DNA of 62,449 nucleotides from Cellvibrionales bacterium. Lineage in GTDB: Bacteria; Pseudomonadota; Gammaproteobacteria; Pseudomonadales; JAHEIH01. Positions 1 to 62,449 of this stretch are shown piece by piece. The stretch is from the NCBI GenBank assembly GCA_024639455.1, contig JAHEIH010000027.1, forward strand, positions 76,928 through 139,376, in the 5' to 3' direction. The notes beneath the pieces are model-generated. The model made no database searches. It was not told the DNA's origin and saw only the letters and a program-made list of their open reading frames with translations. Each line of letters starts with the position of its first letter. Within the stretch, counting starts at the first letter, position 1. Position numbers and translations under genes: made by a program.

Positions 1-4
1 AGCT

Positions 5-184
5 TTAAGATGATTTAGCGCTCTTGGCGGCCTCAATTTTTTCATTTAACGCCTCTGCTTCCATCGTCAACATAGAATAACTGCGAATATCCCCATTTCG
101 CTGAGCCATCATGGCTTTTTCGAGTAATTCATCTTGCTGTTTGACGAGTTTTTTTACTGGGTCTGATTTGAAAAAAGAAAACAT
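5..184 (-). CDS. DUF6435-family small protein
   Basis: A complete 59-residue frame beginning MFSFFKSDPVKKL. It resembles the small DUF6435 (Lacal_2735-like) proteins: a short hydrophobic start, a lysine-rich patch, then one long charged helix over most of residues 9-58 with the family-like stretch AQRNGDIRSYS near its middle. There is no membrane segment or signal peptide beyond the short FSFF start, so it is probably cytoplasmic. No function is known for the family. Its stop is four bases from the window edge, so the downstream neighbour is out of sight; upstream it is divergent from the NhaC-type antiporter gene, with about 170 bases between them. Confidence 0.75.
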   Translation of the reverse strand: MFSFFKSDPVKKLVKQQDELLEKAMMAQRNGDIRSYSMLTMEAEALNEKIEAAKSAKSS

Positions 185-352
185 GGCCGCTCCTTACAAA
201 ATTCGTTATACGTTGAAAGGCTCAAAAGAGCGTCCTAGACGTTTAGCAACCTTTACGGGATGGCGCTTAATAGCAAGCCATAAAAAACCTGTTTTTTTAC
301 GGCTTAACTTACTTATACTTAAGATCAAAAATAAATCACATGCGATAAGACT

Positions 353-1789
353 ATGACCGATAACAGCGATAAACCGTTGCCACCCCTTGGATTAGCCCTT
401 ATTCCCATTATCTTTACGGTGGGTTTACTTGGCATTCAATTGTTCTACTATGGTGACTTTACCCCCCATATTCCCTTGGCCATTGGATTTGCCGTCACGG
501 GCTTGGTGGGTTTATCACAAGGATGGTCGTGGCGAGACATCGAATCGGGCGCTTTTCATGTTCTGCATGTAGCCATGCCATCGATCGCTACGCTCATCAT
601 TGTAGGCATGCTGGTCAGCACATGGATTGCCAGCGGCACCGTACCCATGCTGATTTACTATGGTTTAGAACTAATTAATCCAAGCTGGTTCTTAGTTGCT
701 TCCATGCTGCTCTGCTCCATTGTCTCTATGTCCATTGGTACTAGCTGGACAACGACCGGCACCGTCGGCCTGGCCCTAGTGGGTATCGGAACAGCCTTTG
801 GTATTCCCTTGTATTGGACGGCAGGAGCTGTCGTTTCAGGTGCTTTTTTTGGCGACAAAATTTCACCCCTATCTGAAACCACTAATCTAGCCGCCGCCGT
901 TACAGAATCTAACGTGTTTGATCACATAAAGAACATGATGCCGACCACCATCCCAGCCATGATCATCGCGCTCCTGATTTACTTTTTCGTTGGCGGCAGT
1001 GACAACATCGATGCATCGCAACTCGCCAATATTGCCAACTACCAGCAAGGCCTAGCAACACACTTTACATTTGGTATTTTGCCCCTCGTACCCCTCATTG
1101 TGGTTATTGGTTTAGCGTTTAAAAAAGTGTCACCCATACCCGCGCTGTTTGTTGGTTTTGTGATCGGCGCGGCCATCGCGTCTTACAATTATGGCTACAA
1201 CCTCAACGAGATTTTCACAATCGCCCACAGTGGTTTCAGCCTAGCAACGGGCTCAGAAGCATTGGATAACTTACTCAATCGTGGTGGTGTCACTTCGATG
1301 ACATGGGTCATTACCCTGATGATGTTTGCACTCGCGTTCGGTGGTGCACTAGAGCGAACTCGCTGTTTAGAGTCCGTTGTTATTGCTGTACTTAGACGCA
1401 CCAAGAGCTTTCGTGCCTTGCAAACCAAGGCAATTCTTACGTCGTTTGCCACCAATGTGATCTCGGGCGATGTGTATCTTTCGATTGCCTTGCCAGGCAG
1501 GATGTATGCCCCCGAATATGCACGAGTGGGCTACAGCCGCCTCAATCTTTCGCGTGCCATTGAAGAAGGTGGCACACTGCTATCGCCTCTTATTCCTTGG
1601 AATGCCGGTGGAGCCTTTGTTATTGGTGCCTTAGGCCTCACCTTCGGCAACGGCGATTTTAGTAATTTGTTGTACATACCGTTGTCTTTTGCCTGTTGGC
1701 TATCGCCGTTGCTTGGTATTTTTTACGCGCAGACAGGGTTATTTTCAAAAAAAGCATGCAATGAGGCCGCACTGGGGGCAGCCTCCTAA
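353..1789 (+). CDS. NhaC-family Na+/H+ antiporter
   Basis: This 478-residue protein is almost entirely hydrophobic, with about a dozen membrane helices, and matches the NhaC branch of sodium/proton antiporters in length and motifs. A conserved serine/threonine/glycine-rich core (GTSWTTTGTVG, near residue 130) is followed by GAFFGDKISPLSETTN, the NhaC signature that carries charged residues inside the membrane, and by LIPWNAGGAF near the C-terminus. Such proteins export Na+ in exchange for protons across the inner membrane. The exact ion and pH range cannot be read from sequence. No strong ribosome-binding site precedes the ATG. The gene is monocistronic and converges on the AraC-type regulator. 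Confidence 0.9.
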   Translation: MTDNSDKPLPPLGLALIPIIFTVGLLGIQLFYYGDFTPHIPLAIGFAVTGLVGLSQGWSWRDIESGAFHVLHVAMPSIATLIIVGMLVSTWIASGTVPMLIYYGLELINPSWFLVASMLLCSIVSMSIGTSWTTTGTVGLALVGIGTAFGIPLYWTAGAVVSGAFFGDKISPLSETTNLAAAVTESNVFDHIKNMMPTTIPAMIIALLIYFFVGGSDNIDASQLANIANYQQGLATHFTFGILPLVPLIVVIGLAFKKVSPIPALFVGFVIGAAIASYNYGYNLNEIFTIAHSGFSLATGSEALDNLLNRGGVTSMTWVITLMMFALAFGGALERTRCLESVVIAVLRRTKSFRALQTKAILTSFATNVISGDVYLSIALPGRMYAPEYARVGYSRLNLSRAIEEGGTLLSPLIPWNAGGAFVIGALGLTFGNGDFSNLLYIPLSFACWLSPLLGIFYAQTGLFSKKACNEAALGAAS

Positions 1790-1830
1790 CCCTGCCCTCT
1801 TCACAATCCCTTCCAGTTAAAGCATCTTCG

Positions 1831-2883
1831 CTACTCGGCTTGAGGGGAGACTTCTAGTTTCGGGGAAAGATCAGTGTATTGTTGTCGATATTGACCGGGG
1901 GATAAACCGTACTGATCTTTAAACACTCGACTAAAGTGGCTGATATTTTTAAAACCGCTACTGTAGGCAATGGCACTGACCGTTCTTTCAGATCCGGTGT
2001 CGACTTCAAGTAAGTGTGCAGCCATTGATAGCCTTTGTTTTAATACCCAGCGCATGAGTGATGTGCCATTCTTCTCAAAAAGTTTATTGATGTACCGAGG
2101 GTTCATGCTCAATGCATCAGCGACGCTTTGGGGTGATAAGTCATCGTTCATTAATTGCTGCGTCACATAAGACTCTATCCTGCGCATAGCCGAACTATTC
2201 TGGCGTGATCGGGGCAGTTTTTTTCTGTCTATTTGTTCTCGAATGGCCGCTAATAAAAAATTCATCGCCCCGAAGGCGATCGTTTCGTAATGATGTGAAT
2301 CAATATGTTCTGCTTGATTAAATATGTTACTGAACGCTTGAAACGCTAAATGACCGACCCCACGACTCCCATCAAAGATAGAGAGTTCCGTTTCAGTGGC
2401 AGCCGAAGGAAAATATGAACCGGGAAGACAAACCCAAAGCGCCTCTGTATTGGGCGCAAATGTGACTTGATAAGGTCTTGAATAGTTGATTAAAGCAAAG
2501 TTTTTACAGTGGATTTCATGAGAACGATCATCTGATGAATATTTGATTGCACCATCCAAACAAAAGCTAAACCAAATTTTCCCTGTCTTTTTATGCTCAG
2601 GGTCATGCTCATGAATCCCCTTGATCCCGACACCACTTGTTGTGGCTTTCACAAATCTTATATTACCCATCTGCCATTCTGTCATCGTGCCACGAAAATC
2701 TTTTTCATCACCCAGGGGATAGGTGGCAATGACTGGGCTAATGCATGACTTAACAATCTCAGACCACGACAATGCTCCCGAACCAGGAGTCACACTGTCG
2801 GATGACATGACCTTTAAGCTATCGAGGAAAGTGTCGGATGAATTATTGGTATTTTCATCTACTGCAACATTGCGTAATTTCAT
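1831..2883 (-). CDS. AraC-family transcriptional activator (FeaR/NphR-like)
   Basis: This 350-residue protein has a beta-rich N-terminal ligand-sensing region (about residues 40-220, AraC_binding_2-like) and a C-terminal AraC/XylS double helix-turn-helix (about residues 232-336). The HTH contains ESYVTQQLMNDDLSPQSVAD for the first helix pair and AIAYSSGFKNISHFSRVFK for the second. Proteins of this architecture activate divergent catabolic genes when bound to aromatic or related small molecules. It is transcribed away from the O-demethylase gene across a 267-base spacer with repeated motifs that could be its binding sites, so it is the likely regulator of that cluster. The inducer is unknown; a methoxylated aromatic acid is an inference from the neighbours. 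Confidence 0.88.
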   Translation of the reverse strand: MKLRNVAVDENTNNSSDTFLDSLKVMSSDSVTPGSGALSWSEIVKSCISPVIATYPLGDEKDFRGTMTEWQMGNIRFVKATTSGVGIKGIHEHDPEHKKTGKIWFSFCLDGAIKYSSDDRSHEIHCKNFALINYSRPYQVTFAPNTEALWVCLPGSYFPSAATETELSIFDGSRGVGHLAFQAFSNIFNQAEHIDSHHYETIAFGAMNFLLAAIREQIDRKKLPRSRQNSSAMRRIESYVTQQLMNDDLSPQSVADALSMNPRYINKLFEKNGTSLMRWVLKQRLSMAAHLLEVDTGSERTVSAIAYSSGFKNISHFSRVFKDQYGLSPGQYRQQYTDLSPKLEVSPQAE

Positions 2884-2927
2884 TGTTTGAAACGCCTTGA
2901 CCGAAGTTTGGAGGCATTATTGCATAG

Positions 2928-3018
2928 CCTGAAAGAACAAAAAACGCACTTTTATTCCCTGAGAGTACAAAAAAATGACCTTTTCAGCAAAGCGCCGACC
3001 TTTTGCCAGGTATACTAT
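2928..3018 (+). promoter_or_regulatory. Putative AraC-type operator repeats and promoter of the O-demethylase operon
   Basis: Two near-identical direct repeats begin CCTGAAAGAACAAAAAA (from 2928) and CCTGAGAGTACAAAAAA (from 2958), exactly 30 bases apart, about three helical turns. A second pair, GACCTTTT at 2977 and 2997, lies 20 bases apart and overlaps the downstream side. A good -10 hexamer TATACT follows at 3011-3016, but the matching -35 position (CAAAGC) is poor, as expected for an activator-dependent promoter. This would leave a leader of about 130 bases before the ATG at 3151. Assigning the sites to the divergent AraC-type protein is inference. Confidence 0.5.
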
Positions 3019-3150
3019 TTGTCTTGTTGCACTAACAGCTCAATAGAATGTAATCCAGCTCGTTAATAGATACTGTATTTGATCAATGAAGCCTTAGAAA
3101 TGTTACGTGCGTGATATCTAGACTCAGAACAACTAAACGAGAACACTGCT

Positions 3151-4521
3151 ATGACAATAAAAAACTTACAACAAAAAATGGACCACTTTGGTGGCGCACT
3201 CAATATGATGCGCAACTCGCAAATAGGCACTTACCCCTTCCCTGTTGCCAGTGAATTTAGTAATTGGCGAGAGGAACAGCGTGCTTGGCGAGAAGGTGTG
3301 GCGTTGATGGATCAGTCATACCACATGACAGACTTATATGTGAAAGGTAAAGATGCATTCAAGCTAGTAGCTGACTTGTCTATTAACTCCTTTGCTAATT
3401 TTGGTGACAACAAAGCTAAACAGATGATTGCTTGTGCGCCATCTGGCCACCTAATCGGCGACATGGTGCTATTTGGCCTGGGCGATGATCTAGTCAATAT
3501 TGTCGGACGTCCCTCGGTGGCAAATTGGGTCGAGTTCATGGCCCAAAAAGGGGGTTATGATGTCGAATTGGACCGTGATGAACGCACCGTTGGTAACCCC
3601 AAACCTCGCAAAACATTCCGCTTTGAAATCCAAGGGCCTGATGCTTGGGCTTTACTTGAAAAACTCAATAAAGGTTCGATGGATGTTCCTCGTTTCTTCC
3701 ATATGAGTAAAGTCAACATTGCTGGACATGATTTACGCTCGCTTCGCCATGGTATGGGCGGCGCTCCAGGTCTTGAATTTTGGGGGCCAGTAGAACATGG
3801 ACCGGAGGTGAAAGCCGCTATTATTGAAGCAGGAAAAGAATTCGGCCTTCGTCTTGTGGGTTCTAGAGCTTATTCTAGCGCTGCTGTTGACTCTGGTTGG
3901 TTCCCTTGCCCAATGCCTGCGATTTACTCGGGTGAAGATACGCGTGATTACCGCGAGTGGTTAGGCGTTGATAATCTTGATGCAAACGCGTCACTCGGTG
4001 GCAGTTACATTTCGGATAATATTGAAGATTATTACCTGAATCCTTGGGAATTAGACTATGGACGTTTGATTCGTTTCGACCATGATTTTGTGGGTCGTGA
4101 AGCGCTTGAAGGTATGCAAAATCAACAACATCGTAAGAAAGTGTCGATCATCTGGAATGCTGATGATGTTGGGGCGATTGCTCGCAGTCAAATGAGCCCA
4201 GGTAAAAATGCCAAATACCTGGAAATGCCAATGGGACATTATGCCTCTTATCCGTACGATAAAATCATTAATAACAACGGTGATGTATTAGGCTTTTCAA
4301 GCTACTCCGCCTTTTTGGCCCCTGATTCAGCAATGGTATCGCTGGGTGTTGTCGATGAAGCACACGCTGAGCCTGGCACTGAGATTACATTCATTTGGGG
4401 TGAGCCTAATGGTGGTTCTAATCGACCTCCTGTTGAGCCACACATTCAGATGCCCATCAGAGGAACCATCGCTACTTGGCCTTTCTCTCAATTAGCACAA
4501 TCAGGCTATCGCGGCTCTTGA
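3151..4521 (+). CDS. ligM: LigM-family tetrahydrofolate-dependent aromatic O-demethylase
   Basis: This 456-residue protein has the GcvT (aminomethyltransferase) fold and aligns along its length with LigM/DesA vanillate, 3-O-methylgallate and syringate O-demethylases. Shared segments include NMMRNSQIG near the start, PEFSNWR-like SEFSNWREEQ, DQSYHMTDLYVKGKDA, LRHGMGGAPGLEFWGP and the C-terminal WGEPNGGS followed by EPHIQM. Family members move the aryl methyl group to tetrahydrofolate, giving a catechol or gallol and 5-methyl-tetrahydrofolate in the cytoplasm. At 456 residues it fits LigM (about 470) and is too long for DMSP demethylase DmdA (about 370), a more distant relative. The real substrate is untested. 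It is first in a run with a GFA protein and an aromatic-acid transporter. Confidence 0.8.
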   Translation: MTIKNLQQKMDHFGGALNMMRNSQIGTYPFPVASEFSNWREEQRAWREGVALMDQSYHMTDLYVKGKDAFKLVADLSINSFANFGDNKAKQMIACAPSGHLIGDMVLFGLGDDLVNIVGRPSVANWVEFMAQKGGYDVELDRDERTVGNPKPRKTFRFEIQGPDAWALLEKLNKGSMDVPRFFHMSKVNIAGHDLRSLRHGMGGAPGLEFWGPVEHGPEVKAAIIEAGKEFGLRLVGSRAYSSAAVDSGWFPCPMPAIYSGEDTRDYREWLGVDNLDANASLGGSYISDNIEDYYLNPWELDYGRLIRFDHDFVGREALEGMQNQQHRKKVSIIWNADDVGAIARSQMSPGKNAKYLEMPMGHYASYPYDKIINNNGDVLGFSSYSAFLAPDSAMVSLGVVDEAHAEPGTEITFIWGEPNGGSNRPPVEPHIQMPIRGTIATWPFSQLAQSGYRGS

Positions 4522-4553
4522 GTCACGAGCAGCTTTAAATCATGCTTAGATAA

Positions 4554-4572
4554 GCGGGTACACTGTACCCGC
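4554..4572. promoter_or_regulatory. Perfect inverted repeat between the O-demethylase and GFA genes
   Basis: GCGGGTACA and TGTACCCGC form a perfect 9-base inverted repeat around a single central base, giving a 19-base element in the 95-base spacer. No T-run follows, so it is not a standard intrinsic terminator. It could be an operator palindrome or an mRNA hairpin that separates expression of the two genes. Confidence 0.4.
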
Positions 4573-4616
4573 GATATCTTGTTAAATGACATCAAAACGC
4601 GTTAAGAGATAATAAT

Positions 4617-5072
4617 ATGATTGAACGTGATAATTTATATCTTGGTGGCTGCCTTTGTGGTGATATTCGCTATGAATTAAAAGGCCCTAGTCTTTTTGAG
4701 GCACAGTGTTGTTGTAAAGACTGCCAAAAAGCGACGGGTACCGGCCACACCACCATTGTGGGCATTCACACTAGTCAACTTGTCATCAGTGGATCACCTA
4801 GCGAGTATACAAATTATGGGGAAAGCGGCGGCACCGTTACGAGACATTTTTGCGGCAAATGTGCTGGGCGGTTATACACTTCAGGTTCTTTGCCGGGCGA
4901 GATGATCATGGTTCAAGCTGGCTCGTTAGACAATCCAAATGCTGTCGAACCAACAGAAGTGATTTACCATAAAGATGCCGTTAATTGGGATCACTTTAAT
5001 CCAGAGATACCCACATATGAGTTATACGCCCCGTTCTCTGACGATACCAAAGCAGCGATGGACAAGGATTAA
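4617..5072 (+). CDS. GFA-family (Mss4-like fold) zinc protein
   Basis: This 151-residue protein carries the cysteine pattern of the GFA/DUF636 family: GGCLCGDIRY (Cys12, Cys14), AQCCCKDCQKATG (Cys31-33, Cys36) and HFCGKCAGRLY (Cys79, Cys82). These bind zinc in the Mss4-like beta fold. The family is named after glutathione-dependent formaldehyde-activating enzyme, but most members have no proven activity and the naming enzyme's role is disputed. Its position after a demethylase suggests handling of a one-carbon or reactive aromatic by-product. That is inference, because LigM-type enzymes release methyl-tetrahydrofolate rather than formaldehyde. Confidence 0.85.
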   Translation: MIERDNLYLGGCLCGDIRYELKGPSLFEAQCCCKDCQKATGTGHTTIVGIHTSQLVISGSPSEYTNYGESGGTVTRHFCGKCAGRLYTSGSLPGEMIMVQAGSLDNPNAVEPTEVIYHKDAVNWDHFNPEIPTYELYAPFSDDTKAAMDKD

Positions 5073-5124
5073 AACATTTATATAGCGGTCTTTTTTAACT
5101 CATCATTGCCGTATCACAGAGATA

Positions 5125-5144
5125 GCTTGCCAAATAAGGCAAGC
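5125..5144. promoter_or_regulatory. Stem-loop upstream of the MFS transporter gene
   Basis: GCTTGCC and GGCAAGC form a 7-base stem with the loop AAATAA in the 113-base spacer before the transporter. An outer pair, TCATTG (5103-5108) and CAATGA (from 5146), could lengthen the structure. There is no T-run. It may be a processing or stability hairpin, or an operator. Confidence 0.3.
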
Positions 5145-5185
5145 GACAATGAGATGTAAATTCCTCATAAAAAGTATCCAATAAA

Positions 5186-6505
5186 ATGACAATAAATATT
5201 TCAGATACAATAGAATCACAGCCCCTTGGGAAACGTCAAAAAACATTGCTGCTGCTGGTTTGTCTCGCCGTAATCGTGGACGGCTTTGACTTACAAATGA
5301 TTGCGTTTGTCGGCCCTAAATTGATTGAAGAATGGGGTCTAAGCAAAGCTGAATTAGGGCAAGCCATTTCAGCAGGCCTTATCGGTATGGGCGTAGGCGC
5401 TGGTATCGGTGGGTGGATGGGTGATCGTTTTGGAAGGCGATTATCTACCATTTTTAGCGTGATGTTTTTTGGCATCACTACCCTACCGATTGCTTTCGTG
5501 ACAGACGTTGATCAACTGATTGCATTACGTTTCATCAGTGGCTTAGGGTTTGGCGCATTATTTCCTAATACCACAGCGCTATTAGCTGAATGGTTCCCTT
5601 CCAGGCTTAGAGGCTACGGCATTAGCTTGATGATCCTAGGTGTTCCTCTCGGTGGTGCACTAGGAGCTTCAGTTTCGTCCTATCTTATCGCAACCTATAG
5701 CTGGCAAGCTTGCTTCATCGCTGCTGGTGGACTCGGTATCTTATTAGGCCTATTGCTTTGGGTGTCATTAGAAGAGTCACCGAAATATTTAGCTGAACAT
5801 GCATCGAGCGAAAAATTAGCGCAAACCTTAAATAAAGCATTTGGTAGAGATAAATTTTCTCGTGATGATACGTTTGTGGTTGATGAACTGCCATCATCGT
5901 CCTGGTCGGATGTCTTTAAAAAAGATCATCGCAGAGTCACTTTTGGGATGGTGTTGGCATTTTTTGCCAACCTCTTAGCCTATTACGGCATGGCAAATTG
6001 GATACCCACAATCGTGAGTTCGCTTGGATTTGGCATCGATATCGCGACTAGAAGTGCACTATTTCTGAATCTATCAAGTATTATTGGTGCACTTGTTGTG
6101 CCCTATATGCTGTTAAATTACGGATCTAAAAAGACGCTAATGATTGTTCTAGTGGGGGCAATCTTATCGGTTGCTGCCGTGACAATAACCATAATAGAAC
6201 CAAAAGTAGATACCATTTTATTAATCGCCGCGCTCTCGTTTACTGGCATGTTTTGCGGTGGACTTCAGGTCGGTCTATATACGCTTGCTTCCAATGCTTA
6301 CCCCACAAATTGCCGATCTACTGGCATCGGCGTGGCGGCTGGAGTCGGGCGTCTTGGCCCTATAATTAGTGGATTTGGTGGAGCATTTATCCTGTCTATG
6401 GACGGGGGTAATACCATCTTTTTTGGGGCCATTGTTGCGGTATTGGTAACGGCCATTATTGGCGTCATGATCATCAATAGGCATACTTTGCCAGTGAAGG
6501 CGTGA
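5186..6505 (+). CDS. MFS transporter, aromatic acid:H+ symporter (AAHS) type
   Basis: This 439-residue inner-membrane protein has twelve predicted helices in two halves. Features typical of the AAHS group (PcaK, BenK, VanK) are VDGFDLQMIAF in the first helix, with the acidic DGFD motif, and GDRFGRRLS in the first cytoplasmic loop. A long polar central loop lies around residues 190-240. Such carriers import benzoate-type acids using the proton gradient. Lying after the O-demethylase and GFA genes on the same strand, it most likely brings in the demethylase substrate. The start has no strong ribosome-binding site. The substrate is inferred from context only. Confidence 0.85.
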   Translation: MTINISDTIESQPLGKRQKTLLLLVCLAVIVDGFDLQMIAFVGPKLIEEWGLSKAELGQAISAGLIGMGVGAGIGGWMGDRFGRRLSTIFSVMFFGITTLPIAFVTDVDQLIALRFISGLGFGALFPNTTALLAEWFPSRLRGYGISLMILGVPLGGALGASVSSYLIATYSWQACFIAAGGLGILLGLLLWVSLEESPKYLAEHASSEKLAQTLNKAFGRDKFSRDDTFVVDELPSSSWSDVFKKDHRRVTFGMVLAFFANLLAYYGMANWIPTIVSSLGFGIDIATRSALFLNLSSIIGALVVPYMLLNYGSKKTLMIVLVGAILSVAAVTITIIEPKVDTILLIAALSFTGMFCGGLQVGLYTLASNAYPTNCRSTGIGVAAGVGRLGPIISGFGGAFILSMDGGNTIFFGAIVAVLVTAIIGVMIINRHTLPVKA

Positions 6506-6552
6506 GTCACAACTCAACCAAGACACATATTATGTGATATAGGGGGAGAGCT

Positions 6553-6573
6553 ACCCAGCACCCAGCACCCAGC
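6553..6573. repeat. Three tandem copies of a 7-base unit
   Basis: ACCCAGC is repeated three times without interruption just before the surviving part of the DUF3604 remnant. It may mark the junction where the 5' part of that gene was lost. Confidence 0.6.
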
Positions 6574-6584
6574 AGCAAACTGCC

Positions 6585-7027
6585 CCAAGCTTCTTGACCG
6601 AAGCCATCGCCGATCCTTTTAGCGGCTCACTGGAAAGGATACAAATCGTCAAAGGATGGCTGGATCAGCAAGGCATCGCTCGTGAAAAGTCTTCAATGTG
6701 ATTGGCGCCCATCAGCAACTCCCTAAACCAGCGGGCCAGTTACCCGATCCGGTAAATTCTGTTGATCTGGAAACAGCGCGCTACGATAGCCACGTGGGCA
6801 GTGAAGCTCTTCGCGCTTTGTGGACTGACCCCGAATTCGACCCCGAACAACGGGCGTTTTATTAGGCTCGGGTGCTTGAAATCCCGACACCACGCTACTC
6901 GTTATACGACACTATTGCCCTAGAACAGAACGCAACGGTCACAAACCACCCAACGACTATTCAAGCACGCGCCTACAGTTCGCCTATTTAGTATCACGGC
7001 ATCGATGCAACCCCTGTGGGCCAATAA
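6585..7027 (+). pseudogene. C-terminal remnant of a DUF3604 protein gene
   Basis: The 544 bases between the transporter and ppsA hold no intact gene, but a conceptual translation gives a clear DUF3604 C-terminus. Recognisable pieces are ADPFSGSLERIQIVKGW (from 6606), SEALRALWTDPEFDPEQRAF (from about 6800), ARVLEIPTPRYS and TIQARAYSSPI. A one-base deletion near 6690 shifts the frame. TAG codons replace the second Tyr of the usual FYYARV motif (about 6862) and the Trp of SSPIWY (about 6989). Intact DUF3604 proteins are usually above 600 residues, so the N-terminal three quarters are gone. The family is uncharacterised. Its decay beside the demethylase cluster suggests a former partner or imported neighbour. 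Confidence 0.85.
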
Positions 7028-7039
7028 AGGCCCACAGGG
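7012..7039. terminator. Strong hairpin, probable terminator of ppsA
   Basis: CCCTGTGGGCC and GGCCCACAGGG form a perfect 11-base stem with the loop AATAAA, ten bases beyond the ppsA stop. No T-run follows on either strand, so termination may be inefficient, or the hairpin may instead protect the mRNA end. It overlaps the last codons of the DUF3604 remnant. Confidence 0.5.
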
Positions 7040-7049
7040 CTGCTTAGAC

Positions 7050-9410
<2,361 letters not shown>

Positions 9411-9480
9411 TTTTTGTCTCCGTGAAGCCTTATTTATGGCATTTATGTATTTGATGCTAAAGATCATAATGGATAAAACC

Positions 9481-9516
9481 TGTAAATTCCTTACAATGTC
9501 ATGGTGTAAAATTACA
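9481..9516. promoter_or_regulatory. Paired TGTAA/TTACA palindromes in the ppsA-ppsR promoter region
   Basis: The divergent spacer holds two palindromes with the same half-sites: TGTAAATTCCTTACA (9481-9495) and TGTAAAATTACA (9505-9516). The second ends 15 bases before the ppsR start codon. Paired sites of this kind suggest a dimeric regulator acting on one or both genes. They resemble, but do not match in spacing, TyrR-type boxes. Confidence 0.4.
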
Positions 9517-9531
9517 AGTTTTGAGGTGGCG

Positions 9532-10356
9532 ATGGAGCAGGCGAAAAGAACGGTGTTTTTTATCTCGGATGGCACCGGCATTACCGCGGAAATGATGGGT
9601 AAGTCGTTGCTCACCCAGTTTGAGGGTGTCGAGTTACAACGGATACTCACACCGTTCGTCAAAGATCAGGCTCGCGCTCATAATGCCGCTGATGAAATCA
9701 ACCTTGCCGCTGAACGCGACGGTCACCCCCCCATCGTCTTCTCCACCCTCGTTAACAGCGACCTAGAGGACATTATTAAGGCGTCTGAGGGAGTGGTGTT
9801 TAACTTCTTTTCTAGCTTCCTCAAGCCGTTGGAAGACGCCATCGGCGTCGCCTCTTCTCACAGCGTGGGTAAGTCGCACTCGGGATCGACCAGCGACCAA
9901 TACTTAAACCGTATCGATGCGGTGAACTACGCGTTAGAAAATGACGATGGCCACAGTATCAAAAATTATGACGAGGCAGAAATCATTCTGGTGGGGGTAT
10001 CGCGCAGTGGTAAAACACCCTCGAGCCTCTACCTCGCGCTGCAATTTGGTATCAAGGCAGCCAACTACCCGATCACCGAAGAGGACATGGAAGAGCGCGT
10101 GCTACCGAAGATTTTGCAGCCCTATAAGCACAAGCTTTTTGGGTTAACCATCGACGCCGAGCGTCTATCCGCCATTCGCAACGCACGCCGCGCCAACAGC
10201 CGCTATTCATCGATTACCCGCTGCGAAGACGAGGTGCGCAACGTCGAGGCCATGCTGCGTAAAGCTAGCATTCCTTATATCGACACCACCGATGCGTCTG
10301 TGGAAGAGATTTCGACCCAGATCTTGATCAAGACGGGACTCAAGCGCCATAACTAA
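9532..10356 (+). CDS. ppsR: PEP synthase regulatory kinase/pyrophosphorylase
   Basis: PpsR (DUF299 family) inactivates PEP synthase by ADP-dependent phosphorylation and reactivates it by phosphate-dependent dephosphorylation. The chosen start, [20 protein letters not shown], gives 274 residues, the normal length, and begins the conserved FFISDGTG segment; an upstream extension would add unconserved residues. The P-loop-like motif GVSRSGKT is at residues 155-162. The C-terminal half includes NYPITEEDM and [11 protein letters not shown], also typical. It is divergent from ppsA, its target. Its stop codon overlaps the stop of the convergent unknown gene by four bases. Confidence 0.95.
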
Positions 10357-10901
10357 TTGGCCAGTGGCGTTAGCGCTTGTAGGTTGTCTATGGTTTGGCG
10401 GATAACAAACTGACGCTTGGCCGAATGCACCGGCAGCGCTAGCAGGCCCTCTGTATATCGCTGCTGCCATACGTCAGACTGCCCAATAATGGCGGCAAAA
10501 TGACTGATCCCGTTTTGCTGAAGATGCATCAACTTGCTGAAATCTTCATCGCTGCGCAATAGCCGCTCATAGAAACTACGATGGGTTTGCAAACTTTTGG
10601 AGATATTGGCGAAATGGCCGTCGATACCGAGCGAGGCGATACTTCGTACCAATTCTGCACGTCCCCCCTCTGCAGTCATCTGTAGCGAATCGAGTCGTTT
10701 CGCCGGTGTGACATCGGAAATAGAATTCGCGTGTAAGTAGATCGAATAGACGGCATTTAAAAGACCCACCAAAAAAGCCATATTGACCAACACCAGCAGG
10801 ATGGGCGTTGCAAGGTGGGTCCAATAACCCACGGCAAGTGGATGACGAGGCGGCTTAGCAGGCGCCTCTTCTTTGTCAGGGATCTGTTCGTCTTCGCTCA
10901 C
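10353..10901 (-). CDS. Unknown single-pass membrane protein at the end of the ccm operon
   Basis: I do not recognise this 182-residue protein. It has an acidic, proline-rich cytoplasmic N-terminus (MSEDEQIPDKEEAPAKPP), one hydrophobic segment at about residues 32-52, and a largely helical C-terminal part that would face the periplasm. There are no cysteines or obvious catalytic motifs. Its start overlaps the stop of the preceding gene by four bases (ATGA), and that gene follows ccmI after 52 bases, so it is probably co-transcribed with the cytochrome c maturation genes. The topology is shared with its neighbour, suggesting a pair that works together. Confidence 0.8.
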   Translation of the reverse strand: MSEDEQIPDKEEAPAKPPRHPLAVGYWTHLATPILLVLVNMAFLVGLLNAVYSIYLHANSISDVTPAKRLDSLQMTAEGGRAELVRSIASLGIDGHFANISKSLQTHRSFYERLLRSDEDFSKLMHLQQNGISHFAAIIGQSDVWQQRYTEGLLALPVHSAKRQFVIRQTIDNLQALTPLAN

Positions 10902-11434
10902 GGCTCTTGCCCTACGTATTGCAAGTTGACTTCACGCTTGACGCTCTTGTCGCGCAAGGCACTCAGCGCCGCCTCATGCGCGACCAGCCAGTCGCGCGAA
11001 CCGCGCGTCATACTGGCCAATTCACGGGCGCTAGTCGCCACTGAATCCACTAACATCTGAAAATCTTGTTCGCGCTGCTGCATCGCTGTTAACACTTCGC
11101 CGCTAAAGCCCCCCGAACACTGTTGTTCCAGATCGGCGGCTTTATCGGCCACCGCTTGAAGCTTGGCCATTTCCTCGCCCTTGAACTTGGCCAAGCGCGT
11201 GACACTGTCCTCAAGTTCTTCGATGCGCTTCAGTAACACCGCTTCGGAATTAGACGCCTGCTCGTAATCGGGCACGTTGCTATACAGCATGTACACCGCC
11301 GCCGAGGCAATAATGGCCACGCCGACGCTGATCACCAAGGCAATAATCATCAACCATCGGTTGAGATTAATACGCTTGATGAAGGCCTCTTCTGGAGAGC
11401 TTTCTTGATTGGGTGTGTCTTCTGCCTCGGCCAT
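10898..11434 (-). CDS. Unknown membrane-anchored coiled-coil protein following ccmI
   Basis: I do not recognise this 178-residue protein. A short acidic N-terminus is followed by one membrane helix (about residues 27-50, LMIIALVISVGVAIIASAAV), then a long coiled coil (about residues 60-110, beginning LLKRIEELEDSVTRLAKFK) and a further helical tail, all probably periplasmic. An upstream AGGGA supports the ATG. It lies 52 bases after ccmI and overlaps the next gene by four bases, so both are likely read with the ccm operon. A role in cytochrome c assembly is possible from position alone; the sequence gives no direct support. Confidence 0.8.
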   Translation of the reverse strand: MAEAEDTPNQESSPEEAFIKRINLNRWLMIIALVISVGVAIIASAAVYMLYSNVPDYEQASNSEAVLLKRIEELEDSVTRLAKFKGEEMAKLQAVADKAADLEQQCSGGFSGEVLTAMQQREQDFQMLVDSVATSARELASMTRGSRDWLVAHEAALSALRDKSVKREVNLQYVGQEP

Positions 11435-11486
11435 CGCTCGATTCCCTGCTGCTACAGAGAGGGTGTCGGCGATGACCGCAACAACT

Positions 11487-12749
11487 TTAAGGGCGCTGTT
11501 GATCGATCACTATTCGTACATTGGGCGCGTCAATCGCAGGAGCGACGCGCACGGGTGAAGAGACTTGATAATCGCCACTGCCCGCTGTCACGGTGCCGCT
11601 TTGTGAAAAACGAGCAGACACTTGTACTTCGGGGAATTGTGACAGACGCATAGCCGGGGTCATGGCCATGTTGTCATCCAGGCGAACGCTCACCGGGAAA
11701 GTGGTATCCGGGGCTAAACGCGCCACGGCCAAAGGCATACGCGGACCATCTGGCGCCTGCGCAAACACAAACAATACGACGTTATCGCTGAGTTGCAGAC
11801 CCTGTGAAGCCAAGACGGGATCGAGATCGATCTCCACCTCAACGGCTACTACTTGAGCGACCTCTACCGGTGCAATCTCAATGCCCTGGCTAGCCGCCAG
11901 TGCAATAGCGTTATCAATGCCCTGTTGAATAACCTCCGCATCGGGTGAGCCGGCGGGCAACCGCGCGACGATTTTACGCCATGCGTCCACCGCTCGGGGA
12001 TAGTCTGCGGCTTCAAAAGCAGCGATACCGACCAAACCCAACACTGTCGATTGATCTGGATCGAGCGCCAACGCGCGCTGAATCAATCCCTCAATTTTGG
12101 GGGTCATTGACCTATTTCCAGCCATGAACTCAGCCTGCGCCCAGTAGGCAATTACTTCAGCGTCATCGGGATATTGCACCGCCAACTGCGCATAGTTATT
12201 CGCCGCGGCTTGGAAATCCTGCACATTCATTGCCGTTTGTGCCGCCATTACCCAATAGTCGGGTTTACGCTTGCCGTGCTTGGCGGCCACCTGCTGAATC
12301 GCGTCGTGCAAAGACATAATCTCCGCGCGCTGTGCCTCGATAGATTCGGGCATTTGCAAATTGGCTAGACGATCCTGTAATAGAATTTCATCCAGGCCAC
12401 CAAGGCGTTGGTAGGCAGCAATAGTAATCAATGGCACCAGCAGCACTGGCACTGCCCACCAAAGCCCGCGGCGTGCCTCAGGCGCATCCGTAGTGTCCTC
12501 GCTGTCTTCTAAAAGCGTTCTATCGAGCTCGGCAAGCAGGGCCTCGGCCTCTTCCGAAGTGATATCGCCATTACTCTGCTGAGTTTGAATATCGCGTTTT
12601 TCAGAGCGATAGTTGGCAATATTGGCCAACTGTCTGGCACGTTGTTGGTTAACATCCAACGACTCGTGGCTTCGCAATAATGGCAGCACAACAAAAGCCA
12701 TCGCCAACAACAATAGCACGGCGGTCAGCAGATAAAATTCAATTTGCAT
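11487..12749 (-). CDS. ccmI: Cytochrome c maturation protein CcmI
   Basis: CcmI is the apocytochrome c chaperone of System I; it hands the unfolded apoprotein to the CcmF/CcmH ligation complex. The 420 residues show two N-terminal membrane helices (about 4-22 and 95-113) separated by a cytoplasmic coiled-coil loop rich in charged residues (NYRSEKRDIQTQQSNG). A periplasmic TPR domain follows (about 150-265, with QTAMNVQDFQAAANNYAQLA and AAFEAADYPRAVDAWRKIV), then a C-terminal beta-rich domain of the CcmI type. Its start abuts the ccmH stop by one base. Two unknown membrane proteins follow it. Confidence 0.93.
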   Translation of the reverse strand: MQIEFYLLTAVLLLLAMAFVVLPLLRSHESLDVNQQRARQLANIANYRSEKRDIQTQQSNGDITSEEAEALLAELDRTLLEDSEDTTDAPEARRGLWWAVPVLLVPLITIAAYQRLGGLDEILLQDRLANLQMPESIEAQRAEIMSLHDAIQQVAAKHGKRKPDYWVMAAQTAMNVQDFQAAANNYAQLAVQYPDDAEVIAYWAQAEFMAGNRSMTPKIEGLIQRALALDPDQSTVLGLVGIAAFEAADYPRAVDAWRKIVARLPAGSPDAEVIQQGIDNAIALAASQGIEIAPVEVAQVVAVEVEIDLDPVLASQGLQLSDNVVLFVFAQAPDGPRMPLAVARLAPDTTFPVSVRLDDNMAMTPAMRLSQFPEVQVSARFSQSGTVTAGSGDYQVSSPVRVAPAIDAPNVRIVIDQQRP

Positions 12750-13225
12750 TAGGGTTTTTCGCTCTCTTCTTGCGCGCTGTCCAATACGCGCTGTAGACGC
12801 TCTTTGGCCTGGCTATCGGTAACCAAATCATCGCTCTGCCGACTACTGCGTCTTACGATCACCGCTACCGTGCCCACCGCGAGCACCAACAACACCGCCG
12901 GTGCGAGCCATAAATACAGCGTGATACCCGAGGCTTTGGGGCGATACAGCACAAACTCGCCGTAGCGAGCGACCATGTAGTCATAGATTTCATCGTCGCT
13001 ATAGCCTTCATGCAGCAGGCGATGCACCTCGCGACGTAAATCAGCGGCGACGCCGGCATTAGAATCTTCTAGGTTTTGATTCTGGCATTTCGGGCAACGC
13101 AACTCTTTGACGAACACATTGTAGCGGTCGCGCAATTCGGGCGAATCGAACTGATAGGTTTCAATGACTGCCTGTGCGGCCATTGACCAAAACAACAACA
13201 GTGCACATAATAATCGACCCATCAC
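12749..13225 (-). CDS. ccmH: Cytochrome c maturation thioredox protein CcmH (CcmL/NrfF type)
   Basis: CcmH reduces or holds the CXXCH cysteines of apocytochrome c before heme attachment. The 158-residue protein has a signal peptide, then the family motif LRCPKCQNQNLEDSNAG with redox cysteines Cys44 and Cys47, and a C-terminal membrane helix (about residues 103-124). This is the short form, with the TPR function carried separately by CcmI, as in pseudomonads. It overlaps ccmG by four bases upstream and ccmI by one base downstream. Confidence 0.95.
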   Translation of the reverse strand: MMGRLLCALLLFWSMAAQAVIETYQFDSPELRDRYNVFVKELRCPKCQNQNLEDSNAGVAADLRREVHRLLHEGYSDDEIYDYMVARYGEFVLYRPKASGITLYLWLAPAVLLVLAVGTVAVIVRRSSRQSDDLVTDSQAKERLQRVLDSAQEESEKP

Positions 13226-13761
13226 TCGCCCCCCATCAACAACTCGAGATAGCGGGGCTTAAATTTCTGTTCCCACACATGGCGATCCAAGGGGCCCTGA
13301 TAGCGCATTTGCACCACCCCTTCAGCATCCACAAGATAGGTTTCAGGCGCACCAGTAATCCCCAAATCGATACCAAAACGGCCATCGAGATCGACCACGT
13401 TATAGCGATAGGGATTGCCCTTTTCGCTCAACCAAACGCGTGCCTTGTCGACGTTGTCCTTGTAGTTCACACCAATGATGGTGACGCCTTCACGCTCGCG
13501 CAAGTAGTTCAGAAAATTGTGTTCCACCGCGCAAGAGGGACACCATGTTGCCCAAACATTGACCAGCGTGGGGGCACCGAGCACCGCCTCGTTGTCTAAG
13601 GTTTGACCGGGGGCATCCAAGTTGGGCAGAGTAAATTCAGGCAGCGGTTTTTCCAACAACGCCGAAGGCAGCGCACGTGGATCAAGCCCCAAGCCTTTGA
13701 TAAAAAAGCCTGCTAATACGGCAAAAACCAACAGTGGCAAAAACAGTTTTAAGCGTCCCAT
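13222..13761 (-). CDS. ccmG: Thiol:disulfide interchange protein CcmG/DsbE
   Basis: CcmG is the membrane-anchored periplasmic thioredoxin that supplies reductant to apocytochrome c and CcmH. The 179-residue protein has an N-terminal membrane anchor (about residues 5-24) and a thioredoxin fold with the redox motif WCPSC (Cys74, Cys77) preceded by VNVWAT. The family-specific insert includes GVNYKDN and the cis-proline region GAPETYLVD. It overlaps ccmF by one base and ccmH by four. Confidence 0.96.
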   Translation of the reverse strand: MGRLKLFLPLLVFAVLAGFFIKGLGLDPRALPSALLEKPLPEFTLPNLDAPGQTLDNEAVLGAPTLVNVWATWCPSCAVEHNFLNYLREREGVTIIGVNYKDNVDKARVWLSEKGNPYRYNVVDLDGRFGIDLGITGAPETYLVDAEGVVQMRYQGPLDRHVWEQKFKPRYLELLMGGE

Positions 13762-15752
13762 TAGGCCACTACACCTTCAGCAACAGCACTATCAGTGGGT
13801 TTAGCCGCCTGAGTGGCTTTTACTTTAAGTTTGTAACGCTTGTCGATAATGGCCAAGAAACCGCCTAGCGCCATGATCAAAGAACCCAACCAAATAAAGC
13901 GCACCATCGGCTTGTAGTGCAAGCGCACCGCCCAGGCACCGTCGTTGAGCTGATCTCCCATAGCTACATAGATATCGCGCCACAGACCAGGATCGATTGA
14001 CGCCTCGGTCATGATTTGTCCGGAGGCATTATAACGACGCTTTTGAGGGTGCAACTCAGCGATTTCACGCTCACCATCAAACACGCGGATAACACCTTCA
14101 GAACCAGCAAAATTGGGTCCCGTCATGGGGCGGCTACCTTCAAACTGGAAGCGGTAGTCGCCAATCGAAGCCGATTCTCCGGGCGCCATGCGAATGTCTT
14201 TCTCGACAGTAAACTGGCTGACGATACATACGCCAATCACGGTCAGGGCGAAACCAATGTGGCCAATTTGCATACCGTAGTAAGAGGCGGTTAAACGCTT
14301 AAGACCGCGACCTAGCGAAGGCGCGTGGCGCATTTTGTTACGCAGATCGATAAGCACCCCCATCACCAACCAGAGTGAGAACAATAGCGCCAATACCGAC
14401 CAAGCGTCGATGCGCTGCAAGGCAGCCATAGCGAGAATCGCGGCGCTCACTAGTGTGGCAACAACCACCGCGAGCAAATGGCTGCGCAACAGTTCCCAAC
14501 GGGTCGATTTCCAATGCAACAATGGTCCAACGCCCATGAAGGCGATCAAGAAGGCCATGAGTGGCACAAACACGGCGTTAAAATACGGTGGTCCCACCGA
14601 ATACTTACCCAACTGCAGGGCGTCGGTTATCAACGGAAAGACGGTACCGGCTAGCACGGTAATGGTCGACACCAGTAACACCACGTTGTTGACGAGTAGA
14701 AAGGCCTCGCGCGACAGGAAGTCAAAGCGCGAATTAGCCGACACGCTAGGTGCACGGAAGGCGTAGAGCGCCAAGGATGCACCGATTACGATACCGATGA
14801 AGCCCAAAATGAAAATACCGCGTTCCGGATCCGCCGCGAAAGAGTGCACCGAAGTGAGCACACCTGAACGTACCAAGAAGGTTCCCAGTAGGCTCAACGA
14901 AAAAGCAAAAATAGCTAACAGCACCGTCCAGCTTTTAAATAACCCACGCTTCTCGGTCACCGACAGCGAGTGCATCAGCGCCGTACCGACAAGCCAAGGC
15001 ATAAAGGAGGCGTTTTCCACTGGATCCCAGAACCACCAGCCACCCCAGCCCAGTTCGTAGTATGCCCACCAGCTACCCAGGGCGATACCTACGGTCAAGA
15101 AACACCAAGCGATATTGGTCCACGGGCGCGACCAGCGGGCCCAACTGGCGTCAAGTTTGCCACTCCACAGCGCGGCGATAGCAAAGGCAAAGGCCACCGA
15201 GAAACCCACATACCCCATGTACAACATGGGTGGGTGTACGATCATGCCGAAATCCTGCAGCAAAGGGTTAAGATCTTTGCCGTCGCTTGGAACCACCGGG
15301 AACGAGCGCTCAAAGGGATTCGACGTTAACAAGCTAAACAACAACAAGCCAATGGCGATAAAACCGAGTATCGATAACACGCGAGCGCGCATATCATCGC
15401 TCAGCGCTTGGCTAAAATTAGCCACCAACATCGCCCATAGTGCCAGGAACCACACCCACATCAATAGTGAGCCTTCATGGTTACCAAACACCGCGCATAG
15501 TTTGTAGATCATCGGCAGCGAAAGATTGGAGTTGTTCGCTACCAGTAACACGCTAAAGTCGTCAGTCGCAAAGGCGTAAGACAGGCAGTTGAAGGCGATC
15601 ATCAAAAAGACAAACATGCCATTAGCAATGCTTGGCGCGGTGCGCATCAAGGCTAAATTATCACGAAATACGCCTATCGCGGGCAGCGCGGTCAACATCA
15701 CTGCCAAGGCCAGCGCAATTACCTGCGCCAGGTGACCTATTTCAACGATCAT
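13761..15752 (-). CDS. ccmF: Heme lyase subunit CcmF
   Basis: CcmF is the large integral membrane component that ligates heme from holo-CcmE to apocytochrome c. The 663-residue protein has about fifteen membrane helices and the tryptophan-rich WWD domain (GWGGWWFWDPVENASF, near residues 233-248) that positions heme at the periplasmic face. Conserved histidines flank it (for example IVHPPMLYMGYVG). The length agrees with the family. It overlaps ccmE by four bases and ccmG by one, so translation is coupled along the operon. Confidence 0.97.
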   Translation of the reverse strand: MIVEIGHLAQVIALALAVMLTALPAIGVFRDNLALMRTAPSIANGMFVFLMIAFNCLSYAFATDDFSVLLVANNSNLSLPMIYKLCAVFGNHEGSLLMWVWFLALWAMLVANFSQALSDDMRARVLSILGFIAIGLLLFSLLTSNPFERSFPVVPSDGKDLNPLLQDFGMIVHPPMLYMGYVGFSVAFAFAIAALWSGKLDASWARWSRPWTNIAWCFLTVGIALGSWWAYYELGWGGWWFWDPVENASFMPWLVGTALMHSLSVTEKRGLFKSWTVLLAIFAFSLSLLGTFLVRSGVLTSVHSFAADPERGIFILGFIGIVIGASLALYAFRAPSVSANSRFDFLSREAFLLVNNVVLLVSTITVLAGTVFPLITDALQLGKYSVGPPYFNAVFVPLMAFLIAFMGVGPLLHWKSTRWELLRSHLLAVVVATLVSAAILAMAALQRIDAWSVLALLFSLWLVMGVLIDLRNKMRHAPSLGRGLKRLTASYYGMQIGHIGFALTVIGVCIVSQFTVEKDIRMAPGESASIGDYRFQFEGSRPMTGPNFAGSEGVIRVFDGEREIAELHPQKRRYNASGQIMTEASIDPGLWRDIYVAMGDQLNDGAWAVRLHYKPMVRFIWLGSLIMALGGFLAIIDKRYKLKVKATQAAKPTDSAVAEGVVA

Positions 15753-16183
15753 TGGCCTGACTCGCTTTTTTTCAGGGCATCGGCCACTTCGGGCGGCATA
15801 TAATTTTCGTCGTGTTTAGCCAATACTTCGTGCGCCACAAACAACCCCGTGGGGTCGAGCTTGCCTGCCACCACAACGCCCTGCTCCTCTTCAAACAGGT
15901 CAGGCAAAATACCGGTGTAGGTCACCCGCAAGTCCGCGGCGTAATCGGTCACCACAAAATCCACTCTCAAGCTGTCGCCCGCCTTGTTCACACTGCCTTT
16001 TTTGACCATACCGCCAGCGCGAATGTTTGTGCCGATCGGAGCTTTACCCGCGGCGATATCAGCGGGTGGGTAGAACAAATTCATATTTTCACGCAGAGCG
16101 AAAAACACTAATGCCGCAGCCACACTGGTGGCCACAACAATGAACAATACGACCATTAATCGTTGTTTGCGAACGGGATGCAC
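15749..16183 (-). CDS. ccmE: Heme chaperone CcmE (GTG start)
   Basis: CcmE binds heme covalently in the periplasm and passes it to CcmF. I chose the GTG at 16183 because AGGAGG lies seven bases upstream and it gives the usual N-terminus, VHPVRKQRLMVVLF, and 144 residues; the longer open frame would overlap ccmD. There is one membrane anchor (about residues 9-28), then an OB-fold beta barrel and the heme-attachment motif AKHDENYMP with His124 as the covalent ligand. It starts just before the last base of the ccmD stop and overlaps ccmF by four bases. Confidence 0.95.
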   Translation of the reverse strand: MHPVRKQRLMVVLFIVVATSVAAALVFFALRENMNLFYPPADIAAGKAPIGTNIRAGGMVKKGSVNKAGDSLRVDFVVTDYAADLRVTYTGILPDLFEEEQGVVVAGKLDPTGLFVAHEVLAKHDENYMPPEVADALKKSESGQ

Positions 16184-16184
16184 C

Positions 16185-16394
16185 TTAATCCTCCTGGGCG
16201 TCAGATGGAGATTGGCTTTGTGAGCCTGCATTTATACGCTGTAAGCGGCGCTGTTGTTCAAACAAACGACGGCGTTTTTGCAGCGGCCACCACACCAGCA
16301 ACACCACCACCAGAAGGGTGGCACCGTAGCTCACCCACACGTAGGGCCCGTGCCCCGCCATATCCCAGGCGGAAGCAAAATTTTCGAAATACAT
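16185..16394 (-). CDS. ccmD: Heme exporter accessory protein CcmD
   Basis: This small 69-residue membrane protein stabilises the CcmABC complex and helps release holo-CcmE. It begins MYFENFASAWDMAGHGPYVW, typical of CcmD, then has one membrane helix (about residues 20-39) and a positively charged, glutamine-rich tail. The tail's coding sequence contains the AGGAGG used by ccmE. It overlaps ccmC by one base. Confidence 0.93.
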   Translation of the reverse strand: MYFENFASAWDMAGHGPYVWVSYGATLLVVVLLVWWPLQKRRRLFEQQRRLQRINAGSQSQSPSDAQED

Positions 16395-17134
16395 TAGGCG
16401 CTCTTCTCCACAATGTCTTGTACCCAGCGCGTCTTGCGCTCGCTACTGAGTACTTCGGTACGCATGTTCAGTAGCATCGCCACGCCGTAGAAACAATAAA
16501 AACCGACAATCATGATTAAAAGCGGATAAAACATCGAAGGGTCGATAGTCGACTTCTCGGTGAATTTAATCGTGGCTGGCTGGTGCAGGCTGTACCACCA
16601 GTCTACCGACTTGTAGATAATAGGAATATTGACGGTGCCGACCAAGGCCAAGACTGCGCATGCTCGACTGGCAGCCACCTTGTTATCGTAGGCTTCGTAC
16701 AAGGCGATAATGCCCATGTAGAGAAACAACAACACCAGTTCAGACGTGATGCGCGCATCCCACACCCAGTAGGTACCCCAGGTGGGCTTGCCCCACACAG
16801 CGCCAGTGAACAAGGCCAAAAAGGTCAAACCAGCGCCCAAGCGGGCCGCACAGCGCATTGCCACATCGGCCAATTTCATCTTCCAAATAAGGTGTATGGC
16901 TCCGGCAATGGCCATGATGTAGTAACCCGACAGCGACAACACCGCCACCGGCACATGGATGTAAATGATGCGATAGCTATTGCCCTGCTTGAAATCTGGC
17001 GGTGCGTAAAACAGGCCCCAAACAGCGCCAACGAGCAACAAAATAGCGGTAATGGGGGCGAGCCACAGCAGGATTTTACCGCTTATGTCGTAAAACCACT
17101 TCGGTGATCCCAACTTGTGAAAAAAAGCCCACAT
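16394..17134 (-). CDS. ccmC: Heme transporter/handling protein CcmC
   Basis: CcmC attaches heme to CcmE in the periplasm. The 246-residue protein has six membrane helices and the WWD-type motif WGTYWVWDARITSE (about residues 118-131), with conserved histidines in IIYIHVP and WWYSLHQPATIKF. The start MWAFFHKLGSPKWFY is preceded by AGGAGG eleven bases upstream. It is 33 bases downstream of ccmB, the only real gap within ccmA-I. Confidence 0.96.
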   Translation of the reverse strand: MWAFFHKLGSPKWFYDISGKILLWLAPITAILLLVGAVWGLFYAPPDFKQGNSYRIIYIHVPVAVLSLSGYYIMAIAGAIHLIWKMKLADVAMRCAARLGAGLTFLALFTGAVWGKPTWGTYWVWDARITSELVLLFLYMGIIALYEAYDNKVAASRACAVLALVGTVNIPIIYKSVDWWYSLHQPATIKFTEKSTIDPSMFYPLLIMIVGFYCFYGVAMLLNMRTEVLSSERKTRWVQDIVEKSA

Positions 17135-17167
17135 CGTTCGAGTGTCCTCCTATTTCGACCGGCGCCC

Positions 17168-17857
17168 TCAACTATCGACACTGATCTTGAGAGCACCTGC
17201 CGCGGCTAACGGGGCAAGTGCAAAAGAAAGCATAAAAAATGCCGCTAAAATGGCCAATTGACCGGGCACCGGCGAACCCTCGGCGGCACGCTTAACCGCA
17301 TCGGCGCCGAATATTAGCACAGGTACATATAAGGGCAAAACAATCAGCGACAAAAGCACACCACCACGGCGTAATCCCACCGTTAAAGCCGCACCAATGG
17401 CACCAATGAACACCAACGGCGCCGTGCCCAGCACTAGGCTGGTAACCAAAATGGGAATAGCCTCTGTCGGCAAATTCAGCAGCAGCGCGATAATAGGGGA
17501 AAGCACCGCCAGTGGAATCCCGGTGAGCAACCAGTGCGCCAACACCTTTACCAAAATATGGAAATACAGCGGCTGTGGGTTGAGCAAAAACAGTTCCAAT
17601 GCGCCGTCGTCGTAATCACTGCGGAACATCGATTCGGTCGAAAGCAAACACGCCAACAACGCCACTACCCAAATAATCCCAGGTGATAGCAATGCCAGTA
17701 CATCGGGCGCAGGGCTCACACCGAGCGGAAACAAAGAACTCACCATCAACAGGAACAATAGTGGATTGAGGCTATCGCTTTTGCGGCGCCACAACAGGGT
17801 CAGTTCACGGCGCAAGGTGGCCCACATTCCCACCATCAAGCTGTCCTGCGCACTCAT
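17168..17857 (-). CDS. ccmB: Heme exporter membrane subunit CcmB
   Basis: CcmB is the membrane partner of the CcmA ATPase, which drives release of heme-loaded CcmE from CcmC. The 229-residue protein has six helices and the family stretch LFLLMVSSLFPLGVSP near residues 34-49; GALELFLLNPQPLYFHILVK follows. Its ATG overlaps the ccmA stop (ATGA), which implies coupled translation and fixes the start. Confidence 0.95.
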   Translation of the reverse strand: MSAQDSLMVGMWATLRRELTLLWRRKSDSLNPLLFLLMVSSLFPLGVSPAPDVLALLSPGIIWVVALLACLLSTESMFRSDYDDGALELFLLNPQPLYFHILVKVLAHWLLTGIPLAVLSPIIALLLNLPTEAIPILVTSLVLGTAPLVFIGAIGAALTVGLRRGGVLLSLIVLPLYVPVLIFGADAVKRAAEGSPVPGQLAILAAFFMLSFALAPLAAAGALKISVDS

Positions 17858-18492
17858 TTGAACATCTCCAAATTGAGGCTGCGCACCTCGGGCACATCGA
17901 TCGATTGGTGCGATGTCAACAACACCGCTCCGCCTTTGCCGATGTGCTGTTGCAACATCTCCTGCAGCATCGCTATGCCGTGTACATCGATAGCCGTAAA
18001 GGGCTCATCCAACACCCACAACATAGCGGGCGAAAGTAACAGGCGCGCTAGCGCAACGCGACGCAGTTGGCCGGCTGACAGATTACCGCAGGGTATATCT
18101 TCGTAGCCAAACAACCCCACCGCTTGAAGCGCGGCGTCAATATCACCGCCATCACTATTGAAAATATCGACAAACCAGCGCAGATTTTCGCGGGGGCTCA
18201 ACAAATGTTTAACCGCGGCGAGGTGGCCGTGAAAAAGTACCTCGCGACGGTATTGAGGCATGACCTCGGACACCTGTCGACCGCGCCACGTAATATTGCC
18301 ATTGGCGTAGGTACTCAGCCCACTAAGCGAGCGCAACAGGGTGGTTTTTCCACAGCCATTGTGACCCACCACTTGTAAGATCTCACCACCGTTGAGCGCG
18401 AAGTGCACATTGCGAAACAACACACGGTCATCGCGTTCACAGTGAAAGTTGTCTACTTGTAGCAAGGGGGTACTCAATTGACTGGACTCCAC
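17854..18492 (-). CDS. ccmA: Heme exporter ATP-binding subunit CcmA
   Basis: CcmA is the ATPase that powers the CcmABCD complex. The 212-residue protein has all the ABC motifs: Walker A GHNGCGKTT (about residue 43), signature LSAGQLRRVALARL and Walker B MLWVLDEPFTAID. It is the first gene of a nine-gene ccm operon whose order, A-B-C-D-E-F-G-H-I, is the complete System I set. Its promoter must lie in the 87 bases shared with fliK, where a large inverted repeat is found. Confidence 0.96.
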   Translation of the reverse strand: MESSQLSTPLLQVDNFHCERDDRVLFRNVHFALNGGEILQVVGHNGCGKTTLLRSLSGLSTYANGNITWRGRQVSEVMPQYRREVLFHGHLAAVKHLLSPRENLRWFVDIFNSDGGDIDAALQAVGLFGYEDIPCGNLSAGQLRRVALARLLLSPAMLWVLDEPFTAIDVHGIAMLQEMLQQHIGKGGAVLLTSHQSIDVPEVRSLNLEMFK

Positions 18493-18513
18493 GCCGATAT
18501 CTGTATGGTCTAC

Positions 18514-18540
18514 GCTTTACAAAGGGCAATAGTGTAAAGC
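18514..18540. promoter_or_regulatory. Inverted repeat between ccmA and fliK
   Basis: GCTTTACA and TGTAAAGC are perfect 8-base inverted halves separated by 11 bases, inside the 87-base divergent spacer. The size suits a dimeric regulator. It could instead form a hairpin in the leader of either transcript. Confidence 0.4.
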
Positions 18541-18579
18541 CTGGACGGTATTTTCCCAAATGAATGTGACCCTATCGCG

Positions 18580-20646
18580 ATGAATGTTGACCTACTCCAT
18601 GCACTGACCGCTCGAACGGTCACGTCACAAAGCGTCAAGCTTGTTGGGCTTGAACGCGCATTGGAAATGCTGCCTGCCAACATAAGAGTCGACGTGGTGG
18701 ACGTCGCCGTGGCTAAAAGCGAAGCCACACAACGCTTTGTGATGACGCTTTTACTGAGGGAATCAGGCCAAAAAATAATTGTGGAAAGCGATCTGCCCGC
18801 CCCCAAGGGTGCCACGTTAACCCTTACTCGCGGTGGTGGTGAGATCCAGTGGCAACCGCCCACACCGGTGCAACAACTGCAGGCGCTGATTCAATTACAG
18901 CGTGGTCAACTAGTCAACCAGCAGACGCCACTGACAGAGACCTTGCAGGAATTGCAGCAGTGGCAACAACAATTGCAGAGCCAGCCGCAACTCGCTCGTC
19001 CCGCCAAACAGCAACTCGCACTGATCAATCAGTTGCTCAGTAACAACCTTCCTAACTATTACACCAAGCCCGCTCAGGCAGCACAACAGATCGAACAATG
19101 GGTGCAACATAGCGGCGCATTTATGGAAGCCAAGCTCGCTCAAGGCGCGGTTATCGATACTAAGATGAGCGATCAAAAGTTCCAGTTGATGCGGCTTTTT
19201 CGGTTATTACAAAACACGCCACCAAGCCCCAATAACTCTCCTGCAGCGAGCCAATCACTGCCGGCCACAAAAGGATCGTTGTTCAGCCTGCCGGTGTCAT
19301 TGCCAGAACTTGCGCCAAAGGCAACCACACTGTCGGGAGGCAAACCGATTCCGGCGCAAAACACCAACTTGTTTAATGCAACTGTGGTCAACCATCTCCT
19401 GCCGGCGAAAAACCCACCATCGCAAGAGCTCACTTTTAGGCAGTTCAGTGTAGTGAACTTACCCGGCCCCGCGGCGCTGACGTTACAGACTTCAGCCTCA
19501 CCGAAAGAGGCAGCGATGCTAAAAGCGCAGTGGGTGTTCCAACCCATCGTCACAAGCAAGGGGCCAACTGACGTTGCTAACAACTTAATGGCACTCCTAC
19601 CCACAACGGCGCCAACGCCAACCAGCCAGTCCAGCCAGTCCAGCCAGTCCAGCCCAAATAGCCTGCTGCAACTCATGCTGGCCAGGCCAAATAACCAAGC
19701 ACCCACTTCGCCATTACCCAACACGGGACCGTTACCCACAGTTAGCCAAACAGCGCCTATGCTTGCGACAAACCAAACATTTTTTTTGGCTTTACCAACA
19801 ATCCCCATTCTTACTATAAACTCAGCCAATGTGGTCAACACAGTGTTGCCGGCACCACCGTCTCAGCCTGTACAGGTGCAAAGCAGCACAAAAAGCGTCA
19901 CTGATGTCACATCACTCGCGCAACGTGAGGTTGGCGCAGCGCTACCCAACCTTGTATGTAGCAAGGCATTACCAAGCCCAAACCAACAGCTACCCTCGCC
20001 TTTTGTCTCGGCGTTGCTAGGTATGGCTAACGCCCCAGCAAGTAAGCCTGAGTCACGGGCAAGTTCGCCGATCGCTCAGCAAAGCCTCGACATCGCTGGT
20101 TTTTGGATGCCTTTAAACACCCTGCTTAAAGCCTCTAGCAAAAAAACCGAGAACAATGTCGATCGTTTATTGCGTCATGTGTTCGGCGGCATCGCGCGCA
20201 TTCACACCCTGCAGCTCGACACCTTAGCCGTCACCCGTGACAACGCGGGCAATCCCGCACCTGCCTCGCAATGGCAAATGGAAATCCCGCTTCCGATGGG
20301 CGATCGCTGGCAGAGCGCCACGCTCAATATCATTAAAGACGAAGATGACAATGCTACGGGACAACAGCCACAACGCCACAGTGAAACACGCTGGGGTATG
20401 CGTTTGTGCTTCGATTTGGCCCCGTATGGGCAACTGACAGCGGATGCGAGTCTATGCGGGCACCGATTAGAAGCGCGTTTTTGGACGGATGGCGCTGACC
20501 TCAAGGCGCGCGTCGAGCAGCACCTCGGTGAATTAATCAACCGCCTGCGCGAAGCCGGGTTGTTTATTGAGGACATCGCCTGTCAGCACGGTGACGCCCC
20601 CTCACTGCGCGGCAAAAAAAGCTTTGATGTGGAGATAACCTCGTGA
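18580..20646 (+). CDS. fliK: FliK-like flagellar hook-length control protein
   Basis: In this 688-residue protein the N-terminal 540 residues are low-complexity, rich in Gln, Pro, Ser and Thr (including TSQSSQSSQSS). The C-terminal 130 residues match the FliK C-terminal (Flg_hook) domain, with WQMEIPLPMGDRW, then a compact alpha/beta segment ending FIEDIACQHG. FliK acts as a secreted ruler that stops hook growth and switches export specificity through FlhB. The poorly conserved middle is normal for the family. The gene stands apart from any other flagellar gene here except the FlhB-tail homologue that overlaps its 3' end by four bases, so it may be a paralogue. Confidence 0.75.
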   Translation: MNVDLLHALTARTVTSQSVKLVGLERALEMLPANIRVDVVDVAVAKSEATQRFVMTLLLRESGQKIIVESDLPAPKGATLTLTRGGGEIQWQPPTPVQQLQALIQLQRGQLVNQQTPLTETLQELQQWQQQLQSQPQLARPAKQQLALINQLLSNNLPNYYTKPAQAAQQIEQWVQHSGAFMEAKLAQGAVIDTKMSDQKFQLMRLFRLLQNTPPSPNNSPAASQSLPATKGSLFSLPVSLPELAPKATTLSGGKPIPAQNTNLFNATVVNHLLPAKNPPSQELTFRQFSVVNLPGPAALTLQTSASPKEAAMLKAQWVFQPIVTSKGPTDVANNLMALLPTTAPTPTSQSSQSSQSSPNSLLQLMLARPNNQAPTSPLPNTGPLPTVSQTAPMLATNQTFFLALPTIPILTINSANVVNTVLPAPPSQPVQVQSSTKSVTDVTSLAQREVGAALPNLVCSKALPSPNQQLPSPFVSALLGMANAPASKPESRASSPIAQQSLDIAGFWMPLNTLLKASSKKTENNVDRLLRHVFGGIARIHTLQLDTLAVTRDNAGNPAPASQWQMEIPLPMGDRWQSATLNIIKDEDDNATGQQPQRHSETRWGMRLCFDLAPYGQLTADASLCGHRLEARFWTDGADLKARVEQHLGELINRLREAGLFIEDIACQHGDAPSLRGKKSFDVEITS
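19624..19650 (+). repeat. In-frame tandem 9-base repeat in fliK
   Basis: AGCCAGTCC occurs three times in a row, encoding a Ser-Gln-Ser repeat in the low-complexity central region of the FliK-like protein. In-frame units of this kind can change in number by slippage and so alter ruler length. Confidence 0.7.
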
Positions 20647-20909
20647 ACGACAAGGACCTGAAACGCGCCGCGGCGCTGCACTATGACAAGCGCAACGCAC
20701 CCACGATCAGTGCAGCTGGCGAAGGCATGACCGCCGAGGAGATCGTAGCGCTGGCTGAACAGTACGGAGTGCCATTGTATGAGCACCCCGCGTTAGCGGA
20801 TTACCTGAGCAAGATGCCGGTGGGCACTGAGATACCACGCGAACTGTACTATGTGATCGCGGAAATTATCGCCTTTGCCTACGTGCTAACAGGCAAAACC
20901 CCCGACTAA
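20643..20909 (+). CDS. FlhB C-terminal-domain homologue (export switch tail)
   Basis: This 88-residue protein matches only the cytoplasmic C-terminal domain of FlhB/YscU-type export switches (COG2257): an AAALHYDKRNAPTISAAGEG start, then EIVALAEQYGVPLYEHPALA and VGTEIPRELYYVIAEIIAFA. It begins just after where the self-cleaving NPTH motif would be and lacks that motif, so it corresponds to the cleaved FlhB fragment made directly. It overlaps the FliK-like gene by four bases, which suggests the two products interact, as FliK and the FlhB tail do. Its stop overlaps that of the convergent acyltransferase gene. The same gene pair next to ccmA is familiar from pseudomonads. Confidence 0.85.
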   Translation: MNDKDLKRAAALHYDKRNAPTISAAGEGMTAEEIVALAEQYGVPLYEHPALADYLSKMPVGTEIPRELYYVIAEIIAFAYVLTGKTPD

Positions 20910-21496
20910 ACGTGATTGATGCCCTTGTATTTGTAGGGCTCGTAGTAAGCCAAAATTTCCGCGAGATCTTTTTCGTAGTCGCCCGTGGTTTCCATGATTT
21001 TTTCTAGCCCCACCACTTTGCGTTCTGCATCGATGTAGGCCATGGCAATAGGCACCCCCGCCTGGTGGGCAATGTAGTAAAACCCGCTTTTAAACACGCC
21101 ACCCTCGGTGGAACGCGTTCCCTCGGGGGCGAGCAGTATTTTAAGCTCATCGCGCTCGTCAAAAATGTTGGCGACGGCACTGGTCATATTAGTCGAACGG
21201 TCGCGATAGACCGGGATCCCCCCTAGCCAGCGCATAAACCACGCAATGGGCCATGGGAATATCTGATGTTTGCCCATCCAATTGAGCTTTACTTCTGCGT
21301 CTAGTACCCCAACAAGCATGAGAGCAAAATCCCAATTACTGGTGTGGTAGGCACCGATGATGACGCATTTTTTGTGGGGCAAAGTATCGTTGTGAAAATT
21401 AATTTTCCAGCCGATCATTTTGAGAATTAAACGCGCCAAGGCCCGCAAAATAGGGGTCACAACGGGTGTTGAAAAAATGGTTGTTTGACGTGCCAT
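20906..21496 (-). CDS. 1-acyl-sn-glycerol-3-phosphate acyltransferase-like protein
   Basis: This PlsC-fold acyltransferase of 196 residues starts at MARQTTIFSTPVV. The frame stays open into the preceding gene, but a longer start would overlap it and is unlikely. The catalytic HX4D motif is HTSNWD (His51, Asp56). The substrate motif is APEGTRS, and GIPVYRDRS fits block II. Such enzymes transfer acyl chains from acyl-ACP or acyl-CoA to lysophosphatidate or related acceptors at the inner membrane. It is shorter than canonical PlsC (about 245), so the acceptor is uncertain; it belongs to a small group of short homologues. Confidence 0.85.
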   Translation of the reverse strand: MARQTTIFSTPVVTPILRALARLILKMIGWKINFHNDTLPHKKCVIIGAYHTSNWDFALMLVGVLDAEVKLNWMGKHQIFPWPIAWFMRWLGGIPVYRDRSTNMTSAVANIFDERDELKILLAPEGTRSTEGGVFKSGFYYIAHQAGVPIAMAYIDAERKVVGLEKIMETTGDYEKDLAEILAYYEPYKYKGINHV

Positions 21497-21524
21497 AGCT
21501 ATTATTCTGAATATTTTTTTTAGA

Positions 21525-22076
21525 CTACCAAGCACTAAGGTGATTTGAGAGGTCAATTTCGGGCACAGTTTTAGGGCCACCACGTCGTGTCCCCATGTAT
21601 AAGAAACCCACGATTTGCTCGTCTTTAGTAAGCCCCAGACCCGACGCTACGGTGTCGTCAAATGCATTATCACCGGTGCGCCAAATGCCTGCAAAGCCCT
21701 CCGCTTCTGCAGCTAAAAGTAACGCAAAGGCGGCACAGGCCGCGGCGTACTCCTGTTCAATTTGAGGTACCTTGGCATGTTCAACAGGGCTCGCCACCAC
21801 CACAATAAGCAGCGGTGCGCGCATGGGCTGGGCAACAAGACGTTCCAGTTGTTCGGTGCTTAAATTGCCATTGCGCTGTGCGGCGGCCACGGCAAATAAC
21901 TCACCGAGATCACTGCGACGCTCCCCCTCGACGGTAATAAAACGCCAAGGTTTAAGATTGCCGTGGTCAGGGGCACGCATGGCCGCCTGAAACATCCGCT
22001 GCAAGGCCTGACCTGATGGTGCAGGTTCGATCAACATGGGGGCAGAGTTGCGGTTCAATAATAGATCGATACTCAT
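21525..22076 (-). CDS. Nitroreductase-family FMN oxidoreductase (YdjA-like)
   Basis: This 183-residue protein matches the compact YdjA branch of nitroreductases: MSIDLLLNRNSAP at the start, AAMRAPDHGNLKPWRF for FMN binding, AAACAAFALLLAAEAEGFAGIWRTG in the middle, and a C-terminal GFLYMGTRRGG. These are homodimeric FMN enzymes that reduce nitro or quinone compounds with NAD(P)H; the physiological substrate is unknown. It sits nine bases downstream of the PTPS-type gene and just upstream of the acyltransferase, probably in one transcript. Confidence 0.92.
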   Translation of the reverse strand: MSIDLLLNRNSAPMLIEPAPSGQALQRMFQAAMRAPDHGNLKPWRFITVEGERRSDLGELFAVAAAQRNGNLSTEQLERLVAQPMRAPLLIVVVASPVEHAKVPQIEQEYAAACAAFALLLAAEAEGFAGIWRTGDNAFDDTVASGLGLTKDEQIVGFLYMGTRRGGPKTVPEIDLSNHLSAW

Positions 22077-22085
22077 GACATCTCC

Positions 22086-22580
22086 TTAGGCTTCACGCCG
22101 CCACTCAGCACTGCCGTACTGACCCGCACCGGAAGATACTTTTACAACGATAGACGTGACAAAATAGTCTTCCACGATATCAACATCGGCCACTAATTTC
22201 TGCAGTAAATAGTGTGAAAATTCTTCAACAGTGGTATTGCGAATGGGCAACACAATGCAATCTCCTTCGGGAAAACGTAGTAAATCATTGCCAAAATTTA
22301 CCAGTACTTCGCCGTCTTGCCGCGCGATCTGCAAATGGGGTGAATCGCCAGCAATTAATGTGTATTCATCCAATTCTTCGCACAACTGCTTCAATTTGTT
22401 TTTAAACAAGCCGTAATCCGCCGTCATCCCGTTGTCAGTAACCGGCGCGGTAATGGCAGCATATACTGAAAAATTATGGCCGTGCAGGCGCTCCCGCTCA
22501 GTGGCCGAAAACACCGTAAAGTGGGCCGCGGAAAAATTTAAATACTCTTTGAATAGCTCAATGGTGGTTAGACGGTGCAT
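22086..22580 (-). CDS. 6-pyruvoyl-tetrahydropterin synthase / QueD-family protein
   Basis: This 164-residue protein has the zinc-binding histidines of the PTPS/QueD T-fold: His20 in FSAAHF, and His33 and His35 in RLHGHNF. The C-terminal half has NTTVEEFSHYLLQKL, matching the conserved Thr-Glu region that binds the pterin. QueD makes 6-carboxy-tetrahydropterin for queuosine; PTPS makes pyruvoyl-tetrahydropterin. It lacks other queuosine neighbours, and the FSAAHFTVFS segment lacks the cysteine usual in the QueD and PTPS active site (FSAAH is followed by Phe-Thr), so activity may differ. It is divergent from the SDR gene. Confidence 0.85.
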   Translation of the reverse strand: MHRLTTIELFKEYLNFSAAHFTVFSATERERLHGHNFSVYAAITAPVTDNGMTADYGLFKNKLKQLCEELDEYTLIAGDSPHLQIARQDGEVLVNFGNDLLRFPEGDCIVLPIRNTTVEEFSHYLLQKLVADVDIVEDYFVTSIVVKVSSGAGQYGSAEWRREA

Positions 22581-22685
22581 TCGACTCTCTCGTTGGTTTA
22601 ATAACCTTGTGCAGGTGTGGCTCGCTGTGCAAGCGCAGTACAGCTAATGTATGCTAGTACGCATCAAATAAACAATGAGTTCACT

Positions 22686-23387
22686 ATGAAACTAGCTATT
22701 ATTACCGGCGCCAGTGCCGGCATCGGCCGCGCCACCGCGCTGCGCTTCCTCGAAGAAGGCTTCGACGTTATCAATATATCGCGCCGCTCTGCCCATCACG
22801 AGAGCATACGCGACCTCAGTTGTGATCTCTCTAGCGCCGCCTCGCGTCAAGCCATCGCCGCCGATCTCATTGCGGCGGTCGATAGCGCCGATGAAGTGTG
22901 CCTCATTCACAACGCGTGCCGTATGGCGAAAGACAACGTGTTCGCGTGTGATCCCGCCGATCTAGCCATCACCTTAGCCGTCAATATTGAGGCACCTAAC
23001 CAGATCAATCAGTGGCTACTGCCAATTATGCCCGCCGGCTCCTCGGTGATATACGTCAGCTCAACGCTGGGTGAAAAAGCCGTCGCCGGGGCTTTCAGCT
23101 ACGTAACCAGTAAGCACGCCAATATCGGCATGATGCGTGCCACTTGCCAGGACCTGCAGGGCAAGGGTATCCACACGTGCAGCGTGTGCCCTGGCTTTAC
23201 CGACACCGAGATGCTCCGCACCCATGTCGGCAACGATACGCAGGTGCTTCAAGCTATCGCGGCGATGAATACCTTTGGTCGTATGATCGCCCCCGAAGAA
23301 ATTGCTGCCACGCTCACCTGGGCGCACCACAATCCAGTCATCAACGGCTCGGTTCTGCACGCCAACCTTGGCCAAATCGAGTCTTAG
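22686..23387 (+). CDS. Short-chain dehydrogenase/reductase
   Basis: A 233-residue classical SDR. The start MKLAIITGASAGIG (22686) puts the cofactor motif TGASAGIG at residues 7-14, where the family has it; longer starts add non-homologous residues. The catalytic pair is YVTSK, with the preceding Ser in VIYVSSTLG. ISRRS after the second strand suggests an NADP(H) preference. The substrate is not known. It is divergent from the PTPS-like gene, and its stop overlaps that of the convergent DUF2835 gene by four bases. Confidence 0.93.
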   Translation: MKLAIITGASAGIGRATALRFLEEGFDVINISRRSAHHESIRDLSCDLSSAASRQAIAADLIAAVDSADEVCLIHNACRMAKDNVFACDPADLAITLAVNIEAPNQINQWLLPIMPAGSSVIYVSSTLGEKAVAGAFSYVTSKHANIGMMRATCQDLQGKGIHTCSVCPGFTDTEMLRTHVGNDTQVLQAIAAMNTFGRMIAPEEIAATLTWAHHNPVINGSVLHANLGQIES

Positions 23388-23605
23388 CCGAGACGTTTGA
23401 TCGCCACAAAGCGGTTCTGTTCGTCAAACTCTAAGCGAAACTTGCCCTGCACCCCCTCGTGACTTACGAAGGGTTGCAGCACCTTAACTGGAAAGGAAAT
23501 CTTGCGACCCAAGCTATCCCACGCCAGTACAGAACGCGCTGCCCCTTGGTAGACCCTCAGGTACTCCTCGCGCGGGATGTTTAATGAGACAACAACCGCC
23601 TGCAT
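23384..23605 (-). CDS. DUF2835-family protein
   Basis: A 73-residue protein matching DUF2835, a small conserved family of gammaproteobacteria. The visible core is EEYLRVYQGAARSVLAWDSLG followed after a few residues by FPVKVLQPFVSHEGVQGKF, predicted mostly beta. It has no signal or membrane segment and no known function. It lies three bases downstream of the large glutamate dehydrogenase gene and must be co-transcribed with it, a pairing also seen in pseudomonads. Confidence 0.85.
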   Translation of the reverse strand: MQAVVVSLNIPREEYLRVYQGAARSVLAWDSLGRKISFPVKVLQPFVSHEGVQGKFRLEFDEQNRFVAIKRLG

Positions 23606-23608
23606 TGC

Positions 23609-26600
23609 TTATCGAAAGCTACTGGCCTGAGCCAAGTCAAACAACTCGCGAATAGCCACCGAGTACATGGCAAAATCGACGCTATCGCTAGTCTGTATCT
23701 GTGCTAACACACGGCACCAACGTTCAATATAAGGGGCGTTTTGCTGGTGCCAAGCGTCGCGACAGCCCTCCAAGTCACACGCCATGTTGCGCATGCACTG
23801 CAATACGTTAACTGTCAGAGCGCGATGCTGCCAATCCAAATCATCCATGAAAGTTTCACGCGCTATCGCCTGCCACTGATTGTCGATTTTCAGCTCGATC
23901 AACTGGGTGGCAAACCAATCCAAATCGAGTTGCTGGCTAACGTCAAAATACACATCAGCCACCTCTAATAGCGGTGCCTCTACTTGCCGTGCCGCATCGA
24001 TAATGGCGAGACAGGAGTACATGACAAAGCTCGATGCACTATGGTGAGCGACGTCTTCAGGGACACTGGCTTCGCGCAAGCGGTCGAAGCGATCACGCCA
24101 ACGCTCGATGGCACGGCCACGCAACAGCGCCAGAATACTACCTGAGATTTCTTTGATTTGCGGTTTGAAAACGGCCAGTTCTGCGGCAATATCCAAATTT
24201 TGACGACGGTTACGCAGGGCCCAGCGCGTGGCACGTCGACCGAGTCGCATCAAGTCGCGCATCATGTGCATCTGCATGCCCTGGGGAAGGTCCTGCAGTT
24301 TTTCGATAGCTTGCCAATGCGGCACAATATCGAAGGCATCACGGGCAAATACATAGGCCCGCAGAACGTCGCTGGCGCTGCCACCGGTCGACTCGCGCAA
24401 ACGATGAATAAAACTCAACCCCATATAGTTGACCACGTCGTTGGCCATTTGGGTGGCGACGATCTCGCCCTGCAGTTTGTGCTGGTAGATATTCTGGCGG
24501 TATTTTTTTCGCAGCGCGTCCGGGAAGGCTCGCTCTACGCTGGTTACGATGTAGGGATCATCACACAAGCCCTGCCGCGCCAAATCTTCCTTCAGCATGC
24601 CCTTGAGATAGGACATCACGATGGCAAACTCAGGACGAGTTAAGCCAACACCGCGGCCTCGTCGCTCGGCAATTTCATCGTCACTAGGCAAGAATTCAAG
24701 GCGCCGATCTAACAGTTTGGCGGCCTCTAGGGATTGGATCACCGTCTGGTGTTCGGCGATGCGGCGGCCGGCATCATAATGTGCCACGCTTAGTGCTTGA
24801 GCCTGACGGTAGTTGTTCACCAACACCAACTCAGCCACCGGATCGATCAGTTTCTCTAGCAGATTATTGCGCTGCTTGGACGTCATGTCGCCAGCGGCCA
24901 CCAACTCGTTGAGTAGAATTTTGATGTTGACCTCGTGGTCAGAGCAGTCGACGCCCGCCGAGTTGTCGATAAAATCAGTATTACACAATCCGCCATTCAA
25001 CGAGTACTCGATGCGGCCGCGCTGGGTCATCCCCAGATTGCCCCCCTCTCCCACCACTTTGCAACGCAATTCACCGCCGTCAACTCGCACGCTGTCGTTA
25101 GCCTTGTCGCCTACATCGGCATGGCTTTCTTGCTGCGCCTTCACGTAGGTACCGATGCCTCCATTCCAAAGCAGATCGACCGGCGACTGTAATAGCGCCG
25201 TCATCAACTCATTAGGCGTCAGTTTGTCCGCCTCAATATCGAAGCGGCGCTTCATTTCAGGGGATATGGAAATGGACTTCGCCGCGCGGGAAAAGATACC
25301 GCCGCCTTCCGAAATCAAGGCCTTGTTGTAATCCTCCCAACTGGAACGCGGCAGGGCGAACATGCGCTTGCGCTCAGCAAAACTGGCGGCAGAATCGGGG
25401 TTTGGATCGATAAAGATATGCATGTGGTTAAAGGCAGCCACGAGGCAAATGTGTTCCGATAGCAGCATGCCATTGCCAAAGACGTCACCCGCCATATCGC
25501 CCACCCCCACTACGGTGAAATCTTCGCTCTGAACGTCGACCCCCAACTGCAGGAAGTGGCGCTGTACCGATACCCAAGCACCGCGGGCGGTAATGCCCAT
25601 CTTTTTGTGGTCAAAGCCATGACTACCACCCGAGGCGAAGGCATCACCCAGCCAAAATTGATTGCTCTCAGAAATGGCATTGGCAATATCAGAGAAGGTG
25701 GCTGTGCCCTTATCAGCAGCAACCACAAGATAGGGATCGTCTTCGTCCCAGCGCACTACCCGCTCTGGTGGTTCCACTACCCCCTCTACAAGGTTGTCAG
25801 TCACATCCAGTAGCGACTGGATAAACAACTGATAACAGGCGATTCCCTCTTGCATGAAGGCCTCTCTACTGCCATCGCTCGGCGGCTGTCGACATACGAA
25901 ACCGCCCTTGGCACCCACCGGCACAATGACCGAGTTCTTAACTTGCTGGGCTTTAACTAAGCCCAAAATTTCGGTTCGAAAATCCTCGTGGCGATCCGAC
26001 CAACGCAGCCCCCCACGGGCTACCTTTCCGCCGCGTAAGTGGACTCCTTCGACACGTGGAGAATAGACAAAAATTTCAAACATTGGCCGAGGTTTGGGTA
26101 CTTGCGCAACCAAGCCGGGCATCATTTTGAAAGCGATAGTCGGCAGCGGATTGCCCGTTTCATCGGTCTTGAAAAAGTTGACCCGAATGGTGGCCTTAAC
26201 CAAATCCACGTAGAGTCTGAAAATGATATCGTCATTGAGATTAGATACATCCTCTAAAGCGGCCATGATGGCAGTTTCGGTTTCTTGTTCAGCACCCTCT
26301 CGATCATCACTACTGAAATCGGGATCAAATCGTTGGTAGAACAGCCGCACCAATAACTCGGAGATCTTGGGGTAACGCAGCAGCGCCGCCGCAATATAGC
26401 TACCGCTCAAACTAAAGCGAATTTGTTTCATGTAACGAGCATAGGCGCGCAATAAGGCGATTTGTCGCCAATTAAGCGCCGTACCCAACACTAGCTTGTT
26501 GAAATTATCGCTCTCGGCAGCGCCACGCCATACCGCCGCAAAGGTTTGCTGAAAATCATCGCTGACGGCTTGCACGTCTACGTGCTGGCTTAAACCATAG

Positions 26601-28453
26601 GTCAGGCTGAAATCGTGCACCCAGAAAGTCCTACCGTCGCGGCGTCGAATGTCGTAGGGGTTTTCACCGATCACTCGTAGGCCGAGATTTTCCAGTACTG
26701 GGATAACATCCGACAACGGCAGTGGACTATCCGCTTGATACAACCTGAAGCGCAATTGATCATCGCTCTCCCCCATCAGGCGATAGAAGGACATAGCAAT
26801 GGGCTGACCCTGCTCGAGACTCTCGATGCGACGCAGGTCGTTAATCGCTACCCGCGGCGCAAAATCTTCACGGTAACCCGCTTGGAAAGCTTGTCGATAC
26901 ATCTCGGCCAACTGGGTGCCGTGCTCTTCGCCTAATTCATCGATCAACGCATCCTGCAACTGCTCTTCCCAGGAGTAACAAGCATCGATCAACTCTGCCT
27001 CAAGCATGGCAACATTCACCATGGCCGGGGCATCTTCACACAGCCTGAAAAAGAAGTGAGTGCGGGTTAAAATCGACTCTGAAAAAAAGGTGGTGAACTC
27101 CGCTTCTTCAGCACTAAAGGCTTCACTGAGTATAGCCTGTATCTTGACCCGCAGTTCGGTGTGATATATCTCCCGCGGGGTGAATACCAAGCAAGAGACA
27201 AAGCGCCCATAGGTTCCTCTACGCACCAACAATTTGATCTTACGGCGCTCCTGCAGCCGGTTGATGTCCATGACGGCTTCGAAAAGTTGTTCGATGCTAC
27301 TTTGAAACAGTTCATCGCGTGGGTGGACTTCCATAATGCGGGTAATTTCTTTGGCGTCGTGGCTGTGCGCTTTGAACCCAGTGAGTTTAATCACCTCGCG
27401 CACCTTGCTGCGAACAATGGGAATCCCCAGGGTACTTTGGGTGTAAACCGGCGAGGTGAACAACCCTAAAAAGCGCATCTGTTCAACCACGGCACCGCTG
27501 TCGTTATAAATCTTAACGGTAAAGTACTGCGGGTAAGTATCGCGGTGCACACGCGAGCGGTAAATCGATTTGGCAAAGGTGATCTGGCGATGAGCCACCG
27601 GACTATCAGTGAGGTCACCCAGCAATTCCCGCTTCAAATTATCAGGGCCACGACTGGTGCGCAGTCGCATGATTCCTAGCTCTGAGCCCTCGGCCCGCTG
27701 CACCGACAATTTCTTACCCTTACCTTTTACCGACAGGCGCTCAAAACCGAGAAAGGTAAAATTGTTCTGTAGGGTCCAATTCAAAAAAGCCATGTTTTCT
27801 TTCAACGAATCGCTGCAGTAATCAATACCTGTGTTAGCAATGGCGTCGACTGTTTCGTGCACCCGCTGAGTCATTTCTGAAAAATCGTCCACCACCAATG
27901 TCACTTCGGACATGATGTCTTCCAGCGTAGAGGTCAAATCAGCTAGCGTGGAAGGGTCGCTATGGCGCGCCACTTCCATGTACATCAGTACCTCATCGAC
28001 GTGATCGCTGGCATCGTCACTCTCTCTAGCATGAAACGATACCAGTCGACCGTCGGCATCCCGCTCGGCACTGTAGAGAGCGGCATAGATCTGGTGGATG
28101 GCGATGCCACGGCGGTGAAACTCAGCGCGAATAGAATCTCGAATGAAAGGCATATCGCGGCTCAACACCGCCACGATGGTGCTATTAGACACCCAACCGT
28201 GCTGTTCGTAGTCGGGGTTAAAAATGCGTATCTTGGGGCGGCGGCGATCGAGCTTTTGCACAAAGCGCCAACTGCCATAGGTATTGCCAAACAGGTCGAG
28301 TAAGCGGCGGTCGCAAGCTTCGGCAAAGGGGAATCTTTGGTATAGGATATGGGCAAATTCGTCGAGCTTGTCGGCCTCACTAGTAGCGAGGTGCTTTTCC
28401 ATCTCTGCGCGCAATTGCACAAAGAATTTTTCCACACTGGCGGGTAAACTCAT
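23609..28453 (-). CDS. gdhB: NAD-specific glutamate dehydrogenase, large (about 180 kDa) type
   Basis: This 1614-residue enzyme oxidises glutamate to 2-oxoglutarate and ammonia with NAD+, mainly for glutamate or arginine catabolism. I prefer the start MSLPASVEKFF at 28453 because AAGGA lies seven bases upstream; an ATG 30 bases earlier is also in frame. The N-terminal 700 residues are the regulatory, ACT-like region of the family. The catalytic part (about 780-1230) shows GGLRWSDRHEDFRTE, VKNSVIVPVGAKGGF, KKMGITARGAWVSVQRHF and GEGGNLGMTQRGRIEY. The C-terminal 350 residues are helical. The gene is divergent from moxR. Confidence 0.95.
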   Translation of the reverse strand: MSLPASVEKFFVQLRAEMEKHLATSEADKLDEFAHILYQRFPFAEACDRRLLDLFGNTYGSWRFVQKLDRRRPKIRIFNPDYEQHGWVSNSTIVAVLSRDMPFIRDSIRAEFHRRGIAIHQIYAALYSAERDADGRLVSFHARESDDASDHVDEVLMYMEVARHSDPSTLADLTSTLEDIMSEVTLVVDDFSEMTQRVHETVDAIANTGIDYCSDSLKENMAFLNWTLQNNFTFLGFERLSVKGKGKKLSVQRAEGSELGIMRLRTSRGPDNLKRELLGDLTDSPVAHRQITFAKSIYRSRVHRDTYPQYFTVKIYNDSGAVVEQMRFLGLFTSPVYTQSTLGIPIVRSKVREVIKLTGFKAHSHDAKEITRIMEVHPRDELFQSSIEQLFEAVMDINRLQERRKIKLLVRRGTYGRFVSCLVFTPREIYHTELRVKIQAILSEAFSAEEAEFTTFFSESILTRTHFFFRLCEDAPAMVNVAMLEAELIDACYSWEEQLQDALIDELGEEHGTQLAEMYRQAFQAGYREDFAPRVAINDLRRIESLEQGQPIAMSFYRLMGESDDQLRFRLYQADSPLPLSDVIPVLENLGLRVIGENPYDIRRRDGRTFWVHDFSLTYGLSQHVDVQAVSDDFQQTFAAVWRGAAESDNFNKLVLGTALNWRQIALLRAYARYMKQIRFSLSGSYIAAALLRYPKISELLVRLFYQRFDPDFSSDDREGAEQETETAIMAALEDVSNLNDDIIFRLYVDLVKATIRVNFFKTDETGNPLPTIAFKMMPGLVAQVPKPRPMFEIFVYSPRVEGVHLRGGKVARGGLRWSDRHEDFRTEILGLVKAQQVKNSVIVPVGAKGGFVCRQPPSDGSREAFMQEGIACYQLFIQSLLDVTDNLVEGVVEPPERVVRWDEDDPYLVVAADKGTATFSDIANAISESNQFWLGDAFASGGSHGFDHKKMGITARGAWVSVQRHFLQLGVDVQSEDFTVVGVGDMAGDVFGNGMLLSEHICLVAAFNHMHIFIDPNPDSAASFAERKRMFALPRSSWEDYNKALISEGGGIFSRAAKSISISPEMKRRFDIEADKLTPNELMTALLQSPVDLLWNGGIGTYVKAQQESHADVGDKANDSVRVDGGELRCKVVGEGGNLGMTQRGRIEYSLNGGLCNTDFIDNSAGVDCSDHEVNIKILLNELVAAGDMTSKQRNNLLEKLIDPVAELVLVNNYRQAQALSVAHYDAGRRIAEHQTVIQSLEAAKLLDRRLEFLPSDDEIAERRGRGVGLTRPEFAIVMSYLKGMLKEDLARQGLCDDPYIVTSVERAFPDALRKKYRQNIYQHKLQGEIVATQMANDVVNYMGLSFIHRLRESTGGSASDVLRAYVFARDAFDIVPHWQAIEKLQDLPQGMQMHMMRDLMRLGRRATRWALRNRRQNLDIAAELAVFKPQIKEISGSILALLRGRAIERWRDRFDRLREASVPEDVAHHSASSFVMYSCLAIIDAARQVEAPLLEVADVYFDVSQQLDLDWFATQLIELKIDNQWQAIARETFMDDLDWQHRALTVNVLQCMRNMACDLEGCRDAWHQQNAPYIERWCRVLAQIQTSDSVDFAMYSVAIRELFDLAQASSFR

Positions 28454-28599
28454 GATGGCGTCCTTGACACGTGAACCAATCAATATAAGCGTAGTCTATA
28501 GATGCAGTTTTTCAGCCAATAAACGCTTGAAAGTCTGTAAATTGACCACATATATAGCTACATCAAAAAAGCGTAAAGACCCGCTATAAGGAAACCTAT

Positions 28600-29565
28600 A
28601 TGAGTCTTATCCAACACGTACAAGACGTTCAACAGTGGCTTAATAGCCAGATCATAGGCCAGCAGACACTCGTAGAACGCTTGTTGATCGCATTGTTAGC
28701 CGACGGTCACTTGCTTGTCGAGGGCGCTCCAGGCCTGGCCAAAACACGGGCGATTAAAGACCTATCACGCGCCCTTGAAGGCGATTTTCATCGCATTCAA
28801 TTCACGCCAGACTTGCTACCAGGCGATGTTACTGGCACCGAAATCTTTCATCAGGAAGACGGCAGTTTCCGTTTCCAACGCGGTCCCATTTTCCACAACC
28901 TCGTGTTGGCGGACGAAATCAACCGCGCGCCCGCCAAGGTGCAGTCGGCGCTGTTAGAGGCGATGGCGGAGCGTCAAATCAGCGTCGGCCAAGAAACCTA
29001 CCCCCTGCCCGACGTTTTTATGGTCATGGCGACCCAGAATCCTATCGAGCAGGAGGGCACCTATCCCCTTCCCGAGGCGCAGCTCGACCGCTTTATCATG
29101 CACGTGTTTGTCGACTACCCCGATGCCGAGGCCGAGCGTGAAATCTTGCGCTTGGTGCGTGCTGAAGATATCGAGCGCAAACCCATGGCGGCACCACAGC
29201 CACTATCGGAAGCTCACCTACTGGCTGCACGCCACGACATTCTGCAACTGGATATGGTGCCTAGCGTAGAAGAGTACATCGTGCAATTGGTCGTGGCGAC
29301 GCGACGCGCCGGACACTACAGCGACGATCTCGCCAAATACATCGCCTTCGGCGCCAGCCCGCGGGCCACCATTGCGCTCGATCGCTGCGCGCGAGCCCAT
29401 GCCTGGCTTAAGGGACGCGACTTTGTTACCCCCGATGATGTTCGCGCCATTGCCTTCGATGTACTGCGCCACCGCATCGTGCGCAGCTTCGAAGCAGAAG
29501 CCGCCGGCATAAGCTGTGACCAAATCATCGCCCAACTGCTACACGCGGTACCTGTTACGCAATGA
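28600..29565 (+). CDS. MoxR-family AAA+ ATPase
   Basis: This 321-residue ATPase has Walker A GAPGLAKT (about residues 41-48), Walker B LVLADEINRAPAKVQSALLE, sensor 1 MATQNPIEQEGTYPLPEAQ and the C-terminal lid with SPRAT (sensor 2 Arg). MoxR proteins act as chaperone-like ATPases on von Willebrand (VWA) proteins, loading metal or assembling membrane complexes. It leads a six-gene set (moxR, DUF58, DUF4381, two VWA genes, batD) typical of the Bat operon. AAGGAAA lies seven bases before the ATG, and the spacer to the divergent glutamate dehydrogenase is 146 bases. Confidence 0.95.
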   Translation: MSLIQHVQDVQQWLNSQIIGQQTLVERLLIALLADGHLLVEGAPGLAKTRAIKDLSRALEGDFHRIQFTPDLLPGDVTGTEIFHQEDGSFRFQRGPIFHNLVLADEINRAPAKVQSALLEAMAERQISVGQETYPLPDVFMVMATQNPIEQEGTYPLPEAQLDRFIMHVFVDYPDAEAEREILRLVRAEDIERKPMAAPQPLSEAHLLAARHDILQLDMVPSVEEYIVQLVVATRRAGHYSDDLAKYIAFGASPRATIALDRCARAHAWLKGRDFVTPDDVRAIAFDVLRHRIVRSFEAEAAGISCDQIIAQLLHAVPVTQ

Positions 29566-30509
29566 TCGCCGACCCACGGGTACATATCGATCTCGATGCC
29601 CTACTGCAATTGCGCAATGAAGCGCGCGGCCTGCAGTTCAACGCAGGGCATGCCAGCCCCGTTGCGAGTATGGGGGGCCACCGCGCCAATGCCCGTGGCC
29701 GCGGCATCGAGTTTGAAGAGGTGCGCCACTATCAGGCGGGCGATGACGTACGCGCTATCGACTGGCGTGTCACGGCGCGCTCAGGCAAGGCCCACACCAA
29801 ACTCTTCCGCGAAGAAAAAGAGCGACCATTACTGCTGCTTATCGATCAGCGCCAATCAATGTTTTTCGCCAGCCGCGGCCAATTTAAATCGGTCTACGCC
29901 GCGCGCTTTGCCGGTTTACAAATATGGCAAGGTTTACTGCAAGGTGACCGTATTGGCGGCGTGATTATCGGGCAGCACGGCATCGATACATTCAAACCGG
30001 CCCGCGGCAAACGCAACGCGCTGCGTCTGCTCGGCGGGATCGCCGAACACAACGCTCAATTACACAACCCTTTTGATCACAAGCCGCCCAATGCCCCATA
30101 TTTAGTGATGGCTATGCAAAGCACAGCGGCCATGTGCAAGCCGGGGAGTCAGGTCGTCATCCTCACCGATGCCCAGGATTTGGACGAGACATGCAAGACA
30201 TTACTTTGGCAGATGCGCCAGCACTCGCGGGTCGATCTGGTGCAGATTCTCGATCCACTAGAACAACAGCTACCCAGCGGTGGGATTGTTGGCATCGGTG
30301 ACGGTTCTGAGCGCCGTCGACTGCACCTCGGCAACGAACAACAGCGCCGTGCGGTAGAACAGCAATTGCATCAACAACAGCGTGACGTGGCTGAACTGTG
30401 CCGTGCCAGCGGCTGCCAACACAGCCTATTTGCCTGTGATGGCGACACTCTAAATGACATGCAACAATGGCTAAAACGCCCGTCTCAGCGACAAGGGAGA
30501 GCCTCATGA
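29562..30509 (+). CDS. DUF58 domain protein of the Bat operon
   Basis: This 315-residue protein has the DUF58 signature RHYQAGDDVRAIDWRVTARSG (residues about 52-71), then a degenerate VWA-like fold with LLLIDQRQSMFFAS in place of a full metal site. DUF58 proteins are partners of MoxR ATPases. It overlaps moxR by four bases and the next gene by four (ATGA). No membrane helix is evident, so it probably acts on the cytoplasmic side. Confidence 0.92.
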   Translation: MIADPRVHIDLDALLQLRNEARGLQFNAGHASPVASMGGHRANARGRGIEFEEVRHYQAGDDVRAIDWRVTARSGKAHTKLFREEKERPLLLLIDQRQSMFFASRGQFKSVYAARFAGLQIWQGLLQGDRIGGVIIGQHGIDTFKPARGKRNALRLLGGIAEHNAQLHNPFDHKPPNAPYLVMAMQSTAAMCKPGSQVVILTDAQDLDETCKTLLWQMRQHSRVDLVQILDPLEQQLPSGGIVGIGDGSERRRLHLGNEQQRRAVEQQLHQQQRDVAELCRASGCQHSLFACDGDTLNDMQQWLKRPSQRQGRAS

Positions 30510-30988
30510 ACGGCGCCGACCCACTCGCTCAGCTGCGCGATGTTCACCTGCCTGAGGCTATTTCTGCATGGCCACCCGCTATTGGTTGGTGGATACTAGC
30601 TGCCCTGTTGTTCACTGGTATTGGCTTTGCCATCCGATATGCCTGGCATCGCCACCAACGCCGCGCCTTTCTTCGCGAAGCCCGCCTGCGATTGCAGGCA
30701 ATGCCCTTGCAGCAGGGGCACAGCCCAGCCCAACAACTGCAGCGTGCTAACGACCTGTTGAAGCGATGCGCCATGCAGACCTATCCACAGCGAGATATTG
30801 CTTCGCTGCACGGCGAAGACTGGCTAGACTTTTTGAACGCAACCAGCCGCGCCCCCCTGTTTGCCGATAAAGACCATTGGTTAGCGCAGTGGTATCGCAG
30901 CGATGTCGACAGCGAGTTCGGTCGCGACTTCATTGACCGCGCGGAACGCTGGGTGGCGCAACAGCCAAGGCGGGGTGCTGATGTTTGA
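30506..30988 (+). CDS. DUF4381 membrane protein of the Bat operon
   Basis: With the start at MNGADPLAQLRDVHLPEAIS this is 160 residues, and the ATG overlaps the DUF58 stop; upstream AAGGGAG supports it. One membrane helix (about residues 25-47) follows LPEAISAWPPAIGWW, the DUF4381 hallmark. A cytoplasmic helical domain then contains DLLKRCAMQTYPQRDIASLH. Its role is unknown, but it is a regular member of MoxR-VWA operons. Its end overlaps the next gene by eight bases. Confidence 0.88.
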   Translation: MNGADPLAQLRDVHLPEAISAWPPAIGWWILAALLFTGIGFAIRYAWHRHQRRAFLREARLRLQAMPLQQGHSPAQQLQRANDLLKRCAMQTYPQRDIASLHGEDWLDFLNATSRAPLFADKDHWLAQWYRSDVDSEFGRDFIDRAERWVAQQPRRGADV

Positions 30989-31982
30989 ATTGCAACTCCC
31001 CCTCGCTTTACTTTTGCTACCACTACCCTGGGTAGTATGGCGCTTTAGCCGAGCGCGTCGAGCCGAGAGCGACGCGGTATTCGTGCCCTTTTACGCCAGT
31101 GCTAATCGCGCCTTAGGTAGTCAGCGCAGCGATAGCCAATCGAGCGGTTTTGCCAAGGCATTATTGATCGCTATATGGTGTTTAACCTGTTTGGCCACCA
31201 GCCAACCGGTGTACATCGGCGAGCCAATTAGCCTGCAGAGCAGTGGCCGCGACCTGTTACTTGCAGTAGACATTTCCGGCAGTATGGAAGAACAGGACAT
31301 GGTCATCGAGGACCGTCCCGTGCGCCGGATCGATGCCGTTAAAGCGGTGCTGAATGAATTTATCGAACGCCGTGCGGGCGATAGACTGGGGCTTGTGCTG
31401 TTTGGCTCGCAGGCCTATTTACAAGCGCCACTGTCCTACGATCGGCGCACTGTGCAGCAACTCTTGATCGAAGCGGAACTAGGCTTTGCCGGCAAGCAAA
31501 CGGCTATAGGTGACGCCATTGGTCTAGCGGTAAAACGCCTACAGGCACGCCCGGCCGATGAACGCGTGATGATTCTTCTGACCGACGGAGCCAATACCGC
31601 AGGCGAAGTCCAACCCTTACAGGCAGCGCAATTGGCGGCCGAATTAGATGTCAAAATTTACACCATAGGCATGGGTGCCGATCGCATGGTAGTGCCAGGA
31701 ATCTTCGGCAGCAGTTTCGGCGCTCGCACCGTCAACCCCTCGCGGGATCTTGACGAAGCGACCTTGCTAAGCATTGCCGAATCCACGGGAGGTCAATACT
31801 TCCGCGCCCGCAATATCGTAGAACTGCAGCGCATTTACGCTGAGGTAGATGCCCTTGAGCCCACCCCCGATGACGAGGCCACCTACCGACCCCAGCAGAC
31901 GTATTTTCATTGGCCTCTTGGTATGGCTTGGAGCTTAGCGGTACTGCTAGCTCTTTACCGTATTTGGCGGAGGTCGCGCTAA
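30981..31982 (+). CDS. batA: BatA-type VWA membrane protein
   Basis: From MFELQLPLALLLLPLPW this protein is 333 residues: a hydrophobic N-terminal helix, another near residues 58-75, a VWA domain (about 90-280) and a C-terminal helix (about 308-326). The metal-binding MIDAS motif is DISGS (Asp97, Ser99, Ser101), with TDGANTAGE further on, so ligand binding through a metal ion is likely intact. Bat proteins were named for aerotolerance in Bacteroides and are thought to support the envelope under stress. It is translationally coupled to the next gene by a one-base overlap. Confidence 0.9.
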   Translation: MFELQLPLALLLLPLPWVVWRFSRARRAESDAVFVPFYASANRALGSQRSDSQSSGFAKALLIAIWCLTCLATSQPVYIGEPISLQSSGRDLLLAVDISGSMEEQDMVIEDRPVRRIDAVKAVLNEFIERRAGDRLGLVLFGSQAYLQAPLSYDRRTVQQLLIEAELGFAGKQTAIGDAIGLAVKRLQARPADERVMILLTDGANTAGEVQPLQAAQLAAELDVKIYTIGMGADRMVVPGIFGSSFGARTVNPSRDLDEATLLSIAESTGGQYFRARNIVELQRIYAEVDALEPTPDDEATYRPQQTYFHWPLGMAWSLAVLLALYRIWRRSR

Positions 31983-33808
31983 TGGCTGACTTCCACTTCC
32001 TTCGTCCGGAATGGCTGTGGGCGCTGGTTCCGGCGCTGCTGATACCGCTTTGGCTGTGGCGCGCCAGTGCGGGCCAACACGGCTGGCATAAACATATCGA
32101 CAAAGACTTCCTGCCCTACTTACAGGCCGGCCAAAGCACGGCCAAACGCAGCCTTGCAAGCCTTTCAAGCCTGGCGCTGTTGCTGTGCATAGCAGCCATG
32201 GCTCTCGCCGGCCCCAGCTGGGAACGACGCGCGGTACCGGTGGAACAACGCGGCGACGCCCTAGTACTAGTGGTCGATCTGTCGCTGTCGATGTTGGCGG
32301 AAGATATCTCACCCAGCCGTATTGGCCGCGCACGTATGAAATTATTGGATATTCTCAACGCGCGTAACGAAGGGACAACCGCACTCGTGGTTTATGCCGG
32401 CAACGCCCACGTGGTGACGCCACTAAGTGATGACAGCGCCACCCTCGCCGCCATGGTACCCGCGCTCAGCCCCGACATCATGCCGGCACTAGGCAGTCGG
32501 GTCGACATGGCGATAGAAAAAGCCTTACAACTGGCATCACAGGCCGGCATCCAAGCACCTGCAATCCTGTTAATAAGCGACAGCATCACCGCACAGGACG
32601 TCGACGAGGTCAGTCGATTGCTGGCGGATAGTGAAGCAGTATTAGGGGTATTGGGAGTAGGTACCAGTGCCGGCGGCCCGGTACCCCTTCCTAACGACCA
32701 AGGACTCTTACGCAACCGCGACGGCAGTATCGCCGTGCCCAAACTAAGCCGCGATAACTTACAACAACTGGCGCAAAGAAATGGCGGTCTCTACCGCGAC
32801 ATCCGCTTGGACGACAGTGACTGGCAAAGCCTGCTGGCGTTAAAGGGCGAGGAACAGTCACGCGACGCCAGTGAACGTCAGTTCGATCAATGGCTAGATC
32901 GCGGTGCCGAATTATCACTACTGGTGCTGTTGGGCCTCTTACCACTGTTTCGACGCGGGGTCATTTTTAGCGTCGTGCTTGCCCTACCGCTGCTGCACAG
33001 CCCTGAAAGCGTTGCCGATTCGTTGTGGGATAATTTGTGGCAGCGCCCCGATCAACGCGGCGCTGAGCTGCTGCAACAAGGCGATGCGGCAGCCGCCGCG
33101 GAAGTCTTTGAAAACCCCGAATGGCAGGCCATCGCTAACTACCGCGCTGGCGATTATCAGGCAGCGCAACAAGTATTGGGCGACATCGACAGCGCCCGCA
33201 GCCACTATAATCGCGGCAACGCCCTCGCCAAAGGTGGTGAATTCGATGCCGCTATCGCTGCCTATGAAAAAGCTCTAAAAATTGACCCCGCCAACGAAGA
33301 CGCCGCTTTTAACAAGGCGCTCTTGGAACAACTGCAGCAGCAACAAAAGCAACAGCAGCAAGATCAGCAACAGCAGCAAGATCAGCAAGATCAGCAGGGC
33401 GAGCAATCACCACAGGATCAAGAGAGCGAGCAACAACCGCAAGATCAGCAGGGCGAGCAGCCATCACAAGATCCGTCTGACCCCAAAAACCAAGAGCAAC
33501 AAGGTGAGCCGTCTCAGCAAGATCAAAACGGCGATCAGTCGCCACCTGACGAGCAAGCTGATCAACAACCACAGCAGGACAAGGGCGAAGAACAGCCAAT
33601 GCCAACGCAAGACCAGGGTGAGCAAGGCCAAGAAAAAGCCCAAGCCGGAGCGTTTGACGATTTGAGCGACGAAGAAAAACAGACCATGGAGCAGTGGCTG
33701 CGACAGATCCCCGACGATCCAGGCGGGTTACTGCGCCGCAAATTCCGCTATCAATACGAACAGCGCCGCCTGAGCGGCCAAGACGAGGTGCCTGAGACGT
33801 GGTATTAA
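31982..33808 (+). CDS. BatB-BatC fusion: VWA plus TPR protein with Gln-rich tail
   Basis: This 608-residue protein from MADFHFLRPEWLWALV has two N-terminal helices and a VWA domain (about 92-290) with the MIDAS motif DLSLS (Asp99, Ser101, Ser103). Helices near residues 308-340 follow, then a TPR segment (about 365-445, RAGDYQAAQQVLG and HYNRGNALAKGGEFDAAIAA). A Gln/Asp-rich low-complexity stretch (about 450-570) precedes a short conserved-looking tail, MEQWLRQIPDDPGGLLRRKF. In Bacteroides BatB and BatC are separate; fused forms are usual in gammaproteobacteria. The tail should lie in the periplasm. Confidence 0.9.
   Translation: MADFHFLRPEWLWALVPALLIPLWLWRASAGQHGWHKHIDKDFLPYLQAGQSTAKRSLASLSSLALLLCIAAMALAGPSWERRAVPVEQRGDALVLVVDLSLSMLAEDISPSRIGRARMKLLDILNARNEGTTALVVYAGNAHVVTPLSDDSATLAAMVPALSPDIMPALGSRVDMAIEKALQLASQAGIQAPAILLISDSITAQDVDEVSRLLADSEAVLGVLGVGTSAGGPVPLPNDQGLLRNRDGSIAVPKLSRDNLQQLAQRNGGLYRDIRLDDSDWQSLLALKGEEQSRDASERQFDQWLDRGAELSLLVLLGLLPLFRRGVIFSVVLALPLLHSPESVADSLWDNLWQRPDQRGAELLQQGDAAAAAEVFENPEWQAIANYRAGDYQAAQQVLGDIDSARSHYNRGNALAKGGEFDAAIAAYEKALKIDPANEDAAFNKALLEQLQQQQKQQQQDQQQQQDQQDQQGEQSPQDQESEQQPQDQQGEQPSQDPSDPKNQEQQGEPSQQDQNGDQSPPDEQADQQPQQDKGEEQPMPTQDQGEQGQEKAQAGAFDDLSDEEKQTMEQWLRQIPDDPGGLLRRKFRYQYEQRRLSGQDEVPETWY
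33328..33640 (+). repeat. In-frame CAG/CAA/GAT-rich repeat coding a Gln-rich linker
   Basis: Irregular repeats of CAGCAAGATCAG-type units encode runs of Gln with Asp, Glu, Ser and Pro (for example QQDQQQQQDQQDQQGEQ). The stretch links the TPR domain to the conserved tail of the BatB/C protein. It is prone to slippage and explains long but meaningless open frames on both strands here. Confidence 0.75.
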
Positions 33809-35499
33809 TCCGCCGTTTCCCATCCCTATTTTTCACTACCCTTTGGCTTATGCTGTCCGCACAAGCGATTGCTGCCGTGGTGGCCGAGGTCGATCGCCTT
33901 AGCATTGGCTTTGGCGAAACGCTGCAACTTGTGGTGCGCAGCGATCAACAGTCGTCCGACAATCCAGATACCAGCGTTTTGGCGGCAGACTTCGACGTTT
34001 TGGGGAGCAGCCAAAGCACCCGCCGCTCCATTATCAATGGCCGCAGCGAAATTTCGAGTGAATGGCTCTATACCTTGGCCCCCAAACGCGAAGGCCAAGT
34101 CGTTATCCCAGCAATTAGATTGGGTTCTGAAAGCACCCAGCCGATCAGTATCGACGTGGGTCCTGCTAGCCAAACCAGCGCCGATGCCGCTGTATTCTTA
34201 AAATCAGAACTCGACCGACCCCAAGTATACGTCCAGCAACAGGCTATTTTAACGCTGCGTGTTTACCACGCGCTCGCTCTCGGCCGCGGTGCCAACTTGA
34301 GCGAACCCAGTATTCCCGACGCCATCGTGAAGAAACTGGCCTACAATGAATATCAGACCCGTATCGACGGCCGCGAGTACCGTGTTTTCGAACAGAAATT
34401 TGCCATATTTCCGCAGCGCAGCGGGGTACTAGACATTCCACCCAGCGTGCTGACAGCCACCATCCCTACCCGACGCAGCAGCCGCAACCTGCTGGACCCG
34501 TTTGCCAACAATGGTCAAACAGTTCGCTTGATGTCCGAAGCCTTACAAATTGAGGTACGCCCGCAGGATGCTCGCTACCGGGGTGAGCATTGGCTGCCCG
34601 CGAACAACTTGATAATTCTGGACGACTGGAATGGCGGTGACACTACACTCTCGCTGGGTGACTCGGCGACACGTACCATTACCGTCATCGCCGACGGGCT
34701 ATTGGGCGCTCAAATCCCCCCCCTGCCAGTACCAGACATTCCAGGTCTTAAGTTCTACCCAGACCAGCCCGTTGTGAGCGACGGCGAAGGCGATAAAATT
34801 GTAGGTTCCTTCACCCAAAGCTACGCCATCATCGCCACGCAAGCTGGCACCTTCACACTGCCGGAACAGCGCATTGAATGGTGGGATAGCCAGGCTATGC
34901 AAACACGAAGCGCCTTGCTGCCGGCTCAAACGTTAACCATTTTAGCCTCTGGCCAGACGCAAACACCCACCCCGAACAAATCGCCAACGCTAGCTTCGCC
35001 ACAAATTGATGCGCCCGCTGCTCTAATGACACACGAGCAGCCGCAAACGACCACAGAACACGACCACAGTGTTTGGTGGTGGGCCATTGGCCTACTGACG
35101 ACAATGTGGTTGGCAAGTAGCGCCATGGCGTTGTGGTTGTGGCGTCGCGCGCCCCAACAAGCCGCCTCGACCCCGGGGCAATCAACTGCCAAACACAGCG
35201 GTGAAAAGGCCATTTACCAGGCCTGCAAAGACAAAGACGCGGCGGCCACACTCACCGCGCTGCGCCATTGGGCGACACTGCGCAGTGGACAACGAGACTT
35301 TGCGGCAGCGCTCGCTGCCATAGGCGACGACAAACTACAGCAGCAAGCCGAACTTTTGCAGCGCGCTTTGTTCCACCCTGAGGGTGCTAGCGACACCCAC
35401 AACGCCTTCGCCACTATTGAAACGCGCGTGAAACACTTGCACAGCCGTAAAAACAATACGTCAAATGCATCGTTAGCACCGCTCTACCCTCGCAAATAG
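33799..35499 (+). CDS. batD: BatD-type protein (GTG start)
   Basis: This 566-residue protein begins at a GTG inside the end of the preceding gene, giving a signal peptide (MVLIRRFPSLFF through AQAIA), several periplasmic beta-sandwich domains and one C-terminal membrane helix (about residues 428-448) with a cytoplasmic tail. Family features include VRSDQQSSDNPDTSVLAADF and FAIFPQRSGVLDIPPSVL. BatD is the large periplasmic member of Bat operons and probably pairs with the VWA proteins. It ends the operon; no terminator hairpin is visible in the 80 bases before rnb. Confidence 0.9.
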   Translation: MVLIRRFPSLFFTTLWLMLSAQAIAAVVAEVDRLSIGFGETLQLVVRSDQQSSDNPDTSVLAADFDVLGSSQSTRRSIINGRSEISSEWLYTLAPKREGQVVIPAIRLGSESTQPISIDVGPASQTSADAAVFLKSELDRPQVYVQQQAILTLRVYHALALGRGANLSEPSIPDAIVKKLAYNEYQTRIDGREYRVFEQKFAIFPQRSGVLDIPPSVLTATIPTRRSSRNLLDPFANNGQTVRLMSEALQIEVRPQDARYRGEHWLPANNLIILDDWNGGDTTLSLGDSATRTITVIADGLLGAQIPPLPVPDIPGLKFYPDQPVVSDGEGDKIVGSFTQSYAIIATQAGTFTLPEQRIEWWDSQAMQTRSALLPAQTLTILASGQTQTPTPNKSPTLASPQIDAPAALMTHEQPQTTTEHDHSVWWWAIGLLTTMWLASSAMALWLWRRAPQQAASTPGQSTAKHSGEKAIYQACKDKDAAATLTALRHWATLRSGQRDFAAALAAIGDDKLQQQAELLQRALFHPEGASDTHNAFATIETRVKHLHSRKNNTSNASLAPLYPRK

Positions 35500-35579
35500 C
35501 GACAAACCTCGTGCGCGCGGTAGGCGCGCCGACAAGACTGGGGTAGAATAGCAGCTTTTATTTTACCCTTGGATCCCCC

Positions 35580-37532
35580 ATGCTCGACCCGAATGTTCTG
35601 CAACAACTCGCGCAACTGAAACAAGACATTGAAGACAGCAAAGAACGCCTTACTGGCGTTGTCCGCGCCGGCAACGGCCGTTTTGGCTTCGCCGCTTGCG
35701 GCCTGCCCGATGGCACCACCAAAGACGTCTTTATCAGCCCCGAAGAAATGCAAAAAGTGCTGCCGGGCGATATCGTCAATTTGCTTGTGGTAGACGCTGA
35801 AAAAGGTAAAAAAGCGGGCCTTATCGAAGGTCTGAAGCACTCTGACTTTAGCGAGTGTTTTGGCATCTATCGCATCAAGGGCAACAACCACTTTGTGCAA
35901 GTCGATCAGGGGCGTTGGAGCCGTTGGTTATTTGTTCCCCCAGCACAACGCGCGCCCAAAGCGGATCACGGCTGTGTTGACGGCAGTTATGTTAAAGCCT
36001 TGTTGAAACGCCACCCCTACCCCGATGGCAAGGCACAAGTCGCCATCCTGTGTAATTTTGGCACCGCGGAAAGCGCCGGTGTTGAAGCGCGCTACAACGC
36101 CGCGCGCCTGGCCTTACCCCAGCAGTGGAGCGACAGCGCTATCGCTGAAGCCGACACCTACATTCGCCGCGACGACGACGGTTTGACACGCCAAGACCTG
36201 ACCGCCACACCCTTTGTCACCATCGACTCAGCCAACACACTGGACATGGATGATGCACTTTACGCCGAACGCACTGATAAGGGCTTTCGCGTCTTGGTAG
36301 CAATCGCCGATCCCGACGTCTACGTTCCCGTCGGCAGTGAACTCGACCAACAAGCCCAGCAACGCGCGTCTAGCATTTATTTGCCAGGCGGCGGCATCCC
36401 CATGCTGCCACCCGCGTTGAGTCAGCAAGCCTGCTCGCTGACTCCCGAGGCTGACCACAAAGCCTTGGTCTGCCAACTAGATATCGGTAGTGAGGGCGAG
36501 GTAAGTGCCTATCAATTCATGCTGGCAACCATCCGTTCCGCAGCCAAACTCAGCTACGATGACGTCGCCAAGGCGATCGACAGCGGCGATGCAAACTTTG
36601 GCGAGACCCTCGATAACAGCATTAAGACCCTTAACGACGCGATGAACGCTCGCATTGGCTGGCGCCGTGCGCACGCCCTGCTGGGTCAAGAACGCCCAGA
36701 CTATGCCTTGTCGCTGGACGACAACAAAAAGGTCTGCGCTATTCGCAAACTGCAACGCAACAGTGCGCAACGCTTAGTAGAAGAAGCCATGCTAACCACC
36801 AACCAATGCGCTGCCGAAACACTCGCTGCCAACGAGCGTGGTATTTTTTCGATCCACCCTGGCTTCCGCGCCGAGCAGGTGGCTGAAGTAACATCGATTT
36901 TGAACACCCACTTACCGGAATGCGCCGGATGGGATCTTTCCAGCGAAGCAAGCTACAAGAACATACTCGACTTGTTGGAGACGCGCGATGTTGCCGCGCC
37001 TATAAAAGCGCTATTGCAACGCCGCTTAATGCCCGGCAGTTTTAGCGACACCCCCAAAGCACACTTTGGTTTGGCACTGCCAAGCTACGCTACTACCACC
37101 TCGCCCATTCGCCGCTACGCCGACCTGGTTAACCTGCGCCACCTCAAAGCCAGCCTAACTGATCAGGTGGTTGACTTAGATAACGCTGCTGTCGCGGCAC
37201 ACATCAATCAGCAAACCAGCCTGATTCGCCAGGCCAGCAATAACACCGAACACTGGATGAAGGTGGACTGGCTTCGCCAACAAAACATCAGCGAAAGCGT
37301 TGAAGCGACCATTGTAAATTTCCGTCACACCGGTATTAGCGTGCGTTTGGAAGACTGGGGCATAATGGCCAACATCGATATGCGCAAAGCCAAGCGCGGC
37401 TATAATTTCGAGGGCAAAACAGGTACCGCCAACGTGGGAGACCTGAGCTTGATATTAGACAGCCGTATCCCTGTGCTTATCGAGAATATCGACCCCCACA
37501 GTCGCGAGGTTCAGGTTAAGCTGGCAATATAA
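35580..37532 (+). CDS. rnb: Exoribonuclease II
   Basis: This 650-residue RNB-family enzyme degrades single-stranded RNA 3' to 5'. The order is an N-terminal cold-shock domain (with NGRFGFAACG), a second OB domain, the RNB catalytic domain (about residues 205-530) and a C-terminal S1-like domain. The metal-binding aspartates lie in TIDSANTLDMDDALYA (about residues 214-229). SYATTTSPIRRYADLVNLR is the conserved late RNB motif. Length and the TIDSA form match RNase II rather than RNase R, which is longer and has extra terminal domains. It seems to be a single-gene unit. Confidence 0.92.
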   Translation: MLDPNVLQQLAQLKQDIEDSKERLTGVVRAGNGRFGFAACGLPDGTTKDVFISPEEMQKVLPGDIVNLLVVDAEKGKKAGLIEGLKHSDFSECFGIYRIKGNNHFVQVDQGRWSRWLFVPPAQRAPKADHGCVDGSYVKALLKRHPYPDGKAQVAILCNFGTAESAGVEARYNAARLALPQQWSDSAIAEADTYIRRDDDGLTRQDLTATPFVTIDSANTLDMDDALYAERTDKGFRVLVAIADPDVYVPVGSELDQQAQQRASSIYLPGGGIPMLPPALSQQACSLTPEADHKALVCQLDIGSEGEVSAYQFMLATIRSAAKLSYDDVAKAIDSGDANFGETLDNSIKTLNDAMNARIGWRRAHALLGQERPDYALSLDDNKKVCAIRKLQRNSAQRLVEEAMLTTNQCAAETLAANERGIFSIHPGFRAEQVAEVTSILNTHLPECAGWDLSSEASYKNILDLLETRDVAAPIKALLQRRLMPGSFSDTPKAHFGLALPSYATTTSPIRRYADLVNLRHLKASLTDQVVDLDNAAVAAHINQQTSLIRQASNNTEHWMKVDWLRQQNISESVEATIVNFRHTGISVRLEDWGIMANIDMRKAKRGYNFEGKTGTANVGDLSLILDSRIPVLIENIDPHSREVQVKLAI

Positions 37533-37594
37533 CACCCCAAGGTTGGCGCTTTTTTGAGTAAACTATTGCAAATAAAAACTTGCTGGAGTTACCT

Positions 37595-39055
37595 ATGAAC
37601 GCTGCCAACCCCAATCTCGCCACAGCAGATGAACTAGAAAACATTCGCCAACAACTGCGCGCGTGCCTAGATCTTCAGCGTTCAGCCTACCTCGAAAAAC
37701 CCATCGTTTCCTACCAACAACGCAAAGCCGATTTGCAGGCGCTCAAGCGCATGGTGGTAGACAACCAAGAGGCGATGATTGCTGCTATTTGCCAAGACTA
37801 TGGTAACCGCTCCAGCCACGAAACCATCTTTGCAGAAATTGTGACGGTGCTTCAGTCGATTAACGATGCTATCAAACACCTCAAGTCGTGGATGAAACCG
37901 CAGCGTCGCAAGATCGACATCACTCTCTACCCAGGTGCCAAAAACCGCGTTTATCCACAGCCGCTTGGTGTGGTTGGAATGATCATCCCTTGGAACTTCC
38001 CCATCAATTTGAGTATGACAGGCTTAGTCAGCGTGTTTGCCGCCGGCAACCGTGCGATGGTGAAAATGTCTGAAAACTCGCTAGCGTTAACACGACTATT
38101 GATCGAGATTACCCCCAAGTACTTTGAGCACGACAAGCTGGCCTTTTTTGAAGAGATCGGCGGTGTCGGCATCGAATTTTCGCAGTTGCCGTTTGATCAT
38201 TTGATCTTTACTGGCTCGGGACAAACCGGCCGTAAAGTCATGGCAGCGGCGGCGCAAAACCTAGTACCAGTGACATTAGAACTCGGCGGTAAATGTCCCG
38301 CCATCATTGCTCCGGATTACGATTTGAATAAAGCCGTCGAGCGCGTCATGTTTGTCAAATTGTTCAATGCTGGCCAAATTTGCACCAACGTCGACTACGT
38401 GTTTGTGCCCACAGAAAAACGCCAGCAGTTCATCGATATTTGTACTGACTATGTTGCCGCACATTGTCCCGACATCAATAGCCAGGACTTCACCTCAATT
38501 ATCGACGATACCGCGTATCGTCGCGTGCTCGATACCATCGAAGATGCCAAGGCAAAAGGCGCCACGGTGATCAATATGCAGGCTGAGCAAGTCTCCGCTG
38601 AGGGTATGCGTAAAGTTGCACCGCACTTGATCCTTGATACCACCGAAGACATGACCATTAGTCACCGTGAAACCTTCGGCCCACTGCTGATGGTGCACAC
38701 ATACGATAGCCCACAGCAAGTCATCGACCATATCAACCAACGCGACCGCCCATTGGCGATCTATCCCTTCAGCAATGACAAAGCTCTCATTCAGCGCTAC
38801 ATCGATAGCACTATGTCGGGTGGCGTATCGGTTAACGATGCACTGTTCCACGTCGCTCAACACGATTTGCCCTTCGGCGGCGTTGGCGCCAGTGGCATGG
38901 GGCACTACCACGGGCTCGACGGATTCTTAACCTTTTCAAAACTGCGGCCGGTGTTCTACCAAGCACCAGTGACAGCCATGAAAATGTTAGCGCCCCCCTA
39001 CGGTAATTTCGCCACCAAAGTGTTAAACTTTCTGATTAAATTTAATTCACGCTAG
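37595..39055 (+). CDS. Aldehyde dehydrogenase, coniferyl-aldehyde-dehydrogenase-like
   Basis: The ATG at 37595 has GGAG six bases upstream and gives 486 residues; an ATG 15 bases earlier is less likely. The catalytic Cys263 sits in FNAGQICTNVDYVFVP and the general base in LELGGKCP. GVVGMIIPWNFPINLS is the substrate/NAD region. The sequence belongs to the coniferyl aldehyde dehydrogenase (CalB)-like group, which oxidises coniferyl and other hydrophobic aldehydes to acids with NAD+. A hydrophobic C-terminal tail may bind the membrane, as in fatty aldehyde dehydrogenases. Its physiological aldehyde is uncertain. It is followed closely by an unknown gene and rluA. Confidence 0.85.
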   Translation: MNAANPNLATADELENIRQQLRACLDLQRSAYLEKPIVSYQQRKADLQALKRMVVDNQEAMIAAICQDYGNRSSHETIFAEIVTVLQSINDAIKHLKSWMKPQRRKIDITLYPGAKNRVYPQPLGVVGMIIPWNFPINLSMTGLVSVFAAGNRAMVKMSENSLALTRLLIEITPKYFEHDKLAFFEEIGGVGIEFSQLPFDHLIFTGSGQTGRKVMAAAAQNLVPVTLELGGKCPAIIAPDYDLNKAVERVMFVKLFNAGQICTNVDYVFVPTEKRQQFIDICTDYVAAHCPDINSQDFTSIIDDTAYRRVLDTIEDAKAKGATVINMQAEQVSAEGMRKVAPHLILDTTEDMTISHRETFGPLLMVHTYDSPQQVIDHINQRDRPLAIYPFSNDKALIQRYIDSTMSGGVSVNDALFHVAQHDLPFGGVGASGMGHYHGLDGFLTFSKLRPVFYQAPVTAMKMLAPPYGNFATKVLNFLIKFNSR

Positions 39056-39093
39056 CGCGTAATCACCGCGCTAGCTGCTGCGGAGAAAACGCG

Positions 39094-39483
39094 ATGTCGA
39101 CAGGTAGCTGGATACCTGAAGGTGAAAAATCCTCACTCAATCTGCCCGGTCAAGCATTACTGGCCAGCTGGGCATCCCACGATGAAGACACTATCGGGCA
39201 ACTCGATGAGGTCAGTCAACGTGCGCTAAAGTCCACTATTAACGCAGGCGTCGACAACTGGCAACCCCATCTCGAAAATTGTGACAGCGACACCCTGCTT
39301 GGGCTGTTAAGGTTTTTCACTCTGCTTGAAATGGCTCACCCCCACTTACGCGCCGACAAGCACAACCCTGCCATCGCCTGCGCCAAATTATTACGCAAAC
39401 GCGGTAATAGTCTTGATAAGGAACTCTTGCAGTGGATTCGTAGTGTCTCTGACAATCGTTTCCTGCCCTACGGGCCGCTGTAA
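39094..39483 (+). CDS. Conserved-looking hypothetical protein
   Basis: I do not recognise this 129-residue protein. It is soluble and mostly helical, with SWIPEGEKSSLNLPGQALL near the start, LLGLLRFFTLLEMAHPHLRA in the middle and a conserved-looking end, WIRSVSDNRFLPYGPL. There are no cysteines apart from Cys83 and Cys105-type singles and no catalytic pattern. It overlaps the rluA start by one base, so it is translated with it. A role linked to RNA modification is possible from position only. Confidence 0.8.
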   Translation: MSTGSWIPEGEKSSLNLPGQALLASWASHDEDTIGQLDEVSQRALKSTINAGVDNWQPHLENCDSDTLLGLLRFFTLLEMAHPHLRADKHNPAIACAKLLRKRGNSLDKELLQWIRSVSDNRFLPYGPL

Positions 39484-40169
39484 TGGAACAACCAACAGGG
39501 GCTCAACAAGCACAGCCCTATATTGTTCCACCCTGCCATCGCGAGGTGCGTATACTTTATCGCGACGAAGCTTTTTTGCTGGTCGAAAAGCCAGATCTGT
39601 TATTGTCGGTGCCCGGCCGGTTACCTCAAAACAAAGACTGCATGATTACCCGGGTGCAATGCGAATACCCCTCCGCGACAGTTGTTCATCGCTTAGACTT
39701 GGACACCTCGGGCATTATGATCGTGCCCCTGCAGCGCGAAGCACACTCGGAATTGGCGCGTCAATTTCAGCGCCGCACCATCGACAAAACTTACACCGCT
39801 GTTTTATGGGGGATATTGGAAAAGGATGAGGGGACGATTGAACTCCCGATAGCCTGCGATTGGCAAAACCGCCCACGGCAAAAGATTTGCTATGACAACG
39901 GTAAACACGCACTGACCGAATATCGTGTCATCCATCGCGATGAAGCTAACCACTGTACCCGCGTCACGCTTCACCCCGTGACAGGTCGCTCACACCAATT
40001 ACGCATTCACAGCCGAGAGCTTGGCCACCCCATTTTGGGCTGTGATATGTACGCCCACAGCGCAGCACTAAACGCAGCCCCCCGCTTGATGTTACACGCT
40101 ACTGAAATACGTTTTCGCCATCCCATTGATGGTAGAGAAGTGGTAGGCTATTCCGCGCCACCATTTTGA
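39483..40169 (+). CDS. rluA: RluA-family pseudouridine synthase
   Basis: This 228-residue enzyme isomerises uridines to pseudouridine. The catalytic Asp72 lies in HRLDLDTSG and the second conserved block is VTGRSHQLRIHSRELGHPI. It lacks an S4 domain, and the short length matches RluA (E. coli 219 residues), which modifies 23S rRNA U746 and tRNA U32. RluC and RluD are longer with an S4 domain. It converges on the GGDEF-EAL gene with a five-base gap and no terminator between. Confidence 0.88.
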   Translation: MEQPTGAQQAQPYIVPPCHREVRILYRDEAFLLVEKPDLLLSVPGRLPQNKDCMITRVQCEYPSATVVHRLDLDTSGIMIVPLQREAHSELARQFQRRTIDKTYTAVLWGILEKDEGTIELPIACDWQNRPRQKICYDNGKHALTEYRVIHRDEANHCTRVTLHPVTGRSHQLRIHSRELGHPILGCDMYAHSAALNAAPRLMLHATEIRFRHPIDGREVVGYSAPPF

Positions 40170-40174
40170 ATACG

Positions 40175-43084
40175 CTAGGATGTCGTCACATTATTGAACG
40201 ACATACGCTGCTGGCGAATGTGGCTATCAATGGCTAGCCGACCGCCCATGGCAAGAATCTCTTGTCCGCTTACCGGGGGACTAAATAGATAACCCTGGGC
40301 GTAATCGCAGCGACGGTTATAGAGCAGTTCGTATTGCTCCATGGTTTCTACACCCTCCGCCACGACTTCTAGCCCTAGGCCGTGAGCCATGGCGATGGCA
40401 GCCGATACCAACTCATAATCTCCGTGATGCTCCACAATATCGGCCACGAAAGAACGGTCGATTTTTAAGGTATCGAAGGGATAATTCCGTAAATAACTGA
40501 GTGACGAGTAGCCGGTACCAAAGTCATCCATAGAAATGGCGATACCCAAGTCGGAAAACTCTTGCAGAGCGCGTTCGACATTATCATGACCACTAATCAA
40601 GACGCCTTCAGTAATTTCAAATTCAATATTGCGAGTACTCAGTCCGCGTATGGACAACTGCTCCTCGATGCCCCCGTGCCAGTTTGGATCACGGAACTGA
40701 CGAGGTGAGGCGTTTAACGCCACGATCAAATCATTGTTGTAGCGTTGGTACCAATCGGCCGCTAAGTCAAGCGAACGCTCCAACACAAAACGTCCGATTT
40801 CCATGATGTAACCGGAGTGCTCAGCAATTGGAATAAACTCATCAGGGCTGATATTACCACCTTGTGGATGTGTCCAGCGTACAAGGGCTTCTACGGTAGC
40901 AAATTTACCCGACATCACCGATACAATGGGTTGGAAGAGAACCGAGAACTCTCCTCGTTCTATCGCCCCATTCATCCATGATTCAATCTCTAAACGGCGT
41001 GCCACATCTTTGTTCATGGCCTCGGTAAAATACGACCACGAATTGCGACCCATTTTCTTCGTGTTGTACATCGCCGAATCGGCGTGACGCAGCATTTCCG
41101 ATTCAGTTTCGCCATCAGTTGGATAAATGGAAATACCAATACTTACCCCAACGACCAATTCATACTCATCGATGAGAATTGGCTCGCGAATCGTTTCAAT
41201 AATCTTACTCGCTACTATTTCAACATCTTCTTTATATTCGGTGCCATTTAGCAAGACCAAAAATTCATCGCCCCCAAGACGACCAACGGTATCTTGGTCA
41301 CGAATGACACTTTTGAGCCGGCGTCCCACTTCGACTAAAAATTCGTCGCCAATTTCGTGCCCAAGCGAATCGTTAATTTTTTTAAAGTCATCTAGGTCCA
41401 AGAAAAGTACTGCCACCTGGTTTTGATTGCGTCGAGAGTTGCGCAGCATTTGACCCAAGCGATCAAGCAGTAGTGCCCGATTGGGCAAGCCAGTCAGAGC
41501 GTCATACTGCGCTTGGTGAATCATGTCGGCGTAGGCCAATTTCTGTTCAGTGATATCGGTATGAATCGCCACCAGGTTACGCAGCGTACCATCATCATTG
41601 ATAAACGGAACAAACGTGGTTTCCAGCCAGTAACGCTCACCACTACGCTTCAACAAGCTCAATTCACCCTGCCACACCTTACCTGAGTTCATGGTGTCAA
41701 AGATGTCCTTCAGAATACGCTCGTTCTGATAATCACCACCAAATCTCGCGAAGCTAGAGCCAATTAATTCGCTGCGCGAATATCCACTAAGATCACTAAA
41801 TTGTGTATTGGCATCAGTAAAGGTACCGTCCGCATCGGCCACCACGATGATGCAGTGCTGGTCAAAGGCAAAGCGTTGATCTTCTAGCTCTTTCATAAAA
41901 AAGCGCAACCGTTGCTTTGCCGACATCAAGACGTCATCGTCTTGGTGGATACGGGATTCCATGTGATCAATCAAATATCCAAATGCATCAATTTGACTTG
42001 ATGATTTAATCTCCACAACATCGCCGTAATGGCTTATGGAAGCTAGTCGGCCAACCAAACCATTTATCTTGGTATAGATATTTCGAGTGTAGCCCCAACC
42101 AATGATCAAAAAGATAAACAAGGTCGCTAATAGTGAAAAAAATGCCACTGTATGGAATTGACGTAAAATCGCATAAATCTTCGAAACGGGTTCATATACC
42201 AGCACGCCTATATCGAACTCAGGCACGTAACGCCAATGTCCATAGACCTCCTCTCCATTTGTATTGTCGAAAAAGGCTGTGCCGCTGCCACCATTCATGA
42301 CTCGCGACCAATGTGACCCAACAGAATTTATCGGTTCGACTAAAATACTTGGAAAACCATCCAGCGCATCGGGGTAGAGCAAACCATACATTGCATCAAC
42401 ACCACCTTCGATCAAGACAATGTGGCCTGAGCCGTCAAAACTCATGGCCCGATGCCTGAAAAAACCGGTATCGCTCGCTTGCCGCGCCATGGCTACACTA
42501 CCGATAACTTGCTCGTTCACAATCAGAGGAGCCACTACAAACGATACCCGTCTGTTGATGATATCAGGATCGATAATCCCTTCTTGATACAGCGATTCAA
42601 GCGTCGGATAAAAGGGCGACGCACTGATTTGAAAATGCTCGCTCGCCGCAACTAGCAGGGGGTTCAGATAACGAACCAAATGCTGTTTACTAAGATTTTC
42701 CGCGTGCATGATCCCAGTGGGATTAATCTTGAGCATGGCATTTTGCTGATTATCAAATACCCAAATAGTAATGAAATTACGCCGTTCAGCGAATTCTTCT
42801 AGCGTTTCTGAGAGCACAACGGCTTGTTCGCTATCACGGCTCTCCCAATATTGGGAAAATTGTGCTTCGAGACTAGGCCATTGATAAAGTGCCAACACAT
42901 CCTGGTGATTAGTCTTGTATATCTGCCCTAGCTGGTTGAACTTTACCATGCTAACGGCATTCATACGTTGTTTTGCAGACACCGTTAAATCGTTCTCTAA
43001 AGAACGCGTTAACGCGATATAGGCGAAGACTAATAACAGCAAACTAATACTGAGAAGGCCTGTGAATAAAAAGCGGTACTTCAT
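40175..43084 (-). CDS. Membrane GGDEF-EAL protein with periplasmic sensor and PAS domain
   Basis: This 969-residue protein makes and/or degrades cyclic di-GMP. A membrane helix (about 5-26), a large periplasmic sensor region (about 30-308, Cache/CHASE-like), a second helix (about 310-332), a PAS domain (about 405-515), a GGDEF domain (about 530-690) and an EAL domain (about 705-955) follow in order. The cyclase motif is intact (RLGGDEF) and carries an RDQD inhibitory site five residues earlier. The phosphodiesterase motifs are intact too (VEALVRW, EITEGVL, DDFGTGYSSL). The net activity cannot be told. It overlaps the UrtA-like lipoprotein gene by one base, suggesting that protein feeds signals to its periplasmic domain. 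Confidence 0.93.
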   Translation of the reverse strand: MKYRFLFTGLLSISLLLLVFAYIALTRSLENDLTVSAKQRMNAVSMVKFNQLGQIYKTNHQDVLALYQWPSLEAQFSQYWESRDSEQAVVLSETLEEFAERRNFITIWVFDNQQNAMLKINPTGIMHAENLSKQHLVRYLNPLLVAASEHFQISASPFYPTLESLYQEGIIDPDIINRRVSFVVAPLIVNEQVIGSVAMARQASDTGFFRHRAMSFDGSGHIVLIEGGVDAMYGLLYPDALDGFPSILVEPINSVGSHWSRVMNGGSGTAFFDNTNGEEVYGHWRYVPEFDIGVLVYEPVSKIYAILRQFHTVAFFSLLATLFIFLIIGWGYTRNIYTKINGLVGRLASISHYGDVVEIKSSSQIDAFGYLIDHMESRIHQDDDVLMSAKQRLRFFMKELEDQRFAFDQHCIIVVADADGTFTDANTQFSDLSGYSRSELIGSSFARFGGDYQNERILKDIFDTMNSGKVWQGELSLLKRSGERYWLETTFVPFINDDGTLRNLVAIHTDITEQKLAYADMIHQAQYDALTGLPNRALLLDRLGQMLRNSRRNQNQVAVLFLDLDDFKKINDSLGHEIGDEFLVEVGRRLKSVIRDQDTVGRLGGDEFLVLLNGTEYKEDVEIVASKIIETIREPILIDEYELVVGVSIGISIYPTDGETESEMLRHADSAMYNTKKMGRNSWSYFTEAMNKDVARRLEIESWMNGAIERGEFSVLFQPIVSVMSGKFATVEALVRWTHPQGGNISPDEFIPIAEHSGYIMEIGRFVLERSLDLAADWYQRYNNDLIVALNASPRQFRDPNWHGGIEEQLSIRGLSTRNIEFEITEGVLISGHDNVERALQEFSDLGIAISMDDFGTGYSSLSYLRNYPFDTLKIDRSFVADIVEHHGDYELVSAAIAMAHGLGLEVVAEGVETMEQYELLYNRRCDYAQGYLFSPPVSGQEILAMGGRLAIDSHIRQQRMSFNNVTTS

Positions 43085-44340
43085 CAGTCACCCGTTACCA
43101 ATATGGGGGCATACCATTGTTCACCCCATTGCACATACAAATCATTGAGGTAGTTTTCCCATTTGCGTCTACTGAAAAATACCGGGTAAGGAGTAGGTGG
43201 TAGGTAATCTACGGCGGTATAGATAACATTCAACGCTTGGTTGCCGTCTAGTTTGGCAAGATAAAACTTACGCCACACGTGATTACTATCTAGCGCCACT
43301 ACCAACTTATCCGCTGGCCCATTGATGGAGTGCGCGGGAAGTGTGCCAACAACATCACCAGCATGGAAGGAATGGGCTTGTTCTACTGCTTGCGCCCATA
43401 GATAAACGCCCGAATAGGCCGCTTCAACCGCCGCAGAAACTCTCTTATCTTCGCCAGCATAGGCGTGAAAACGCGCCACAAAATCGCGATTATCAACGCG
43501 AGAAAATTGTTCAAAATAACTATTTGCCACATACACAGGTAATTCGATATTGCCGACGTCTAAATCCTCTTCCGAAATACTAGTGGCGATCACGGGTGTA
43601 GGGTTTTCTTCAAGCGACATCAATTGAAAGAACTGCCGGTTACTTGAACCATTGAGGGTGCTCAAAATAAAATCCGGCTTGGCATCGTTCACGCGTTGAC
43701 GCAAATTTCGCAACACGTCGTCACCCAAAATGTAATAAAGTTCATCGACTATTTCTCCACCAAGCATACCTGCCTGGTGCTTAACAATGCTATTGGCGAC
43801 GTGAGGAAACACGTAATCAGAACCTACCAACATTACCCTTGGGCCAATATTACGTAACCCCCAAGCAAGCGCGGGCATCACTTGTTGAGAAGCAGTAGCC
43901 CCGGTATACAGAATATTGTCTGAACTTTCAACACCTTCAAATTGTACTGGGTAAACAAGCAGATTGTCTCTTTGCTCGAACAAGGGCTTTAAGGTTTTGC
44001 GGCAAGACGATGTCCAGCATCCAAACACGACATCAACGCCTTCATCAATGAGAAGTCTTTTTGCCAAACGTAAAAAATGTTCATCATTACTCTGCCCATC
44101 AAACAGCATTGGCTCAATTTGTTTGCCCAACAAACCGCCGCTAGCATTGATCTCTTCGATGGCCATCATTGTTGCCATCGCCACAGGTTGCTCGGAAGGC
44201 GCCATAGTGCCACTCAATGAGTGCAACACACCGACTTTGATGGTCTCATCAGAGGTATTACAAGCAAACAGCATTAACAGCACAGACGCAAAAAACAAAC
44301 GTCGTACGAACGGCCTGTGCTTAAAAGAAAAACCCCCCAA
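43084..44340 (-). CDS. UrtA/AmiC-like periplasmic binding lipoprotein
   Basis: This 418-residue protein has a signal peptide ending in the lipobox LFAC, so it should be a lipoprotein. The rest is a type I periplasmic binding fold closest to urea/short-amide binding proteins (UrtA, FmdD, AmiC): VGVLHSLSGTMAPSE, EEINASGGLLGKQIEP, VVFGCWTSSCRKTLKPLFE, LVYPVQFEGVE, GSDYVFPHVAN and TLNGSSNRQFF. There are no urtBCDE permease or ATPase genes here. Instead it is coupled by a one-base overlap to the GGDEF-EAL gene, so it likely serves as a ligand sensor for cyclic di-GMP signalling. The ligand is inferred to be an amide or urea-like compound. Confidence 0.88.
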   Translation of the reverse strand: MGGFSFKHRPFVRRLFFASVLLMLFACNTSDETIKVGVLHSLSGTMAPSEQPVAMATMMAIEEINASGGLLGKQIEPMLFDGQSNDEHFLRLAKRLLIDEGVDVVFGCWTSSCRKTLKPLFEQRDNLLVYPVQFEGVESSDNILYTGATASQQVMPALAWGLRNIGPRVMLVGSDYVFPHVANSIVKHQAGMLGGEIVDELYYILGDDVLRNLRQRVNDAKPDFILSTLNGSSNRQFFQLMSLEENPTPVIATSISEEDLDVGNIELPVYVANSYFEQFSRVDNRDFVARFHAYAGEDKRVSAAVEAAYSGVYLWAQAVEQAHSFHAGDVVGTLPAHSINGPADKLVVALDSNHVWRKFYLAKLDGNQALNVIYTAVDYLPPTPYPVFFSRRKWENYLNDLYVQWGEQWYAPILVTGD

Positions 44341-44411
44341 CGTAAATACTCCTGTCCACTATCGAAAGAATTATAGTTAAGATATGCATTAACAACAGGC
44401 GATAAGTCAAT

Positions 44412-45590
44412 TTAATGTCGATTAAATCGCTCAAATGTACGATCCATGTAGCGCGCTGCTGCTGGGGCGTTTAACACCCCGCCATTGAAACGCACAAAGC
44501 CGCGGGACATCGCATCCCATACGATAACCATCGCTGGATCATCCGGCATCAATACCGAGCGATCCAACTGTTTTACAAACACGGTATGGAAGGCAACGTC
44601 ACTGTTTAGAAATTGCGCCCGGGCCACTGTATTAACAGGCATCTGGAAGCCCTGCTGAAGCAATTGAACTTGAAAATCAGCGCTTTGGATGTGTTGTGCA
44701 AAGGCTTTTAGCGCCGCACGTTTGGCCGGGCTATGACGCCCCAAAGCTGGGAAAACAACCACGTATGCCGAGTAGTAGGAACGCATCGGTACGCCGTCAA
44801 AACTAGGGAGGAGCGCCACCCCTAGGTTGTCTCCCAAATACCCTCTTAATTGATCAATCGCCCAAGTACCATTGATGTGATAAGGCAAATCACCACGGGC
44901 AAAACGCTCTACGCTACAGGTGTAATTGCAACTAGCATTGACCACGCCTCGACTCTCAAGAGATTTGTAGTATTCAAGCCCGGCTACCATAGCAGGTGAA
45001 TCTAAATACGATTCGCCATTGTGTAAAAATTTCACTCCATGACTTAACACAAATGGAGCAAACCAATACATTTCGTTGTAACTCCAACTGAAAATAGGTT
45101 CAGCATATGAAGCTGCCAAGGCGTTCCAGTCTTCTACCGGAGCATCGACCATGGCCTTGTTGTAAAACTGCATGAGATGGTTTCCCACCACAAAGGGGAT
45201 AGCGTGACGCGAGGCCACAGCAGGTACCTGTTGGGCAATGGAAGGATCGAGTTCATCGGAAAACCAATCCACAGGCAAGGCTTCGACATGCAGCTTATCA
45301 ATGTTAGAAATATCGGGCGGTACGATGAGTACATCGGGCAGAGAATTGGCATTGCGACTGCGAAATAATTCGCTCTTCAACTGTTCCTGGTCGATGAAAA
45401 CAGCGTTTAGTGAGAGCTGCTGTTCGCTAACTTCATCGCGCAACAACATCAGCAATCTAGTTTCACTGTGACTGGTTACTAGGGATATTTGTTCCGTCTT
45501 TACACTAGCGGACACAGCGAACAATAAGCCCCAGCCAATGACGGCGGAGGCCAACCCTTTCCATGTGGTTTTATCAAATATATTTCCCAT
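44412..45590 (-). CDS. Family 1 extracellular solute-binding protein
   Basis: This 392-residue protein has an N-terminal signal segment (about residues 10-32) and a MalE-like type II binding fold: LPDVLIVPPDISN, VVGNHLMQFYNKAMVD, FARGDLPYHINGTWAIDQL and LLQQGFQMPVNTVA. Such proteins usually capture sugars for ABC importers. No permease or ATPase gene is near. It lies 71 bases before the UrtA-like lipoprotein gene on the same strand, so it may belong to the same sensory set. The VNASCNYTCSVERF stretch has two cysteines that could form a disulfide. The ligand is unknown. Confidence 0.85.
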   Translation of the reverse strand: MGNIFDKTTWKGLASAVIGWGLLFAVSASVKTEQISLVTSHSETRLLMLLRDEVSEQQLSLNAVFIDQEQLKSELFRSRNANSLPDVLIVPPDISNIDKLHVEALPVDWFSDELDPSIAQQVPAVASRHAIPFVVGNHLMQFYNKAMVDAPVEDWNALAASYAEPIFSWSYNEMYWFAPFVLSHGVKFLHNGESYLDSPAMVAGLEYYKSLESRGVVNASCNYTCSVERFARGDLPYHINGTWAIDQLRGYLGDNLGVALLPSFDGVPMRSYYSAYVVVFPALGRHSPAKRAALKAFAQHIQSADFQVQLLQQGFQMPVNTVARAQFLNSDVAFHTVFVKQLDRSVLMPDDPAMVIVWDAMSRGFVRFNGGVLNAPAAARYMDRTFERFNRH

Positions 45591-45628
45591 GCAGAAAATA
45601 TAGACAACTTATGTCAATTGCGGGAAAT

Positions 45629-46108
45629 TTATTCTTCCTTGGCTAAATTTTTTAGTGCCTGGCCTGTCGTACGGTAGATAATCCACTCGGATTGTGGCTC
45701 TGCACCTAACGATTGATAAAAATCGATCGCTGGTGTATTCCAGTCCAACACACTCCATTCGAATCGCCCACAGCCGCGATCTAGCGCCACTTTTGCCAGG
45801 GCTTTGAGGAGCGCTTTACCTGCACCCAAGCCGCGGGATTCAGGCATAACAAAAAGATCTTCCAAATAAAGTCCCGGCTGCCCCAGCCATGTCGAAAAAT
45901 TAAAAAAATACAGTGCGAAGCCGACCGCCGCGCCGTCGACTTCTGCCATCAAACAACCACAGTGCGCCAGCTCACCAAACAACGCGGAATGAATTTGCTG
46001 TTCGCTGGCGTGAACTTCATGTTCGGCCTTTTCATAAATCGCTAACTGGCGAATAAACCAGAGAATTTGACCAACATCTTCCGCGGTAGCTGGGCGAATT
46101 ACTAACAT
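45629..46108 (-). CDS. GNAT-family N-acetyltransferase
   Basis: A 159-residue GNAT protein. LVIRPATAEDVGQILWFIRQLA opens the fold, LYLEDLFVMPESRGLGAG holds the acetyl-CoA loop, followed by KALLKALAKVALDRGCGRFEW. The C-terminal AIDFYQSLGAEPQSEW is typical of diamine/thialysine-type acetyltransferases (SAT-like). The acceptor is therefore perhaps a small amine, but this is not certain. It sits 11 bases after the SulP gene and 38 before the solute-binding protein gene, bridging the two groups. Confidence 0.9.
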   Translation of the reverse strand: MLVIRPATAEDVGQILWFIRQLAIYEKAEHEVHASEQQIHSALFGELAHCGCLMAEVDGAAVGFALYFFNFSTWLGQPGLYLEDLFVMPESRGLGAGKALLKALAKVALDRGCGRFEWSVLDWNTPAIDFYQSLGAEPQSEWIIYRTTGQALKNLAKEE

Positions 46109-46119
46109 ATTTACATCCC

Positions 46120-47853
46120 TTATTTAGGTGTACTGATCTCACCGGGGCCTTCGCCGTGCAACGTCCGCCAAGCGTCGTACTGGCTTAAGAACACTTGCCC
46201 GGTGAGGTCGTGCATCAAGTGGGTATGCTTCAATCGGTCCATCACTGGGCCTTTAATCTCCGAAAAGTGGAAACACACACCACTATCTTTCAGGCGCAAA
46301 TTAATGGCTTCGAGGCTTTCCAGTGCCGAGGCATCAATCAGGTTCACCGCGGGGCACATCAAAATAAAATGTTTGACCTGCCGATGCTGTGAAATTAGAT
46401 CGTGTACACGATCTTCCAAGTAACGGGCATTGGCGAAATAAAGACTTTCATCGACCCGCAGGGTTAAAATTTCCCGATCAATTTCTACTGCGAAGCGTTC
46501 AATGTTGCGGAAATGCTCCTTGCCAGGCACACGACCAACAATGGCGCTGTGGGGTGAACTGGTTCGATGTAGGAATAGCAACAACGACAGACCAACACCT
46601 GCTACGATTCCAAGCTCTACTCCGAATAACAAAGTAATGATAATGGTCGCCGCCATCGATACAAAGTCACTGCGCGAATAGCGCCATGTTTCTACGATGG
46701 ATTTAGTATCTACCAACGATAGCACTGCCACAATAATCGTCGCCGCAAGCGTCGCCTTGGGAAGGAAGTGGATCAACGGGGTTAGAAATAGCGTGGCCAG
46801 CGCAATACCCACAGCGGTAAATACGCCGGCGGCCGGGGTTTCAGCGCCAGCGTCAAAGTTAACTACGGAGCGAGAAAAACCTCCGGTGACAGGAAAGCCG
46901 CCTGATACTGCCGAGGCTACGTTAGATGCGCCCAGCCCGATCAATTCCTGGTTGGGTGTAATACGTTGACGCCGTTTGGCTGCTAGGGTCTGGGCAACGG
47001 AGACTGATTCCACAAAACCCACGATGGAAATCAATAGCGCCGATACAAATAACTCCTTCCACATCGGTAAGTCGAAGGCCGGCACGACCAAACTCGGCAA
47101 GCCCGAAGGAACTTCGCCAACGATTTTAACGCCTTGCTGATCGAGTCCAAGCGCATAGGTGGCCAAGGTAGTCGCTACTACCGCCAATACGGGGCCGGCC
47201 TTTGCTACAAGGTCAGCTGGGCGAGGCGCCATACCCAATTTAATCAACTGGGGTTTCAACTGTTTGCGCACCCATACTAAAAAGGCCAAGGCGCTTACAC
47301 CGATGACTAGCGTGGGCATATTGGTATGGGCAATTTCATGACCTAGTTCAAGCAACAACTCATACAAGTTGTGACCACTCGCCTGCACACCGAGAATGTG
47401 CTTTAACTGACTAGCTGCAATGATGAGTCCAGATGCCGTAATAAAGCCTGAAATCACCGGGTGGCTGAGGAAGTTAGCAAAAATCCCCAAGCGAAAGATG
47501 CCCATCGCGATCAAAATCAAACCGGAGACAAAGGCCAATACAATCGCCGCCGCGAGATATTCCGAAGTACTTCCAAGATTGAGATTACCTATAGCCGCCG
47601 CCGTCATCAGTGAAACAACGGCTACGGGGCCCACCGCAAGTGTGCGGCTCGTGCCAAATATGGCGTAAGCTAGCAGTGGCAAAATGCTCGCATAAAGACC
47701 AACTTCAGCGGGTAATCCGGCCAGTAACGCGTAGGCGAGGGATTGCGGAATCAGCATAATAGTGACAATAACCGCCGCCACCGCATCGCTGGTTAACACG
47801 TGCTTGTCGTAGCTTGATAGCCACTCCATACATGGAAGAAAACGTCGTAACAT
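46120..47853 (-). CDS. SulP-family anion transporter with STAS domain
   Basis: This 577-residue inner-membrane protein has the SulP/SLC26 transport domain (to about residue 420), with IPQSLAYALLAGLPAEVGLYA and SRTLAVGPVAVVSLMTAAA, and a cytoplasmic STAS domain (about 445-555) with ILMCPAVNLIDASALESLEA. Members carry sulfate, bicarbonate or other anions. Here it lies 59 bases after the sulfide:quinone oxidoreductase gene, so sulfite or sulfate export from sulfide oxidation is a reasonable guess; uptake of sulfate or bicarbonate is the alternative. Confidence 0.92.
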   Translation of the reverse strand: MLRRFLPCMEWLSSYDKHVLTSDAVAAVIVTIMLIPQSLAYALLAGLPAEVGLYASILPLLAYAIFGTSRTLAVGPVAVVSLMTAAAIGNLNLGSTSEYLAAAIVLAFVSGLILIAMGIFRLGIFANFLSHPVISGFITASGLIIAASQLKHILGVQASGHNLYELLLELGHEIAHTNMPTLVIGVSALAFLVWVRKQLKPQLIKLGMAPRPADLVAKAGPVLAVVATTLATYALGLDQQGVKIVGEVPSGLPSLVVPAFDLPMWKELFVSALLISIVGFVESVSVAQTLAAKRRQRITPNQELIGLGASNVASAVSGGFPVTGGFSRSVVNFDAGAETPAAGVFTAVGIALATLFLTPLIHFLPKATLAATIIVAVLSLVDTKSIVETWRYSRSDFVSMAATIIITLLFGVELGIVAGVGLSLLLFLHRTSSPHSAIVGRVPGKEHFRNIERFAVEIDREILTLRVDESLYFANARYLEDRVHDLISQHRQVKHFILMCPAVNLIDASALESLEAINLRLKDSGVCFHFSEIKGPVMDRLKHTHLMHDLTGQVFLSQYDAWRTLHGEGPGEISTPK

Positions 47854-47912
47854 AGTCGCCTCAAAGACGCGTCAAATCAGAAGGGGGAAGCTCGTTCCCC
47901 CATGGAAGTGCG

Positions 47913-49649
47913 CTATTTCTCGTCGCGTTTGCAATCGAGTGCTTCACTTGCCTCGAAGGCAGTGGGCTGCATGGGAAGGATCTTGGGGGCTGCCAACCAC
48001 TCCACGCCGCGCATCATGGCATCGAAGTACAACCAGGGCATCATTTTCTCTTTCATCAACCAAGCCGAGCGAGTGGGTTTGCGACCGTCCAACAACCACG
48101 CGGGGAATGAGGGCAGCAACTTTCCACCGTAGCCAAATTCGGCCAGTACGATCTTGCCACGCTCTACCGTCAAAGGACACGAACCGTAACCATCGTAAAT
48201 GGCCCGTGGCGTTTGCCCATTCAATACCATCAACACGTTTTCAGCGACCACGGGCGCTTGCTTGCGCACCGCAGCGGCGGTTTTGGCGTTCGGCATATTG
48301 CCGGCATCTCCGACCGCGAACACATTGCCATATGTCACGTGCTGCATAGTTTCAGGGCTAACATCCACCCAACCAGCGGCATCGGCTAAGGGGCTAGCGG
48401 CTATAAAATCTGGTGCCTTTTGCGGTGGGCACACGTGCAGCATATCGAAAGGTTTTTCAATGTCACTAACATTACCCTCCGCATCGGTTTTCTTGAAATG
48501 CGCCACTTTGTTTGCGCCATCGACTTCGATCAAATTGGTTTGGAAGTTGAGATTGATGGCGTATTTTTTCACGTATTCCATCAAAGCGGGGACGTAGTCA
48601 GCAACACCGAATAAACCGGGCGTCGCGGTACAAAAATCAACATCGATGTCCGCTAAACGACCACTGCGTAACCATTCATCGCACGACAGGTACATGGCTT
48701 TTTGGGGGGCACCGGCACATTTAATTGGCATTGGGGGCTGGGTGAAAATCGCTTTACCTTTGCGCAGACCTTGAACTAATTCCCATGTGTAAGGCGCCAT
48801 ATCGTAGTGGTAGTTAGAGGTGACGCCGTTGCTTCCCAAGGTGTCTTTCAAGCCTTTTATCGCCTCCCAGTTAAGTTGCAAACCGGGGGCGACCACCAAG
48901 GCTTTATATCCAATAATTTCGCCATCTTCTAAGGTGATAGACTGCTGTTCGGGCTGGAATGTCGCCACAGCAGTTTGGTACCACTTAGCGTCGCTTGGAA
49001 TGTAATCGGCCATCGGGCGCACGGTCTTTTCACGCTTAAAAACGCCCCCGCCCACTAAGGTCCAACCAGGTTGGTAGTAGTGCTCGCTCCGAGGCTCAAT
49101 CACCGCAACATCTAAGTCGGGCTGGCGCTTCAACAAGCTCGACGCACAAGCCAAGCCCCCGGCGCCGCCACCAACAATCACTACGTCGTGTTTGCGGCCA
49201 GCGACCTTGGGCGCTGCCTCTTCTTGCGCACAAGTTTCACAGGCTAAACGCTCTTTTAGTGCCGACAAATCATATCCTGCAGCCGCGGTAGTTTCGAGAA
49301 CCTTGTCACCGTCCATCTTACCGGCTTGACCAAGCGCCCACAGCGTGGCGGCACGCGTACCCGTTCGACAAAAGGACAACACCGGGCCGGGCAGCGAATC
49401 TAAGTGGGTGGCAAACTCGCTGACGTTAGCATCTGAAATTTTTCCAGGCACAATAGGCATCCACGCCCACTGCATACCATTAGCTTCCGCCGCCGCTTGG
49501 AGCTCCTCACGCGCCGGTTGATCGTCTGATTCTGCATCTGGACGCAAATAAATGATCGATTTAAAACCTTGTGCCGCGGCGATACCTAAATCCGGCACTT
49601 GCAGTTGCGCAGAAACACTCAGCGCGGGAGAAATGGTTTTAATGTCCAT
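47913..49649 (-). CDS. DUF442 (rhodanese/phosphatase-like) domain fused to type II sulfide:quinone oxidoreductase
   Basis: This 578-residue two-domain protein has a DUF442 fold at residues 1-110 with the active-site loop SFCRTGTRA (Cys94, Arg99), as in Blh proteins where it transfers sulfur. A linker with CETC follows, then an FAD oxidoreductase from about residue 150. That part is like mitochondrial SQOR: VVIVGGGAGGLACA, YYQPGWTLVGGG, PIKCAGAPQKAMYL (Cys near 309) and DGYGSCPLTVERGKIVLAEF, with a hydrophobic C-terminus for membrane contact. SQOR oxidises sulfide to persulfide and reduces quinone. The gene follows the persulfide dioxygenase gene after 23 bases, consistent with one pathway. 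Confidence 0.9.
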   Translation of the reverse strand: MDIKTISPALSVSAQLQVPDLGIAAAQGFKSIIYLRPDAESDDQPAREELQAAAEANGMQWAWMPIVPGKISDANVSEFATHLDSLPGPVLSFCRTGTRAATLWALGQAGKMDGDKVLETTAAAGYDLSALKERLACETCAQEEAAPKVAGRKHDVVIVGGGAGGLACASSLLKRQPDLDVAVIEPRSEHYYQPGWTLVGGGVFKREKTVRPMADYIPSDAKWYQTAVATFQPEQQSITLEDGEIIGYKALVVAPGLQLNWEAIKGLKDTLGSNGVTSNYHYDMAPYTWELVQGLRKGKAIFTQPPMPIKCAGAPQKAMYLSCDEWLRSGRLADIDVDFCTATPGLFGVADYVPALMEYVKKYAINLNFQTNLIEVDGANKVAHFKKTDAEGNVSDIEKPFDMLHVCPPQKAPDFIAASPLADAAGWVDVSPETMQHVTYGNVFAVGDAGNMPNAKTAAAVRKQAPVVAENVLMVLNGQTPRAIYDGYGSCPLTVERGKIVLAEFGYGGKLLPSFPAWLLDGRKPTRSAWLMKEKMMPWLYFDAMMRGVEWLAAPKILPMQPTAFEASEALDCKRDEK

Positions 49650-49672
49650 GACTAGAGCTCCTTATAATTTTT

Positions 49673-50536
49673 TTAAAACAAGTTAACTGGCACCTTCAAG
49701 TAAACCTGCCCGTTATCTTCGGCGGGGGGCATGTGACCTGCACGCATATTGACTTGTACCGAGGGTAAGATTAAACGCGGCATGTCAAGAGTGGCATCTC
49801 GCGTTGAGCGCATCTGCACGAACTCGTCCTCTGAGGTGTTTACATTAACGTGAATGTTATTGTGTTTTTCTTCACCCACGGTGGTCTGAAATTTAAATTC
49901 ATCGCGACCGGGCGCTCCGTAATCGTGGCACATGAACATACGGGTATCTTCAGGCAACTCATACAAGCGGTGGATCGACTGGAACAAAATACGCGCATCA
50001 CCGCCGGGGAAATCGCAACGTGCGGTACCAAAATCCGGCATAAAAAGGGTGTCGCCAACAAATACGGCATCACCAACTACATAGCTCATACACGCAGGTG
50101 TGTGGCCGGGTGTATGCAACGAACGACAACTTATATTACCGATTGAAAAAGCTTGCTCGTCTTTTAGCAATACATCGAATTGACTACCATCGCGATGAAA
50201 TTCACTGCCTTCGTTAAAGGCTTTACCAAACACGTCTTGTACGACGGTAATGTGATCACCGATGGCCATCTTGCCGCCGGTTTTTTCTTGCAAATATGGC
50301 GCGGCCGACAAGTGGTCAGCATGGACGTGGGTTTCGAGAATAAGATCGACGACCAACTCTTGTTCGGCAATGTAGGCCAATATTTGGTCAGCCATGGTCG
50401 TGGTGGTTTTGCCCGAGGCATAGTCAAAATCCAGCACAGAATCGATAATAGCGCACTGCTTTGTCTCAGGGCAGTGGACAACATAGCTGTAAGTAAAAGT
50501 GGGGCGGTCAAAGAACTCTTTAACAATAGGTGACAT
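49673..50536 (-). CDS. Persulfide dioxygenase-like metallo-beta-lactamase protein (ETHE1/Blh type)
   Basis: The start MSPIVKEFFDRPTFTYSYV has GGAG six bases upstream and gives 287 residues; two earlier in-frame ATGs are less likely. Metal ligands are in THVHADH (His70, His72, Asp74, His75), GHTPACMSY and MFMCHDYG, and FGTARCDFPGGDAR is the ETHE1 substrate-pocket motif. These iron enzymes oxidise glutathione persulfide to sulfite and glutathione with oxygen. It is the first gene of the persulfide dioxygenase, SQOR and SulP set. Confidence 0.92.
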   Translation of the reverse strand: MSPIVKEFFDRPTFTYSYVVHCPETKQCAIIDSVLDFDYASGKTTTTMADQILAYIAEQELVVDLILETHVHADHLSAAPYLQEKTGGKMAIGDHITVVQDVFGKAFNEGSEFHRDGSQFDVLLKDEQAFSIGNISCRSLHTPGHTPACMSYVVGDAVFVGDTLFMPDFGTARCDFPGGDARILFQSIHRLYELPEDTRMFMCHDYGAPGRDEFKFQTTVGEEKHNNIHVNVNTSEDEFVQMRSTRDATLDMPRLILPSVQVNMRAGHMPPAEDNGQVYLKVPVNLF

Positions 50537-50635
50537 AACAAGCTCCGACATAACTAAGAATTTCAATGCCGCTTATATTAGCAACCATTAATAAACAAGG
50601 CAATTCACCCCGCGAATTAATCGCTGTCAACACGA

Positions 50636-51922
50636 CTATTTAATATGAAAAATGAGCTTATCGTCGATGTTATTTTGAATATCCCTGAAACGGCGCAGCA
50701 TTTGCTCTGACACGTGGGTGTGGGCTGTAGCCAGCAGCAAACCATGGCAAGTGAGCACATCGTAGCGAAGCTCGTCACCTGCTGACATTTCATCTAGGGT
50801 AATACCCTGCAGACGAGATGGAACGCCTACGTCGTCGAGTACAGCGATACAAATTTCTAATAGGTCGGGATCGTACTGAGTACTAGTACCCTGGCGCAAC
50901 ATCGACACGGCATCGACATGACTCATAGCACCACCTGGCCCGCCGGATGACACCGCCATGTTGTAATCCAATAGGAGGCGTAGGAGACGCGAACCAAGTG
51001 GAATAGCATGTTCAGTAAGGCCAGCAGGAAAGCCAGTACCATCAAAATTTTCACCGTGGTGTTCAATAATGGCTGCCGTTTCTGCTAAGGCATCGAGCGG
51101 AGTCAACATATCCACGCTCTCTCGTGGATAGCTTTGAAGCAAATTCAATTCACTGCTGCTGAGTTCACTAACGGGGCGACTCACTAAATCAGCGGGCAAA
51201 CAAAGCTTACCAATCTGAACCAACTGTGCGGCCTGCTGAACACACTCGCGCTGATTTTCATTCATATATAACTTAGCTGCACAGATATCAACATGGAAAA
51301 GTAGATTTTCAAGGAACTCCGCTGGCAAATGACAATGGCGAGTCGACAAACTTGCGAACATCTTAATGAAAACAGTAAAATTGGCGCGCAATTCCTCCTG
51401 CTCTACATTAAGAAAGGCAACGGTCTTTTCCAATTGGCGGTTGGTGCGACGCACTTGATCGTTGAGCGACATCTTGCGCGCCCTCATCGATTCGTAAGAC
51501 TCTTTTAAACTCTCAACTTCTTTGGCCTTTTCGTCATCGCGCAACTTCGAATGCAACAAACTCATAATCCGCTCAACGAACTGGCGGTTATCCCAGGGCT
51601 TTTCGATGTAGGCGTGGATCTTTCCTTGATTGATGGCGCGCGCGGTGGCCTCTTGATCAGAATACCCCGTCAACAGCACTCGTCGACTTTGAGGAGAAAA
51701 CTTCGCTGCCGCCGCTAACAGTTCAGCGCCGTCCAATTTTGGCATGCGCATATCTGAAATGATTAAATCGTAGGCGTTGTGCATGACCATATCCAACGCC
51801 TGATCTGAGTCAGAGGCAAGATCGACGATAAAATCTGAGCTGCGCAGCAGACGCTTTAGGGCATACAAAACCTCTACTTCATCGTCTACGCAGAGGATAC
51901 GGGCCACCAAATTGTCACTCAT
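50636..51922 (-). CDS. Response regulator with degenerate HD-GYP domain
   Basis: Starting at MSDNLVARILCVDDE (GGAAT upstream), this is 428 residues. The receiver domain (about 5-120) is complete: acidic pocket DDE, phospho-acceptor Asp57 in IISDMRMP, Thr in LLTGYSD and Lys108 in EKPW. A coiled coil (about 130-180) leads to an HD-GYP-like domain (about 205-390) whose key residues are changed: HD is Val235-Gln236 in LVQIGKL, HHE is HHG (288-290) and GYP is GFP (297-299). It is therefore unlikely to hydrolyse cyclic di-GMP and may bind it or act by protein contact. It is monocistronic. Confidence 0.9.
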   Translation of the reverse strand: MSDNLVARILCVDDEVEVLYALKRLLRSSDFIVDLASDSDQALDMVMHNAYDLIISDMRMPKLDGAELLAAAAKFSPQSRRVLLTGYSDQEATARAINQGKIHAYIEKPWDNRQFVERIMSLLHSKLRDDEKAKEVESLKESYESMRARKMSLNDQVRRTNRQLEKTVAFLNVEQEELRANFTVFIKMFASLSTRHCHLPAEFLENLLFHVDICAAKLYMNENQRECVQQAAQLVQIGKLCLPADLVSRPVSELSSSELNLLQSYPRESVDMLTPLDALAETAAIIEHHGENFDGTGFPAGLTEHAIPLGSRLLRLLLDYNMAVSSGGPGGAMSHVDAVSMLRQGTSTQYDPDLLEICIAVLDDVGVPSRLQGITLDEMSAGDELRYDVLTCHGLLLATAHTHVSEQMLRRFRDIQNNIDDKLIFHIK

Positions 51923-52012
51923 GTAATATTCCAAGCAGTTGCGTTATTACTAAAGAACTATAGCCCTTTAACGCCTAGAGTCAACAATATAGCAACCAAA
52001 AAAAAGCAGCGA

Positions 52013-52312
52013 TTACGCTGCCTTGGTAGAAATAACAGAGTTCTCTGTGCCTTGATCATTGGGGATGTAGGCATCCGCCGCATAATCATTTTCCCACTCG
52101 GCATCATTCAGCAAATACTTAAACTGGAATTCAGCATCGGTAGGCAAGCGCATCTTGAGCTTGTATGAGCCAGACTTCTTATCGAACTTCATCACTTCTG
52201 GCGTCCAATCATTGAAATCACCCGCCAATTTAGCCGAGTTGACATCGTCCCGAGAAAATTCGAAAACCACTTCTGTTTCGGGCTTAGTTTTAAAAAACTT
52301 CTTACTTAACAT
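52013..52312 (-). CDS. Stand-alone CBM48/isoamylase N-terminal-like protein
   Basis: From MLSKKFFKTKPETEVVFEF this is 99 residues. GGGAG lies nine bases upstream, and a longer open frame adds unconserved residues. It has the early-set immunoglobulin-like fold of glycogen-binding modules: VNSAKLAGDFNDWTPEVMKF, then LPTDAEFQFKYLLNDAEWEN. Such modules bind alpha-glucans or act as regulatory subunits (as in AMPK beta). Here there is no catalytic domain and no glycogen gene nearby. Function unknown; it may tether another enzyme to storage glucan. Confidence 0.85.
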   Translation of the reverse strand: MLSKKFFKTKPETEVVFEFSRDDVNSAKLAGDFNDWTPEVMKFDKKSGSYKLKMRLPTDAEFQFKYLLNDAEWENDYAADAYIPNDQGTENSVISTKAA

Positions 52313-52533
52313 GGATAGGCACTCCCTAGTCTTGTATCCAAACAAGCTATATTTTTTAACAGATAGGGTGACATTGCCATGCATGGTGCAGTGAATACGT
52401 ATGCGAAACGCTGCTTCAGTCGAGCACAAAAGCGAGCAACCTCTAATAGAAGGTTTTTTTAATAAAAATTAGCAGATAGCCCATCACTTACTACACTTGA
52501 ATAGCTGTCACAAAGTTAACAGGACATCGATTA

Positions 52534-53820
52534 ATGACTAGCCATATATTTCGCTCAGCCGTGTTTTTAGGCAGCCTCACCATAACGGTCCCCGCTTTGG
52601 CCGACCACGATTACGATGCAGAGTTTGCCTACCAGCAGATAAAAGCTCTACAGGCTGAAAACTCGGGTATAACAGAATTCGACATGCGCTTCGCACTGGT
52701 TGCCATATCGGTACATCGTTACGACGAAGCCATTTTTGCCCTCGAACGTGTTCTTGAGGCGCAACCCAACAACGGGCGCGCTCGCACAGAACTCGCCCGT
52801 TGTTACTACGAAACGGGGCAATACCACCTAGCACGAACCCTTTTCAAACAAGTGGCCGACAACGAATCTACGCCAGCGACAGTGCAGCACAACATAAACT
52901 ACTATCTGCACGAAATGGATAAGCGCGGCAGCCAGTTTGATTTGCAGAAGCAATTTTATGTAGAAGCAGGTCTAGGTCGTGACAGCAATATCAACGCAGG
53001 TAGCGACCTCAGTAGTATAGACATCCCCAATTTGGGGACTGTTACCCTAACGGAAGCAAGCCTCGCCCAGGATTCCAATACCCAGCAAGTCGCTGCAGGA
53101 GCCAAATTGTATAAAGCCACCAGCCGCTTTAAGGGTTGGTCGCTGCAGACCGATGTGCAACAGATCAACACCCCTGACAACGACAACTTCGACCAAGGGC
53201 TCGCTTCGGTGGCGGGCGCCTACCACTGGCAGAATGGTAGCGATCGCTACCGCACTGGCCTGCAATACCAACAACTCAGTCTCGGCGGCGAGCAATTCTT
53301 TAATAGCTTAGGACTCGCGGCACAGTGGCACCGGACCATTAGTGAGCGACTCGTCGTAGGCATGATCTTGCAATGGCACGATGTCGACTTTGATACTGGC
53401 AACAACTTCCGCGATCACGACCGGCTTTTGCTTGGCGCCGATGTCATCTTCGCGAGCGGGCAATGGCGCCATCAATTGGGAAGCTTTGTCGGCACAGAAC
53501 GCCCCAGCGACACCCAATACGACTATGCACTCCGAGATGTCATGTGGGGCCTTAACTACCGCCTTAGCTACATGCTTAATGCCAAAGTGGTGCCCTATCT
53601 TTCTGCCCAATATGCTTCTAGCGACTACGGCGATACCCACCCTGTATTTGCCCTGCAACGCCACGACAGTTTACGTAGCTTAGAAGCTGGCTTGATATGG
53701 CAACCCGCCCGTGGACTAACGGTCAACCCCAGTTTCAGCGATACCCGCAACGACAGCAATGTCGAGGCCTATAGCTATGACCGCGATCGAGCGCAGGTCA
53801 AAGTTCGTTACAACTTTTAG
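52534..53820 (+). CDS. TPR-containing outer-membrane beta-barrel protein (SLAM/DUF560-like)
   Basis: This 428-residue exported protein has a signal peptide ending ALA before Asp24 and a periplasmic TPR domain (about 35-130) with VHRYDEAIFALERVLEAQP and YYETGQYHLARTLFKQVAD. From about residue 145 to the end a beta barrel runs from FYVEAGLGRDSNINAGSD to the terminal aromatic in VKVRYNF. TPR followed by a barrel opening with DSNIN is the layout of surface lipoprotein assembly modulators (DUF560; type XI secretion). Barrel strands show the alternating pattern (YRTGLQYQQLSLGG, KVVPYLSAQYASSDYG). It is 11 bases before the FecR-type gene, its likely exported partner. Confidence 0.8.
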   Translation: MTSHIFRSAVFLGSLTITVPALADHDYDAEFAYQQIKALQAENSGITEFDMRFALVAISVHRYDEAIFALERVLEAQPNNGRARTELARCYYETGQYHLARTLFKQVADNESTPATVQHNINYYLHEMDKRGSQFDLQKQFYVEAGLGRDSNINAGSDLSSIDIPNLGTVTLTEASLAQDSNTQQVAAGAKLYKATSRFKGWSLQTDVQQINTPDNDNFDQGLASVAGAYHWQNGSDRYRTGLQYQQLSLGGEQFFNSLGLAAQWHRTISERLVVGMILQWHDVDFDTGNNFRDHDRLLLGADVIFASGQWRHQLGSFVGTERPSDTQYDYALRDVMWGLNYRLSYMLNAKVVPYLSAQYASSDYGDTHPVFALQRHDSLRSLEAGLIWQPARGLTVNPSFSDTRNDSNVEAYSYDRDRAQVKVRYNF

Positions 53821-53831
53821 GAGATAACGAC

Positions 53832-56168
53832 ATGCGTTTCCCTCTGAATTCATTCGTGGCCGCCCCCATCGCTCTGGCCATCGCCATCACCGCCATGCCC
53901 TTGCAAGCCAACACCAAAGCCGGCAAGGTGATACTAAGTAAGGGCGAAGTTAACGCCACACTGGCGGGCAACGAGCGTGCCCTGCGACGTGGTAAGCCAA
54001 TCTTTGAAGGCGACATGGTGAACACGGGCAGCGGCGCCATGCTGCAGATGAACATGCGCGATGATGGATTAATTTCACTGTCAGAAAACAGCGTGTTCAG
54101 TGTTGAAAGCTACCGCGACGCCGACGGCGACAGTGAGGACAGCGTCTTGCTCAATATGGTGGAAGGCGGCTTCCGCGCCGTGACCGGTGGTATTGGCCAG
54201 AAAAACCCAGCCGCCGTTAAAGTGCGCACCACCGTGGCATCCATTGGTATTCGCGGCACCGGTTACGAAGTGTTTGAATACAACGGTTCGCTATTCGTGT
54301 CGATACTATCGGGGAGCGTCGAACTTAGCAACAAGGCGGGCAGCCTACTAATTGGTGAAAACGAAGAATTCAATTTTGCCCGTGTCGACAGCGACAGCAG
54401 CCTCCCTGTGGGCCTGTATGCACTGCCAGCCGATGTGGCCGCCAACAATCCTTTCTTCGCCTCGATAGACGTCCCTTATGAAGCGGCGTCCTATCGGGTT
54501 CCACTGAATCAGCTGGTATTAAACAGCTATCCCGTTATGAGCCTCACCCCCATCAACCCTGCTGAGAACCCAGACAGCCTAATCTTTACCCCATTGCCAA
54601 CGAACAATACTGACGTTACTGATGGTAGTAGTGACCCCACTACCGACGGCAGTACCGACACACCAGTCGACGAAGATATCGGTGGTGACAATACTGCGCT
54701 CAGTGCCGCCGAGGTTTACGCTACCAGTGTCGCGGCACACGTTCTGTTGCCCGACAGGGCACAACCCTACAGCCTGTCTGCGCGCAGCAATAGCGCGGGT
54801 GATATCGTGCTTTTGGTTGACAGCGACGCCACCGAGGCGAGCTACCAAAGACTGATTCGCCCCAGCAGTGCTGGCCCGGCCGCCAGTTACCCTAAGACGA
54901 TGCTGTTCGACAGTGGCACCACATGGGGCGTATGGCTCGCCAGCGCCACGACACCAGCGACCCAATACAGACTCAATGACGGTTCGCTGACCACCACGAG
55001 CATCGAAGACACTATCTACTGGCTGTCGACAACGCCAGCGATAGGTCTTGCTGGAACCTATACCTTTTTGAGTACCGGTGCCTATATTGGCACATCGACA
55101 GAAGGAGACATCGACGCGCTCAGTGCTAGTATGCGAGTCAATTTCGATAGCGCAGATGTCAGCAACGGCTTTTTGATCGTCGACAGCGGCAGTTATCGTT
55201 GGTCAACCCGTTTTAACGGCACGCTGACAACTGGAGCAAACGGCGATCTGGGCGGAGACTTCTCACTCAGCAGCGACAATAACAGTAGCGGCGTATTGAG
55301 TGGCTACTTTGTCAAATCCGATGAGATTTTCTTCACCGGTGCCTTCAGTGTTAGCGATATCAATAACGCCACCGCGCGTGGCTTGCTGGCCATGGAGGGT
55401 TACCAAACCCTGACCGTATACGGTGGGGATGGCACCAACCTAGATCAATACGGTACGTTAGTGGCGTTTGAGGGCTCCGCGCTACTCCATGGCCCAACCG
55501 CCCTTGCACCACTGACTACCACAGAACTCGGCTACAACAGTAGCGATGCCGATGGCACCCTAGCGGGTTGGTTTGTCGAGCTAAACAATGCCAATCCCGC
55601 GAGCGGCTACCCTGTGCAAAAAACCGCTTTGAGCGACAATACTTACTGGGGCGTGTGGAATGCAGACAGTAGCAATACCGCCAACCTTCGCTATCGTACA
55701 AGCGAAAATCGCGAATACAACAGTCCCATTGAAGCAGCGGTATATTGGATGAGCACGGATTCTATGGCACTTACTCGAACCGGTAGTGCCACATTTGCCA
55801 GCACTGGCGATTTCGTCGGCTCGAGCAATAGTGGCGCCGTCACGAGTCTGACGGCGTCCTTTAGTTTCGACTTTGACAGCGCAGCGATGACCGGTGGGCA
55901 ATTGGACTTGATGGCTGGAGGCGATGCGTGGACATTCGATATCGCCAATGCCGCTAGCACTGAACTGAATATGGACAATGGTTATTTTTCAGTGCGTCAG
56001 ACCCAAGTCAACGCCGAATCAAACAACGGTGTGTTTGGCGCCATTGAAGGTTATTTCGTTGGTTCTGAGGCCACCAGTATTTCGGCGGCGTTCGGCCTAT
56101 TCCGCCAGGGCGACAGTAATTATCTAGATTCGGTGAACGGATTATTCAGTCTACAGGAAAGTCGTTAG
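53832..56168 (+). CDS. Exported FecR-domain protein with two tandem TbpB-like beta-rich repeats
   Basis: This 778-residue protein has a signal peptide (to about residue 26, ending LQA) and no lipobox. A FecR-type beta domain (about 30-195) contains KVRTTVASIGIRGTGYEV. A Thr/Asp/Ser linker (about 255-285) is followed by two homologous beta-rich units, about 315-522 and 550-776. Both carry WGVW, an IEDTIYWLSTT/IEAAVYWMSTD pair, ATFASTGDFVGSS/YTFLSTGAYIGTS, and a GYFV-x5-9-AF segment. This recalls the TbpB-type barrels of type XI secretion cargo. AGGAG before the ATG and the short spacer imply co-translation with the outer-membrane barrel gene. Whether it stays on the surface is unknown. Confidence 0.82.
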   Translation: MRFPLNSFVAAPIALAIAITAMPLQANTKAGKVILSKGEVNATLAGNERALRRGKPIFEGDMVNTGSGAMLQMNMRDDGLISLSENSVFSVESYRDADGDSEDSVLLNMVEGGFRAVTGGIGQKNPAAVKVRTTVASIGIRGTGYEVFEYNGSLFVSILSGSVELSNKAGSLLIGENEEFNFARVDSDSSLPVGLYALPADVAANNPFFASIDVPYEAASYRVPLNQLVLNSYPVMSLTPINPAENPDSLIFTPLPTNNTDVTDGSSDPTTDGSTDTPVDEDIGGDNTALSAAEVYATSVAAHVLLPDRAQPYSLSARSNSAGDIVLLVDSDATEASYQRLIRPSSAGPAASYPKTMLFDSGTTWGVWLASATTPATQYRLNDGSLTTTSIEDTIYWLSTTPAIGLAGTYTFLSTGAYIGTSTEGDIDALSASMRVNFDSADVSNGFLIVDSGSYRWSTRFNGTLTTGANGDLGGDFSLSSDNNSSGVLSGYFVKSDEIFFTGAFSVSDINNATARGLLAMEGYQTLTVYGGDGTNLDQYGTLVAFEGSALLHGPTALAPLTTTELGYNSSDADGTLAGWFVELNNANPASGYPVQKTALSDNTYWGVWNADSSNTANLRYRTSENREYNSPIEAAVYWMSTDSMALTRTGSATFASTGDFVGSSNSGAVTSLTASFSFDFDSAAMTGGQLDLMAGGDAWTFDIANAASTELNMDNGYFSVRQTQVNAESNNGVFGAIEGYFVGSEATSISAAFGLFRQGDSNYLDSVNGLFSLQESR

Positions 56169-56647
56169 CCGTCTGACTTAGCCACAAAACGCTCCGCGAG
56201 TACGAGGCCTTCACGCATCGCACTTGCGGCGGCGGCTACCTCGCGCAAGAACATCACCAGCGCAATAATCAAGGCCAGCATACACAGCACAAACAATCCG
56301 GCAATGACTTCACCGAGATTGGTGTTGAGAAACTGACTAACAAAAATCGTAATAATCACCACGCACACCATCAAGGCACTACTGGTGGCAAAGGTGATGG
56401 CGAGATTGATAAAACGCCCCCGCACCTCAAGGCTAGCTAACTCTTTTTCAAAAAGGGCAATTTGAGCGGGCGTCAGATTACTGCGATTACTGCTGTGCAA
56501 ACGACGACTACGATCGATAATTCGTCCTAATCGTGTGGTCATCACCCCCAACAGTGCGGCGATACCTGCCAGTAAAAACACGGGCGCAACGGCGATTTGG
56601 ATGACGGCAGAAATGGTGAGATTACTAAAGTGCAGATCGGTGACCAT
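56165..56647 (-). CDS. DUF2721-family membrane protein
   Basis: The start MVTDLHFSNLTISAV has AGGGA five bases upstream and gives 160 residues. There are three membrane segments: about 15-35 (IQIAVAPVFLLAGIAALLGVM), 80-105 and 110-135. A charged loop between the first two contains RLGRIIDRSRRLH, the conserved DUF2721 motif. The family is widespread and uncharacterised. It converges on the FecR-type gene with a four-base stop overlap and is 54 bases from the PilZ gene on the same strand. Confidence 0.9.
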   Translation of the reverse strand: MVTDLHFSNLTISAVIQIAVAPVFLLAGIAALLGVMTTRLGRIIDRSRRLHSSNRSNLTPAQIALFEKELASLEVRGRFINLAITFATSSALMVCVVIITIFVSQFLNTNLGEVIAGLFVLCMLALIIALVMFLREVAAAASAMREGLVLAERFVAKSDG

Positions 56648-56701
56648 GACATTCCCTGACAAAAAAACACCAGTGTAGTGTGATGTGAAAATGTCAGCAA
56701 C

Positions 56702-57265
56702 TCAACCCTTCATCTTGGCGCGCCTGATCTTGGCATCGGTTTCCATGACAAACTGAATAAGGGCTTCTTCATCGGCATGACTCAGACCTTCGAAATTGAG
56801 CCGCCAACGATACATTTTTCTTATATCGTCACAGGCGACAACCCGCGCCAATAGCACCAGACGATTTTCTCTCAACATCAGGTGGAATCGCACCAAGGCA
56901 CCGGCATCAATAGCGTCTTCATTCAACACAGCCGCGCCGCAAGCGCTTAAATTAATGCGTTGCATACTGCAGGCGACGCTGTCATTGATATCCAATGTAT
57001 CGCCATTTTCAGCGATCAACAAATTGAGTTTTTTGTTTACCAATTTGATGAGTTCTGCCGCTACGGGGTCACGGCTTTTCAGCGTATTCAACAGAGTATT
57101 GATGCGCGCATCAAAGCTAGCGTTGAACACATGCTCACCGCCACGCTCGATCATTTCACGATGGCTATCTGCCTCGTGCTCACTCAATACCTCAATCGCG
57201 ACAGGGGCGTCCATATGAACGCGAAAGAAGCGTCTTCGCTCTGTTCCACAAGGTCCGTGTGGCAT
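56702..57265 (-). CDS. PilZ-domain protein linked to the flagellar stator genes
   Basis: This 187-residue protein has the PilZ cyclic di-GMP motif split as usual: ERRRFFRVHM at residues 9-18 (arginine-rich part) and INLSACGAAV near residue 104 (D/N-x-S-x-x-G). A helical insert of about 60 residues lies between them. The C-terminal RWRLNFEGLSHADEEALIQF closes the fold. It directly abuts pomB with no gap, so it probably tunes motor output in response to cyclic di-GMP, as YcgR does elsewhere. That role is inferred from position. Confidence 0.88.
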   Translation of the reverse strand: MPHGPCGTERRRFFRVHMDAPVAIEVLSEHEADSHREMIERGGEHVFNASFDARINTLLNTLKSRDPVAAELIKLVNKKLNLLIAENGDTLDINDSVACSMQRINLSACGAAVLNEDAIDAGALVRFHLMLRENRLVLLARVVACDDIRKMYRWRLNFEGLSHADEEALIQFVMETDAKIRRAKMKG

Positions 57266-58264
57266 CTAAAACACCTCGTTAGGGTTCAATTGGAACAGCG
57301 GGCGGGTATCGATTTCTAGGTCGCGCAGCACGTCCGGCGCATCGCGACGCAACAAATCCACATCGGCTTGCTCTACTTCCCCCAAGCCCTGCTGTATCAC
57401 TAATTCTACACGCCGGTTCAAAGCGCGGTTTTCACTACTATCGTTGGGCACCAGCGGGCGAGTATCTGCCAGGCCCGTCACCGCCATTCGCGCTGGCGAC
57501 AAGCGGCCAGAACTCAACAATTCCATCGCGACCGACGACGCCCGTGCGCTGCTTAAATCCCAGTTGGAGCGAAAGCGTGACGTGTTGATCGGAAAGTTAT
57601 CAGTATGCCCTTGAATAGAGATGGCGCCAGGCTGTTTAACCAATACATTGCCGACATTGCGCAACACTTCGCGGTATTCTGATGCCAAATCGGCCGAACC
57701 GCTAACAAACGAGCCGCGCTCTTTGATACGCACGATGATTTTGCGACCGCGGGTTTCAATTTCTACCTCGCCACTGGATATCTGTGTCATCAAGGCCTGC
57801 GCCAATTCCATCGCATCCTGCTGAGTTTGTTTCACCAACTCTTCAAGCTTAGCCCTGATATCGTCCTCTTGCAGAACATTAAGGGCAGTTTGTACGCCTG
57901 CTTCATCGTTTTGTTCACCCTGTTCTACGTCGACTTCACGGGCACACTCGAAGTCTAAGGTTGGGTCGAGGTTAGCATCGGTCTTCTGCCAGATCTCGTT
58001 GATTGGTGTAGGTTCAGGTCGCCCCGGGGAAAACTCCCGCGCAATCACTGATGTCCCTTTGGGAGGATCTACTGCATATACCTGCGCCTGCACACCAAAG
58101 GCCATTTTCATCGAGCCCGCCAAGCGCTTGAATTTCAATGCATCCATTTCTGAAAAGGATAGTAGCAGCACGAAAAAGCACATCAACAGCGACATCAAAT
58201 CGGCAAAGGTACCCATCCATCCGGGCAGTCCCGCAGGAGGACATTTGCAATCCTTGGCCGCCAT
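57266..58264 (-). CDS. pomB: Na+-type flagellar stator subunit PomB
   Basis: PomB/MotB anchors the stator to peptidoglycan. The 332-residue protein has one membrane helix with the ion-binding aspartate in GTFADLMSLLMCFFVLLLSF, then SEMDALKFKRLAGSMKMAFG and the plug/linker PKGTSVIAREFSPGRPEPTP, both PomB-specific. The C-terminal OmpA-like domain (about residues 190-305) has IQGHTDNFPI and NRALNRRVELVIQ. Two of these segments distinguish it from proton-driven MotB. Its stop is next to the PilZ start and it overlaps pomA by one base. Confidence 0.93.
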   Translation of the reverse strand: MAAKDCKCPPAGLPGWMGTFADLMSLLMCFFVLLLSFSEMDALKFKRLAGSMKMAFGVQAQVYAVDPPKGTSVIAREFSPGRPEPTPINEIWQKTDANLDPTLDFECAREVDVEQGEQNDEAGVQTALNVLQEDDIRAKLEELVKQTQQDAMELAQALMTQISSGEVEIETRGRKIIVRIKERGSFVSGSADLASEYREVLRNVGNVLVKQPGAISIQGHTDNFPINTSRFRSNWDLSSARASSVAMELLSSGRLSPARMAVTGLADTRPLVPNDSSENRALNRRVELVIQQGLGEVEQADVDLLRRDAPDVLRDLEIDTRPLFQLNPNEVF

Positions 58265-59028
58265 TACTCTTCCTCGCTACCGCGCTGGTTGCTGGGCAAG
58301 TAGTTTTTAAGCATGGCATCGATGATTTTGGGGTTCTGCCCCCCTTGAATGGCGATCAAACCATCGATCATCATGCCCTTGCTCAACGCCTCTTCCTTGG
58401 AGCGAAGTTCTAATTTATTGGCGACAGGAATAGCCACCATGTTAGCCACCATTGCGCCATACAGCTTGGTCAACAGTGCAACCGCCATGGCGGGGCCAAT
58501 CGCCTTGGGGTCGTCCATATTTGACAGCATCGCCACCAAGCCAACGAGCGTGCCAATCATGCCCATCGCCGGCGCTATATCCCCCATGATGCGAAAGATT
58601 TTCACGCCTGTTTCATGGCGATCCACCGTTTGGTACATATCGGTCTCAAGTAGGCTTCGCACCACACTACCGTCGTGACCGTCGACCAAGAGTTGAATGC
58701 CGTAGCCGAGAAAGTCGTTGCTGACTTCCTTTCCCTCTAGCGTTAGCAAGCCCCCTTTGCGGGCGGAATCCGCGAGATCGACAATTTCAGCGATAAGCTC
58801 CAACGGGGCGACGCTTTTTACCGTAAAGGCCTTGCCAGCCACCTTGACCGCGCCGAGGAACTGGGATAGACCAAAGTTGGCCATGGTCACTAAAATTGTA
58901 CCGACCAAGACAATCAATACCGAGGTCACATCACCAAACATACCGATCACACCATTGCTCGATAAGAACATGGCCACCACGACAATGGCAAAACCGCCGA
59001 CCATACCTATTAGCGTTGCGAGATCCAC
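58264..59028 (-). CDS. pomA: Na+-type flagellar stator subunit PomA (GTG start)
   Basis: The GTG at 59028 is preceded by AAGGAG five bases upstream and gives VDLATLIGMVGGFAIV and 254 residues, as in PomA (253 in Vibrio); the longer frame adds 16 unconserved residues. Four membrane helices are seen, with GDIAPAMGMIGTLVGLVAML forming helix 3 and the cytoplasmic loop carrying MYQTVDRHETGVKIFRIMG. PomA couples Na+ flow to rotor torque. Divergent from xseB, the same arrangement as in vibrios. Confidence 0.94.
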   Translation of the reverse strand: MDLATLIGMVGGFAIVVVAMFLSSNGVIGMFGDVTSVLIVLVGTILVTMANFGLSQFLGAVKVAGKAFTVKSVAPLELIAEIVDLADSARKGGLLTLEGKEVSNDFLGYGIQLLVDGHDGSVVRSLLETDMYQTVDRHETGVKIFRIMGDIAPAMGMIGTLVGLVAMLSNMDDPKAIGPAMAVALLTKLYGAMVANMVAIPVANKLELRSKEEALSKGMMIDGLIAIQGGQNPKIIDAMLKNYLPSNQRGSEEE

Positions 59029-59156
59029 ACTGACTCCTTGGTTGCTGGCATTAAATTTTAAAAGAGTTCTAGGCATCTATCGGCAAGTTTTCAGATATCT
59101 GAATTGACCCACTGCAAATGCTCGGTTAAGGTTCTGCCCACACACGAGGTATGGTT

Positions 59157-59411
59157 ATGAGCGACGACAAACAAGCCCTAGATTTCGAGCAATCACTACA
59201 ACAATTGGAGACCCTAGTGGAAGCCATGGAAAATGGTGATTTAGGTCTCGAAGAGTCCCTCAAAGCCTTCGAAAAAGGTGTGGCATTGACCCGCGCTTGC
59301 CAAGCCGCCCTCGACAACGCCGAACAGCGTGTCAGCTTGTTACTGCAAGACAATGGCAAACCTGTCGAACAGCCTTTTGCGCCGGATGACCTAAGTGACA
59401 CCCCCTTTTAA
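59157..59411 (+). CDS. xseB: Exonuclease VII small subunit
   Basis: XseB is the small helical subunit that packs in several copies around XseA to form exonuclease VII, which degrades single-stranded DNA. The start MSDDKQALDFEQSLQQLETL (84 residues) has GAGG six bases upstream and matches the usual N-terminus better than an ATG six bases earlier. LVEAMENGDLGLEESLKAFE is the family core. xseA is not in the window, as is usual. It overlaps ispA by 17 bases. Confidence 0.94.
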   Translation: MSDDKQALDFEQSLQQLETLVEAMENGDLGLEESLKAFEKGVALTRACQAALDNAEQRVSLLLQDNGKPVEQPFAPDDLSDTPF

Positions 59412-60273
59412 AGACACCCTACTCGCTTCTCAGCAACGCCTTCAGCGTGTTTTAGATGGCTTCCTCGACGACTACCTCGCCTCGCTTGGCGGTGAACAAA
59501 CACGCCTACTAGAAGCCATTAGCTACAGCCTACTTGCACCTGGCAAACGCGTTCGACCGATGTTGGTATACGCCGCAGCGGAAGCGGTAGGCGAGCATCA
59601 AAGTAGCGATGCGGATTGGGCTGCCGTTGCGGTTGAGTGTATCCACGCCTACTCGCTGATCCATGATGACCTTCCGGCAATGGACGACGACGACCTACGT
59701 CGCAACCGCCCAACCTGCCATATTGCCTTTGACGAAGCGACAGCGATTTTAGCTGGCGATGCCCTACAGGCAATGGCCTTCGAAGCCTTGTCGCGCAGCC
59801 AACTACCGATGACAGCTGTGGCCATCTTGGCTCGCGCGGCACGCAACATGGTCGATGGCCAAGCCATTGACCAAGCGGCCACTAATGGCATCCTTAGCCT
59901 AGACGCTCTGCAAGCTATGCACGGCGATAAGACCGGCGCCCTAATAGTCGCGTCGCTCAAACTGGGAGGCCTGGCTAGCCATGCCAGTGCCGAGCAACTC
60001 GAACACTTAGAAGAATTCGGTCGCGCCATTGGTCTAGCCTTTCAAATCCAAGATGATATTTTGGACATTACTGCCACCACCGAAGAATTGGGTAAACCTC
60101 AGAATTCAGACAGCGATGCCAACAAGGCCACCTACCCCCGCTTTTTAGGGTTGGATGGCGCGCAGCATGCCCTGTCACAACAACATCAGCGGGCTCTTCA
60201 TGCACTAAGCAACTTCGACAAAGCCAGTGTTCTTTTGCAACTGGCTGATTACATTGTCGAAAGAAGGCAATAA
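59395..60273 (+). CDS. ispA: Farnesyl diphosphate synthase (GTG start)
   Basis: This 292-residue polyprenyl synthase condenses dimethylallyl/geranyl diphosphate with isopentenyl diphosphate to make farnesyl diphosphate. The two aspartate-rich motifs are DDLPAMDDDDLRR and FQIQDDILD; GDALQAMAFEAL and DKTGALIVAS are also typical. The GTG start lies inside xseB, so translation is coupled. It belongs to the conserved xseB-ispA-dxs set supplying isoprenoids for quinones and undecaprenyl carriers. Confidence 0.95.
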   Translation: MTPPFKDTLLASQQRLQRVLDGFLDDYLASLGGEQTRLLEAISYSLLAPGKRVRPMLVYAAAEAVGEHQSSDADWAAVAVECIHAYSLIHDDLPAMDDDDLRRNRPTCHIAFDEATAILAGDALQAMAFEALSRSQLPMTAVAILARAARNMVDGQAIDQAATNGILSLDALQAMHGDKTGALIVASLKLGGLASHASAEQLEHLEEFGRAIGLAFQIQDDILDITATTEELGKPQNSDSDANKATYPRFLGLDGAQHALSQQHQRALHALSNFDKASVLLQLADYIVERRQ

Positions 60274-60332
60274 TTGTCGCAACTTCACGTGGGCGAATGG
60301 CGTAAATTACGGTAGAATCTCCGTTTTTTTAA

Positions 60333-62213
60333 ATGACCGACACTATGTTTGACGCCATTCCTGCACTACGCCCAGATACGCCGCTGCTCGATAGCATTCA
60401 GAGCCCGACGGATCTGCGCGCGCTGCAAAAGAGCCAACTACCTCAGGTGGCCACGGAACTGCGCGAATTTCTCCTCTACAGCGTGGGCCAATCGGGCGGC
60501 CACTTTGGCGCGGGTCTCGGTGTTGTCGAACTGACCATCGCCCTGCACTATATTTTCAATACCCCCGAAGACCGCATCGTGTGGGACGTTGGCCATCAGT
60601 GCTACCCGCACAAGATTCTTACCGGTCGACGCGAAGAGATGCACACCATGCGCCACATGGGTGGCCTTGCGGGGTTCCCCAAGCGCGCCGAGAGCGAGTA
60701 CGACACCTTTGGCGTAGGCCATTCGAGCACCAGTATTTCTGCTGCCCTCGGCATGGCGTTAGCGGCCCGCCAACAAGGTATCAAACGCCACTCAGTGGCA
60801 GTGATAGGTGACGGCGCGATGACCGGCGGTATGGCTTTTGAAGCCCTCGCCCACGCCGCACACACCAACGCTAACATGCTGGTGATCTTGAACGACAACC
60901 AAATGTCGATCTCGCACAATGCTGGCGGTTTGGCGTCTTACTTCGCCAAAATTTGGGCGAGTAAGTTCTACACCCAAATTCGAGAAGGCGGCAAAAAGGT
61001 GCTGTCCAGCGCCCCCACTGTTCGCGCCTTGGCGCGCCGCACAGAAGAACACATTAAAGGTATGGTTGCCCCTGGCACGCTATTTGAAGAGCTGGGCTTC
61101 CACTACATCGGCCCAATCGATGGGCACAACATAGAAGACCTACTGTTTACTATTGGCAATATGCAAGCGCTGGAAGGTCCACAGCTGTTGCACATTCAGA
61201 CATGTAAAGGTAAAGGCTTTAAGCCAGCGGAAGCCGACCCCATTGGCTACCATGCACTGAACAAGATTGCCCCCAAGAACAGTAGCGCGCCCAAGCTTCC
61301 AAAGTTCCAAGATATCTTCGGACAGTGGCTGTGCGATGCAGCAGAACAAGACCCCTTGCTAGTCGGTATAACCCCTGCAATGAAGGAAGGTTCTGGCATG
61401 GTGGCATTTGCCGACCGCTTTCCGGAACGTTTCTTTGATGTGGCGATAGCCGAGCAGCACGCTGTTACCCTCGGTGCAGGGATGGCCTGCGACGGCAGTA
61501 AACCCGTCGTTGCGATCTACTCGACATTTTTGCAGCGCGGCTACGATCAGATGGTGCACGACGTCGCCATTCAGAATCTGGATGTGACGTTCGCTATCGA
61601 TCGCGCCGGTCTAGTAGGTGAAGACGGTCCCACTCACGCCGGCAACTTCGACCTGAGTTACATGCGCTGCATCCCAAACATGATTATTGCCGCCCCCTCA
61701 GACGAACGTGAAACGCGTTTGTTGCTGCAAACCGCCTACGAATTTCAAGGGCCATCGGCCGTGCGCTACCCTCGTGGCACAGGTGCTGGTATCCACCCAC
61801 TCACCACGCTCGACACAGTTGAGATCGGCCGTGCCGTGCACACCCGCCAAGGCAACGCTAAGGTCGCCATACTGGCCTTTGGCACCCTGTTGCACAACTG
61901 CCACGCCGCTGCTGAGCAACACGACGCCGATCTGTTCGATATGCGCTGGGTTAAACCACTCGACACCGACCTGATCGATCGCCTAGCGAGTGAGGGCTAC
62001 ACTCTGATTAGTGTCGAAGAAAACGCCATTATGGGCGGTGCAGGTTCTGCCGTCAGCGAATACCTTCGCCAACGCAACTACACAAATCCCCTACTGCAAA
62101 TCGGCATCCCCGACCGTTTTCTCGAACACGGTAAGCCCGCAGAACTATTGGCCATCTGCCAGCTCGATAGCGAAGGCATTGCAGCGCAAATTAGCGAGTT
62201 CCTAGCTGGCTAA
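60333..62213 (+). CDS. dxs: 1-deoxy-D-xylulose-5-phosphate synthase
   Basis: DXS joins pyruvate and glyceraldehyde 3-phosphate, using thiamine diphosphate, in the first step of the MEP isoprenoid pathway. The 626 residues match the family in length. Motifs include [29 protein letters not shown] with NDNQMSIS (thiamine diphosphate and Mg2+ site), [16 protein letters not shown] and [15 protein letters not shown]. The ATG at 60333 is used here; another at 60345 ([15 protein letters not shown]) would also fit and is closer to many annotated starts. No strong ribosome-binding site is seen for either. Confidence 0.96.
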
Positions 62214-62245
62214 CACACTGTGGGAGCTTATTAGGCGCCATGGTT

Positions 62246-62415
62246 CTCAACAAAGTAATAGCAATGTAGCTAAATAAAAAATTAGAGGCGTCAGACAGGC
62301 CGCTAGTACCCGGCGAGCAAAATGCATGCTCAACAAAGTAATAGCAACGCAGCTAAATAAAAACTTAGAAGCGTCAGCGAGGCCGCTAGTACGCGGCGAG
62401 CATGTATTTTGCGAG
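62246..62415. repeat. Tandem intergenic repeat, two imperfect 83-base units
   Basis: The 236 bases after dxs hold no gene. Two units starting CTCAACAAAGTAATAGCAA lie at 62246 and 62329. They agree over most of their length, sharing GCTAAATAAAAA and GGCCGCTAGTAC then CGGCGAGC. At 62315-62331 GAGCAAAATGCATGCTC is followed at 62398 by the near-inverse GAGCATGTATTTTGC, and GAGCAAA reappears at the window end. This looks like part of a dispersed repeat family, continuing past the window. Confidence 0.6.
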
Positions 62416-62449
62416 AGGAGTTTAGGTATTACTAAATGACTTGAGCAAA

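Follow-up and report, generated by a model that had tools for sequence, protein, structure and literature searches.

Two adjacent genes on the forward strand were analysed in the window, by which we mean the whole stretch of 62,449 nucleotides. The original prediction placed two open reading frames here, 11 bases apart, and both were found with the positions and sizes listed in Table 1.

Table 1. Features of the gene pair, with positions counted in the window.
Feature	Position	Strand	Basis
SLAM-like (DUF560/SlipAM, type XI secretion) outer-membrane protein, 428 aa	52534..53820	+	SlipAM match, model, family profile
Helical TPR region, residues 29-135, expected periplasmic	52618..52938	+	TPR_19 above cut-off at 61-110; model helices 29-135
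Predicted 14-strand outer-membrane barrel, residues 138-428, Phe at end	52945..53817	+	DSSP on model
11-base gap ahead of second start codon; AGGAG motif overlapping or preceding start	53821..53831	+	sequence
Tandem-barrel cargo protein, putatively FecR-anchored, 778 aa	53832..56168	+	ORF, domain matches, model
Sec (SPI-type) signal peptide, ~residues 1-26, without lipobox cysteine	53832..53909	+	sequence by eye
FecR domain, ~residues 27-205; ~40-94 like LapA/ice-adhesin anchoring module	53910..54446	+	Pfam, profile, structure matches
Disordered Thr/Asp/Pro-rich linker, ~residues 206-294	54447..54713	+	pLDDT <50 at 215-243, 245-288
Unit 1, ~residues 295-530: predicted handle and eight-strand TbpB/fHbp-like barrel (strands 409-525)	54714..55421	+	model
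Unit 2, ~residues 540-778, homologue of unit 1	55449..56165	+	35% identity

Neighbouring genes were judged by eye from the translations at 49-60 kb, and family searches covered only some of them. Neither a sigma factor nor a TonB receptor was seen there, as predicted; the claim that no regulator is adjacent has to be qualified, since a response-regulator-like ORF lies at 50636-51934. No gene for type I secretion was seen by eye in the same interval. Promoter-like sites (2, compared with 3.8 in shuffles) and terminator-like sites (7, compared with 4.7, sd 2.5) were not clearly above chance. When the flanks were looked up in the sister genome, a MotB homologue was found at a contig end and the other flank gene had no close match; SlipAM had no match in this genome, which is 75% complete.

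The first protein matches Pfam SlipAM (PF04575) with 37.6 bits (cut-off 22) over profile positions 2-288 of 288. Its predicted structure (pLDDT 93.4) consists of TPR helices followed by a 14-strand barrel, the strands being counted by hand from DSSP with a short hairpin at 161-171 omitted. SLAM proteins have the same architecture, a TPR part at the N-terminus and then a 14-strand barrel, and their TPR part sits in the periplasm. The assignment as a TPR plus DUF560 barrel protein, on which the original prediction had staked itself in advance, is thus borne out by both the match above cut-off and the model. A profile of 50 SLAM-family homologues, whose alignment took in 49 SLAM stretches from relatives, was also compared with canonical SLAM barrels (285 columns, E 2.5e-24) and with a BBP2_2 barrel as control (235 columns, E 3.1e-11). 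At E 0.001, SlipAM is found in only 11 of the 50 members, the same number as for BBP2_2, which weighs against the SLAM assignment.

In the second protein, Pfam FecR (PF04773) is matched with 44.4 bits (cut-off 24) at residues 62-164. Units 1 and 2 (~330-507 and ~572-756) are homologous, with 35% identity over 189 positions (E 6e-23). These two results establish the predicted combination of a FecR-type domain with two homologous units in one exported protein. The protein is apparently non-lipidated, again as predicted, given that no lipobox cysteine was seen in the signal peptide. A full-length alignment, made from a chosen part of 77 cargoes, left unit 2 without aligned relatives, and so the model spans residues 1-540. 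In this model unit 1 is an eight-strand barrel, and its structure matches include TbpB, NHBA and fHbp; the same fold is expected for unit 2 by homology. The repeats are therefore TbpB-like, as had been proposed, by model and structure matches for the first and by homology for the second.

Curated families recognise these barrels unevenly. Among 46 units, 11 match Pfam TbpB_B_D and 10 match NCBIfam slam_lipo at E <=0.1. At E 0.1 neither Pfam nor NCBIfam has a family matching unit 1 of the window, unit 2 matches the NCBIfam 'Slam-dependent surface lipoprotein' at E 0.011, under its cut-off, and no curated Pfam or NCBIfam cargo model exceeds its cut-off in the window cargo. The window barrels are identified by the predicted model and by the cargo-barrel family profile, for which the best match among PDB sequences is TbpB (E 1.5e-5), followed by NHBA/Gna2132 (0.025). 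From one to seven barrels were detected per relative, the seven-barrel protein having 2366 aa.

An initial scan of named genomes with the window protein alone found no relatives. Of 556 loci found in named genomes, the best 80 were considered here, and Pseudoalteromonas is heavily represented among them. Ten loci are common to the named and order sets, and L204-L206 overlap L095, L097 and L066; in the merged count, overlapping loci were removed where the FecR stretch was identical. On this count, 80 of the relatives' 93 distinct FecR proteins with barrels have a SLAM homologue directly upstream, typically a few tens of bases away (starts estimated). The prediction that the two genes are usually adjacent thus agrees with the data, and because of this recurrence the pairing exceeds chance. 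For eight barrel-bearing FecR proteins, all in marine MAGs, no SLAM was found within ~8 kb upstream. Where no barrel was detected in the FecR frame, a SLAM is upstream in just 19 of 45 cases. In Alteromonadales and Cocleimonas, a giant cadherin-like protein is encoded in the same gene cluster.

The FecR domain was compared with two kinds of known proteins. Its structure aligns with PupR (Z 14.8, rmsd 3.2, 136 residues), and its first part superposes on 5ix9 with rmsd 1.0 over 62 columns (E 0.015). When the FecR profile was searched against the PDB, the adhesin anchoring domain 5ix9 came first (E 1.2e-4) and anti-sigma factors next (0.027). 5ix9 is not among the 50 VIA matches listed, which carries no weight against the resemblance. 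NCBIfam retention_LapA scores 28.3 bits in the window cargo, under the cut-off of 50; at E <=0.01 it is found in 24 of 27 family members (best 3.4e-9), and 'surface adhesin Lsa33' in more still (26 of 27).

FecR anti-sigma regulators have a cytoplasmic N-terminal sigma-binding part and a transmembrane helix, and known FecR/PupR domains act in the periplasm. The domain fold is common to them and to our cargo, which differs in bearing a signal peptide, as seen by eye, and in having no sigma-binding Pfam domain at E 1. With no sigma or TonB neighbour seen by eye either, an anti-sigma FecR was rejected. The original prediction had considered FecR to be structural rather than anti-sigma, and this stands as far as the missing anti-sigma domain and the adhesin-anchor-like first part are concerned; FecR may still have a signalling role, given the clustering of CHASE2 cyclase genes around these loci.

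In five loci, FecR is fused N-terminally to the SLAM protein on its TPR side. In a FecR tree from which stretches <140 aa and near-copies were left out, the SLAM-fused domains form one clade, stand-alone upstream FecR copies form a separate clade beside their own cargoes, and the window cargo is on a long branch of unsure placement. The idea that a transporter-borne FecR is an old feature common to the family was rejected, as the fused and stand-alone copies fall in separate clades. Release of the cargo under LapG control was likewise rejected: a loose TAAG-like LapG-type motif is present in 18 of 89 cargoes and is not conserved, and the one LapG-like peptidase of the window genome lies ~5.5 kb from separate Big_9-bearing frames on contig C27.

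A total of 109 FecR places were considered for neighbourhood analysis, of which 70 and the window's own are within the examined loci, and 38 weaker or second places are outside; this sorting was checked by hand beyond the first 80. Among the matches listed, 32 of these 109 places have CHASE2 at a distance of 10 kb or less, compared with 0.74 expected at random. At least 59 of the 77 FecR genomes have a CHASE2 match. It is present in 35 of the 37 genomes with strong FecR matches (our own cut of ~E 1e-21 among the 77) and in 112 of 353 others; at genus level, hand counts give 22 of 24 compared with 41 of 118 (p 3e-7), descent being corrected no further than genus. In the window genome no CHASE2 gene is adjacent; the sole match is on another contig, C27, and it is 45% identical to the CHASE2 protein beside the pair in Thalassolituus. 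One locus (L110) has a class-II phosphodiesterase match and another (L161) a metallo-beta-lactamase-fold gene.

Similar gene company has been described elsewhere. Clusters of FecR, CHASE2 and TPR genes are known in Campylobacterota (PMC9239204), a LysM-FecR protein is found with a CHASE2 kinase in Burkholderia (PMC5192318), and the cAMP-regulated genes of S. meliloti include one for a FecR-domain protein (PMC5498481). In the MtxA study a TPR protein gene is followed by a CHASE2 cyclase gene, and FecR is not mentioned in the accessible part of that text.

From these results we consider the pair to be, probably, a type XI (SLAM) secretion transporter with its dedicated non-lipidated cargo, in which FecR would be a periplasmic plug with possible reporting through cAMP. 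Both proteins would cross the inner membrane via Sec. The TPR-barrel protein would insert into the outer membrane and bring the TbpB-like barrels at the C-terminus of the cargo out to the cell surface; export by the adjacent SLAM is very likely, the anatomy of both proteins supporting it well. The N-terminal FecR domain would stay behind as a plug while the disordered linker runs through the transporter pore, and the cargo would thus be anchored without lipid, akin to the retention module that holds LapA-type adhesins. This retention in the periplasm we put at slightly short of an even chance. With one to seven barrels in line, the surface arm would vary in reach. Exposed to the periplasm in this scheme, FecR could relay the condition of this arm to an inner-membrane CHASE2 adenylate cyclase, and such a coupling to cAMP signalling is suggested only tentatively. 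More speculative, and rather unlikely in its full form, is a type XI outside-in sensor, in which the barrel chain passes through the outer membrane, the FecR plug holds the root of the chain in the periplasm by docking on the transporter (on its FecR or TPR parts), and the CHASE2 cyclase reads a pull on the chain, or a ligand bound to it, as a surface-contact signal in cAMP. The giant cadherin-like protein of the Alteromonadales and Cocleimonas clusters could be the adhesive partner.

The main competitor is an ordinary type XI cargo, with the whole protein surfaced or released and FecR in the role of the variable 'effector' at the N-terminus, binding to a ligand or matrix. We regard this as unlikely, in view of the fusion of FecR to the N-terminal TPR side of the SLAM in one lineage, the resemblance of FecR to an adhesin anchor and the periplasmic site of known FecR/PupR domains; it does share with predicted cargoes the plan of variable N-terminal effector, pedestal and C-terminal barrel (outlined in PMC12282271), with soluble cargoes the lack of a lipobox by eye, and the Lsa33 matches of the FecR-domain relatives are in its favour. 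Periplasmic signalling without export, in which FecR, TPR and barrel proteins sense the envelope for CHASE2 while the TbpB-like units remain periplasmic, is improbable: it would suit the clustering of CHASE2 with FecR loci, both here and in the Campylobacterota and Burkholderia described in PMC9239204 and PMC5192318, but by profile the transporter belongs with SLAM and the barrels with SLAM cargo, and as many as seven barrels in 2366 aa are more in keeping with an arm on the surface than with a sensor in the periplasm. That the TPR-barrel protein exports a polysaccharide in the manner of BcsC/PgaA/PelB/EpsL, with the FecR protein as an accessory, is most improbable and was rejected, because Foldseek (top match BcsC, then porins and other barrels, with no SLAM structure among the 50 matches listed), EpsL (E 4.4e-8 at residues 345-428 only, far under cut-off) and BBP2_2 (also in 11 of the 50 members) are weaker evidence than the full-length SlipAM match above cut-off, a profile that fits SLAM better than the BBP2_2 control, the SLAM-cargo barrels of the partner and the fact that no polysaccharide operon was seen to recur next to the pair when loci were read by eye. 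Sugar-related ORFs are further off; in L130, for example, a glycosyltransferase-like ORF and the cargo are ~2.6 kb apart.

The anchored-cargo reading can be set beside known systems. Type XI systems likewise encode a TPR plus barrel transporter beside a protein with a C-terminal eight-strand barrel, and their cargo kinds are TbpB, NHBA, fHbp and the hemophilin type, with non-lipidated ones included (PMC12282271, PMC8406197, as far as their accessible text goes). In the pair described here, however, an N-terminal FecR replaces the lipid anchor or handle-type effector, up to seven barrels are in tandem, FecR occurs also on the transporter, and CHASE2 genes are neighbours. The word 'FecR' is absent from the main texts of both papers. 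A retention module at its N-terminus keeps LapA tethered (PMC12153261, in part), and LapA and ice-adhesin proteins, which use type I secretion, share with our cargo a globular N-terminal module like the first part of FecR, followed by repeats; here, by contrast, there is a Sec-like signal by eye, a SLAM beside the cargo with no type I gene seen by eye at 49-60 kb, a match under the NCBIfam cut-off and no conserved LapG motif. Like loci examined here, the Campylobacterota clusters bring together genes for a CHASE2 cyclase, a FecR-domain outer-membrane protein and a TPR protein; they also have a phosphodiesterase, to which the L110 and L161 genes above may be compared, but the accessible text of PMC9239204 names no SLAM or TbpB-like barrel. 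In S. meliloti, CHASE2 cyclases respond to an outside protein by way of NsrA, a barrel in the outer membrane (PMC13001267); 'FecR' and 'TPR' do not occur in the text available to us, and the likeness is by description only.

The literature searched, with few subscription papers and no supplements, contained no cargo that joins FecR to tandem barrels, in keeping with the view that this combination is uncharacterised, and nothing linking 'retention module' with 'FecR'. Within this literature, a lysochelin study was the only one found to mention both FecR and a surface lipoprotein assembly modulator. The secretion route of BapP, a domain-similar adhesin, is called an outstanding question in the accessible text of PMC12153261.

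If the reading with a FecR plug is true, a cargo held by that plug and carrying between one and seven consecutive export barrels would add a third mode of cargo placement, the type XI cargoes known to us being lipid-anchored or released. It would also suggest a role for FecR-domain proteins without anti-sigma parts. The clustering offers a candidate for what CHASE2 receptors sense, and the pair offers a testable surface route for the giant cadherin-like proteins encoded beside it in Alteromonadales.

The original prediction of two adjacent reading frames on the same strand was borne out (see the table), with an 11-base gap between them and an AGGAG motif 5' of the second start. SlipAM (PF04575) is matched over its entire profile in the 428-residue protein, at 37.6 bits against a cut-off of 22 and together with TPR, and FecR (PF04773) in the 778-residue protein at 44.4 bits against 24. 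Inspected by eye, both proteins begin with what looks like a Sec-type signal and the FecR protein is without a lipobox cysteine. Its two homologous C-terminal units align with 35% identity (E 6e-23).

Coordinates of the genes and frames discussed (L, fetched locus; G000:C27, contig of the window's genome)
Feature	Sequence	Position	Strand
SLAM-like gene, 428 aa	window	52534-53820	
FecR cargo gene, 778 aa	window	53832-56168	same as SLAM-like gene
Small protein, weak below-cut-off CBM48/CBM20 similarity, divergent from SLAM gene	window	52013-52429	-
Giant ORF	L161	9193-14907	
Giant ORF	L143	2692-6651	
LapG-like peptidase (C93) and Big_9-bearing frames	G000:C27	112844-122626	

The transporter model, built with 49 homologues, consists of a helical domain and a 14-strand barrel (pLDDT 93.4). 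SLAM is absent by name among the 50 Foldseek matches listed for it, a set made up of BcsC, PelBC, porins and further barrel proteins. Scans of 50 members of the transporter family at E 0.001 were mixed (TPR_19 42, SlipAM 11, BBP2_2 11, TPR_Slam 7, DUF2860 6). The SLAM and BBP2_2 candidates were told apart by profile-profile comparison, since the transporter profile matches canonical SLAM barrels found in the window's own order at E 2.5e-24 over 285 columns, versus E 3.1e-11 over 235 columns for the BBP2_2 control. The window's transporter is classed as a divergent SLAM.

The cargo model covers residues 1-540 (pLDDT 77). The FecR domain is mostly above 85 and the linker at 215-288 below 50, followed by a lower-confidence handle and then eight barrel strands within 409-525. 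Foldseek ranked the TbpB C-lobe first (E 4.5e-5) and the FecR-type domain of PupR second (5.2e-5), with numerous fHbp chains next. VIA comparison gave Z 14.8 for PupR (rmsd 3.2, 136 residues), 12.9 for the SLAM cargo NHBA (2.5, 112), 12.9 for the fHbp C-barrel (2.9, 120) and 12.0 for the TbpB C-lobe (4.3, 185). A sequence profile of 46 units matched PDB chains of TbpB (E 1.5e-5) and NHBA/Gna2132 (0.025). At E 0.1 or better, TbpB_B_D was matched by 11 of the 46 units and slam_lipo by 10, and the window's unit 1 matched neither. Two papers describe TbpB and fHbp as SLAM cargoes (PMC8406197, PMC12282271).

The survey of the order took in 390 genomes: the FecR protein is matched in 77 of them at E 1e-5, and SlipAM in 51 at E 0.001. 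The order set comprises 60 loci, taking in 70 of 109 FecR places, and the named set is the best 80 of 556 relatives from an alignment scan over GTDB genomes (Saccharospirillum, Thalassolituus, Hahella, Reinekea, Oceanobacter, Oleispira, Pseudoalteromonas, Psychrosphaera, Alteromonas, Cocleimonas, Thiothrix, Methyloversatilis and others). By six-frame profile search, a SLAM homologue lies immediately upstream on the same strand of 62/71 barrel-bearing FecR frames in the named set and 27/33 in the order set; a coarser ORF-based count gave 63/73 and 30/38. When the sets, which have 10 loci in common, were merged before counting, SLAM was immediately upstream of 80 of 93 distinct barrel-bearing FecR proteins, and of 19 of the 45 in which no barrel was detected. 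Eight of the 13 misses come from marine MAGs, with SLAM absent from the fetched stretch (L146, L156, L159, L171, L178, L191, L199, L200), one is close to a contig end (L078, identical to L154), three are tandem copies in L066, farther behind the SLAM of L206, and L121 has a SLAM-like gene about 2 kb downstream. By eye, the neighbourhoods of most of the marine loci look alike. In L066 and L206 (G048), one SLAM gene is followed by four FecR-barrel paralogues in tandem. A short stand-alone FecR protein without SLAM occurs in the window's genome (L118, G000:C22) and its sister (L119, G001:C319), in similar gene order by eye.

Most cargoes have one detected barrel; those of L204 (2366 residues) and L205 (2477 residues) have seven and several, respectively. 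Between the FecR and barrel matches lie 0-813 residues, with a median of 134. In five order loci (L063, L067, L070, L073, L085, two of which recur in the named set as L124 and L142) a FecR domain stands at the N-terminus of the SLAM protein itself, and in the tree these domains form a single clade (support 99/97). The separate FecR gene 5' of SLAM in L107, L110 and L111 groups with the cargoes of those loci. In L087 (G353:C47), the FecR part and a four-barrel part occupy adjoining ORFs, at a place where an in-frame stop is indicated by the genome search. ORFs of 1000-2416 residues lie within 57 bases of the pair in 32 of the 80 named loci, following it in Alteromonadales and preceding it in Cocleimonas. 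They are mostly lipobox-bearing by eye, and both products scanned carry Big_9 and cadherin-like repeats, recalling the domain content of the adhesin BapP. In the window's genome, a LapG-like peptidase and the Big_9-bearing frames of 854 and 1459 residues that lie about 5.5 kb away from it are possibly a separate LapA-type adhesin system.

A profile of 27 FecR members found 5ix9 first in the PDB (E 1.2e-4), an 'antifreeze protein' that is a giant adhesin, and anti-sigma factors later (0.027). With the cargo model, 5ix9, also named 'cell surface anchoring domain', ranked 44th in Foldseek (E 0.015, rmsd 1.0 over 62 columns, TM-score 0.76 by target length). The NCBIfam models matched by these members, with E 0.01 as the limit, were retention_LapA (24/27), Lsa33 (26/27), LipL45 (23/27) and FecR regulator (7/27), every match of the window's member being below the curated cut-off. 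On these matches, the domain is FecR-like throughout, and its first part resembles an anchor.

Among the matches listed, CHASE2 is no farther than 10 kb away at 32 of the 109 FecR places, in 29 of 77 genomes; random placement in a uniform 3.5-Mb model gave a mean of 0.74 and a maximum of 6 in 2000 draws. It falls within the fetched stretch for 29 of 73 named barrel cargoes and 32 of 80 named loci. Five CHASE2 proteins were scanned, four of them encoded in FecR loci and one in the window's genome, and all have a class III cyclase domain; the window's genome has four cNMP-binding matches. Of the 37 genomes with strong FecR matches, 35 have CHASE2, versus 112 of the remaining 353 (p 2.8e-14, Fisher test), and by a hand count of genera the figures are 22/24 versus 41/118 (p 3e-7), neither test allowing for descent beyond genus.

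The steps observed here are the architecture, the predicted folds and the gene linkage. In the proposed mechanism, SLAM would very probably carry the cargo barrels outward. The FecR domain would remain inside as a plug, a reading we hold tentatively, because in one lineage such a domain is fused to the transporter's N-terminal side, and because it resembles an adhesin anchor and is followed by a linker. More doubtfully, the FecR cargo would report to a CHASE2 cyclase, given the gene clustering, the FecR and CHASE2 clusters already known and the precedent of NsrA (PMC9239204, PMC5192318, PMC13001267). FecR is unmentioned in the main text of two surveys of type XI secretion (PMC12282271, PMC8406197), and our literature searches found neither SLAM and a FecR cargo nor a retention module and FecR joined.
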